From Alphaproteobacteria bacterium (GTDB taxonomy: Bacteria > Pseudomonadota > Alphaproteobacteria > UBA2966): a DNA stretch of 35,749 bases. The stretch is from positions 1 through 35,749 of the forward strand of contig JASLXG010000003.1 of the NCBI GenBank assembly GCA_030740435.1, read 5' to 3'. The notes beneath the pieces were generated by a model. It was not told the origin of the DNA. It made no database searches and saw only the letters and a list, made by a program, of their open reading frames with translations. Position numbers and translations under genes: made by a program. The first letter of the stretch is position 1; each line of letters starts with the position of its first letter. Below, piece by piece: positions 1 to 35,749 of this stretch.

Positions 1-305
1 CCCGGTTTGTAAACGAAATTGTCCAGGGTGACATCGGAATCGGGTCCGATGGTCAGCTTGGTTTCGTCCTTGAAAGTGATTTCCGTCGCACTGGCCGAAC
101 CGGTGCTGATCTTTTCGTTTTGGTAAACCTGGTCCTTCAGGGCGATTTTGCGGACCTTGCTTTGCAGCGCCCCGCTGACCTGATTGACCACCTTGCCGGC
201 ATTGCCCACGCCGGTCTGCGCAAACGAAATTGTCGGTGACAAGACGAGCGCCAGCCCCATAAGGCTGCTCAGCGCGCGCCAGAAAATTGAGTGGCGCCCA
301 GACAC
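1..305 (-). CDS. FecR-domain secreted protein, N-terminal part (runs off window start)
   Basis: An open frame starts at GTG 303-305 on the minus strand, with a GGGAGG ribosome binding site about 7 nt upstream, and runs to base 1 without a stop (about 101 codons visible). The first ~30 residues form a signal peptide: a basic start, a hydrophobic LMGLALVLSP core, then a likely SFAQ cleavage site. The mature part reads like a FecR domain: a glycine/valine-rich opening, a segment containing KISTGSASATEITFKD, then TKLTIGPDSDVTLDNFVY. FecR domains occur in periplasmic proteins, including anti-sigma regulators and stand-alone forms. The C-terminus is outside the window, so the subtype cannot be judged. 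The 234 bp upstream (306-539) is AT-rich, holds no gene I can support, and probably contains this gene's promoter. Confidence 0.75.
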   Translation of the reverse strand, partial: MSGRHSIFWRALSSLMGLALVLSPTISFAQTGVGNAGKVVNQVSGALQSKVRKIALKDQVYQNEKISTGSASATEITFKDETKLTIGPDSDVTLDNFVYKP

Positions 306-539
306 GGTGATCCCTCCCAGATGCTAGCTTCCAGATTCTCAATACACAATTTTGCTTGAAAACACAAACCTTTATGGATTTTTTTTGACTCTTTTCGCCA
401 GCATCTTCGGGAGTTCGAAAAAAGCTGTTGTACCCGGTTTCGCACTCCAAAATAATCGATATCATGGGTCGGAAAGGTCATCCAGGCGCAAGATGTTGTG
501 TTTCGCCGCCCGGGTGATTTTGCCGAATCGTACCAGTGT

Positions 540-1229
540 CTACAGAGTCAAGCTGCCGCCCGGCGACAAGACCTCGACCCGGCCGCGCTTGACGGCGGCG
601 GAAAATTCACTGGCGTCGGGGGCCAGCACCGGGAAGGTGGCGAAGTGCATGGGCACCACGATGTCGAGTTCGAGAAACTCGTTGCAGGCCAGGGCGGCGG
701 TCTCCGGTGACATGGTGAAATGGCCACCGATGGGCAACAAGCCGACCGTCGGAGCGTGGATTTTCTGGATCAGGGCCATGTCGGAAAAGACGTCCGTATC
801 GCCGGCATGGTAGACCGCCTGGCCTTCGGCCTTGATGACGAAGCCGGTGCATTCACCGAGGTAGATCGGCATGCCGTCGCGCCGCGTGCTGGAGGAATGC
901 ACGGCCCGCACCATGGATATCGAGAGCCCGTCCAGCGTCGCCGTGCCGCCGATGTTCATGCTCAAACAGTTTTCCACGCCCTGGGCCCCGAGCCAGGAGC
1001 AGATCTCGGCAATGGCGACCACCTGGGCCCCATGGCGGCCGGCCAGGTCGACGGTGTCGCCGACGTGATCATCGTGGCCATGGCTGACGAGAATCAGGTC
1101 GATGTCTTGCAGCGCCTCGACGGCACCCGGCGGCGCCAGCGGATTGGCGCTGAGATAGGGGTCGATCAGCAGGTTCTTGCCGGCCGCCTCGAGGCGTACC
1201 GCGGAATGTCCCAGCCATTGGATTTCCAT
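540..1229 (-). CDS. UPF0173-type metal-dependent hydrolase (metallo-beta-lactamase fold)
   Basis: This 229-aa protein has the full length and motif order of the UPF0173 family. It opens with MEIQWLGHSAVRLE, has the zinc-binding SHGHDDH motif (His50, His52, Asp53, His55), a YHAGDTDVF motif (metal-bridging Asp), then LLPIGGHFTMSP and a late PMHFATFP histidine. The fold is that of metallo-beta-lactamase hydrolases. The physiological substrate of UPF0173 proteins is not settled, so no specific reaction is claimed. The start is well supported by a GGGAGAAAGAG ribosome binding site just before ATG 1227-1229. It lies downstream of the pentapeptide-repeat gene on the same strand with a ~146 bp gap, so it may be a separate unit. 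Confidence 0.88.
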   Translation of the reverse strand: MEIQWLGHSAVRLEAAGKNLLIDPYLSANPLAPPGAVEALQDIDLILVSHGHDDHVGDTVDLAGRHGAQVVAIAEICSWLGAQGVENCLSMNIGGTATLDGLSISMVRAVHSSSTRRDGMPIYLGECTGFVIKAEGQAVYHAGDTDVFSDMALIQKIHAPTVGLLPIGGHFTMSPETAALACNEFLELDIVVPMHFATFPVLAPDASEFSAAVKRGRVEVLSPGGSLTL

Positions 1230-1375
1230 CTCTTTCTCCCTTGTCTGTTCCTGTTAAGCCGCTTGGCCGCGAGTAACAACCCGCCCGGCCACCCGCACCC
1301 CCAATTCGCCTCCTATGCTTGGCGCAGCATGATCGCCAACTGGCTCTGGCGAAAGGGCTTCGATTCCTGCCTCGT

Positions 1376-2611
1376 TCACCTTGCCGCTTTGGGCTTCTCG
1401 CCGTTCGGGTCCGCCTCGGGCAGGCGCCAACCGAACGGCAGGGTGGCGCCCTCGGTGATGGCCTGGCTCAGGTCGGTACCCCTGAGCCGGGCGCCGGCCA
1501 GATTGGCGCCGGAGAGGTCGCTGCGCATCTCGCCGGTGGTGGTGCCGGAGCGGTCCCGGATTTCGGTTGCGCCCAGCACCGCGTTGCTTAAATCGGCGCC
1601 ACTGAGGTTGGCCTTGCACAGCCGGCTGCCACTCAGGTCGGCGGCGGAGAGATTGGCGTGTTTGAGGTTGGCTTCGCTGAAATCAACCATCTTCAAGGTA
1701 CAGCCCGAGAAGTCACAGTTCGCCAACACGGTGCTCTGCATGCTGGCGCCGCTGAGGTCCAGGCCGGCGAAGACGACGTTCGGGAAACTCTGGCCATCGA
1801 GCACCGTGCGCTCGCCCTCGGCGCCGAAGCTGTCGACCCACTCGCGATGCCGTTGGATGGTCTGCTGCACGTCCTGGGATAGGTTCTCGACATAGGTCAC
1901 GACCCGGGCCTGGTCGAGATTGGCGTGATCGAGGTCGACATCGACCAGGATGGTGCCGACGATCTCGGCGCCGCGCAGGTTGGTGCCCTGAACCTTGGCC
2001 CCTTGCAACCGGGCGCCGCTGAGATTGGTTTTTTCCAGGTTCGAGCCGCTCAGATCGGCACCTGCCAAATCGGCGCCCATGAGGTTCGAACCGGTCAGGT
2101 TGGCGCCCTTGAGGTTAGCGCCGTTCAGCACCGCACCATCGAGATCGGCCTGGGCGATGCTGGCGTTTTCCAGGGCCGCGTCCGAGAGGTCGGCGGCGGC
2201 CATGCGCTGGCGCCGCTTGATCAGATCCCCCTTGCCGCCCTCGCCCTTGGATATCTCGCCGCTGGTCAGCAGCAGCGATCCCTTGCGCAGATCGGCACCA
2301 TCGAGGTTGGCCAGGGTCAAGTTGGCGCCGCGCAACTGGGCGCCGCGCAGATCGGCGCCACTGAGGTTGGCTTCGCGCAGGTCGGCACGTTCCAAGGTGG
2401 CGCCGAAGAGGTCGGCCTCGGAAAGGTCGGCCTCTCTGAGGACGCAACGCTGCAGGTCGATGCCGGTCAGGATGGCGCCCTTGAGATTGATGCCGGGCAG
2501 TTTGATGCCGGCCAGTACCTGATGGGCCAAATTGGCACGCTGCCCGCCGCGCCGGCCGTGTATCCAAAGCTGGTGCTTCTTGATGATGTCGACGAATTCG
2601 GCTGGCGTCAT
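1376..2611 (-). CDS. Pentapeptide-repeat protein
   Basis: About 411 aa made largely of A(D/N)LXX pentapeptides (ADLSEADLFGATLERADL and so on), predicting a long right-handed quadrilateral beta-helix. The repeats come in blocks. A lysine-rich linker (around residues 110-135) and a second linker (around 235-275) interrupt them. The N-terminus (EFVDIIKKHQLWI...GQRANL) is a helical cap, and a related motif (DVQQTIQRHREWV...GERTVL) recurs in the second linker. I see no signal peptide or membrane segment. The start is ambiguous: ATG 2609-2611 (MTPAEF) gives a clean cap; an in-frame ATG at 2653 would add 14 residues, and the AGAGGAGG site lies about 17 nt upstream of 2611. Function cannot be read from the repeats; known family members include DNA-gyrase-protecting mimics and scaffolds. 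Confidence 0.85.
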   Translation of the reverse strand: MTPAEFVDIIKKHQLWIHGRRGGQRANLAHQVLAGIKLPGINLKGAILTGIDLQRCVLREADLSEADLFGATLERADLREANLSGADLRGAQLRGANLTLANLDGADLRKGSLLLTSGEISKGEGGKGDLIKRRQRMAAADLSDAALENASIAQADLDGAVLNGANLKGANLTGSNLMGADLAGADLSGSNLEKTNLSGARLQGAKVQGTNLRGAEIVGTILVDVDLDHANLDQARVVTYVENLSQDVQQTIQRHREWVDSFGAEGERTVLDGQSFPNVVFAGLDLSGASMQSTVLANCDFSGCTLKMVDFSEANLKHANLSAADLSGSRLCKANLSGADLSNAVLGATEIRDRSGTTTGEMRSDLSGANLAGARLRGTDLSQAITEGATLPFGWRLPEADPNGEKPKAAR

Positions 2612-2689
2612 GGTCAGGCCACCATCGGCCTCCTCTATTGGGCAACTTAGCATATCCGCCGCCCAATGGCAGCATTTGGTTCGCGATTC

Positions 2690-4456
2690 CTATCGCTTTT
2701 CTAGTGCTGCCAGGGCCCTGTCGAGTTCCGCCGCCACGGCCAGCCAGTCGCCGGCAGCGGTTTGGCGAAACAGCCGCATGGTCGGGTACCAGGGCGAATC
2801 CGGGCGTTCCTCCTGCCAGCGCCAATCGGCCGTGTTGTGCAGCAACAACCAGGTCGGGCAGCCCAGCGCCCCGGCCAGATGGGGCACCGAGGTGTCGGTG
2901 CTGATGACCAGGTCGAGCGCCGCCAGCGCCGCCGCGGTGTCGGCGAAGCTTTCCAGGTGCGGTGCCAGATCGACGAAGGCGCCGGTTTCGGCCAGCACTT
3001 CGAGGTCAGCTGGCGGCGCCGTGAGGGTGAGGCCGAAAAAGTTCAGCCCAAAGCGGCCGGCCAGCGGCGCCAGCAGCTCGACCGGGCAGGTCCGCAGGCG
3101 GTTGACCGGGTTTTCGGCATTGCCCGACCAGCAAAGCCCCACCTTGATGCCATCTCCGGCCTTCAGCGCCTGCTCCAGCTTGCCCGCCGCCGGCCGTGGC
3201 GGCCAGAGGTAGGGCACCTGCGCGGGGATGCTGTCGAGCGTCGTGGCGAAGATGCCGGGCAGGCTGAGCAGCGGTACGTGGAGATCGAAATCGGGCAGCT
3301 CGTCGGCCGGCGTCACCACCGCGTCGAGGCCCGGGCAGGTGGCCAGCAGGGCGGCCAGCGAGACCGGTGAGAGCAGCGTCAGCCGTTCCACCCGGGACCG
3401 GGCCAGGGCCAGATAACGCACGAACTGCAGCGCGTCGCCGAAGCCCTGCTCGCAGTGCACCAGCAGGTGGCCGGCGAAGGCCCGGCCGTCCCAGGGCGCC
3501 GCCGGCGACAGCCGGCTGGGACCGTCGGGACAGTCGAAGCGGTATTCGTAGCCTGGCCAGGCCTCGGCGTACTCGCCGCGGCGCAAGTGGATGAGGGCGA
3601 CGTTGAAGTGGGCCTCGGGGCGTTCGGGATCGAGCTCGAAGACGCGGTCGTAGGCCGCCAGGCAGTCGGCGTCGCGGCCCTGGCGCTCGAGCGAATCGGC
3701 AAGGCGGAAGGCCGCTTCGACGTTGTCGGGCCGGCGCGCCACGGCTTGGCGGAAAAGTGCCTCGCCGCCCTTCAGGTCGTCGGCCTCGAGGCGCAGGCCA
3801 CCGAGCCGGCAGAGCGCGCGCGCGTCCTCGGGTTGCTCTTCGGCAAGGTCCCGGAAAAGCGCCTCCGCCTGCTCGTGCCGGCCGCTGTCGGCCAGCGTCG
3901 CGGCCAGGGCATGGCGGGCGTCGAGGTGGCCGGGATCGGCTGCCATCACGGTTTTCAAATGCCGCTCGGCCTTGGCCAAAAGGCCGGTGTTGGCGGCATG
4001 GACGCCGGCGATCAGGTTGGCCACCGGCCGCCCCGGCTCCAGCGCCAGCGCGCGCTCGGCTGCCTGGGCCGCCTGCTCCGGCCGGTCGGCCATCTCGAAA
4101 GCCGTGGCCAGCGCCGTCAGGGCGTCGGCCCGGATCTCCTGGGGCGCCCTGTCGGCCTCTTGCATCAGCGCCTGCAAGTCCTCGAAGGCGCCGCGATCCG
4201 CCAGCAGCCGGGCCAGTCGGGTCCAGAGATCGGTCAGCGCCACACCGGCCGCCAGGGCGCGCCGGTAAAGGGCCTCGGCGGCGGCGGTCTGGCCGGTCTC
4301 CTGCAGCGCCCGGCCGTGGAAGTAAAAGAGTTCGGGCAACGCCTCGGCGTGTTCGCTCAGCGCCGCCAGCAAGGGCAGCGCCGCGCCGTGGTCACCGGCC
4401 TCGCTCAGCGCCAGGGCGCGTTCGAAGAGTGCCTGTTGATCGCCGCTCTCTGCCAT
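2690..4456 (-). CDS. TPR protein with C-terminal glycosyltransferase-like domain
   Basis: About 588 aa. The first ~270 residues are tetratricopeptide repeats with the usual A/G/Y spacing (for example ALFERALALSEAGDHGAAL, AEALYRRALAAG, AHFNVALIHLRRGEYAEAW). After GYEYRF comes a GT-B-like domain. Its marks are HCEQGFGDALQFVRY, a central IKVGLCWSGN strand, DLVISTDTSVPHLAGALG (typical of the nucleotide-sugar site of heptosyltransferase-like enzymes) and a terminal DWRWQEERPDSPWYPTMRLFRQ. TPR-glycosyltransferases of this layout modify proteins or glycans in alphaproteobacteria; in Caulobacter a TPR-glycosyltransferase, FlmG, acts on flagellin. The start ATG 4454-4456 (MAESGD) is preferred because the longer frame would run into the divergent gene at 4572. 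It is upstream of the pentapeptide gene on the same strand (78 bp gap). Confidence 0.85.
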   Translation of the reverse strand: MAESGDQQALFERALALSEAGDHGAALPLLAALSEHAEALPELFYFHGRALQETGQTAAAEALYRRALAAGVALTDLWTRLARLLADRGAFEDLQALMQEADRAPQEIRADALTALATAFEMADRPEQAAQAAERALALEPGRPVANLIAGVHAANTGLLAKAERHLKTVMAADPGHLDARHALAATLADSGRHEQAEALFRDLAEEQPEDARALCRLGGLRLEADDLKGGEALFRQAVARRPDNVEAAFRLADSLERQGRDADCLAAYDRVFELDPERPEAHFNVALIHLRRGEYAEAWPGYEYRFDCPDGPSRLSPAAPWDGRAFAGHLLVHCEQGFGDALQFVRYLALARSRVERLTLLSPVSLAALLATCPGLDAVVTPADELPDFDLHVPLLSLPGIFATTLDSIPAQVPYLWPPRPAAGKLEQALKAGDGIKVGLCWSGNAENPVNRLRTCPVELLAPLAGRFGLNFFGLTLTAPPADLEVLAETGAFVDLAPHLESFADTAAALAALDLVISTDTSVPHLAGALGCPTWLLLHNTADWRWQEERPDSPWYPTMRLFRQTAAGDWLAVAAELDRALAALEKR

Positions 4457-4571
4457 CGCCGCCAGAATACGGAACCCCACGGGGGTCGCCAAGGGCGGCT
4501 CTTCACCTGGGACCCGGAATGGCCTATGAGGGAGAGCAGCGAAAGAAGGGCGGCCATTCAGGGAGCGGACC

Positions 4572-5207
4572 ATGATCTATGAACTCAGGGCCTACACCGT
4601 CGTGCCCGGCCGGGCGCCGGACCTCGTCAAGCTTTCAGCCGATGTCGGCCGGCCCATCCGGGGCAACGACTACGGCACCCTCGAGGGCTATTGGCTGAGC
4701 GAGTTCGGGCCCCTCAACCAGGTCGTCCATCTCTGGAGCCACGCCGATCTCAACGCCCGCCAAGACGCCCGCGCCCGGCTGGGCCAAAACAAGGCCTGGA
4801 CCAGCGACTTCATTCCCCAGGCTTTGCCCCTGATCCAGAAGCAGGAAATCAAGCTGATGACGGCGGTCAAGCCGCTGAATGCGCCGACCAGCCAGGGCAA
4901 CGTCTACGAATACCGCTACTACCGGGCCAAAACCGGCAAGGTCAGGGAATTCGCCGATATCCTGCATGGCGCCTTTCCCGTGCGCGAAAAGTATTCGCCC
5001 AACGTCGGCCTCTGGATCAGCGAGGCCGGCCAGCCCAACGGGGTCTCCCATATGTGGGTCTACGAAAGCCTCAATCAGCGCTTCGAGGCGCGCGCTGCCG
5101 CCATGCAGGACAAGGAATGGCAGGCGGCGCTGGGACAGGCGGGCCCGCTGCTCGAAGAGATGCATTCGATGATCCTGCTGCCGGTCGGCTTCTCGCCCAT
5201 GCAGTGA
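4572..5207 (+). CDS. NIPSNAP family protein
   Basis: 211 aa containing two related halves of the NIPSNAP ferredoxin-like fold: MIYELRAYTVVPGRAPDLVKL at the start, and NVYEYRYYRAKTGKVREF at about residue 110. Each half is followed by a G-x-W strand (LEGYWLSEFGPLNQVVHLW and VGLWISEAGQPNGVSHMW). There is no signal peptide. NIPSNAP proteins are small dimeric alpha/beta-barrel proteins of uncertain reaction, often found in bacterial catabolic operons. The start has a GGGAGCGG ribosome binding site. It is the first gene of a + strand operon; the next gene begins 9 nt after its stop. The 115 bp between it and the divergent TPR gene should hold the operon promoter. Confidence 0.88.
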   Translation: MIYELRAYTVVPGRAPDLVKLSADVGRPIRGNDYGTLEGYWLSEFGPLNQVVHLWSHADLNARQDARARLGQNKAWTSDFIPQALPLIQKQEIKLMTAVKPLNAPTSQGNVYEYRYYRAKTGKVREFADILHGAFPVREKYSPNVGLWISEAGQPNGVSHMWVYESLNQRFEARAAAMQDKEWQAALGQAGPLLEEMHSMILLPVGFSPMQ

Positions 5208-5216
5208 GCGAGCCCC

Positions 5217-6389
5217 ATGCCGCGCATCGAAAAGATCGAATGCTTTTTCCTGCGTTATCCGTACCCTGAGGACATCCGCTATGTCTATTCGGGCGGGCGC
5301 TGCGACAACATGGATGCGGCCCTGGTGCGGGTGACCTGCGACAACGGCGAGACCGGCCTGGGCGAAATCACCCACGGCCAGTTCACCTATGAGCCCATCC
5401 CCGGCCTGGTGGCCCATTTCGAACGCCTGCTCAAGGGGCATGAGCTGGGCGACATCAACCGGGCCTGGGAGTTGATGTACGGCTCCAGTATTTTCTGGAA
5501 CCGCGAGGGCCTGGGCATCGGCGTCATGGGCGGTATCGACCTGGCGCTGCATGACGCGCTGGGCAAGACGCTGGGCCTGCCGGTCTGGCAATTGCTCGGC
5601 GGCCGGGCCCGCAACGACGTCCGCATCTACGCCAGCAACGGGCTTTTCGACCAAGTAGAGCCGCTCATTGCCGACGCCCGCCGGGCCCAGGCCCGGGGCT
5701 TCGACGCCTACAAGATGCGCGTGGTCAGGCCCGAAGCGACGCCGCCGCTGGTGGCGGCCTTTCGCGAGACATTTGCTGACGACCTCGACTTGGCTGTGGA
5801 TGCCGTGCAGGGCTCGTGCGCCGTGCCCTGGCCGCAGGGCCTGGTCAAGCGCCTGGCCCGGGCCCTCGAGCCCTGCGACCTGATGTGGCTCGAGGAGCCC
5901 TGCCGCGTGGAGAACATCGAGGGCTATCGTGAACTCAGGCGGGCCACCAGCCTGACCGTGGCCGGTGCCGAGAGCATCCCCACGGCGCGCGCCTTCAAGC
6001 CCTATCTGGAGGCCGAGGCCTTCGGCCTGGTGCAGTTCGACATCGCCACCTCGGGTTTCAGCGAGGGCCGCCGTATCGCCGCCCTGGCGGCGCTGCATCA
6101 GAAACCCGTCGGCATCCACTCCTGGGGCAGCCAGGTCAGCATCATGGCCGGAATACACATGGCCATCGCCACGGCCAACGTGGCGATCACGGAATTCTGT
6201 TTCATGGACCATCCGCTCAACGAACGCCTGGCCCTGGCAGCGCTGGAAATCAGCAACGGCCGCGTGGCGGCGCCCCAGGCGCCGGGCCTGGGCGTCGTCT
6301 TCGACCCGGCCCTGGCGGACGAGTTTCCCTACGTGCCCGGAACCAACACCATGATCCTCACCGACCAGACCGACATGCGGCTGACTTGA
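5217..6389 (+). CDS. Mandelate racemase/muconate lactonizing-type enzyme (enolase superfamily)
   Basis: 390 aa, full length for the mandelate racemase subgroup. It has an N-terminal capping domain, then a beta-barrel with a KMR motif (Lys166-Arg168; KxK or KxR is the usual first base region). Metal ligands are Asp195 (LAVDAVQGS), Glu226 (MWLEEPC) and Glu252 (VAGAESI). A His301 (GIHSWGSQ) and Asp275 (VQFDIATSG) match the second-side His-Asp dyad. Known members abstract the alpha proton of a carboxylate, giving racemisation or dehydration of sugar acids; the exact substrate cannot be told from sequence. It is second in the operon, and its TGA stop overlaps the ATG of the dehydrogenase by one base (TGATG). 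Confidence 0.88.
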   Translation: MPRIEKIECFFLRYPYPEDIRYVYSGGRCDNMDAALVRVTCDNGETGLGEITHGQFTYEPIPGLVAHFERLLKGHELGDINRAWELMYGSSIFWNREGLGIGVMGGIDLALHDALGKTLGLPVWQLLGGRARNDVRIYASNGLFDQVEPLIADARRAQARGFDAYKMRVVRPEATPPLVAAFRETFADDLDLAVDAVQGSCAVPWPQGLVKRLARALEPCDLMWLEEPCRVENIEGYRELRRATSLTVAGAESIPTARAFKPYLEAEAFGLVQFDIATSGFSEGRRIAALAALHQKPVGIHSWGSQVSIMAGIHMAIATANVAITEFCFMDHPLNERLALAALEISNGRVAAPQAPGLGVVFDPALADEFPYVPGTNTMILTDQTDMRLT

Positions 6390-7576
6390 TGACGGGCCAG
6401 CCCATCGAGTCCTTTGGGCTGCGCCGGGTGCCGGAGATTTTCTTCGGCCCCGGTCGGGCCGGTGAAATCGCCCGGGACGCGGCCGAGATGGCCGAGGCCG
6501 GGCCCATCGTGCTCATCACCGATGCCGCACTTTTCGATCTCGGCCTGGCCGGACCGCTGGTCGCCGCGCTCGAAGACGGCGGTGCCCAGGTCGGGGTGTT
6601 CAGCGAATTCGCCGGCGAGCCCAAGCAAAAAGAAGTCGAGGCGGCCACGGATTTCCTGCGCCGCCAGGGCGCCGGCCTGGCCATTTGTCTCGGCGGCGGC
6701 TCGGCCATGGACCTGGGCAAGGTGGCGGCCGCCGTGGCGCTCGGCGATCTCGGCCCGGCAGCCTATGCCATGAAGGGCGAGAAGCTGCCGGCGCGCCGGC
6801 TGCCCTGCATCTGCATCCCGACCACGGCCGGTACCGGATCCGAGCTATCGTCCACCAACATCTTCTCCAGCCCGGCCGGCCGCAAGGTCTGGGTCTGGGG
6901 CAGCGAGACCAAGCCCGGGCGGGTGATTCTGGACCCCGAACTCACACTCACCCTGTCGCCCGCTCTCACCGCCTGGACCGGCCTCGATGCCTTCGTTCAT
7001 GCCCTCGAGGCCTGCACCAACGTCTACCGCCACGCCGGCAACGATATCTACGCCCACCGCGCGCTGGAACTGGTGGCCGGATCACTGGAAGATGCCGTCA
7101 ATGGGCCCGACGACCTGGCGGCGCGGGGCCGCATGCTGCTGGGTGCCGCCTATGCCGGCATGGCCATCGACAATTGTTCGGCCGGCCTGGCCCATAACTT
7201 GAGCCATGCGCTGGCCGCCCTGGCGCCGGTGCAGCATGGCCTGGCCACGGCCTTGGGGCTGGAGGTGGTGCTGGGCTGGCAGGCCAAGTTCGACACTCCC
7301 GGCAGCGCCCCCTTCGCCGCCGCCGCCCGGGCTTGCGGGCTGGGGGCCGACGCCGGCGCCCTGGTCGAATGGTACGGCGACTGGCTGACGCGATGTGGCG
7401 TCAAGCGTGAGCTGCCGGCGGCCTTCGCCGCCTTTTCGCCGGCCGAACTGGCGGCCGAGATGAGCGCGCCCGAAACCATCGGCATCCGCCGTTCCTCGGC
7501 CCGCGAGGCAACGGACGCCGACAGCGAGCGCTTCGCTGCCGCGCTGCTGGCCCTGGCGCCGGAGCCAGGGCCATGA
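6389..7576 (+). CDS. Iron-containing alcohol dehydrogenase / maleylacetate reductase-like
   Basis: 395 aa with the group III (iron-type) alcohol dehydrogenase layout. An N-terminal nucleotide-binding half contains GGGSAMDLGK, then CIPTTAGTGSE. Metal ligands fall in GLDAFVHALEAC (Asp and His), AHNLSHALA and PVQHG. The short SGRKVWVWG-type strand and overall length suit maleylacetate reductase or hydroxyacid/hydroxybutyrate-type oxidoreductases; substrate is open. I use ATG 6389, one base overlapping the stop of the upstream gene; a TTG one codon earlier is possible but unnecessary. Its stop overlaps the ATG of the next gene (ATGA), so the operon is translationally coupled. Likely role: NAD(P)-linked reduction or oxidation of the keto acid made by the neighbouring enolase-superfamily enzymes (inference). 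Confidence 0.85.
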   Translation: MTGQPIESFGLRRVPEIFFGPGRAGEIARDAAEMAEAGPIVLITDAALFDLGLAGPLVAALEDGGAQVGVFSEFAGEPKQKEVEAATDFLRRQGAGLAICLGGGSAMDLGKVAAAVALGDLGPAAYAMKGEKLPARRLPCICIPTTAGTGSELSSTNIFSSPAGRKVWVWGSETKPGRVILDPELTLTLSPALTAWTGLDAFVHALEACTNVYRHAGNDIYAHRALELVAGSLEDAVNGPDDLAARGRMLLGAAYAGMAIDNCSAGLAHNLSHALAALAPVQHGLATALGLEVVLGWQAKFDTPGSAPFAAAARACGLGADAGALVEWYGDWLTRCGVKRELPAAFAAFSPAELAAEMSAPETIGIRRSSAREATDADSERFAAALLALAPEPGP

Positions 7577-8757
7577 AACTCGCCGGCCTCGAGACCTTCG
7601 TCGTGGCCAACCCGGTGCGCGACCTGGGTGGGCGCTATTGGATTTTCGTCAAGCTGACCACGGCCGACGGCATCAGCGGCATCGGCGAGATCTACGCCGC
7701 GGCGTTTTCGCCCGAGCGCATCGCCGACCTGGTCGGGGATGTCTTCGAGCGCCATTTCCTCGACGCCGATCCCCGGCGCATCGAGACGCTCTGGCGCCGG
7801 ACCTACGGCAGCGGTTATTCGCTACGCCCCGATCCCACGCTGCTGGGGGTCCTCAGCGGCCTCGAGATGGCCTGTTGGGACATCGTCGGCAAGGCGCTGG
7901 AAAGACCGGTTTACGAGTTGCTGGGCGGCCGGGTGCACGACAAGCTGCGGGCCTACACTTATCTATACCCGCAAGAGGGCGACCGCACCGACGTCTACCT
8001 CGATGCCGAGCTGGCCGCCGCGCGGGCGGCTGAATACGTCGAGCTTGGCTTCACCGCCGTCAAGCTCGATCCCGCCGGGCCCTATTCCGCCTTCGATCCG
8101 CGCCAGCCCTCGCTCGAAGCGCTTGAGCGCTGCGAGAGCTTCGTCGCCGCCATCCGCGAGGCCGTGGGCAGCCGCGCCGATATCCTTTTCGGCACCCACG
8201 GCCAATTCACGCCGGCCGGCGCCATCCGCCTGGCCAAGCGGCTCGAGCGCTTCGATCCGCTGTGGTTCGAGGAACCGACGCCGCCCGAGAACCCAAAAGC
8301 CATGGCCCAGGTCGCCGCCGCCACTTCGATCCCCGTGGCGACCGGCGAGCGCCTGAGCAGCAAGTACGAGTTTTCCCGCCTGCTGGAGGCCGGCGCCGCC
8401 ACCATCTTGCAGCCCAACCTGGGCCGTGTCGGCGGTATCCTGGAAGCCAAGAAGATTGCCGGCCTGGCCGAGGCCCACTACGCCCAGATCGCTCCGCACC
8501 TCTATTGCGGCCCGGTGGTGGGGGCGGCCAACATCCAGCTCGCCACCTGCAGCCCGAATTTTTTGATTCTGGAAGGAATTCTCACCTGGCAGGGTTTCTC
8601 TGCGCAGATCCTCAAGACCCCGATCAGTTGGCAGGAGGGCTACGTAATCCCGCCCACGGCGCCTGGTCTGGGCGTCGAACTAAACGAAGAGGTGGCCCGG
8701 GCGCACCCCTGGCGGGGCGACGGCCTGCACCTGGAGATGGCGGCCGAGCCGCTATAG
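7573..8757 (+). CDS. Second enolase-superfamily enzyme (sugar-acid dehydratase-like) with altered metal site
   Basis: 394 aa, barrel and capping domain as in acid-sugar dehydratases: GLEMACWDIVGKALERPVYELLGGR in the capping-to-barrel link (Gly96 onward), then VKLDPAGPYS (Lys164-x-Asp166), LWFEEPTPPEN (Glu233), VATGERL (Glu259), LQPNLGRVGGI and APHLYCGP (His309). Dehydratases of this group normally carry D-x-H-G-R in barrel strand 3, where Asp is the first Mg2+ ligand; here residues 206-210 read FGTHG, so Gly207 replaces that Asp and His209 is kept. It may still fold and work with another ligand set. It ends the operon, overlapping the upstream gene by ATGA and the convergent hydrolase gene by 6 bp. 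Confidence 0.85.
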   Translation: MKLAGLETFVVANPVRDLGGRYWIFVKLTTADGISGIGEIYAAAFSPERIADLVGDVFERHFLDADPRRIETLWRRTYGSGYSLRPDPTLLGVLSGLEMACWDIVGKALERPVYELLGGRVHDKLRAYTYLYPQEGDRTDVYLDAELAAARAAEYVELGFTAVKLDPAGPYSAFDPRQPSLEALERCESFVAAIREAVGSRADILFGTHGQFTPAGAIRLAKRLERFDPLWFEEPTPPENPKAMAQVAAATSIPVATGERLSSKYEFSRLLEAGAATILQPNLGRVGGILEAKKIAGLAEAHYAQIAPHLYCGPVVGAANIQLATCSPNFLILEGILTWQGFSAQILKTPISWQEGYVIPPTAPGLGVELNEEVARAHPWRGDGLHLEMAAEPL

Positions 8758-9564
8758 GGCGGCGCCAAAATCCTTGGCCGCCGCGATGAATTCCGCCGGC
8801 GCCTCCATGGGCAGCATGTGGCCGGCCGTGGGCACGTCGGTACGCCGTGCGTCGGGGATGCGTTTCATGAGTTGCTCGATCACCGCGGCCTCGTAGAAAA
8901 TCCGGTCGTTGGGGCCCATCATCACCAGCACCGGGCAGCGGATCTCCTCGTAAGGCACGTCCCAGTCGGCCTGGCCCATGTGGGTGAGCAGGTTGTAGGG
9001 CCCCGAATCGGGATCGAGTGGTGCGTAGTCCGTGCCGGGCTGGATGAAATCCTGGCGGTTGGCGGCCAGCCAGTCGGGGCCCCACAGCAGCGGCGTCATC
9101 ATGTCGCCCATCAGTTGCGGGCCGCCCACGTCCATGACCTTGAGGATGGCATCGCTGATCCAGGCCAGACGCGGGCCGATGATGCGTAGCGTGTTGACCA
9201 GCACCAGGCCGGCGCAATCGAGGCCGGCGAGGTGGGCGCGGATGGCAAAAAGGCCGCCGATGGAAAGCCCCACCAGCAGCGGCCGGGCGATCTCGAGGGT
9301 CTTGACGATGTGCTTGAGGTCGCCGCTGATCAGCTTCTCGTCGAGGGACGTTCCGGGGCTGTAGGGGCTGTTGGCCTGGCCGCGGAAGTTGTAGGCCAGG
9401 GTGCCGAAACCGGCGTCCCTCAGCGCCGGGCCGATTTCGAGCTGCCAGGGCGCCGTGTCGCCGGTGATGGGGTTGACGAAGACGAAGGTCGGCGCGCCGT
9501 TCTGGCTGGGGACGTCGTGTTCATAATAAAGCCCATCCTGGGGCCCGAGTTCGAGAAGCGGCAT
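8752..9564 (-). CDS. Alpha/beta-fold hydrolase
   Basis: 270 aa with a complete catalytic triad: nucleophile Ser101 in GLSIGG, Asp220 in MMGPNDRIFYE and His249 in TAGHMLPME. The oxyanion region reads FVNPITGDTAPW and the first helix NFRGQANS, typical of enol-lactonase, epoxide hydrolase or carbon-carbon hydrolase-like enzymes. No signal peptide, so cytoplasmic. A GGGAGAG ribosome binding site precedes ATG 9562-9564. It follows the RraA-like gene by 30 nt on the same strand, so the two are likely co-transcribed. The stop codon lies inside the end of the convergent enolase-superfamily gene. In this setting a lactone or ester of a sugar or aromatic acid is a reasonable substrate, but that is inference. 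Confidence 0.85.
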   Translation of the reverse strand: MPLLELGPQDGLYYEHDVPSQNGAPTFVFVNPITGDTAPWQLEIGPALRDAGFGTLAYNFRGQANSPYSPGTSLDEKLISGDLKHIVKTLEIARPLLVGLSIGGLFAIRAHLAGLDCAGLVLVNTLRIIGPRLAWISDAILKVMDVGGPQLMGDMMTPLLWGPDWLAANRQDFIQPGTDYAPLDPDSGPYNLLTHMGQADWDVPYEEIRCPVLVMMGPNDRIFYEAAVIEQLMKRIPDARRTDVPTAGHMLPMEAPAEFIAAAKDFGAAL

Positions 9565-9594
9565 TTTGCTCTCCCTGACAGAAGTAAATCCGAT

Positions 9595-10281
9595 TCAATC
9601 CACGTATCGGGTCTGATCGGAATCGAGATATTCCGGCACCCAGTCCATGGTCGTGGCGCCGCCCTTGACCAGGGCTCCGAGCTTGGCCTCGGCGGCCCGC
9701 ACCTCGTCGAGCGCCGCCGAGACGGTGTCGATCCCGGCCCGCGGCACCACCACGACGCCGTCGCGGTCGCCGATCAGGAGATCGCCGGGATCGATGCTGA
9801 CCGAACCCATGGCGACCCTGAGGCCGATGTCGCCGGGCCCCGACTTGTAGGGTGAGTTGGGCGAAACGCCGCAGGAAAAGATGGGCAGCCCAACGGCCAG
9901 CAGGCCGTCGACGTCGCGCACCAGGCCATCGGTGACGATGGCGACAATGCCCTGGTTGCGGGCCATCTGGGCCACGTTGTCGCCGACCGCGGCGGCACCA
10001 TCGAAACCCTGGCAGCCGATCACCAGCACGTCGCCGGCCTGGGCTAGGTGGATGGCCGGCATCACCGGCAGCGAATCCCGGGGCGCCAGGTTGCAGGTCA
10101 TGGCCGGGGCGGCGAATTGGCCCTCGGCGACCAGCGGCTTGATGCGGTGGTCGAGCGCGCCGGTGCCGTTCTGGGCGTCGACCACGAAGCCCGTGGGCAC
10201 ATCGGCGAAGGCGGCCAGCTGCTGGGCGCTGGGCCGGGGGAAGTCGCGGCGCACGGTAAGGGGGGCGGGGTCTCCGATCAT
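9595..10281 (-). CDS. RraA-family protein (HMG/oxaloacetate aldolase-like)
   Basis: 228 aa matching the RraA / class II pyruvate aldolase fold: CNLAPRDSLPVMPAIHLAQAGDVLVI, then GDNVAQMARNQGIVAIVTDGLVRDVDGL. The VTDGLVRD motif carries the Arg-Asp pair that binds substrate and divalent metal in 4-hydroxy-4-methyl-2-oxoglutarate aldolases. GDRDGVVVVP closes the domain. Catabolic members split 4-hydroxy-2-oxo acids or decarboxylate oxaloacetate; the RNase E regulator RraA is a shorter relative, and this catabolic context argues against that role. The start ATG 10279-10281 has an AGGAG site 9 nt upstream. It is probably first of a two-gene operon with the hydrolase and is divergent from the Ldh-family gene; the 128 bp between must hold both promoters. 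Confidence 0.88.
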   Translation of the reverse strand: MIGDPAPLTVRRDFPRPSAQQLAAFADVPTGFVVDAQNGTGALDHRIKPLVAEGQFAAPAMTCNLAPRDSLPVMPAIHLAQAGDVLVIGCQGFDGAAAVGDNVAQMARNQGIVAIVTDGLVRDVDGLLAVGLPIFSCGVSPNSPYKSGPGDIGLRVAMGSVSIDPGDLLIGDRDGVVVVPRAGIDTVSAALDEVRAAEAKLGALVKGGATTMDWVPEYLDSDQTRYVD

Positions 10282-10409
10282 CGGCTTGCTCCTACCTCGG
10301 GCCCGTATCCGGCCAGGCGTGACCTGGGGCCCGTCATCGGGTAAATAGCACGAGCCCGCGCCTCAGCGCACCATCTCGCTTGGGCCGGGGCCAAACACGA
10401 GGAAATCGT

Positions 10410-11465
10410 ATGCACATCGCAAGCGAGGCACTGCAAGGTCTGGCCAGCACCGTCTTTGCCGCCATCGGCTGCGAGGCCGAGGAATCCGAAACGGTGGCCG
10501 AGTTTCTCGTCCGCGCCAACCTGGCGGGCCACGATTCCCACGGCGTCGTGCGCATCCCGCGCTACGTCGAATACTGGCGCATGGGTGCGGTCATGCCCAA
10601 CCGCCGGGCCGAGGCGGTGTGGCAAAACGACGTCATCGCGCTTTACGACGGCAACAAGGGCTTCGGCCAGACCATCGGCGGCCAGGTCATGGCGGCCGGC
10701 ATCGAGATGGCGGCGCGACAGGGCCTGGCCATGATGGGGCTGAAGAACGTCGGCCACCTGGGGCGCATCGGCGACTGGGCCGAACAGGCGGCCCTGGCCG
10801 GCCAGGCCTCGATCCATTTCGTCAACACCACCGGGCGGGGAAATCGGGTGGCGCCCTTCGGCGGCTCCGACCGGCGGCTCTCCACCAATCCCATCGCCAT
10901 CGGCATGCCCATGGCCGAGCGCCAGCCGCTGATCTTCGATGCCGCCACCTCGGTGCTGGCCGAGGGCAAGATCCTGGTGGCCAAGAACAAAGGCGTGGAA
11001 CTGCCTCCGGGTGTGCTGCTGGACGCCGAGGGCCGGCCGACGGGCGATCCCAATACGCTTTACGCCGAACCCGGCGGCGCCATCCTGGCCATGGGCGGGC
11101 ACAAGGGCTCGGGGCTGGCCGTCATGGCCGACCTGCTGGCCGGGGTCATGGCCGGTGGCGGCTGCACGGCGCCGGGCGTGGAATCGCTGGAAAACGGCAT
11201 GCTGTCGATCCTGATGGACCCGGCGCTGTTTGCCGACATGGGATTCTTGGCCTCCGAGAGCGCCCGCTTTGCCGATTGGGTGCAGGCTTCGCCGCCGCTG
11301 GAGGAGGGCGGCGAGGTGTTGTTGCCGGGTGACATCGAGCGCCGCACCCGGCTCGAGCGCGAGACCGACGGCATCCCGCTGGACGACAACACCTGGCGCC
11401 AGATCAGGGAGACCGCCCGGGACGTGGGCGTCACCGAGGCGGCCTTCGACGGGCTGCCGGATTGA
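10410..11465 (+). CDS. Ldh-family (malate/L-lactate/2-keto acid) oxidoreductase
   Basis: 351 aa of the Ldh_2 (YlbC/ComC/YiaK) family of NAD(P)-dependent 2-hydroxyacid or 2-keto-acid reductases, which are not Rossmann-fold enzymes. Marks: LVRANLAGHDSHGVVRIPRY, which carries the catalytic His and Asp, NVGHLGRIGDWAEQAA, FGGSDRRLSTNPIAIGMP and GHKGSGLAVMADLLAG. The start ATG 10410-10412 (MHIASE) is chosen over an upstream in-frame start because a CGAGGAAA ribosome binding site sits 5 nt before it. Its stop is 8 nt before the Nudix gene. Relatives reduce malate, sulfolactate, ureidoglycolate or 2,3-diketo-L-gulonate; substrate not determined here. The divergent RraA-like aldolase suggests a shared keto-acid pathway. 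Confidence 0.87.
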   Translation: MHIASEALQGLASTVFAAIGCEAEESETVAEFLVRANLAGHDSHGVVRIPRYVEYWRMGAVMPNRRAEAVWQNDVIALYDGNKGFGQTIGGQVMAAGIEMAARQGLAMMGLKNVGHLGRIGDWAEQAALAGQASIHFVNTTGRGNRVAPFGGSDRRLSTNPIAIGMPMAERQPLIFDAATSVLAEGKILVAKNKGVELPPGVLLDAEGRPTGDPNTLYAEPGGAILAMGGHKGSGLAVMADLLAGVMAGGGCTAPGVESLENGMLSILMDPALFADMGFLASESARFADWVQASPPLEEGGEVLLPGDIERRTRLERETDGIPLDDNTWRQIRETARDVGVTEAAFDGLPD

Positions 11466-11473
11466 ACCCGGGC

Positions 11474-12268
11474 ATGACAAAGCTCGCCCGGCTGGAAGCC
11501 GCGGCCACGGTGATGCTGGTGCGCGACGGCGCGGCCGGGATCGAGGTCTTCATGATGGGCCGGCGCGGCGACCTCGAGGTGGCCCCCCGGGCCCTGGTCT
11601 TTCCCGGCGGCAAGGTGGATGAGGCAGACGCCTCTCGGGGCCTGGCCGAACGCTGCGCCGGGGCGGCGGCCTGGGACGACGAGGAGCGCGCCTTTCGGGT
11701 CGCCGCGGTGCGCGAGAGTTTCGAGGAATGCGGCCTGCTGCTGGCCCGGCGGCAGGGCGGCGAGGTCTTGCTGGGGGGCGACGAGGCGGCGGCGCTGGGC
11801 CGGCGTTATCTGCAAGACGGCCACCATTCGCTGGATCTGGAAGCCCTGGTTCGGGCCGAGGATCTGGAACTGGCCACAAACCTTTTGTTGCCCTGCAGCC
11901 GCTGGGTCACGCCGGCCTCGCGGCCGCGCCGCTTCGACGCCGTGATCTACCTGGCGCCGGCACCGCCCGGCCAGCAGGCCCGCCACGATGGCGGCGAGGC
12001 CAGCCGGTCGTTCTGGGCCGTGCCGGCCCGGGTGCTGGCCGAGGTCGAGGCCGGGCAGCACCACATGCTGGTGCCGACGCGGCGCAGCCTGCGCTTTCTC
12101 AGCCGCCAGGCCAGCGTTGCCGAGGCCCGGGAGGCGGCGGCAAAAATCGAGGTGAAGGCGCTGTCGCCGGACCTCGAGCGGGCCGACGGCGGCTTCATCG
12201 CGCGGCTCGAGAACGAGGCCGGCGACGGCATCGAGGAATTTTTCATCGCCGACCCGCCTACTCGGTAA
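11474..12268 (+). CDS. Nudix hydrolase (NUDT7/NUDT19-like)
   Basis: 264 aa. The Nudix box is split by an insertion, as in the NUDT19/acyl-CoA diphosphatase branch: FPGGKVDEAD, then about 25 residues, then AAVRESFEECGLLL (the REUXEEXGU part, with metal-binding Glu residues). The N-terminal strand AATVMLVRDGAAGIEVFMMGRRG is characteristic, and the C-terminal helix region (PTRRSLRFLSRQ) is long. Such enzymes hydrolyse nucleoside diphosphate compounds such as CoA esters; substrate unproven. ATG 11474 is used; a TTG at 11462 overlapping the previous stop is possible. The end overlaps the convergent DUF4863 gene by 11 bp. Confidence 0.85.
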   Translation: MTKLARLEAAATVMLVRDGAAGIEVFMMGRRGDLEVAPRALVFPGGKVDEADASRGLAERCAGAAAWDDEERAFRVAAVRESFEECGLLLARRQGGEVLLGGDEAAALGRRYLQDGHHSLDLEALVRAEDLELATNLLLPCSRWVTPASRPRRFDAVIYLAPAPPGQQARHDGGEASRSFWAVPARVLAEVEAGQHHMLVPTRRSLRFLSRQASVAEAREAAAKIEVKALSPDLERADGGFIARLENEAGDGIEEFFIADPPTR

Positions 12269-12722
12269 ACTCAATCCGTCCCTCGGGCAGCATGTAGAGC
12301 ACCAGGGCGCGGCCCTCGGTGACCGCCGGGGTGTGGGCCGAGCCGGGCTCGTAGATGCACCAGCCAGCTCCATGGCCGTCGAAGCGGGCCGCCGCATCCT
12401 GCGGCATGATCAAGCAGATCTCGCCCAAGGGGTGGCGGTGGTGGGGACCGGCGGTGTCGTCGAGATCGACCACGTCGACGCTCAGGCCGCTGGTCAGGGG
12501 GCCGGCCTCGATGACCCTGCCGAAGCGCCGTCCGTCGCCGCCTTCACTGCACATCCAGCCGGCCTTGATGGCTTGACGGCAGGCCCCTTCGATGGCCCGA
12601 AAGGTCGGGCTGTCGGAGGGAAAGCGCTGGTTCATCTCGTCCGCCAGTTGAGGCCCCAGCGCTTTGCCCAGGATGATACTGGCGATCGGCCGGATCATGT
12701 CGCGAAATTCCTCGACGGTCAT
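12258..12722 (-). CDS. DUF4863 cupin, 4-hydroxylaminobenzoate lyase-like
   Basis: 154 aa. The C-terminal two thirds is a small cupin: RRFGRVIEAGPLTSGLSVDVVD, then GPHHRHPLGEICLIMP (metal-binding His cluster and Glu), AGWCIYEPGSAHTPAV (late His) and ALVLYMLPEGRIEFTE. From memory this is the DUF4863 family, which includes PnbB, the lyase that converts 4-hydroxylaminobenzoate to protocatechuate and ammonia in nitrobenzoate degradation. Most DUF4863 members have not been tested, so the reaction here is only suggested. It is on its own on the minus strand, between the convergent Nudix gene and the divergent flagellin gene, and its upstream region overlaps the flagellin control region. Confidence 0.7.
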   Translation of the reverse strand: MTVEEFRDMIRPIASIILGKALGPQLADEMNQRFPSDSPTFRAIEGACRQAIKAGWMCSEGGDGRRFGRVIEAGPLTSGLSVDVVDLDDTAGPHHRHPLGEICLIMPQDAAARFDGHGAGWCIYEPGSAHTPAVTEGRALVLYMLPEGRIEFTE

Positions 12723-12763
12723 CGCTGTTCCCTCTTGTCGGGCTCATGCGGTGGTGCCCGTGT

Positions 12764-12780
12764 GCCGGCAAATCTTGCCC
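12764..12780. promoter_or_regulatory. Candidate flagellar enhancer site 1 (CGGCA-N5-TGCC)
   Basis: A partial palindrome, CGGCA (12766-12770), five bases, then TGCCC (12776-12780), centred about 118 bp upstream of the flagellin -24 box. It has the same layout as a perfect palindrome in front of the second flagellin gene. It resembles, from memory, the ftr elements bound by the sigma-54 activator FlbD in Caulobacter. Binding is inferred only from position and symmetry. Confidence 0.4.
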
Positions 12781-12794
12781 TACCGGGGGCCGGG

Positions 12795-12819
12795 TCGGCA
12801 ACCCCGAAAGCCTTGCCGA
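12795..12819. promoter_or_regulatory. Candidate flagellar enhancer site 2 (TCGGCAA/TTGCCGA)
   Basis: A perfect 7-bp inverted repeat: TCGGCAA at 12795-12801 and TTGCCGA at 12813-12819, with 11 bases between. Its centre is about 84 bp upstream of the -24 box of the flagellin promoter, a normal position for an enhancer-binding protein acting on sigma-54. The half site is the same as in site 1 and in the element before the second flagellin. Confidence 0.4.
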
Positions 12820-12890
12820 ATTCGTTGGGATAGCAGGTAATACTTTGAAAATAAACAATTTTTTCATTTCCATTACGAACCTGCCGGATC

Positions 12891-12906
12891 TGGCACGAGA
12901 GTTGCG
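12891..12906 (+). promoter_or_regulatory. Sigma-54 promoter of flagellin gene 1
   Basis: TGGCAC (12891-12896), five bases, then TTGCG (12902-12906) matches the -24/-12 consensus TGGCAC-N5-TTGCW except at the last base, with exact spacing. Transcription would start near 12917, giving a leader of about 40 nt before the flagellin ATG. Sigma-54 control of flagellins is established in Caulobacter and related alphaproteobacteria. Confidence 0.85.
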
Positions 12907-12926
12907 ACGCGAATCTCGAAACATCC

Positions 12927-12949
12927 CCTGCCCGGGGCAGGAGAAGGAG
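12927..12949 (+). promoter_or_regulatory. Leader stem-loop next to the ribosome binding site of flagellin 1
   Basis: CCTGCC (12927-12932) pairs with GGCAGG (12936-12941) around a 3-nt loop, directly abutting the AGAAGGAG ribosome binding site (12942-12949). In Caulobacter the flagellin leader is a target for FlbT-dependent control of translation and stability; a similar use here is inference. Confidence 0.4.
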
Positions 12950-12957
12950 ACATCCCG

Positions 12958-13767
12958 ATGGCCATGTCCGTCAACACCAACGCCGGCGCCATGATGGCGC
13001 TACAGAATCTGACCAAGACCAACAAAGGTCTCGAAACCACCCAGCTGCGCGTCACCACTGGCCTCCGGGTCAACGGCCCCAAGGACGACGCCGCGACATT
13101 TGCCATTGCTCAGAACATGCGCGGCGATATCGCCGGCATGCAGTCGGTGAAATTGGCCCTGTCCATGGGCGAGGCCACCGTCAACGTGGCCATTTCGGCC
13201 GGCAAGGCGGTTTCCGACCTGCTCATCGAGATGAAGGCCAAGGTGGTGCAGGCCAATCAGGCCGGCCTGGACACCGATTCCAAAACTGCCCTGCAAAACG
13301 AGTTCACCTCGTTGCGCAACCAGTTGACGACGATCGTCGAGACCGCCGAGTTCAACGGCAAGAACCTGATCACCTCCGGTGCCAGCGCGCTCAGCGTTCT
13401 CAGTACCGTCGAAGGCAGCACCATTTCGGTCGGCGCCCAGGAATTGAACACCTCCTCCATCGGCGTCAGCACCAGCGAGCTCAGCACCGGCGCCAGCCAG
13501 GCCCTGGAAGACATCGACACGGCCATCGTGACGGTCTCGAACTCGCTGGCCAACCTGGGCTCCTCGGCCAAGCGGGTCGAAATCCAGGGCGAATTCATGG
13601 TCCAACTCGTCGACATCCTCAAACAGGGCGTGGGCAACCTGGTCGATGCAGATCTGGCCGAGGAAAGCGCCAGCCTGCAGTCGCTGCAGATCAAGCAGCA
13701 GCTCGGCGTCCAGGCGCTGTCGATCGCCAACGCCGGACCGCAGTCGATCCTCGCGCTCTTCCGCTAG
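12958..13767 (+). CDS. Flagellin (paralogue 1)
   Basis: 269 aa, short alphaproteobacterial flagellin with both conserved ends and only a small central region. The N-terminus MAMSVNTNAGAMMALQNL, then a segment with LRVTTGLRVNGPKDDAATFAIAQNM, is the D0/D1 coiled-coil that packs the filament core. The C-terminus has LADLEES-type helices (DADLAEESASLQSLQIKQQ) and ends in ALSIANAGPQSILALFR. There is no cleaved signal, as expected for type III flagellar export. An AGAAGGAG ribosome binding site precedes ATG 12958; a second ATG lies two codons on. It is monocistronic: sigma-54 promoter upstream and a strong terminator 18 bp after the stop. The second flagellin follows 246 bp later. Confidence 0.93.
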   Translation: MAMSVNTNAGAMMALQNLTKTNKGLETTQLRVTTGLRVNGPKDDAATFAIAQNMRGDIAGMQSVKLALSMGEATVNVAISAGKAVSDLLIEMKAKVVQANQAGLDTDSKTALQNEFTSLRNQLTTIVETAEFNGKNLITSGASALSVLSTVEGSTISVGAQELNTSSIGVSTSELSTGASQALEDIDTAIVTVSNSLANLGSSAKRVEIQGEFMVQLVDILKQGVGNLVDADLAEESASLQSLQIKQQLGVQALSIANAGPQSILALFR

Positions 13768-13784
13768 AATTATTGAAGATCGCT

Positions 13785-13830
13785 AAGTACCGCGGGCCGG
13801 TCGCCAGCGCGACCGGGCGGTACTTTTTTT
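13785..13830 (+). terminator. Rho-independent terminator after flagellin 1
   Basis: AAGTACCGC (13785-13793) pairs with GCGGTACTT. An inner stem CCGGTCGC/GCGACCGG closes on the 4-nt loop CAGC, with a small GGG bulge between the stems. The stem runs into a T tract (to 13830). Its size and the T run make it a confident intrinsic terminator. Confidence 0.9.
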
Positions 13831-13834
13831 GCTG

Positions 13835-13851
13835 GCGGCAGGAATTGCCGC
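13835..13851. promoter_or_regulatory. Perfect palindrome upstream of flagellin 2 promoter (candidate FlbD-type site)
   Basis: GCGGCA (13835-13840), five bases GGAAT, TGCCGC (13846-13851): a perfect 6-bp inverted repeat centred about 101 bp upstream of the -24 element of flagellin 2. It has the same CGGCA-N5-TGCC pattern as the site before flagellin 1, which supports a shared activator. Confidence 0.45.
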
Positions 13852-13943
13852 TGACAGTGCGAAAGTTCCCTGACGATTGGCCACTGGATTTCGTCGATGG
13901 ATTTAACCTCTTGTTTTTAAACAAAATTTTCCAAGCTCGTCCC

Positions 13944-13959
13944 TGGCATAGCGATTGCG
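13944..13959 (+). promoter_or_regulatory. Sigma-54 promoter of flagellin gene 2
   Basis: TGGCAT (13944-13949), five bases, TTGCG (13955-13959), again with exact -24/-12 spacing and one mismatch in each half to the consensus TGGCAC-N5-TTGCW. Transcription should begin near 13970, leaving a leader of about 44 nt. An AT-rich stretch with a shared AAACAA...TTTT pattern lies just upstream of both flagellin promoters. Confidence 0.8.
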
Positions 13960-13990
13960 ATGTGATTGCGGAATTTGTTTGTTTCATCGT

Positions 13991-14010
13991 GATCCATCGA
14001 GGAGCGGATC
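13991..14010 (+). promoter_or_regulatory. Leader hairpin holding the ribosome binding site of flagellin 2 in its loop
   Basis: GATCC (13991-13995) pairs with GGATC (14006-14010); the 10-nt loop carries the GAGGAG ribosome binding site (13999-14004) for ATG 14014. The stem is short, so it is at most a modest control element, but flagellin 1 also has a stem at the same place. Confidence 0.35.
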
Positions 14011-14013
14011 GTC

Positions 14014-14832
14014 ATGGCTATGTCGGTCAATACCAATGCCGGTGCGATGATCGCACTGCAGAACCTGAACACCACCAACAAGGCCTTGGAAACGACGCAA
14101 CTGCGCGTCACCACCGGCCTCAAGGTCAACGGCCCCAAGGACGACGCGGCGACCTTCGCTATCGCCCAGAACATGCGCGGCGACATCGCCGGCATGCAGT
14201 CCGTCAAGACGGCGTTGGCCATGGGCGAGGCCACCACCAACGTGGCCATCAACGCGGCCAAGGCGATCTCGGACCTGCTGATCGAGATGAAGGCCAAGGT
14301 GGTGCAGGCCAACCAGGCTGGACTGGATACCGATTCCAAGGACGCGCTCTTTAACGAGTTCACCTCGCTGCGCTCGCAGCTCGACACAGTGGTTCAGTCG
14401 GCCGAATTCAACGGCAAGAACCTGATCACCTCGGGCGCCACGGCGCTGACCGTGCTCAGCACCGTCGAAGGCAGCACCATCACCGTGGGCGCCCAGATCA
14501 TGGACGCCACAACGCTGGCCATCGACAGCGCCATATTGAACACCAACGTCTCCGAGGCCGGCACGGCGCTGACCGCCATCGACGCCGCCATCGTCTCGGT
14601 TTCCAACAACCTGGCGTCGCTGGGTTCGGCGGCCAAGCGGGTCGAGATCCAGGGCGAGTTCATGGTTCAGCTCGTCGACATCCTCAAGCAGGGCGTGGGC
14701 GATCTGGTCGATGCCGACCTGGCCGAGGAAAGCGCCAGCCTGCAGTCGCTGCAGATCAAGCAACAGCTCGGCGTGCAGGCTCTGTCGATCGCCAACGCCG
14801 GACCGCAGTCGATCCTCCGGCTCTTCGGTTAA
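14014..14832 (+). CDS. Flagellin (paralogue 2)
   Basis: 272 aa, a close paralogue of the flagellin 246 bp upstream. The N-terminal ~120 residues and the last ~70 are almost identical (MAMSVNTNAGAM..., KRVEIQGEFMVQLVDILKQG, ALSIANAGPQSILRLFG). The central stretch, about residues 150-200, differs most (IMDATTLAIDSAILNTNVSEAG here), as expected for the surface-exposed part. ATG 14014 has a GAGGAG ribosome binding site. It has its own sigma-54 promoter and terminator, so each flagellin can be expressed separately. No flaF, flbT or other flagellar gene is adjacent. Confidence 0.93.
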   Translation: MAMSVNTNAGAMIALQNLNTTNKALETTQLRVTTGLKVNGPKDDAATFAIAQNMRGDIAGMQSVKTALAMGEATTNVAINAAKAISDLLIEMKAKVVQANQAGLDTDSKDALFNEFTSLRSQLDTVVQSAEFNGKNLITSGATALTVLSTVEGSTITVGAQIMDATTLAIDSAILNTNVSEAGTALTAIDAAIVSVSNNLASLGSAAKRVEIQGEFMVQLVDILKQGVGDLVDADLAEESASLQSLQIKQQLGVQALSIANAGPQSILRLFG

Positions 14833-14852
14833 GCCGACCACCTTCCCCCCTC

Positions 14853-14888
14853 CCCCAGCCCCGGCCTCCCCAAAGGCTGGGGTTTTTT
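14853..14888 (+). terminator. Rho-independent terminator after flagellin 2
   Basis: CCCCAGCC (14853-14860) pairs perfectly with GGCTGGGG (14875-14882), with a 14-nt loop, followed by six T (14883-14888). It lies 20 bp past the flagellin stop codon and before the next gene. Confidence 0.88.
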
Positions 14889-14913
14889 CATCGGACATGC
14901 TATACTTGGCGTG

Positions 14914-15321
14914 ATGAGCGAATTCAGACACAAGACCTTGTGGTCTTTGGTCGTGCTCGCATTTATCGCCGGGGTCCTGGCGACCTGTGGCCAAAAAACC
15001 GACGACGAGCGCGCCGACGAAGCCGTGGCGTGGCTGCTGGGCTACCGGCCCAGCGACGCGGCGGCGCGCACCTGGCGCCTGGCCAGCGTGCGCCGCGGCC
15101 GTAAACACGCCGTCATCATGGACGTCGTGATTCCCGAGGCGGCGCAGGTCGGCCGCATGCGCCGCATGAGCCGCATGCAGCAGTCCGCCATCCTGCAGCT
15201 CGTCTGCCCCAGCCGCGCCGCCTTTTACGATATCCTGGCCGAGGGTCAGAAGCTGTGGATCAATCTCAACGGAAAAGCCGGCAACATCATCAGCGGCAGT
15301 TGCAAAAATCCTCACCAATAA
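14914..15321 (+). CDS. Small exported protein of unknown function
   Basis: 135 aa. Residues 1-27 form a signal sequence or N-terminal anchor (MSEFRHKTLWSLVVLAFIAGVLATCGQ). The Cys in LATC could be a lipidation site, but Thr before the Cys is unusual for a lipobox, so this is uncertain. The rest is basic and methionine-rich (RRGRKHAVIMDVVIP, GRMRRMSRMQQSA), and then LQLVCPSRAAFYDILAEGQKLWINLNGK. I do not recognise the family. ATG 14914 has no clear ribosome binding site; a TATACT sequence at 14901-14906 lies about 8 bp upstream and would fit a promoter giving an almost leaderless message. A GTG one codon earlier is an alternative. It may be co-transcribed with the isomerase gene 22 bp downstream. 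Confidence 0.65.
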   Translation: MSEFRHKTLWSLVVLAFIAGVLATCGQKTDDERADEAVAWLLGYRPSDAAARTWRLASVRRGRKHAVIMDVVIPEAAQVGRMRRMSRMQQSAILQLVCPSRAAFYDILAEGQKLWINLNGKAGNIISGSCKNPHQ

Positions 15322-15343
15322 CTTTCTGCAGCGGAGGTCCAAG

Positions 15344-15949
15344 GTGACCACATTGGAGTTCTTTTTCGACTGTTCCAGCCCCTGGACCTACTTGGGCTTC
15401 GAATCGGTGCAGACCGTGGCCGCCGAATGCGGCGCCGAGATCACCTGGAAGCCGATCCTGGTGGGCGGCGTCTTCAACGCCGTCAACCGCCAGATCTACA
15501 CCAACCGCGAGGACCCGCTGGCTCCCAAGATGCAATACATGCACAAGGACCTGACCGACTGGGCGCGCCATCAGGGTCTGGATATTCGCCATCCGCCCAG
15601 CGTCTTTCCCGTCAACAGCGTCAAGGTCATGCGCGGCTGCCTGGTCTGCCAGCCTGAGGGCAAGCTGGTGCCCTACGCCCGGGCCGCCTTCCGGAGCTAT
15701 TGGACCGACGACAACGACATCTCCCAGGACGAGGTGGTGCGCCGGATCTGTACCGAGGTCGGGCTCGAGGCCGAGGCGCACCTGGCGCGCATCAACGAGC
15801 CGGCGATCAAGGACCAGTTGCGGGCCAACACCGACGAATTGATCGCCCGCGGCGGCTTCGGCAGCCCCACCGTCTTCGTCGGCGGCTCCGACATGTATTT
15901 CGGCAACGACCGCATGGCCTTCGTCAAGGCGGCCCTGCGGGCCGGCTGA
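15344..15949 (+). CDS. 2-hydroxychromene-2-carboxylate isomerase-like protein (DsbA/GST-kappa fold)
   Basis: 201 aa, full length for the HCCA isomerase family. The N-terminus LEFFFDCSSPWTYLGFE carries the Ser-Pro pair that binds glutathione or acts in catalysis in kappa-class enzymes. The C-terminal part has RGGFGSPTVFVGGSDMYFGNDRMAFV, the usual cis-Pro and 'FGxDR' closing motif. Family members isomerise 2-hydroxychromene-2-carboxylate in naphthalene breakdown or act as glutathione-dependent isomerases; substrate unproven. GTG 15344 is favoured by a GCGGAGG site 7 nt upstream. The stop codon lies inside a 16-bp palindrome shared with the convergent gene. Confidence 0.87.
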   Translation: MTTLEFFFDCSSPWTYLGFESVQTVAAECGAEITWKPILVGGVFNAVNRQIYTNREDPLAPKMQYMHKDLTDWARHQGLDIRHPPSVFPVNSVKVMRGCLVCQPEGKLVPYARAAFRSYWTDDNDISQDEVVRRICTEVGLEAEAHLARINEPAIKDQLRANTDELIARGGFGSPTVFVGGSDMYFGNDRMAFVKAALRAG

Positions 15950-15958
15950 GCTCAGCCG
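15943..15958. terminator. Perfect palindrome spanning two convergent stop codons
   Basis: CGGCTGAGCTCAGCCG is a perfect 16-bp palindrome containing the TGA of the isomerase gene (15947-15949) and the opposing TGA of the phosphoesterase frame (15952-15954). It could act as a weak two-way terminator, although there is no T run on either side. Confidence 0.35.
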
Positions 15959-16889
15959 CTCCGCCCGGGCCGGGGGTTGCAAGGCGCGCCGCCGCGATCC
16001 TCGAAGCTGGTGCCCGCCACCGGCCGGAATTCCCAGGCATAATGTTCCGCTGCCAGTTCGAGCCGCAGCACTCCGGCCAAGTCCGTGCCGACGGCTTCGC
16101 TATGGGCTCGGCGGGCATCGATCGGGTAGGGCTGGGCTCCGCCCGTGCCGACCACGAAGACGCGGATACCAAAGCGGTTGGGTCGGCCCGCCCCATCCAG
16201 CGGCGCCAGGCGTTCGTAGTGGTGGTCGTGGCCGGTCAGCAGCAGGCTTGCCCCCTGGCGGTGCAGGATCTCGAAGGCCGCCCGCATGCGCCTGGTGTCG
16301 CCGTGGAAACCCGAGCTGAAATGGCTGTGGTGCCAGTAAGCCAGCACACAGCGCGCCTGCGAGGTGCGCAGGTCGGCCTCGAGCCAGGTCAGTTGCTCGG
16401 CCGCCAAGGTCCCTTTGAGGTTGGAGTTCAGCGCCACCAGGTGCCAACTGCCGAGGTCGAAGCTGTACCAGCCCCGGCCGCGCCGACCGGCCCGGGCGCC
16501 GAAGTAGTCGTAATAGGGAGCGCCCCGGCGGGTGTAATAATCGTGGTTGCCGGGCACCGGCCAGGTGCGCTCCCGATGGCGGCCCCAGGTCGGCCCGTAG
16601 CAGTCGCGGAAGTCCGCGCCCGGGCGCCCTTGGGATAGGCCAGATCGCCGAGCGCCAGGATGGGTCCGGGCAGCTCGTCGAGCAGGCGCGCGGTGGCGCT
16701 ACCGAGCCGGCCGGGACAATCCGCAATGTCGCCGGCCGCACTGATGCTGACGCTGTCGCCGGCCTGCCGGGCCACCGACGACGGCGCCGACGCCGCCGAC
16801 AGCAGGGCGATCAGCCCGGCCAGCAAGGCCAGGCGCGGAAGCGCCGTTGGCGGAGCGGTGGCTCGGGAGTTTGCCGAATACCTGCGCAC
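15952..16889 (-). pseudogene. Metallophosphoesterase (calcineurin-like), broken by a frameshift
   Basis: Two overlapping minus-strand frames together make one secreted phosphoesterase of about 310 residues. The first (GTG at 16889) has a signal peptide (LALLAGLIALLSAASA), AAGDIADC and LALGDLAYPKG. The second frame carries DFRDCYGPTWGRHR, PGNHDYY, AYWHHSHFSS and LTGHDHHYER. These are the five metal-binding motifs of the calcineurin-like fold, in order, all intact. Between AYPKGA and DFRDCY the reading frame shifts; one extra base in the GC-rich run near 16612-16632 would restore it. This is either a real recent mutation or a sequencing indel. The gene start is uncertain; the region upstream overlaps nothing else that is convincing. 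Confidence 0.75.
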
Positions 16890-17023
16890 CCGGTTACTTT
16901 AGCAGACTGTTCGAGCAGATTTGCGCACTGCGGTGGAGATCCCGGCCATGTGCCTGGCAATACCTCTTGGGACCAAGGGTGCCGAAGCGGTCTCGGCGAC
17001 CTTCTGAAGGGCCGGAATCCGCG

Positions 17024-17929
17024 GTGAGCGCTGACTCCCCCCGGGGACTGCCCGTGGTCGTGCGGGTCGGCCTGTGGATGACCCTGAGCGCGGTTTCCTT
17101 CGCCGCCTTGATCGGCATCGTGCGCCACCTCACGCCCGAGATGAACGTCTACGTGGTCAATTTCTGGCGCAACGTGGTGTCGGCGGCGCTGTTCGCACCT
17201 TGGCTGATGCACCAAGGCTTCGGCGGCCTGCGCACCCGGCGCCACGGCACTTTTGCGCTGCGCGCCGCCTTGATGATTGTGGCTACCGTCACGCTTTACG
17301 AGGCGGTGGCGCTGATGCCGATGGCCGAGGTCACGTCGCTGACCTTCACTTCGCCGCTGTTCGCCACGGCGCTGGCCCTGCTGGTGCTGGGCGAGAAGGT
17401 CGGCCCCCGGCGCTGGCTGGCGCTGGTGATCGGTTTTTCCGGCGTCTTGGTGATCCTCAGGCCGGGATTCGCCGAGCTCGAACCGGCGGCACTGCTGGCG
17501 CTGCTCTGTGCTCTCGCTTTTGCCGGTGTGGTGGTCACCGGCAAGATGCTGGCGTCGAGCGAGAGCCCGGAATCGATCGTGCTCTATCTCTCGATCTGGG
17601 GCCTGCCGCTGGCGCTCTTGCCGGCGCTATTCGTCTGGCAGTGGCCGACCTTTGAGCAGGCGCTCTGGTTACTCGCCATGGGCCTTTTCGGCAACGCCAA
17701 CATGTATGGCTTTGCCCGCGCCTTCCGCATCGGCGATGCTTCGCTGGCCATGCCCTTCGATTTCATACGCCTGCCCTTCACGGCCTTGGTGGGTTATCTC
17801 GCCTTCGCCCAGCGGCCCGATGTCTGGGTCTGGATCGGCGCTGCCGTGATCTTCGCCGGATCGGCCTACGTCACCCACCGCGAGGCCCTGGCCCAGCGCC
17901 GGGCCCAGAGCCAGGGGAAAGCACCATGA
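17024..17929 (+). CDS. DMT-family transporter (EamA, 10 membrane segments)
   Basis: About 301 aa with ten predicted hydrophobic segments and two EamA repeats. The first has LWMTLSAVSFAALIGIV, NFWRNVVSAALFAPW and ALMPMAEVTSLTFTSPLFA, then LLVLGEKVGPRRW with IGFSGVLVIL. The second has LLALLCALAFAGVVVTGKML, LYLSIWGLPLALLPALF, LAMGLFGNANMYGFARAF and a closing VWIGAAVIFAGSAYV. Such proteins export metabolites or amino acids; substrate not predictable. The open frame extends upstream to 16847, but GTG 17024 leaves a sensible 15-residue cytoplasmic start; ATG 17077 is also possible. Its stop overlaps the ATG of the sulfotransferase-like gene (ATGA), so the two proteins are probably made together. 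Confidence 0.83.
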   Translation: MSADSPRGLPVVVRVGLWMTLSAVSFAALIGIVRHLTPEMNVYVVNFWRNVVSAALFAPWLMHQGFGGLRTRRHGTFALRAALMIVATVTLYEAVALMPMAEVTSLTFTSPLFATALALLVLGEKVGPRRWLALVIGFSGVLVILRPGFAELEPAALLALLCALAFAGVVVTGKMLASSESPESIVLYLSIWGLPLALLPALFVWQWPTFEQALWLLAMGLFGNANMYGFARAFRIGDASLAMPFDFIRLPFTALVGYLAFAQRPDVWVWIGAAVIFAGSAYVTHREALAQRRAQSQGKAP

Positions 17930-19422
17930 CGAGCGCGGATCCGCGGCCCGAGGCGGTTTTCGTTTATGGACTCAATGATTGGACCGAGCCCTATGTGGCG
18001 CTGATCGAGAGCCTGGGTACCAGCATCACCGCCTATGTCGATAGCGAGCAGGCCGGGAGCAACTTCCGCGGGGCCAAGGTTTTGGATCCGGCGGCCTTCG
18101 TCGAGCGCTACGGCGCCCAAGGTGCCGAGCCGGTGGTGATCTTGAGCCGCAGCGCCGACGGTCTACAGCCCAATTTCGAGGCCGGGGTGACGCTGCTGGC
18201 CAACGAACTGGGCTGTCGCCGCCGGCTCTTGCATCCGGCCTTCCTCAAACGCTACATCAGCCCGCCGTTCCCTTTCGGCCACGCTCTTTTCGGCTATCCG
18301 AGTTCCGGCAACACTCTGTTGGGCAGCCTGCTGGAGGAGTTTCTGGGCCGCCGTCTGGCCGCCGAGAAGCCCGAATTCGACATCGCCATCCAGCTCATGC
18401 GGGCGGCCTGTACCGAGCACATGACGATGCTCTCGGACACCGTCTTCCGGGCCGCCCGGGGGCTCGGCGCCTGGGCCGTGCAGGGCCGCCTGATCCGCAC
18501 CGGATCCTTCGACCTGGCGCTCAGCGCCGGGCCGCGCCAAGCCCGCGAGGCCGAACGCGGCCTGCCTTCGCCCAAGTTCATGTATCTCTCCGGCCTGGGC
18601 GGCTTTCCCCACGTCATGGGCCAGAGCTATGCCAGCCACGAGCTTGTCGACGAGGCCCTGATGGTGGAGATGAAAGCGCTGAATTTGGAGGTCTTCGTGG
18701 CCTGCCGCCAGCCGCTCGACATCATCGTCTCGCTGGCCGCCAAGCACTGGCGGCCGCCCGACGCGGTGTTGCACGATATGGCCTGGTTCGGCCGCGTGGC
18801 CGAGAACCTCAAGGCCTGGTACGAGGCGGCGCTCCAGCGCTCCGGCCAGCTCACGATGGTGCGCTACGAGGAGCTTCTGGAGCGCCCGCTCGAGATCATC
18901 CTCAGGCTGGCCGAAGCGGCCGGCTACGAGCTCGAGGGCGAGGCCGAGGCGAAATGGCTGGCCGAGGCCTACATCGGCCGCACCCTGCAGGCGCCGGGCT
19001 CCTCGGCCGCGCTGTTCGAGTCCGGCCACCTCTGGCAGCCCGGCGCCGGCAAGTGGCGCGAGCGGCTGTCGGCGGGGCATGTGGGAATCCTCGAAGACCT
19101 CGATTACGGCCGATTCCTCGAAGATCTTGGGTACGATTCCGATTTCGCGGGGCCCCTCAAGGGCCGCGAGCCACCGGCCGCGCCGCTTGCCATGGATGCG
19201 GCCTGGCTGGCCTGGCACGACTACACCACGCACCGTTCGCAGGGCTACCCCGTGACCTTCCACCACGAGGACGAGATTTTCGTCGAGTTCGGCGAGGCGC
19301 CCCAGGGGCCGCAGGGGCCGCAGGGACCAATGACGCTCTACACCAACGACGCCGAAGCCGCCGAACTTTTACCCCGGCTTTTGGACAGTGACTTCAGCCG
19401 GGTTTTGTTCGACGCCATCTAG
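17926..19422 (+). CDS. Sulfotransferase-like protein with N-terminal Rossmann-like domain
   Basis: 498 aa. Residues ~10-75 (AVFVYGLNDWTEPYVALIE, YVDSEQAGSNFRGAKVLDP, VVILSRS) look like a small nucleotide-binding domain. The middle has sulfotransferase marks: FGYPSSGNTLLGSLLEE (5'-phosphosulfate loop for PAPS), CRQPLDIIVSLAAKH (3'-phosphate motif R-x-P-x-D-x-x-x-S), then MVRYEELLERP and a late GKWRERLS resembling the cytosolic sulfotransferase GxWKN element. The C-terminus has a short collagen-like (GPQ)n stretch near 19306-19332, coded by tandem 9-bp units. A cytoplasmic PAPS-dependent enzyme sulfating a sugar, lipid or small molecule is likely. Coupling to the DMT transporter suggests one handles the other's product, which is inference. 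Confidence 0.72.
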   Translation: MTSADPRPEAVFVYGLNDWTEPYVALIESLGTSITAYVDSEQAGSNFRGAKVLDPAAFVERYGAQGAEPVVILSRSADGLQPNFEAGVTLLANELGCRRRLLHPAFLKRYISPPFPFGHALFGYPSSGNTLLGSLLEEFLGRRLAAEKPEFDIAIQLMRAACTEHMTMLSDTVFRAARGLGAWAVQGRLIRTGSFDLALSAGPRQAREAERGLPSPKFMYLSGLGGFPHVMGQSYASHELVDEALMVEMKALNLEVFVACRQPLDIIVSLAAKHWRPPDAVLHDMAWFGRVAENLKAWYEAALQRSGQLTMVRYEELLERPLEIILRLAEAAGYELEGEAEAKWLAEAYIGRTLQAPGSSAALFESGHLWQPGAGKWRERLSAGHVGILEDLDYGRFLEDLGYDSDFAGPLKGREPPAAPLAMDAAWLAWHDYTTHRSQGYPVTFHHEDEIFVEFGEAPQGPQGPQGPMTLYTNDAEAAELLPRLLDSDFSRVLFDAI

Positions 19423-19500
19423 ATTCACAATGATTGCTGCTAGACAGCACAAAACCTGCTATCACGCGGCCGGGTTTTGGCGGCAGCGGAGGAGGTTCCC

Positions 19501-19956
19501 ATGGCCGAGGCGTGGACGGTTTATCTATCGGGCGAGATTCACAGCGATTGGCGCCGGCAGATTGCCGCCGGGGTGGCGGCCGCTGGGCTGCCGGTGGAGC
19601 TCACCGGGCCGGTCGACGACCACGAGAAGTCGGACGATTGCGGCGTGCGGATCCTGGGCGACGAGAGCGATGCCTTTTGGAAGGACAACAAAGGCGCCCG
19701 GCTCAATGCCATTCGCACCCGCACGCTGATCGAGCAGGCCGACGTTGTCGTCGTGCGTTTCGGCGATAAATACCGCCTGTGGAACGCCGCTTTCGATGCC
19801 GGCTATGCGGCGGCGCTGGGAACCCCCATCGTGACGCTGCACGACAGCGCCCTCGACCACGCGCTGAAGGAGGTCAACGCCGCTGCGCTGGCCACCACGT
19901 CGAGCCCCGACCAGGTGGTCAAGATCCTCGATTACGTGATCAACGGGGTGCTGTAA
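19501..19956 (+). CDS. ytoQ: YtoQ family protein
   Basis: 151 aa with the pattern of YtoQ: WTVYLSGEIHSDWR at the start, GPVDDHEKSDDCGVRILG, then KDNKGARLNAIRTRTLIEQADVVVVRFGDKYRLWNAAFDAGYAAALG. The last part resembles the nucleoside 2-deoxyribosyltransferase fold, but the reaction is not established. ATG 19501 is firmly supported by GGAGGAGG about 7 nt upstream; the frame is open 8 codons further but without merit. It follows the sulfotransferase-like gene by 78 bp and may be separately transcribed. Confidence 0.85.
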   Translation: MAEAWTVYLSGEIHSDWRRQIAAGVAAAGLPVELTGPVDDHEKSDDCGVRILGDESDAFWKDNKGARLNAIRTRTLIEQADVVVVRFGDKYRLWNAAFDAGYAAALGTPIVTLHDSALDHALKEVNAAALATTSSPDQVVKILDYVINGVL

Positions 19957-19996
19957 TCGGCGCCCCAGGTCTGGCTGGGATTTTGGCGGCCGGACC

Positions 19997-20287
19997 TCAG
20001 CGGGCCCGCGGGCGCTCCTTGATGCGGATTTTCGCGGGCTTGCGGGGCGCGCGCTTTTGCTGTTGCTGGCGGTCGAAGGCCATCATCACCTGACGCAGCT
20101 TGGGCATTTTTTCGGCCACGAAGGCCTTTCGTTCGGCGTCCATTTTGCGTGCGGTCTTGGCATCCAGCAGCCGGTCGACATCTTGGCGGTCGCTGAGCAT
20201 GGCCTCGATCTTGTCGACGTCGGATTCGCTCAGACCGGGATGCGCCTTGATCAGCCGCTGTCTCAGTTCGGGTTCGAAGGCTTCCAT
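19997..20287 (-). CDS. Small charged protein of unknown function
   Basis: 96 aa, highly charged and helical. The first half (EAFEPELRQRLIKAHPGLSE, then SDVDKIEAMLSDRQDVDRLL) has the look of a short helical bundle. The second half is very basic and ends with KRAPRKPAKIRIKERPRAR, which could bind nucleic acid or an acidic partner. No family recognised. ATG 20285-20287 has only a weak AGAG-type ribosome binding site. It begins 11 nt after the metallopeptidase stop on the same strand, so it is probably the last gene of that operon and may be translationally linked. Confidence 0.6.
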   Translation of the reverse strand: MEAFEPELRQRLIKAHPGLSESDVDKIEAMLSDRQDVDRLLDAKTARKMDAERKAFVAEKMPKLRQVMMAFDRQQQQKRAPRKPAKIRIKERPRAR

Positions 20288-20298
20288 CTTACTCTGCC

Positions 20299-21702
20299 TC
20301 AGCGGTCCAGTATGACCCGAATTCGGTCACGGTACCAAGCGGCGGTCAGCTTATCGAAGACCGACGACGAGGAATAGTTGTCCATCAGATTGGGCGCGGT
20401 GCTGACCTGCAATTCCGGATGATAGGTCACCCAGGTCGAGGGATAGCCGATGCCGTCCCGGTTGGGATCGGAATTATAGGTGGTGCCGTTATAGGTGGCG
20501 AAGGTGGCGGGAATGGCATCGCCGCTGGCCGCCCGCCATTTCTTGTTCAGCGCAAAGTTTGTGTAGGTGCGGTCGTTGTAGAGGTCCCGCACGCGGCCAT
20601 TGTCGTTCTCGGAGGTGCAATGGCCGAGCTCGTGGATCGCCGTCATCCTGCCGGTCGAGTTGTTGACCGAGATGGCCGTGCTGCCCGGCTGGTCACGGTA
20701 GGGCCAATGGTTGTAGTCCGTGCCGTCGTAGGTGAAGGGCTCCGCCAGGCCCCGGGAATAGTCGTCGGCGCAGCGCGACGCCGAGCCCCGCGTGTTGGTG
20801 GTCGAGCCGTGGAAGATGATGCAGAGGTCCGTCACCACGCCGTAATTGAGCAAGAAGCTGTTCACCCTGGATTTCGTGGCCCGCATGATCGTGCTGGTGG
20901 TGTCCTCCTCACAGAGCGTGTTGGCCTCCTCGGTCGCCAGAGAATCGTCGAAAATGGAGAGGATCCGCATTTCCGCGTCGCGTTCGCCGGGGCGCAGGAA
21001 ATCCTCGTCAACGGCGAAGATGTTGTTCATGGCGTAATCGACGATGGCGTGATAGCCGGATCGGTTGCCCAGGATGGGGTCGGCATAGATGTTGAGCGTG
21101 CCGTCCCTGTCGATGGCTGCGTTGGCGACGAAGCTGAGGGTGAAGGGATATTGCTTGGGCGCGCCGGCGTTGATGACCCGCTTGAGATAGCGGTCCTGGT
21201 CGGAGACATCGACGGGAAAGGCTTCGCTGGTGCCGGCCGAGGAGGTCACGCTCAGCATGTTCCAGCCGGTCGGGATCGAGGTCGGCAGCTCGCTCACCAG
21301 CAACAGGTGGGGCCGCACCAGATCCGGCGTCACCGTGACCGTGGCCGTGTCGCTGTCGAACACCAGTTCCGCGTCGTCCGGGAAATTCTCCCCCGTGACC
21401 GCGTAGAAATCCTCATGGACAGGCTGGTCGTTGGGGGCGATCTCGAAGGGGCCGACCTGAACCGAGGTGATCTCCGACGAGCCGCTGCGGGTAATTGCCG
21501 ACACCACGAAGCCATAGGCGCAGGACTTGATCAGCATCCCGAGAAGGGATCGTTTGTGGGTCAGTACGGCGAACGAATCGGCGGCGGCGAGGGAGATTCT
21601 GAGCAGCTCCGTGTTGTCGGGATCGTCGCCGATGTAGATCGAGGCGAAGGTGCTCGAAGCGTTGGATTTGATGCGCTGGACCTGACCGACATAGCTAGGC
21701 AT
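20299..21702 (-). CDS. HExxH metallopeptidase with novel N-terminal domain
   Basis: 467 aa, no signal peptide. Residues 1-~85 (MPSYVGQVQRIKSN..., IYIGDDPDNTELLRI) closely parallel the whole 85-aa protein encoded next door. Residues ~88-170 (FYAVTGENFPDD..., NMLSVTSSAGTSEAFPVDV) look like an IPT/TIG-type beta sandwich. The rest is a zincin: AIHELGHCTSENDNG puts the zinc-binding HELGH at residues 357-361, and NLMDNY near 438-443 could be a Met-turn. It does not continue as HExxHxxGxxH, so it is not a classical metzincin. The catalytic class and substrate are unknown. Base composition is lower in GC than neighbouring genes, which suggests transfer. It lies 29 nt downstream of the 85-aa gene. Confidence 0.72.
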   Translation of the reverse strand: MPSYVGQVQRIKSNASSTFASIYIGDDPDNTELLRISLAAADSFAVLTHKRSLLGMLIKSCAYGFVVSAITRSGSSEITSVQVGPFEIAPNDQPVHEDFYAVTGENFPDDAELVFDSDTATVTVTPDLVRPHLLLVSELPTSIPTGWNMLSVTSSAGTSEAFPVDVSDQDRYLKRVINAGAPKQYPFTLSFVANAAIDRDGTLNIYADPILGNRSGYHAIVDYAMNNIFAVDEDFLRPGERDAEMRILSIFDDSLATEEANTLCEEDTTSTIMRATKSRVNSFLLNYGVVTDLCIIFHGSTTNTRGSASRCADDYSRGLAEPFTYDGTDYNHWPYRDQPGSTAISVNNSTGRMTAIHELGHCTSENDNGRVRDLYNDRTYTNFALNKKWRAASGDAIPATFATYNGTTYNSDPNRDGIGYPSTWVTYHPELQVSTAPNLMDNYSSSSVFDKLTAAWYRDRIRVILDR

Positions 21703-21731
21703 GGAAGGTCTCCAACTCGCCGCCTGGGCCC

Positions 21732-21989
21732 TTAGGCCCGCTGCATCTCGACCAAGGTAATGCGGCTGCTGCTGTCATAGGACACCTCGACCTCGCGCCG
21801 TGTGGCCAAGGCCGTCGATAGCAGGTCGATCACCGAGGCCTTCATCGTCAATTCGCGCTCGCTGTCGGAGGAGCCGGCGATCACCATCAGCAACTGGGTG
21901 TCCGTCGGTGTCGGACCGACCGCCACTTTGGCCCGGACGTAGCTGGAACTGATGTCCAGGATCTGAACGTAGCCTGTCACGCTTGCCAT
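21732..21989 (-). CDS. 85-aa protein, paralogue of the peptidase N-terminal domain
   Basis: 85 aa. MASVTGYVQILDISSSYVRAKVAVGPTPTDTQLLMVI aligns by eye with the peptidase start: shared G-x-VQ, then S-x-x-x-A-x-V/I-x-VG-x-x-P-x-x-T-x-LL, and at the end SSRITLVEM against SSEITSVQV. So this small protein is the same domain in stand-alone form. It has no signal, no cysteines and no membrane segment. Stand-alone copies of a domain found on a protease could regulate it or form mixed oligomers; that is inference. It sits between the SCP2-like gene (27 nt) and the peptidase (29 nt). Confidence 0.7.
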   Translation of the reverse strand: MASVTGYVQILDISSSYVRAKVAVGPTPTDTQLLMVIAGSSDSERELTMKASVIDLLSTALATRREVEVSYDSSSRITLVEMQRA

Positions 21990-22016
21990 CTTGTTTCGTC
22001 CTGTCGGTTGCGCTGA

Positions 22017-22376
22017 TCAGCCAGCCGGTTTCATCAGTTTCAAATCTTCCAGCAGGCGTTCCAGATAACGGATGTCGCCGCGCACCTGCAGGCCGCCGGC
22101 AAAAAAAGCCTTGCGCGCATCGCGTTTGCCTTCCAGTACCATGCGCACGTTCTTGTCGCTGCCGACGATGCGGATGCGCGGTTTGCGGCGGCTGGGCCCC
22201 TTCCGGCACGTGACCCGCAGGCGGCGGTCCACGTTGATCTCGAAGGCACCGCCCTGGCGGCCCGACAATTCGAACTGGATGGCGCCAGGCGATCGCGCCT
22301 TGGTCCGGGCGAGCTTCTTCGCGGTGTTGACGACCGCCTCGCCCAGCGACAATTTTCTGACCGGTCTCCTAGCCAT
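22017..22376 (-). CDS. SCP2-like (sterol carrier) domain protein
   Basis: 119 aa. The C-terminal two thirds follows the SCP2 pattern: GAFEINVDRRLRVTCRKG, then IRIVGSDKNVRMVLEGKRDARKAFF, AGGLQVRGDIRYLERLLEDL. The GKxDxxxAFxxGxLxVxGD part is the best mark of this lipid-binding fold. The N-terminus is basic (RRPVRKLS, KKLARTKAR). No signal or anchor. It has an AGGAGAA ribosome binding site and is the first gene of the four-gene operon. Its job next to a peptidase is not obvious; binding of a lipid or hydrophobic peptide partner is possible. Confidence 0.72.
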   Translation of the reverse strand: MARRPVRKLSLGEAVVNTAKKLARTKARSPGAIQFELSGRQGGAFEINVDRRLRVTCRKGPSRRKPRIRIVGSDKNVRMVLEGKRDARKAFFAGGLQVRGDIRYLERLLEDLKLMKPAG

Positions 22377-22583
22377 GGCGGGTTCTCCTGTAGGCGATAT
22401 TTTCTAAAAACGATTGGAAATCATGTCTTTTCAAAGTTTATTTTTCGAGCCAAAAAATGATAACACAACTTAATACAGATTGATACCATAATTTATATTC
22501 CTGTCGGTAGCGCGATATTTAGAAAAATTCATGAAACCCATGACGCCATGGGCCATGACCATGGGTAATGACAAAACTGCGTC
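22377..22583. promoter_or_regulatory. AT-rich control region upstream of the SCP2/peptidase operon
   Basis: A 207-bp region with no gene, much richer in A/T than its surroundings. A direct repeat GCGATATTT (22394-22402 and 22512-22520) flanks the AT-rich core. Near the distal end an inverted repeat ACCCATG/CATGGGT, read on the minus strand, encloses a smaller ATGG-C-CCAT palindrome (about 22537-22567) and is followed by a T-rich stretch, so it could terminate the upstream minus-strand operon. I cannot place a -35/-10 pair with confidence. Confidence 0.4.
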
Positions 22584-23126
22584 CTACTCCGGCCTCTGTG
22601 CCGAGAAGCGCTTGAGCGCCTGCCGTTTGTCCTGGCGCTGGCGTTGGCGCAGGCTCAGGCGGTCGATCAAGGGGGCGGTCAGCATGATCAGGCCGATCAG
22701 GCCGAGGAGGCCGCCGCCCACGGCCATCAAGACACCCCAGACCAGCCAGCTGGGGAAGGGGCCCAGGATCTGCTGGCCGCCCCGGTAGATGTCCATGACC
22801 TCGCCCCGCGGCCGGCGCAACCGCAAGCGCAGCTCGTCGCCCCGTTCGAGGGTTTCGCGGGCCTCGGCGGCCGTGAACGGCAACCAGCCCAAGATGTCCT
22901 CTTTTTCGTAAACGAAGCTTTCGCCGGGATATTCCACCAGGCGAAATCTGACGTCGGCGTGGTGGACGGCGTAGCCCCTGTTATGGCTCTCGCCTTGGTG
23001 CGCCGTGAAGCTTTCCAGCCTGCCTTCCAGCGCGACGCTGGTGCGCAGCGGGCTCTGCCAGACAAGCCAACTGGCGGCGGCCAAGAAGGCGGCGGTAAAC
23101 AGCAGGCGCTGGGCGAGTTCCTTCAC
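22584..23126 (-). CDS. Two-pass membrane protein (DUF3592-like)
   Basis: 180 aa. Hydrophobic segments lie at about residues 5-25 (LAQRLLFTAAFLAAASWLVW) and 125-152 (WLVWGVLMAVGGGLLGLIGLIML), with a ~95-residue loop between that is outside the membrane and beta-rich (VRFRLVEYPGESFVYEKEDILG, RRPRGEVMDIYRGG). The layout fits DUF3592-type proteins. The basic tail (RQRQRQDKRQALKRF) would face the cytoplasm. Its GTG start overlaps the NfeD stop codon (GTGA), so it is co-translated with the NfeD/SPFH pair. Confidence 0.65.
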   Translation of the reverse strand: MKELAQRLLFTAAFLAAASWLVWQSPLRTSVALEGRLESFTAHQGESHNRGYAVHHADVRFRLVEYPGESFVYEKEDILGWLPFTAAEARETLERGDELRLRLRRPRGEVMDIYRGGQQILGPFPSWLVWGVLMAVGGGLLGLIGLIMLTAPLIDRLSLRQRQRQDKRQALKRFSAQRPE

Positions 23127-23569
23127 ACCGCTTCGACGACCAGCACCACACCGTCCGTGCCCGAAACCTTGACGCGGCTGCCGGCGGCCATGTCGGGGCC
23201 CTTGAGTTTCCAGATGACGCCGTCGAGCTTGATCTGGCCGCGGCCGTTGTGGATGGCCTCGTCGAGCACGAATTCACGGCCCGTGTGCTGTTCGGCGCGG
23301 CGGTTGAGGGTGGTTTCGTCCTCGGGCTTGTGTCGCGCCAGCAAATAACGCCGCCCCACCACCAGGCAGAGCACCGAGAGCACGGCAAAGAGCAAGAGCT
23401 GGTAGCGCCAGCCCAGGTCGTCGAAGATGAGCAGGATCAGGCCCACCACGGCGGCTGCCAGCCCGGGCCAGAGCAGCACCGTCGAGGGCATGATGAGCTC
23501 GAGCACGATGAGCGCCGTGCCAAAGGCCCACCAGTGCCAGAACTCGGCGGCTTCGAGCAGTTCGATCAT
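23123..23569 (-). CDS. NfeD family protein (SPFH partner)
   Basis: 148 aa. Two or three hydrophobic N-terminal segments ([33 protein letters not shown] is the typical opening, broken by [18 protein letters not shown]) are followed by a soluble OB-fold-like C-terminal part ([40 protein letters not shown]). This is the short NfeD form encoded next to SPFH proteins, which are thought to work together in membrane microdomains or membrane quality control. Its start overlaps the SPFH gene's stop by 4 nt (ATGA). Confidence 0.9.
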
Positions 23570-24498
23570 TTCTCTTTGCCGCCCAGCGCCTCACGGGCGA
23601 TCTCGCCGATGCCGCCGACGGCCGAGACCAGGCTGGAAAGCTCGAGCGGCATGAAGAAGGTCTTCTGGTTGTCGCCCTGGGCAAATTCCTTCAGCGCCTC
23701 GACGTATTTCTGTGCGATGAAGTAGTTGATGGCCTGGACCTCGCCGGCGGCGATGGCTTCCGAGACCATGCGGGTGGCATTGCCTTCGGCCTCGGCCTGG
23801 CGTTCGCGCGCTTCGGCATCGCGGAAGGCGGCCTCCTTGCGGCCCTCGGCGGCCAGCATGACGGCCTGCTTTTCACCCTCGGCCTTGAGGATCTCGCTTT
23901 GGCGCAAGCCCTCGGCCTCGAGGATGTTGGCCCGCTTCTCGCGCTCCGCCTTCATCTGCCGGGCCATGGCCTCGACGATGTCGCGCGGCGGGTCGATGTC
24001 CTTGATCTCGATGCGGGTGACCTTGATGCCCCAGGGCGCGGTGGCGTCGTCGACCACGTCGAGCAGTTGGGCGTTGATCTGGTCGCGTTTGGACAACAGC
24101 TCGTCCAAGTCCATCGAGCCCATCACCGTGCGCAAATTGGTCATGGTGAGATTGAGGATGGCGAGTTCCAGGTTGTTGACCTCGTAGGCCGCCTTGGGGG
24201 CGTCGATGACCTGGAAGAAGATGACGCCGTTGGCCCGCACCATGGCGTTGTCCTTGGTGATGACTTCTTGCTCCGGCACGTCGAGCACGCTCTCCATCAT
24301 GTTGAGCTTGCGCCCGATGCTGTCGATAATCGGCATGATGACGTGAAAGCCCGGGCGCAGGCTGCGGGTGAAGCGGCCGAAGCGCTCGACGGTGAACTCC
24401 CAGCCCTGGGGCACCACCTTGACGGCCAGCAGCAAGAGCACCAGCGCCAGCAGCACCATGACCAGGACGAAGATGGTAAAACCGGTAAATTCAGTCAT
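23566..24498 (-). CDS. SPFH/stomatin-like protein (QmcA/slipin type)
   Basis: 310 aa. A single N-terminal membrane segment ([21 protein letters not shown]) precedes the SPFH domain: [46 protein letters not shown] and [15 protein letters not shown] long Ala/Glu coiled-coil follows (about residues 190-240, [35 protein letters not shown]). It forms large ring-like oligomers in relatives and can associate with membrane proteases. The GGGAGTC ribosome binding site lies 8 nt before the ATG. First gene of the SPFH-NfeD-membrane protein operon; the 107 bp upstream (24499-24605) separates it from the SDR stop on the same strand and should hold a promoter. Confidence 0.92.
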
Positions 24499-24605
24499 GT
24501 TTTTTTGACTCCCTGTCTGGTTTCCCCTCAGCCCCCCCGGGGAAGCGGAAAACCCGGCACGCTAACACCCAGAACTATAACTTTTCCTGAATCCCGACGA
24601 TAGCG

Positions 24606-25373
24606 TCAAACAACAGTCGTGCCGCCGTCGACCACCAGTTCGGCGCCGGTGACATAGCGCGATTCATCCGAGGCCAGAAACAATATGACGTTGGCCACGT
24701 CAGCGGCCTGGCCCAGCTCGCCCATCGGTATCATGGCGGCGCGTTCGGCCTTGCTCACTTCGATGTCGGGGCCGCGCAATTCCAGGACCTGGGTGCCCAT
24801 GTCGGTCTCGATCAGTCCCGGATGCACCGAATTGCAGCGGATGCCATAGCCCTGGCGGGCGCAGTGCACGGCCACCGATTTGCTGAACTGGCGCACGCCG
24901 CCTTTGCTGGCGCCGTAGGCGGTGACGTGGGGCGTGCCCATCAGCGCCGCGATCGAGGAGAGGTTGACGATCGAGCCGCCACCGCTATCGCGCAGCAGCG
25001 GGATGGCGTACTTGCAACCCAGAAAGACGCCGTCGAGATTGACCTTTTGCACCGCCTGCCATTCCTCCAGCGTGGTCTGCTCCGGGTCCTGCTCGGCCGT
25101 TAGCGCCAGGATGCCGGCGTTGTTGATCAGGGCATCGAGGCGGCCTTCGTTCGCCCGGATATCATCGATGACGCGCTGCCAATCGGCCTCGCTGCGCACG
25201 TCGTGGGCCAAGGCCCGGCCGGCGACGAACTGGGCCGTGGCTTCGGCCGTGGCCTGGTCTAGGTCGCTGGCGACGATGCGGGCGCCCTCGCCGGCCAGGC
25301 GCTGGGCCGTCGCCTTGCCGATGCCGGTACCGGCGCCGCTGATCAACACCACCTTGTCCTGCATGCGTGCCAT
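24606..25373 (-). CDS. Short-chain dehydrogenase/reductase (SDR)
   Basis: 255 aa from ATG 25371-25373 (MARMQDKV), which has a GGAGGAAAGGA ribosome binding site; the frame is open 13 codons earlier but without a site. Classical SDR motifs: GAGTGIGKATA (NAD(P)-binding), LINNAG, a catalytic Ser in IVNLSSIAAL, YGASKGG (Tyr and Lys) and the terminal YVTGAELVVDGG of tetrameric SDRs. An acidic residue after strand 2 (ASDLDQ) suggests NAD(H) over NADP(H). Substrate not predictable. It is divergent from the PLP-NifU fusion gene; 79 bp lie between. Confidence 0.9.
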   Translation of the reverse strand: MARMQDKVVLISGAGTGIGKATAQRLAGEGARIVASDLDQATAEATAQFVAGRALAHDVRSEADWQRVIDDIRANEGRLDALINNAGILALTAEQDPEQTTLEEWQAVQKVNLDGVFLGCKYAIPLLRDSGGGSIVNLSSIAALMGTPHVTAYGASKGGVRQFSKSVAVHCARQGYGIRCNSVHPGLIETDMGTQVLELRGPDIEVSKAERAAMIPMGELGQAADVANVILFLASDESRYVTGAELVVDGGTTVV

Positions 25374-25452
25374 GGGATTTTCCTTTCCTCCGTTGCAAAG
25401 CCCGGGGGCCATGATAATGCGCTAACATCGTACCGTCCCAGGGGAGAGCAAT

Positions 25453-27186
25453 GTGAACGACGATAGGAAAAACGCCAAACCCCAAGATTTGTCACCCGAA
25501 ACCCTGGCGGCCCAGGCCATGGGTGGCGTCGATGGCGAGACCCGGGCCCTGGTGCCGCCCGTACACCCCTCGACCACCTTCGAGCGCGACGCCGACGGCG
25601 GCTACAGCTCGGGCCGGGGCTACACGCGGCCGCACAACCCGGGCTACGACGAGCCCGAGGCCTTGCTGACGGCGCTCGAGGGCGGTGCCGAGAGCCTGCT
25701 CTTTGCCTCGGGCATGGCGGCGGCCACGGCCGTCTTCCAGGCGCTGCTGCCGGGCGATCATGTGGTGGCGCCCCGGGTCATGTACTGGGCGCTGCGCAAA
25801 TGGCTGGTCGATTTCGCGCTGCCCTGGGGGCTGGAGGTGGAATTCGTCGATACTTCCGACGGTGCCGCGTTGGAAGTCGCCATGCGGCCGGGACGGACCC
25901 GGCTGGTGTGGCTCGAGACCCCGGCCAACCCGACCTGGGCCATCACCGACATCGCCCAGGCGGCCGAGATCGCGCACGCTGCCGGGGCCCGCCTGGCGGT
26001 CGACAGCACGGTGCCGACGCCGGTGCTGACGCGACCCATCGAATGGGGCGCCGACCTGGTGGTGCACAGTGCCAGCAAGGGGCTGAACGGCCATTCTGAC
26101 GTGCTGGCGGGCGCCATCGTGGGGGCCCGCCAGGATGCCTTCTGGCAGCGCCTGCGGGCCTGGCGGCGCGACGGCGGGGCCGTGCTTGGGCCCTTCGAGG
26201 CCTGGCTTTTGCTGCGCGGCATGCGCACGCTTTTCCCCAGGGTGCGGCAGTGCTCCGCCAGTGCGCTATTCGTGGCCCGCCATTTCAGCGGCCACCCGGC
26301 GCTCAGTGACGTGCTCTACCCCGGACTTCCCGACCATCCCGGCCACGCCGTGGCGGCGCGCCAGATGCAGGGCGGTTTCGGCTCCATGCTGTCGCTGCGC
26401 TTGGCCGGCGGCGAGGCGGCGGCCATGGAGCTGGCGGCCCGGGTCCAGGTCTTCACCCGCGCCACCTCGCTGGGCGGCGTCGAAAGCCTGATCGAGCACC
26501 GGGCCAGCATCGAAGGGCCGGCGACGCCGGTGCCGGCGGATCTTTTGCGCCTCTCCATCGGTCTCGAGGATCCGGGGGATCTGATTGCCGATTTGGAACA
26601 AGCGCTGGCGGGGCTGCCCGAGGTCGGCGAAAGCCGTACGGCGGCGGTGTCAACGCCGACGCCGGCGCCCAGCGACCCCGTCGAGAAGGTGTTGGAAATC
26701 CACCTCAGGCCGCAAGTGCGCGAGCGCGGCGGCGACTTGGTGGTGCGGAGCTTCCGGGACGGCGTGCTGGAGCTTGGCATCAAGGGCTCGCCCGGCGCCG
26801 CCATGGCCATGGCGGAAACCATCCGCAACACGCTCTGCCACTACCTGCCCGAGGTGGCCGAGGTGCGCCTGGCGCCGGCCGGTCCGGCCGGCCCGGGCGG
26901 CAGCGGCGACGCGGCGGCGCGGCTGCAAAGCCTGCTCGACGACGAGATCAATCCCGCCGTGGCCGCCCACGGCGGCCGTATCGTGCTGGCCGAGCTGGCC
27001 GACGGCGTCGCCCGGCTGCGCCTCGAAGGCGGCTGCCAGGGCTGTGCCATGGCCGAGATGACGCTGCGCCAGGGCGTCGAGCCGATGCTGCGGGCGGCCC
27101 TGCCGGAGATCGTCGCGGTGGTCGACATGAGCGACCACGCCGCCGGCAAGGCGCCTTATTTCAAGACCCGCAAGGGTGGCGCCTGA
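25453..27186 (+). CDS. Cys/Met-metabolism PLP enzyme fused to two NifU-like domains
   Basis: 577 aa. Residues ~10-390 are a gamma-family PLP enzyme (cystathionine gamma-synthase/lyase-like): STTFERDADGGYSSGRGYTRPHNP, LFASGMAAATAVFQALLPGDHVV, WLETPANPTW and HSASKGLNGHSDVLAG with the PLP Lys209. After a Pro/Thr linker come two NifU C-terminal domains. The first (~409-473, VEKVLEIHLRPQVRERGGDL) has lost its cysteines: GSPGAA takes the place of GSCxxC. The second (~490-565) keeps EGGCQGCAMAEMTL (Cys528, Cys531), as in Nfu Fe-S carriers. Joining a sulfur-amino-acid lyase to an Fe-S carrier suggests direct sulfur or cluster delivery, which is inference. GTG 25453 has a GGGGAGAG site. No stop or frame problem at the junctions. 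Confidence 0.85.
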   Translation: MNDDRKNAKPQDLSPETLAAQAMGGVDGETRALVPPVHPSTTFERDADGGYSSGRGYTRPHNPGYDEPEALLTALEGGAESLLFASGMAAATAVFQALLPGDHVVAPRVMYWALRKWLVDFALPWGLEVEFVDTSDGAALEVAMRPGRTRLVWLETPANPTWAITDIAQAAEIAHAAGARLAVDSTVPTPVLTRPIEWGADLVVHSASKGLNGHSDVLAGAIVGARQDAFWQRLRAWRRDGGAVLGPFEAWLLLRGMRTLFPRVRQCSASALFVARHFSGHPALSDVLYPGLPDHPGHAVAARQMQGGFGSMLSLRLAGGEAAAMELAARVQVFTRATSLGGVESLIEHRASIEGPATPVPADLLRLSIGLEDPGDLIADLEQALAGLPEVGESRTAAVSTPTPAPSDPVEKVLEIHLRPQVRERGGDLVVRSFRDGVLELGIKGSPGAAMAMAETIRNTLCHYLPEVAEVRLAPAGPAGPGGSGDAAARLQSLLDDEINPAVAAHGGRIVLAELADGVARLRLEGGCQGCAMAEMTLRQGVEPMLRAALPEIVAVVDMSDHAAGKAPYFKTRKGGA

Positions 27187-27206
27187 GGCTGCGAACCGCC
27201 TCAGGC
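27181..27206. terminator. Inverted repeat at the stop of the PLP-NifU gene
   Basis: GCCTGAGG (27181-27188) and CCTCAGGC (27199-27206) are perfect complements with a 10-nt loop. The left arm includes the TGA stop. There is no T run directly after it, so it may act with the larger palindrome that follows. Confidence 0.4.
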
Positions 27207-27210
27207 GCCC

Positions 27211-27247
27211 CATACGGAATCCGAATGATTGATTCGGATTCCGTATG
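27211..27247. repeat. Long perfect palindrome, likely two-way terminator or repeat element (copy 1)
   Basis: A 16-bp inverted repeat, CATACGGAATCCGAAT against ATTCGGATTCCGTATG, with 5-nt loop GATTG, followed by a GATTTTT stretch. It lies between two convergent genes and would stop transcription from the PLP-NifU gene. It matches the next palindrome (27314-27350) at about 27 of 35 positions. Confidence 0.7.
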
Positions 27248-27313
27248 ATTTTTCACGGGACCCTCACCGGGCCCGCGCGTCCGCGCGCTTGGCCGCCGCC
27301 TCAATGGCGGCTT

Positions 27314-27350
27314 GATACCAAATCCGAATTGATCATTTGGATTCGGTATC
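27314..27350. repeat. Related imperfect palindrome (copy 2)
   Basis: GATACC (27314-27319) and GGTATC (27345-27350) form the outer stem; the inside AAATCCGAAT/ATTTGGATTC pairs with two mismatches. It shares ATCCGAAT, GGATTC and GTAT with copy 1 at the same spacing, so both come from one repeat family. Between them is a GC-rich block with a further short inverted repeat (GCGCG.../CGCGC). Confidence 0.6.
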
Positions 27351-27373
27351 CGACGCCCCTTGCCTTGTCGGTC

Positions 27374-28666
27374 CTAGGCTTTGGCCAGGGCCTGGTCGAT
27401 GTCGGCGATGATGTCGTCGATGTGCTCGATGCCGACCGAGAGCCGCACGTAGCCCTCGGTAACGCCGGTGGCCAATTGCTCATCGGCCGAGAGCTGGGAA
27501 TGCGTGGTGCTGGCCGGATGCACCGCCAGGCTGCGCACGTCGCCGATGTTGACCAGGTGGTAGAACATCTCCAGCGCCTCGATGAATTTTCGTCCGGCGG
27601 CGCCGCCGCCGACCAGCTCGAAGCCCACCAGACTGCTGTAGCCGCCGCTGAGATAGGCATCGGCGCGGCGCTTGGCCTCGCCTTCCATGAGGCCGGGGAA
27701 GATGACCTTGGTCACCGCTTTGTGCCCGGCCAGGTAGTCGGCCACCTTGGCGGCGTTGGTGGAATGCTCGCGCATGCGCAGCGGCAGGGTTTCCAGTCCC
27801 TGGATGAACTGGAAGGCGTTGTAGGGGCTCATGGAAGCGCCCAGGTCGCGCAGCAGCGTCACCCGCGCCTTGATGATGTAGGCGATGGGCCCCAGCGGCT
27901 TGACCGCTTCCGTCCAGACCGCGCCGTGGTAGCTGGGATCGGGCGTGTTGAGCATGGGGAAGCGCTCGGCGTGGGCCTCCCAGTCGAAGTTGCCGCCATC
28001 GACGATGACGCCGCCGATCGAGGTGCCGTGGCCGCCGATGTATTTGGTGGTGGAATGCACGATGATGGCGGCGCCGTGGTCGAAGGGCCGGCACAGCACC
28101 GGTGCCGCGGTGTTGTCCATGATCAGCGGGATGCCCAGCTTGCGGCCGGCCTCGGCCACCTCCTTGATGGGGAAGACCTCGAGCTTGGGATTGGGCAGGG
28201 TCTCGGCGTAGATCGCCCGGGTCTTCTGGTCGGCCGCCTTGGCGAAGTCCTCGGGATCGGCGGGGTCGACGAAGCGCACCTCGATGCCCATGGTGCTGAG
28301 CGTGTTGGCAAACAGGTTCCAGGTGCCGCCGTAGAGATCGGTCGAGCTGATGATGTTGTCGCCGGCGTGGGCGATATTTTGGATGGCGATCATGCTGGCC
28401 GCCTGGCCCGAGCCCACCGCCAGGGCCGCGACGCCGCCTTCCAGCGCCGCCACGCGGTCTTCCAGCACGGCGCAGGTCGGGTTCATGATGCGGCTGTAGA
28501 TGTTGCCCAGCTCCTTCAAGGCGAAAAGGTCGCTGGCGTGCTCGGTGTCGCGGAACTGATAGGACGTGGTCTGGTAGATGGGTACCGCGACGGCGCCCGT
28601 TTCGGCGTCGAAACGGTGCCCGGAATGCAGCACCACGGTCTCGGGATTTGTGAAATTGTCAGCCAT
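27374..28666 (-). CDS. metY: O-acetylhomoserine sulfhydrylase-like (MetY family)
   Basis: 430 aa, the size of MetY-type O-acetylhomoserine aminocarboxypropyltransferases. Features of the Cys/Met PLP family: VAVPIYQTTSYQF, YSRIMNPTCAVLEDRVAALEGG, SGQAASMIAIQN, DLYGGTWNLF, DNTAAPVLCRP, HSTTKYIGGHGTSIGG (PLP-binding Lys) and a C-terminal VRLSVGIEHIDDIIADI. The long insert after the Lys (DWEAHAERFPMLNTPDPSYHG) is typical of MetY and separates it from MetB/MetC. It would make homocysteine from O-acetylhomoserine and sulfide. ATG 28664-28666 has an AGGAGAG ribosome binding site. The frame remains open far upstream but carries no protein signal. Confidence 0.9.
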   Translation of the reverse strand: MADNFTNPETVVLHSGHRFDAETGAVAVPIYQTTSYQFRDTEHASDLFALKELGNIYSRIMNPTCAVLEDRVAALEGGVAALAVGSGQAASMIAIQNIAHAGDNIISSTDLYGGTWNLFANTLSTMGIEVRFVDPADPEDFAKAADQKTRAIYAETLPNPKLEVFPIKEVAEAGRKLGIPLIMDNTAAPVLCRPFDHGAAIIVHSTTKYIGGHGTSIGGVIVDGGNFDWEAHAERFPMLNTPDPSYHGAVWTEAVKPLGPIAYIIKARVTLLRDLGASMSPYNAFQFIQGLETLPLRMREHSTNAAKVADYLAGHKAVTKVIFPGLMEGEAKRRADAYLSGGYSSLVGFELVGGGAAGRKFIEALEMFYHLVNIGDVRSLAVHPASTTHSQLSADEQLATGVTEGYVRLSVGIEHIDDIIADIDQALAKA

Positions 28667-28858
28667 GTTGAAGACTCTCCTGAGATTTGCCTCTGTGGGC
28701 CATTGATGGTGTCCCCCCGATTGGAATTCCGGGTTGGGCCGAGCATACAGGCTTGGGCTGGTGGCGGCCAAGCTTGGCGGTTGGCGGCGCCTGGTGAACT
28801 GGGTTAGCCTCGATCCATCTCGAGTTGAGACGAGACGGCGGTAAGGGGGGAAATCACC

Positions 28859-29839
28859 GTGAAGATCGTCAAAATCGTGGCCGGGATCGTCTTGATCCTG
28901 GTGCTGGTGATGGCTGCCGGCATCGGCTATCTGCGCTTCGGCCTGCCCCGCGTGGGGCCGGCGCCGGACATCGCCATCGAGGGCACGCCGGAACGCCTGG
29001 CCCGCGGCCGCTATCTGGTCGAGCACGTCATGGGCTGCATGAGTTGCCATTCGCCGGCCCGCCACGTGGATCGCTATGCGCTGCCGCCGATCGCCGCCAA
29101 GAAGGGGGCGGGGGGCCTCTTTTTCAGTCCCAAAAACCGTTTCCCCGGCACCCTCTATGCCAAGAACATCACGCCCCACAACCTGGGCAGCTGGAGCGAC
29201 GGTGAGATCGTGCGGGCCCTGACGGTGGGAGTCGATCGTGAGGGCGAGCCCCTCTTTCCTCTGATGCCCACGCGCTTCTATGCCGTGCTCGACCGCGAGG
29301 ATATCTACGCCGCCGTGGCCTACCTGCGCACCCTCGAGCCGGTGGCCAACGAGGTGCCGAAATCCGCGATCGACTTCCCCCTGAACTTGATTATCCGCAC
29401 CGGCATCGCGGAACGAGGGTTCGGCAAGCGCCCCGAGCCCTCGGACGGCTTGGCCTATGGCCGCTACATGGCGACGGCAGCGGGTTGCGTCGATTGCCAC
29501 ACGAACGTGGTCGAGGGCAAGGCAGTGGGCCAGCCCTTCGCCGGCGGCATGGAATTTTATCTTCCGCCCATGGGCTTGGTGCGTTCGGCCAACATTACGC
29601 CCGACAAGCAAACCGGTATCGGCGACTGGGACCGCGAGGCCTTCATCGACCGCTTCAAGGACCTCACCCCCGAGGCCGTGATGGAGATGAAAGTCGAGCC
29701 CGGCGAGGCCAACACGCTGATGCCCTGGTGGGAGTTCTCCGGCATGACGCGGCAGGATTTGGGCGCCATCTACGATTATCTAATGACGCTAAAGCCGGTG
29801 CGGGCGGAAATCGTCACCTTCGAGCCCATCGCCAGGTAG
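28859..29839 (+). CDS. Membrane-anchored diheme cytochrome c
   Basis: 326 aa. The N-terminus (KIVKIVAGIVLILVLVMAAGIGYL) is an uncleaved anchor or signal sequence. Two heme c sites: GCMSCH (Cys60-Cys63-His64) and GCVDCH (Cys210-Cys213-His214), each in a cytochrome c domain with RGRYL or YGRYM before it. Met in PLMPTRFYAVL (about 136) and in NTLMPWWEFSGM are likely axial ligands. Related to the cytochrome subunits of membrane alcohol or aldehyde dehydrogenases, which pass electrons to the respiratory chain; no dehydrogenase is next to it here. GTG 28859 has a GGGGGG site 8 nt upstream. The 192 bp before it separates it from divergent metY and should contain both promoters. Confidence 0.87.
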   Translation: MKIVKIVAGIVLILVLVMAAGIGYLRFGLPRVGPAPDIAIEGTPERLARGRYLVEHVMGCMSCHSPARHVDRYALPPIAAKKGAGGLFFSPKNRFPGTLYAKNITPHNLGSWSDGEIVRALTVGVDREGEPLFPLMPTRFYAVLDREDIYAAVAYLRTLEPVANEVPKSAIDFPLNLIIRTGIAERGFGKRPEPSDGLAYGRYMATAAGCVDCHTNVVEGKAVGQPFAGGMEFYLPPMGLVRSANITPDKQTGIGDWDREAFIDRFKDLTPEAVMEMKVEPGEANTLMPWWEFSGMTRQDLGAIYDYLMTLKPVRAEIVTFEPIAR

Positions 29840-30051
29840 GCGCTCCAATCAAGGAATAGGGCGGGCGGGGCCCGGCGGGGGCCTCGGGGCTTGGCGCATT
29901 GGCTTTGACTCAAGTATTTAATTGAATGCGTGAACTACGAATCCGTCAAAGCGATGGCATCGGTGTTCTGGGAAGGCCTGGGGGAAATCTCGGCGATTGT
30001 GCCGTCACCGCCCGGCCGGGCTAGAATGGCGCTGCCTTTTGGGAGAAACCC

Positions 30052-31101
30052 GTGCCACCGCCCACCGCCGCCCCCACAGCCGCCCCTACAGCCGCCCATG
30101 TCAAAGCCCAGGCCATGGATCTCGGCGCCCACCTGGTGGGCATCGCCGGTGCCGCCACGCTGAACGCCTTTCCCCCCGATCCCCGGGTGCCGCAGACGCC
30201 CGAGCGCATCTCGCCCCATGTGCAGAGCGTCATCGTCATCGCCCAGCGCATCCCGGTCGGCGCCTTCCGCTGCAAAGCGAACGACCCGGTGCAGTACATC
30301 GACATGCTGGTCATGCGGCGCATGGACAAGATCGCCTACCGCCTGGCCGACTGGCTCGAGGGCCAGGGTTATCCCAGCTTCGTCACGGCCGCCCAGGAGA
30401 CCGACTGGAACTACAAGCGCGCCAGCTACGGCCGGCTGTCGACGCGCCATCTCGGCATCGAGGCCGGGCTCGGTACTTTCGGCCTGGAGGTCAACATCCT
30501 GAGCCCCGAGTTCGGGCCCCGGCTTTACCTCACCGGCATCCTCAGCGAGCTCGAGCTCGAGCCCGACGCCATCATGACGGAGCAGGTCTGCATCGGCGAA
30601 AGCTGTTCGCGCTGTTTGCATGCCTGCCCTTCCGACGCCGTGCGCCACTTCGGCATCGACAAGCGGGCCTGTGCCGTCGAGGCTCAGGAGTACGGCTTCG
30701 GCACCATGCTCAAGTTCTGGGACCGCTTTCACAAAGCCGAGCGCGGCGAAAAGGCAAAGATGTTCACGTCGCGCGAGGTGCTGGGCACCTGGCAGGGTTT
30801 TCTGCGCGTGGTCGGCTCCTTCGGCGACTGCCCGCGCTGCCTGGCGGTCTGCCCGGTGGGCAACGACTACCATGCCCATCTGGCCCATATCCAAAAGGTC
30901 ATCCCCGAGAAGACGCCGGAAAAGGCGGCGAAGGCCGCCGACTTCAAAACCGCCCGCAAACTGGGCGGCGACATCCCCGGGCTCGACGATTGGAACCTGC
31001 GTTGGGTGGGACGCGAGGGCTACCAGGGCATCGTCGCCCGCCAGCTTCAGGCCTTCAAGAAATTGCAGGCCGGGCGGGCCGAAGACGAGAGGGAATCCTG
31101 A
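30052..31101 (+). CDS. QueG/reductive dehalogenase-like Fe-S protein (copy 1)
   Basis: 349 aa. Its start is unusual: PPTAAPTAAPTAA, a tandem Pro-Thr-Ala-Ala tract. Then DLGAHLVGIAGAATL, and a core resembling epoxyqueuosine reductase and reductive dehalogenases: GIEAGLGTFGLEVNILSPEFGPRLYLTGIL. Two ferredoxin motifs follow: C180-x4-C185-x2-C188-x3-C192-P and C260-x2-C263-x3-C267-P, predicting two 4Fe-4S clusters. No TAT signal, so cytoplasmic, unlike respiratory dehalogenases. Relatives use a cobamide; whether this does cannot be read by eye. GTG 30052 has a GGGAG site. It begins an operon; the paralogue starts 2 nt after its stop. Confidence 0.78.
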   Translation: MPPPTAAPTAAPTAAHVKAQAMDLGAHLVGIAGAATLNAFPPDPRVPQTPERISPHVQSVIVIAQRIPVGAFRCKANDPVQYIDMLVMRRMDKIAYRLADWLEGQGYPSFVTAAQETDWNYKRASYGRLSTRHLGIEAGLGTFGLEVNILSPEFGPRLYLTGILSELELEPDAIMTEQVCIGESCSRCLHACPSDAVRHFGIDKRACAVEAQEYGFGTMLKFWDRFHKAERGEKAKMFTSREVLGTWQGFLRVVGSFGDCPRCLAVCPVGNDYHAHLAHIQKVIPEKTPEKAAKAADFKTARKLGGDIPGLDDWNLRWVGREGYQGIVARQLQAFKKLQAGRAEDERES

Positions 31102-31103
31102 TC

Positions 31104-32102
31104 ATGGTGGCCATCTTCAAGTCGGACCTGACGGCCGCCGAGGTCAAAACCAAGGCCCGCGAGCTGGGCGCCGATCTGGTCGGCATCGCCGACGGCCGGG
31201 TGATGGACGCCCATCCCCCCGATGGCGATGACCCGCGCCGGCCCAGCGACATCACGGCCCACGACGGCGGCCGCTGCATCGTGCTGGCCAAGCGCCTCAA
31301 CGCCGGCGCGGCGCGCATCCCGCGCTGGGACGAGCGGCACAAGTACTATAACGACGAGCTCTGCCTGACGCTGCTGGAGGAATGCTCGCTGGAACTGGTC
31401 TACTGGCTCGAGGACCAGGGCTTTCCCGCCCTCATCGTGCCGCCGGTGCACGTCGAGCCGCGGCGCTACGGCGGCCAGCCCGGCGAACACCTCAAGCCCA
31501 TGCTGTCGCTCAGCCATGCCGCGGTCGAGGCCGGGCTGGGTACGCTGGGGCTCAATCTGCAACTGCTGACGCCCGAGTTCGGCCCCCGGGTCATGCTGAC
31601 AGCGGTGCTGTCGTCGCTGCCGGTGGAGCCCGACCAACGCCTCGGCCAGGCGCTGTGCCACGGCCCGGCCTGCGGGCGCTGCCTGCTGAGCTGCCCCGGC
31701 GACGCCGTCGGGCACTGGCAGCGCGACTGGCCGGCCTGCGACCGCTTCCGCTCGCCGCACGGTTTCAAGGCGCTTTCCGACCACGTGGTGGCAATCATCA
31801 ACGAGCCCGACCCCGGGCAACAGGCCGAGCTGATCCGCTCCGAGAGCACCTTCGATCTCTGGCAGAGCATTCTGCGCGGTGCCGGCGTCATCACCGGCTG
31901 CCGGCGCTGCCAGGACGTCTGCCCGGTGGGTGCCGACGCGGACGGGCTGCTGGGCGACGTGCTCGACGAGATCGCCGAGGCGACGCCCGAGAAGGAGGCC
32001 CGCCGGGCCACTTTGGCGGCCGCCGGGCCGGAGCCCGAAGCCTACCAAAGCCAGGGCCGCTGGATCGGTACCCTGGAGGAGAACCGACGAGGATCGAAAT
32101 GA
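31104..32102 (+). CDS. QueG/reductive dehalogenase-like Fe-S protein (copy 2)
   Basis: 332 aa, a diverged tandem paralogue of the upstream gene. Shared marks are ELGADLVGIADG, VEAGLGTLGLNLQLLTPEFG, PRVMLTAVLSSLPVEPD, then C185-x4-C190-x2-C193-x3-C197-P and a second GCRRCQDVCPVGAD. The start ATG 31104 (MVAIFKSD) was chosen because it aligns with copy 1 and lies right after its stop; the frame is open much further upstream only because it is antisense-rich GC DNA. Its stop overlaps the AMP-ligase start (ATGA). The tight linkage suggests that the two Fe-S proteins act together, perhaps as a heterodimer, but this is inference. Confidence 0.78.
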   Translation: MVAIFKSDLTAAEVKTKARELGADLVGIADGRVMDAHPPDGDDPRRPSDITAHDGGRCIVLAKRLNAGAARIPRWDERHKYYNDELCLTLLEECSLELVYWLEDQGFPALIVPPVHVEPRRYGGQPGEHLKPMLSLSHAAVEAGLGTLGLNLQLLTPEFGPRVMLTAVLSSLPVEPDQRLGQALCHGPACGRCLLSCPGDAVGHWQRDWPACDRFRSPHGFKALSDHVVAIINEPDPGQQAELIRSESTFDLWQSILRGAGVITGCRRCQDVCPVGADADGLLGDVLDEIAEATPEKEARRATLAAAGPEPEAYQSQGRWIGTLEENRRGSK

Positions 32103-33418
32103 GCCAACATCCCGACCCCTATTCCGACCTGCCGCCACCCTTTTCGCTGCCCAAATCGCGGGCCGAGATCGAAGAGATCCAGCGTCGGCGGAAACGCATA
32201 GCGGTCGAAACCGCGCGCCGCGCCCCCTTCTTCGCCGGCAAGCTCGACCACGTCGACCTCGAACGCCTCGACGATCCCGAGGAATGGCGCAAGATCCCCA
32301 TTCTCGACAAGGAGATGCTGCGGGCCCTTTCCAACGAGGAATTCTATCGCGACTTCTGTATCGCGCCCAGGCGCGAGATCGCCGAATACTGGCGTTCGGG
32401 CGGCGCCACCGGGCGGCCGCTCTTTTATCCCCGGACCCATGAGGACATGCGCTACAACATGCCCGGTTTCCGCCGCACCTACGATTGCATGGGCAGCGGG
32501 CCCGAGGACATCGCCTTCAATTCCTTTCCGCTCGGCATTCACCCGGCCGGTCATTTGTGGGCCCGGGCCGGTGAGCAAATGGGGCTCGGCATGGTCTGGG
32601 CCGGAGCCGGCGCGGCGCTGCCCTCGTCGATCCAGCTCGAGCTCATCGACACCTTCGAGCCCAACCTCTGGATGGGCATGAATTCCTATGGCCTGCATCT
32701 CGCCAACATGGCCGAGGCCGCCGACACCGACTTGGCCGGCGGCTCGGTCGAGCGTGTACTGTGTACCGCCGAGCCCATGTCGGAAGCCAAGCGGACCAAG
32801 CTGCAGCGTGCCTGGGGGGCCGAGGTCTTCGACTGCTTCGGCATGACGGAATGCACCATGATGGGCGGCGAGAGCCCGGCCCACGACGGCTATCACATGT
32901 ATACCGACCTGGCTTTCATCGAGGTGCTGGACCCCGACACCCTACAGCCGGTGGCCGAGGGCGAGGTCGGCACGCTGGTGGTGACGCCGCTCTGGGGCAA
33001 CCACTCGACGCCCTTCCTGCGCTGGTCGTCAGGCGATCTCGTGACGCTGCGCCAGGAAGGCCGACACGACGGGCCCTATGCCGTCTTTCCCGTGCTCAAG
33101 CACGCCCAGCGCACGATCGGCTTCTTCAAGGTGCGCGGCATCAACATCGGCCATTCCGAGTTCGAGGACTTCATGTTCGGCCAGGCCGAAGTCAACGACT
33201 TCAAGGCCGAGGTGGTGTCGGGCGAAGGCAACGACGAGTTCAGGCTGTCGGTGGAATTCAAGCGCGGCAGCGGCGCCGAGGTGACCCAGGCCCTGGCCGG
33301 CCGCGTCAAGCAGACCTTCGAACTCAGCCTCGCCGTGGTGGTGCTGGAAACCGGCACGCTGGGCAAGGAGTTCGAAAAAAACGTCAAGGCACCGCGCTTC
33401 GTCGATCGCCGCGAGTAG
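32099..33418 (+). CDS. AMP-forming acyl-CoA ligase-like enzyme (PaaK family)
   Basis: 439 aa, the size of phenylacetate-CoA ligases. Adenylation motifs: YWRSGGATGRPLFYPR (P-loop), FDCFGMTECTMMGGE, LRWSSGDLVTL, and IGFFKVRGINIGHSEFED (hinge, A8 type). A late Lys in LGKEFEKNVK is the usual catalytic Lys. The N-terminal part (RKRIAVETARRAPFFAGKL, then DDPEEWRKIPILDKEML) matches the PaaK family opening. It probably activates an aromatic or other carboxylic acid as an acyl-AMP or CoA ester. It is coupled to the Fe-S gene by the ATGA overlap. With reductase-like proteins upstream, a CoA-activated substrate undergoing reduction is a reasonable hypothesis. Confidence 0.85.
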   Translation: MSQHPDPYSDLPPPFSLPKSRAEIEEIQRRRKRIAVETARRAPFFAGKLDHVDLERLDDPEEWRKIPILDKEMLRALSNEEFYRDFCIAPRREIAEYWRSGGATGRPLFYPRTHEDMRYNMPGFRRTYDCMGSGPEDIAFNSFPLGIHPAGHLWARAGEQMGLGMVWAGAGAALPSSIQLELIDTFEPNLWMGMNSYGLHLANMAEAADTDLAGGSVERVLCTAEPMSEAKRTKLQRAWGAEVFDCFGMTECTMMGGESPAHDGYHMYTDLAFIEVLDPDTLQPVAEGEVGTLVVTPLWGNHSTPFLRWSSGDLVTLRQEGRHDGPYAVFPVLKHAQRTIGFFKVRGINIGHSEFEDFMFGQAEVNDFKAEVVSGEGNDEFRLSVEFKRGSGAEVTQALAGRVKQTFELSLAVVVLETGTLGKEFEKNVKAPRFVDRRE

Positions 33419-33467
33419 GGCGGCAAACCCCTTACCCCCGATACCCCCGGCGGTGCATACTCGGGCC

Positions 33468-34634
33468 ATGCCCAGCGGTCGCCACCATTTGCAGATCCCC
33501 GGACCCACCAACGTGCCGGATCGTATTCTGCGCGCCCTGGCCCGGCCCACCATCGACCACCGCGGCCCGGCCTTCCAGGAACTCAGCCAGCGCCTGCTGC
33601 AGGGGCTGGGCCCGGTTTTCGGCACCAAGGACCCGGTGCTGATCTTTCCCGCCTCGGGCACCGGTGCCTGGGAGGCGGCCCTGGTCAACAGCCATTCGCC
33701 GGGCGATCGCAGCTTGATGTGCGAGACCGGGCATTTCGCCGGGCAGTGGCGGCGCCTGGCGGAACGGTTGGGGCTCGAGGTCGAATACCTGGCCGGAGAC
33801 TGGCGCCACGGCGCCGATCCCGAGGCCATCGAGGCGGCGCTGTCAGCCGATCGCGGGCACCACATCAAGAGCGTTTGCATCGTTCACAACGAGACCTCCA
33901 ACGGCGTCGTCTCGCGCCTGGCCGAGGTGCGGGCGGCCATCAGTGCCGCCGGCCACCCGGCGCTTTTCATGGTCGACACCATCTCGTCGCTGGCCGCCAT
34001 GGACTACCGCCACGACGATTGGGGCGTCGACGTCACGGTCGCCGGTTCGCAAAAGGGCCTGATGCTGCCGCCCGGGCTCAGCTTCAATGCCGTCAGCGAG
34101 AAGGCCCTGGCGGCTGCCGCCACGGCGACCTGCGCGCGGGCCTACTGGGACTGGGCTGACATGCTGGCGGCCAACCGGGGCGGCCTCTTCCCCTATACGC
34201 CGGCCACCAATCTGCTCTTTGGCCTCGAGGTGGCGCTGGAGATGCTGGCCGAGGAGGGGCTGGCGAACGTCTTTGCCCGCCATGCCCGCCTGGCCCAAGC
34301 CACGCGCCGCGCCGTGCAAGCCTGGGGGCTCGAGGTCTGTCCCCTGGATGATCGCGAGCAGAGCAATTCGCTGACCGCGGTGATGTTGCCCGAGGGCTTT
34401 GATGCCGACGACTTTCGGGCTCTGGTGCTGGAACGCTTCGACATGTCGCTGGGCAACGGGCTGGGCCGCTTGGCCGGCCGCGTCTTCCGCATCGGCCACT
34501 TGGGCGATTTCAACGAGCTGATGCTGGCCGCTACCCTCTCGGGCGTCGATATGGGCCTGGGGCTGGCCGGCGTGCCACACCAGCCGGGTGGCGTCGAGGC
34601 GGCCTTGAAAGACCTGACCGCCGGCGATGCCTGA
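33468..34634 (+). CDS. Class V aminotransferase (serine-glyoxylate aminotransferase-like)
   Basis: 388 aa of the SgaA/AGXT-type fold: QIPGPTNVPDRILRALARPTIDHRG at the start, FPASGTGAWEAALVN, HNETSNGVVS, FMVDTISSLAAMDYRHDDWGVDV, and VAGSQKGLMLPPGLSF, which carries the PLP Lys. A C-terminal RIGHLGDFNELML is typical. It would move an amino group between serine or alanine and glyoxylate or another keto acid. ATG 33468 is used; GTG 33453 in frame is an alternative, and neither has a clear ribosome binding site. A CATACT sequence 7-12 bp upstream could be a -10 box. It is 49 bp after the ligase stop and may belong to the same operon. Confidence 0.87.
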   Translation: MPSGRHHLQIPGPTNVPDRILRALARPTIDHRGPAFQELSQRLLQGLGPVFGTKDPVLIFPASGTGAWEAALVNSHSPGDRSLMCETGHFAGQWRRLAERLGLEVEYLAGDWRHGADPEAIEAALSADRGHHIKSVCIVHNETSNGVVSRLAEVRAAISAAGHPALFMVDTISSLAAMDYRHDDWGVDVTVAGSQKGLMLPPGLSFNAVSEKALAAAATATCARAYWDWADMLAANRGGLFPYTPATNLLFGLEVALEMLAEEGLANVFARHARLAQATRRAVQAWGLEVCPLDDREQSNSLTAVMLPEGFDADDFRALVLERFDMSLGNGLGRLAGRVFRIGHLGDFNELMLAATLSGVDMGLGLAGVPHQPGGVEAALKDLTAGDA

Positions 34635-34996
34635 TCCCGGCGCGCCCCCGGCCGGCTGCCGCTCTGCCGGACACCTAACAGACTCAAAACACCCCCTCCC
34701 TAACCCTCATATGGGAGTCTCGTTGTCAAGGTGGAACTCCTTTTGGTTTGGTTGTGATCGTCAGGCTTCGCACAGGATGGCCTCGTTTACGTTTTGAGCG
34801 GCATTGCCGCATCACCTCATATCCGGTCGGGCACTGTTCGCCCGCACCCAGTTTCCGCCTGGCTGCGGTTCTGAGGCCTTTAAGGATGGGACCCATCTCC
34901 CCCAACGGCTTTGTTGGGCCCAGGGTCGGGCCGGTCACCATCCGCCCGTGCGATCGCCGGCGCGATCGCCGGGTCGTCAGGTCGCTTTGGGTTCGA
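34635..34996 (-). other. Non-coding 3' end of IS110-type element plus flanking DNA
   Basis: This 362-bp gap contains no convincing gene. The part nearest the aminotransferase (34635-~34715) is host flank. From about 34720 to 34996 is the downstream non-coding end of the transposase element. On the minus strand, TTGACA (34724-34729) lies close to the probable terminus and points outward, as the -35 half of a circle-junction promoter would. Close to the transposase stop is a hairpin: GCGATCGC (34950-34957), 4 nt, GCGATCGC (34962-34969). A structured RNA could be made from this segment; the exact boundaries cannot be given without the other end of the element. Confidence 0.45.
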
Positions 34997-35749
34997 TCAT
35001 TTTCCTTTCTTGAAGACGGCGGCCGTGGGCACCAGGCCGGTTTCCAGGTAGCGCCATAGCGCCACCACCAACTTGCGTGCCAGGGCTACGATCATGATCT
35101 TGCGCAGCCGGCCCCGGGCATCGCCCACACGAGCCCGGTACCACTGGCTGAGCTCGCTGTCCGGTTGGTGGCGCAACCACAGCCAGGCCAGCTGGATGGC
35201 TGTGCAGCGAGCTCGACGGTTGCCGGCCTTGGAGATGCCCTGGTCGCGGGACAGGCCGCCGCTCTGCCAGGGGCTGGGGGCCAGACCGACATAGCTTGCC
35301 ACTTGGCGCCGGTTCTCGAAGTCCTTCCAGTAGACCTCACCAGTCAAGTTCGTGGCGAAGTTCGGGCCAATGCCTTTGAGGCGGGTCAGCGCCGTCGCCT
35401 TGGTGACTAGCGCCTGCGGCATCGCGCTGGCTCGTTCGTCTTCCAGGGCCTTCACTTGCTGGCAAATCATCCGTAGCCGCTGGTGCTGGCGTTTCAGTTC
35501 AGCCACCAGACATTGACCCAAGGGCCGGCCCCGGTGGTCGCACTGGGCTTCCAACCAGGTCAGCCAGTCGGCCCGCTTCGGATGGCCCGCCGCCAGGCCC
35601 TGGGTGCGCAGAAGACTCTTGATTCGGTTGACATGCGCCGTGCGTTCCTTGACCAGCCGCTCGCGCTCGCGCATCAACCGCCGGGCGTCCTCCTGGGCCG
35701 GGCTCGGCACCCGCACCACGCGTACCACCCGAGGCTCGCCGCGCAGATA
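34715..35749 (-). mobile_element. IS110-family insertion sequence (partial, runs off window end)
   Basis: The transposase gene and its ~280-bp 3' non-coding end place the right side of an IS110/IS1111-type element here, with the left side beyond the window. The inner boundary (about 34715) is estimated from the outward TTGACA and the drop in relation to the coding strand. It lies about 80 bp after the aminotransferase gene, so no host gene in the window appears broken by it. Confidence 0.65.
34997..35749 (-). CDS. IS110-family transposase, C-terminal 250 residues
   Basis: The frame is open to the window edge, so the N-terminal DEDD RuvC-like catalytic domain is missing from view. What is visible: a central coiled-coil (DARRLMRERERLVKERTAHVNR, IKSLLRTQGL) and the Transposase_20 domain (LTRLKGIGPNFATNLTGEVYWKDF, RRQVASYVGLAPSPWQSGG, LSRDQGISKAGNRRAR), which carries the conserved Ser (in QSGG) used for recombination in this family. 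It ends with IALARKLVVALWRYLETG-type helix and a lysine-rich tail. No stop or frameshift in the visible part, so it may be active. Confidence 0.9.
   Translation of the reverse strand, partial: YLRGEPRVVRVVRVPSPAQEDARRLMRERERLVKERTAHVNRIKSLLRTQGLAAGHPKRADWLTWLEAQCDHRGRPLGQCLVAELKRQHQRLRMICQQVKALEDERASAMPQALVTKATALTRLKGIGPNFATNLTGEVYWKDFENRRQVASYVGLAPSPWQSGGLSRDQGISKAGNRRARCTAIQLAWLWLRHQPDSELSQWYRARVGDARGRLRKIMIVALARKLVVALWRYLETGLVPTAAVFKKGK

What the first reader, a model, noticed from the sequence alone, without database searches (positions are those of the whole stretch)
19997..22376. Four-gene operon with a metallopeptidase whose N-terminal domain also exists as a separate neighbouring gene
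The 85-aa protein (21732-21989) and residues 1-85 of the HELGH peptidase (20299-21702) appear homologous: both start M-x-S-x-x-G-x-VQ, have VG/IG-x-x-P-x-x-T-x-LL and end SS-x-IT-x-V. The peptidase then has a beta-sandwich (IPT/TIG-like) and a zincin that does not fit the metzincin pattern. An SCP2-like gene leads the operon and a basic 96-aa gene ends it, with gaps of 27, 29 and 11 nt. GC is lower than the surroundings. I know of no described system with this combination; candidates are a contact or defence protease with a domain-matched regulator, or a spore/surface-related assembly.
Basis: partly seen in the sequence, partly recalled or inferred. Interest (0 to 1): 0.7.

Follow-up and report, generated by a model that had tools for sequence, protein, structure and literature searches.

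The report
Peptidase operon with matching scaffold domain
A rare, uncharacterised four-gene bacterial operon encodes a zinc protease whose front domain is also made as a free-standing protein, suggesting that the free copies form a scaffold the protease plugs into; the same protease family, found across several bacterial phyla, always travels with one small partner protein whose role is unknown.

Summary
The 85-aa protein (d85) and the peptidase N-terminus are homologous (BLASTP E 9e-7), and the operon SCP2-like/d85/peptidase/96-aa is conserved in the same order with short gaps in two other genomes (Rhizobium sp. BK313, a Rhodospirillaceae MAG) at only about 40% peptidase identity. AlphaFold plus structure search resolves the peptidase as OB-fold domain (1-84), IPT/TIG-like domain (85-170) and a metzincin with the fold of M64/igalysin peptidases (172-467; Z 14 to BF3526). 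It has a longer zinc-ligand loop, lacks the igalysin structural-zinc residues and has no signal peptide, so it is M64-like but not M64. d85 has an OB fold closest to ring-forming AB5 B-subunits; cytoplasmic CipA also appears. The obligate pair is peptidase plus the 96-aa gene, which follows every intact family member found (11 of 11, several phyla). d85 and SCP2 occur only where the peptidase carries the OB domain (3 of 3, against 0 of 8). Best reading: an intracellular peptidase docked on a d85 scaffold, with the 96-aa protein as dedicated partner, probably inhibitor or chaperone. Docking and activity are inferred. No evidence for defence, spore or surface roles.

The parts
22017..22376 (-). 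SCP2-like protein, 119 aa, basic N-terminus; first gene of the operon
   Evidence: Pfam SCP2 E 1.1e-7; orthologues in L062 and L063, alignment A8
21732..21989 (-). d85, free-standing OB-fold protein, 85 aa
   Evidence: AlphaFold pLDDT 88, b-b-b-a-b-b; nearest solved folds are AB5 toxin B-subunits, also CipA; homologous to the peptidase N-domain
20299..21702 (-). 467-aa metallopeptidase: OB domain + IPT/TIG-like domain + M64/igalysin-like metzincin domain
   Evidence: AlphaFold model pLDDT 74; VIA-align Z 14.2 to BF3526 over residues 172-467, Z about 11 for residues 85-170
21451..21702 (-). N-terminal OB domain of the peptidase (residues 1-84), paralogue of d85
   Evidence: strands and helix E3-14 E18-24 E34-38 H44-63 E66-71 E78-83 in the model
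21193..21450 (-). IPT/TIG-like beta-sandwich, residues 85-170
   Evidence: Z 11.2 to the matching domain of a cyclodextrin glycosyltransferase, Z 9-10 to Rel-homology C-terminal domains
20302..21189 (-). Catalytic domain, residues 172-467; H357-E358-x-x-H361, invariant N368, G369, D373-L-Y375, Met-turn-like M440-D441
   Evidence: alignments A5 and A9; structure match
19997..20287 (-). 96-aa protein (b96), probably mainly helical by sequence, basic C-terminus; obligate partner gene of the peptidase
   Evidence: homologue directly downstream of all 11 intact peptidases found, and of 3 of 5 decayed ones (alignment A11)
22377..22583 (.). AT-rich (38% GC) intergenic stretch upstream of the operon, presumed promoter/regulatory region
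   Evidence: the only promoter-like match inside it is on the + strand, so the operon promoter itself is inferred

Best explanation
This is an intact operon for an intracellular, M64/igalysin-like zinc peptidase that works as part of a complex. Shown: the peptidase is built as OB domain, IPT/TIG-like domain and metzincin-fold catalytic domain; the free d85 protein is a homologue of its OB domain; the operon order is conserved in three divergent genomes; the 96-aa gene follows every intact peptidase of the family that was found. Inferred: free d85 subunits oligomerise through their OB edge strands, as AB5 B-subunits and CipA do, and the peptidase inserts its own OB domain as one protomer (several d85 plus one peptidase), so that d85 docks or concentrates the enzyme; the IPT/TIG domain is a spacer or binding arm; the SCP2-like protein brings a hydrophobic ligand or membrane contact; the 96-aa protein is the dedicated inhibitor or chaperone that holds the catalytic domain until it is needed.
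For: Homology of d85 and N-domain; free d85 and SCP2 present exactly where the peptidase has the OB domain, 3 of 3 against 0 of 8 intact members; four-gene order kept with gaps 27/29/11, 20/10/9 and 3/12/9 nt; d85 fold closest to ring-forming OB proteins (pertussis toxin chain 1prt_F Z 11.7, cholera toxin B Z 10.5), with CipA also listed, an OB-fold tetramer built by b1-b5 edge pairing and a central helix bundle (PMC9530169); M64 fold Z 14; HExxH, D-x-Y and a Met-turn-like Met invariant; no signal peptide, unlike true M64 proteins; b96 directly downstream in every intact member. A second, unrelated case of a fused domain with a free copy nearby: GH5-fused peptidases in L064/L065, with a GH5-like protein next to b96; in L065 that copy lacks the NEP and TEW catalytic motifs.
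Against: Similar fold does not prove ring formation; sequence identity to AB5 B-subunits is 5-18%, and a profile search of PDB sequences found nothing. No complex prediction was possible. The catalytic loop 367-393 is modelled at low confidence, so the third zinc ligand is unproved. The family is very rare (1 of 385 class genomes, 1 of 247 genomes of L015's phylum, 1 of 148 in the genus of Rhizobium BK313), so the d85 co-occurrence rests on three operons. b96 as inhibitor or chaperone has only genomic support.
Confidence: 0.42

Rival explanations
1. Peptide-processing pair: the 96-aa protein is the substrate. The peptidase recognises its conserved N-terminal half and cleaves off the variable C-terminal part; d85 and SCP2 are later additions for recruitment.
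For: b96 is conserved in its first 40 residues (consensus MEPLKPExR...E.E.LLS.RF..DP) and variable in length and C-terminus; it follows every intact peptidase. A published precedent couples a zincin-like metallopeptidase with a small, rapidly diverging substrate protein (FxSxx-COOH, PMC7159879).
Against: No conserved C-terminal signature or cleavage site is visible; the same N-terminal conservation fits an inhibitor or chaperone.
Confidence: 0.2
2. Conflict or defence system working like effector-associated-domain (EAD) systems: the small domain couples the peptidase effector to a sensor (SCP2-like or d85), and the peptidase is unleashed on infection or stress.
For: EAD rule: one domain copy fused to one component, another encoded by an adjacent gene of the same operon, the domain small and non-enzymatic (PMC7159879). 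Patchy, rare, partly plasmid-borne distribution.
Against: No NTPase or other core component of EAD systems among the four genes; PADLOC gives only DpdD at E 0.003 for b96; no defence neighbours recognised in the loci read.
Confidence: 0.15
3. Exported effector protease with b96 as immunity protein, released by a non-classical secretion route.
For: Toxin-immunity-like gene pair; resemblance of d85 to receptor-binding B-subunits; GH5 and IPT/TIG modules are common outside the cell.
Against: No signal peptide on any of the four proteins; no secretion genes or delivery markers recognised nearby.
Confidence: 0.1
4. d85 is simply a leftover duplicate with no physical link to the peptidase.
For: Gene duplication next to the parent gene is common (general knowledge).
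Against: Both copies are kept in all three genomes despite about 40% peptidase identity; the poorly resolved tree prefers d85s together and N-domains together (55/61 support), i.e. one old duplication.
Confidence: 0.1

Closest known systems
M64 / igalysin peptidases (BF3526 4df9 and 9qdi, BACOVA_00663 3p1v, T. ramosa IgAse/ThomasA)
   Same: Fold over residues 172-467 (Z 14.1-14.2, rmsd 3.5-3.7 over 202-211 residues); HExxH; an invariant Asp followed two residues later by Tyr; Met-turn-like methionine; C-terminal helix
   Different: Motif HExxH-x7-G-x3-D-x-Y instead of HExxHxxxGxxD-x-Y; no structural-zinc Glu/Cys residues; no signal peptide; no Pfam hit; profile-profile match only local; identity 11-12%
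AB5 toxin B-subunits (fold only)
   Same: OB-fold topology, size and strand order of d85 (Z up to 11.7)
   Different: 5-18% identity, no signal peptide, oligomerisation untested, peptidase OB domain is covalently fused; no evidence of a receptor-binding role
CipA crystalline inclusion protein of Photorhabdus (7xhs)
   Same: Small OB-fold protein; in the Foldseek list; its authors note similarity to the LT-IIB B-subunit (PMC9530169)
   Different: Sequence relation not shown; crystal formation by d85 unknown
Effector-associated domains (EADs) of NTP-dependent conflict systems (PMC7159879)
   Same: Small non-enzymatic domain present once fused to an enzyme and again in an adjacent gene
   Different: Here the second copy is free-standing, the domain is an OB fold, and no NTPase core is present

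Membership tests
M64 / igalysin | Metzincin fold of the igalysin type | tested here: met
   the three top structural matches are all M64, Z 14.1-14.2
M64 / igalysin | Zinc motif HExxHxxxGxxD (PMC12237041, PMC12402451) | tested here: not met
   HExxH invariant, but the invariant Gly is at second His +8 and the next invariant Asp at +12 (D373); position +7 is invariant Asn368
M64 / igalysin | Tyrosine two residues after the Asp ligand | tested here: inconclusive
   D373-L374-Y375 invariant; met only if D373 is the ligand, which is not proved
M64 / igalysin | Met-turn methionine | tested here: inconclusive
   M440 in P-x-x-M-D-(N/D)-Y is invariant, but residues 436-444 are modelled under pLDDT 50
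M64 / igalysin | Structural zinc site (Glu after the Asp ligand, three Cys), described for T. ramosa IgAse | tested here: not met
   Leu374 replaces Glu; the three Cys have no invariant counterpart in the alignment
M64 / igalysin | Match to Pfam PF09471 | tested here: not met
   no hit
Metzincin clan | HExxH helix, third ligand, Met-turn, five-stranded sheet with backing helix | tested here: inconclusive
   Fold match and HExxH met; third ligand and Met-turn lie in low-confidence loops
SCP2 domain | Pfam PF02036 above cut-off | tested here: met
   32.5 bits against cut-off 21.3; L062 orthologue 22.4 bits
AB5 toxin B-subunit | OB fold with B-subunit topology | tested here: met
AB5 toxin B-subunit | Secretion signal | tested here: not met
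   no hydrophobic N-terminal segment on d85
AB5 toxin B-subunit | Pentameric ring with an A-subunit | not testable with these tools
   no complex prediction available
EAD conflict system | One domain copy fused, another in an adjacent gene | tested here: met
EAD conflict system | NTPase or ternary-system core component | tested here: not met
   none among the four genes, none conserved next to them in L062, L063 and the window
Known anti-phage defence protein (PADLOC) | Confident model match | tested here: not met
   only DpdD E 0.003 for b96

The most novel reading that the evidence does not exclude
A cytoplasmic holoenzyme of a kind not described: a hetero-oligomeric OB-fold ring, similar in architecture to B-subunit rings, in which several free d85 subunits and the peptidase's own fused OB domain assemble, giving a scaffolded metzincin controlled by a dedicated 96-aa partner and linked to a lipid or hydrophobic ligand through an SCP2-like protein.
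Probability: 0.25. Interest if true: 0.75.

Novelty: new variant of a known kind. Interest (0 to 1): 0.5.

Why it matters
It defines an uncurated peptidase family (no Pfam or NCBIfam model) distantly joined by fold to the igalysins, whose studied members are secreted and include gut bacterial IgA proteases, and suggests an intracellular branch with an obligate small partner. If docking is right, it would be a natural case of a B-subunit-like OB oligomer used inside the cell as an enzyme scaffold. Both main claims, the peptidase-b96 pair and the d85 scaffold, are testable with small proteins.

Tried and rejected
Single-protein searches of viral contigs and genome contigs with the window peptidase found no relatives, nor did alignment-based scans of viral contigs; a degenerate DNA pattern for GYPxxWxxYHxE did find the family in genomes, while its two viral matches were chance. 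Relatives and class samples gave no further member, likewise L015's phylum (45), the genus of L035 (118) and the order of L021 (119). Weak d85 hits in a Gordonia plasmid and in G214/G114 were judged chance; two weak b96 hits were not pursued. Phage origin: no d85 relatives in phages, no convincing ones in plasmids, PHROG hits weak. Foldseek alone listed mostly Ig-like domains for the full model because the middle domain dominates; VIA-align resolved it. HHalign of the core against four M64 proteins gave only a 40-column match, so M64 kinship rests on structure. A tree of the six OB domains is too short to be resolved.

Full report
CHECK OF THE OBSERVATION. The four ORFs lie as stated on the minus strand: SCP2-like 22376-22017 (119 aa), d85 21989-21732 (85 aa), peptidase 21702-20299 (467 aa), b96 20287-19997 (96 aa), gaps 27, 29 and 11 nt. 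d85 and the peptidase N-terminus are homologous: BLASTP E 9e-7, local alignment score 89 against a maximum of 47 in 1000 shuffles. GC is modestly lower than in the neighbours, and the 207 nt upstream are only 38% GC.

FAMILY AND DISTRIBUTION. None of the four proteins except the SCP2-like one has a Pfam match, and none an NCBIfam match. tblastn found two rhizobial plasmid copies of the catalytic domain. From their alignment with the window protein the motif GYPxxWxxYHxE was back-translated and scanned over 84,980 genomes: 31 stretches, of which 13 are true relatives by tblastn, among them Alphaproteobacteria, Acidobacteria, Nostoc, Planctomycetota and a Syntrophobacterales MAG. With the window and the two plasmids this makes 16 loci, 11 with an intact peptidase frame. 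This is a lower bound, since only exact pattern matches were found. Sampled searches show how rare it is: 1 of 385 genomes of the window's class, 1 of 247 of L015's phylum, 1 of 148 in the genus of Rhizobium BK313, 1 of 23 in the order of the Rhodospirillaceae MAG; each time the only hit was the starting genome itself.

GENE PARTNERS. The complete four-gene operon recurs in Rhizobium sp. BK313 (L035/L063) and a Rhodospirillaceae MAG (L021/L062), with peptidase identity about 40% and gaps 3/12/9 and 20/10/9 nt. An HMM of b96 over six-frame translations finds a b96 homologue directly downstream of the peptidase in all 11 intact loci, counting the window, and in 3 of 5 decayed ones; seven of these loci were not in the training alignment. 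Free d85 and SCP2 occur only in the three genomes whose peptidase has the OB domain. Six other members are short and start at or close to the catalytic domain. Two members (L064, L065) carry instead a GH5 glycoside-hydrolase domain before the IPT-like and catalytic domains, and next to b96 lies a second GH5-like ORF; in L065 it lacks the NEP and TEW motifs. So a free copy of the fused domain close by occurs with two unrelated domains.

STRUCTURE. The peptidase model (10-row alignment, pLDDT 74, pTM 0.71) has three parts. Residues 3-83 have OB topology. Residues 85-170 match IPT/TIG-like domains (Z about 11). Residues 172-467 match the M64 peptidases BF3526 and BACOVA_00663 as the three best hits (Z 14.1-14.2, rmsd 3.5-3.7 over 202-211 residues). 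The published igalysin motif is HExxHxxxGxxD with a Tyr two residues later and a Met-turn (PMC12237041, PMC12402451). Here HExxH (357-361), N368, G369, D373-L-Y375 and M440 are invariant, giving HExxH-x7-G-x3-D-x-Y. The simplest reading is that D373 is the third ligand after a five-residue-longer loop; N368, at the spacing of the igalysin Asp, is the alternative. The loop is modelled under pLDDT 50, so this is open. The structural zinc site is missing and there is no signal peptide, unlike the four true M64 proteins compared. I therefore call it M64-like, not M64.

THE SHARED DOMAIN. The model of d85 itself is good (pLDDT 88). Nearest solved folds are almost all AB5 toxin B-subunits, with CipA also listed. 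CipA is an OB protein of Photorhabdus inclusions that tetramerises by b1-b5 edge pairing around a central helix bundle, and its authors noted the likeness to LT-IIB (PMC9530169). The likeness is of fold only: identity is 5-18% and a sequence-profile search finds no relation.

MECHANISM. Shown: anatomy, homology, conserved order, b96 partner in every intact member, M64-like fold. Inferred: d85 oligomerises and takes up the peptidase through its fused OB domain; b96 is inhibitor or chaperone; the SCP2-like protein supplies a hydrophobic ligand or membrane contact. The main rival is that b96 is the substrate, since its N-terminal half is conserved and the rest varies. A conflict-system role is compatible with the EAD coupling rule (PMC7159879), but no NTPase core or defence hit supports it.

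VERDICT. The finding is real and not chance. The new points are the M64-like assignment, the OB fold of the shared domain, the tie between free d85 and fused domain, and the b96 partner in every intact member. Interest 0.5.

Noticed in passing
L064:9592-11907 and L065:9204-11912 with neighbours: Relatives in which a GH5 cellulase-like domain replaces the OB domain in front of the IPT-like and peptidase domains; the next gene downstream of b96 is a GH5-like protein with a long Lys/Arg/Glu-rich N-terminal tail, lacking the catalytic motifs in L065.
   Followed up: partly
L068:7339-9027: Nostoc linckia gene upstream of the peptidase encodes a 563-aa beta-rich protein with a Ser/Thr-rich alternating stretch (weak Porin_4 match, E 3e-4, below cut-off).
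   Followed up: no
L005, L012, L014, L022, L029: Several copies of the peptidase are broken by stops or frameshifts, pointing to frequent loss of the module.
   Followed up: partly
window 22377-22583: 207-nt intergenic stretch of 38% GC in a 65% GC region directly upstream of the operon; the upstream stretches in L062 and L063 are less extreme (62% and 50%).
   Followed up: partly
window 25453-27186: 577-aa fusion of a Cys/Met-metabolism PLP enzyme with two NifU-like domains (Pfam E 1e-99 and 3.7e-30), a combination that looks unusual to me.
   Followed up: partly
window 19477-19956: YtoQ-type nucleoside 2-deoxyribosyltransferase homologue (PF11071, E 8.5e-62) convergent with the operon; no sign that it belongs to it.
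   Followed up: no
window 23123-24498: NfeD/SPFH (Band 7) gene pair upstream of the operon on the same strand; an ordinary chromosomal pair.
   Followed up: no
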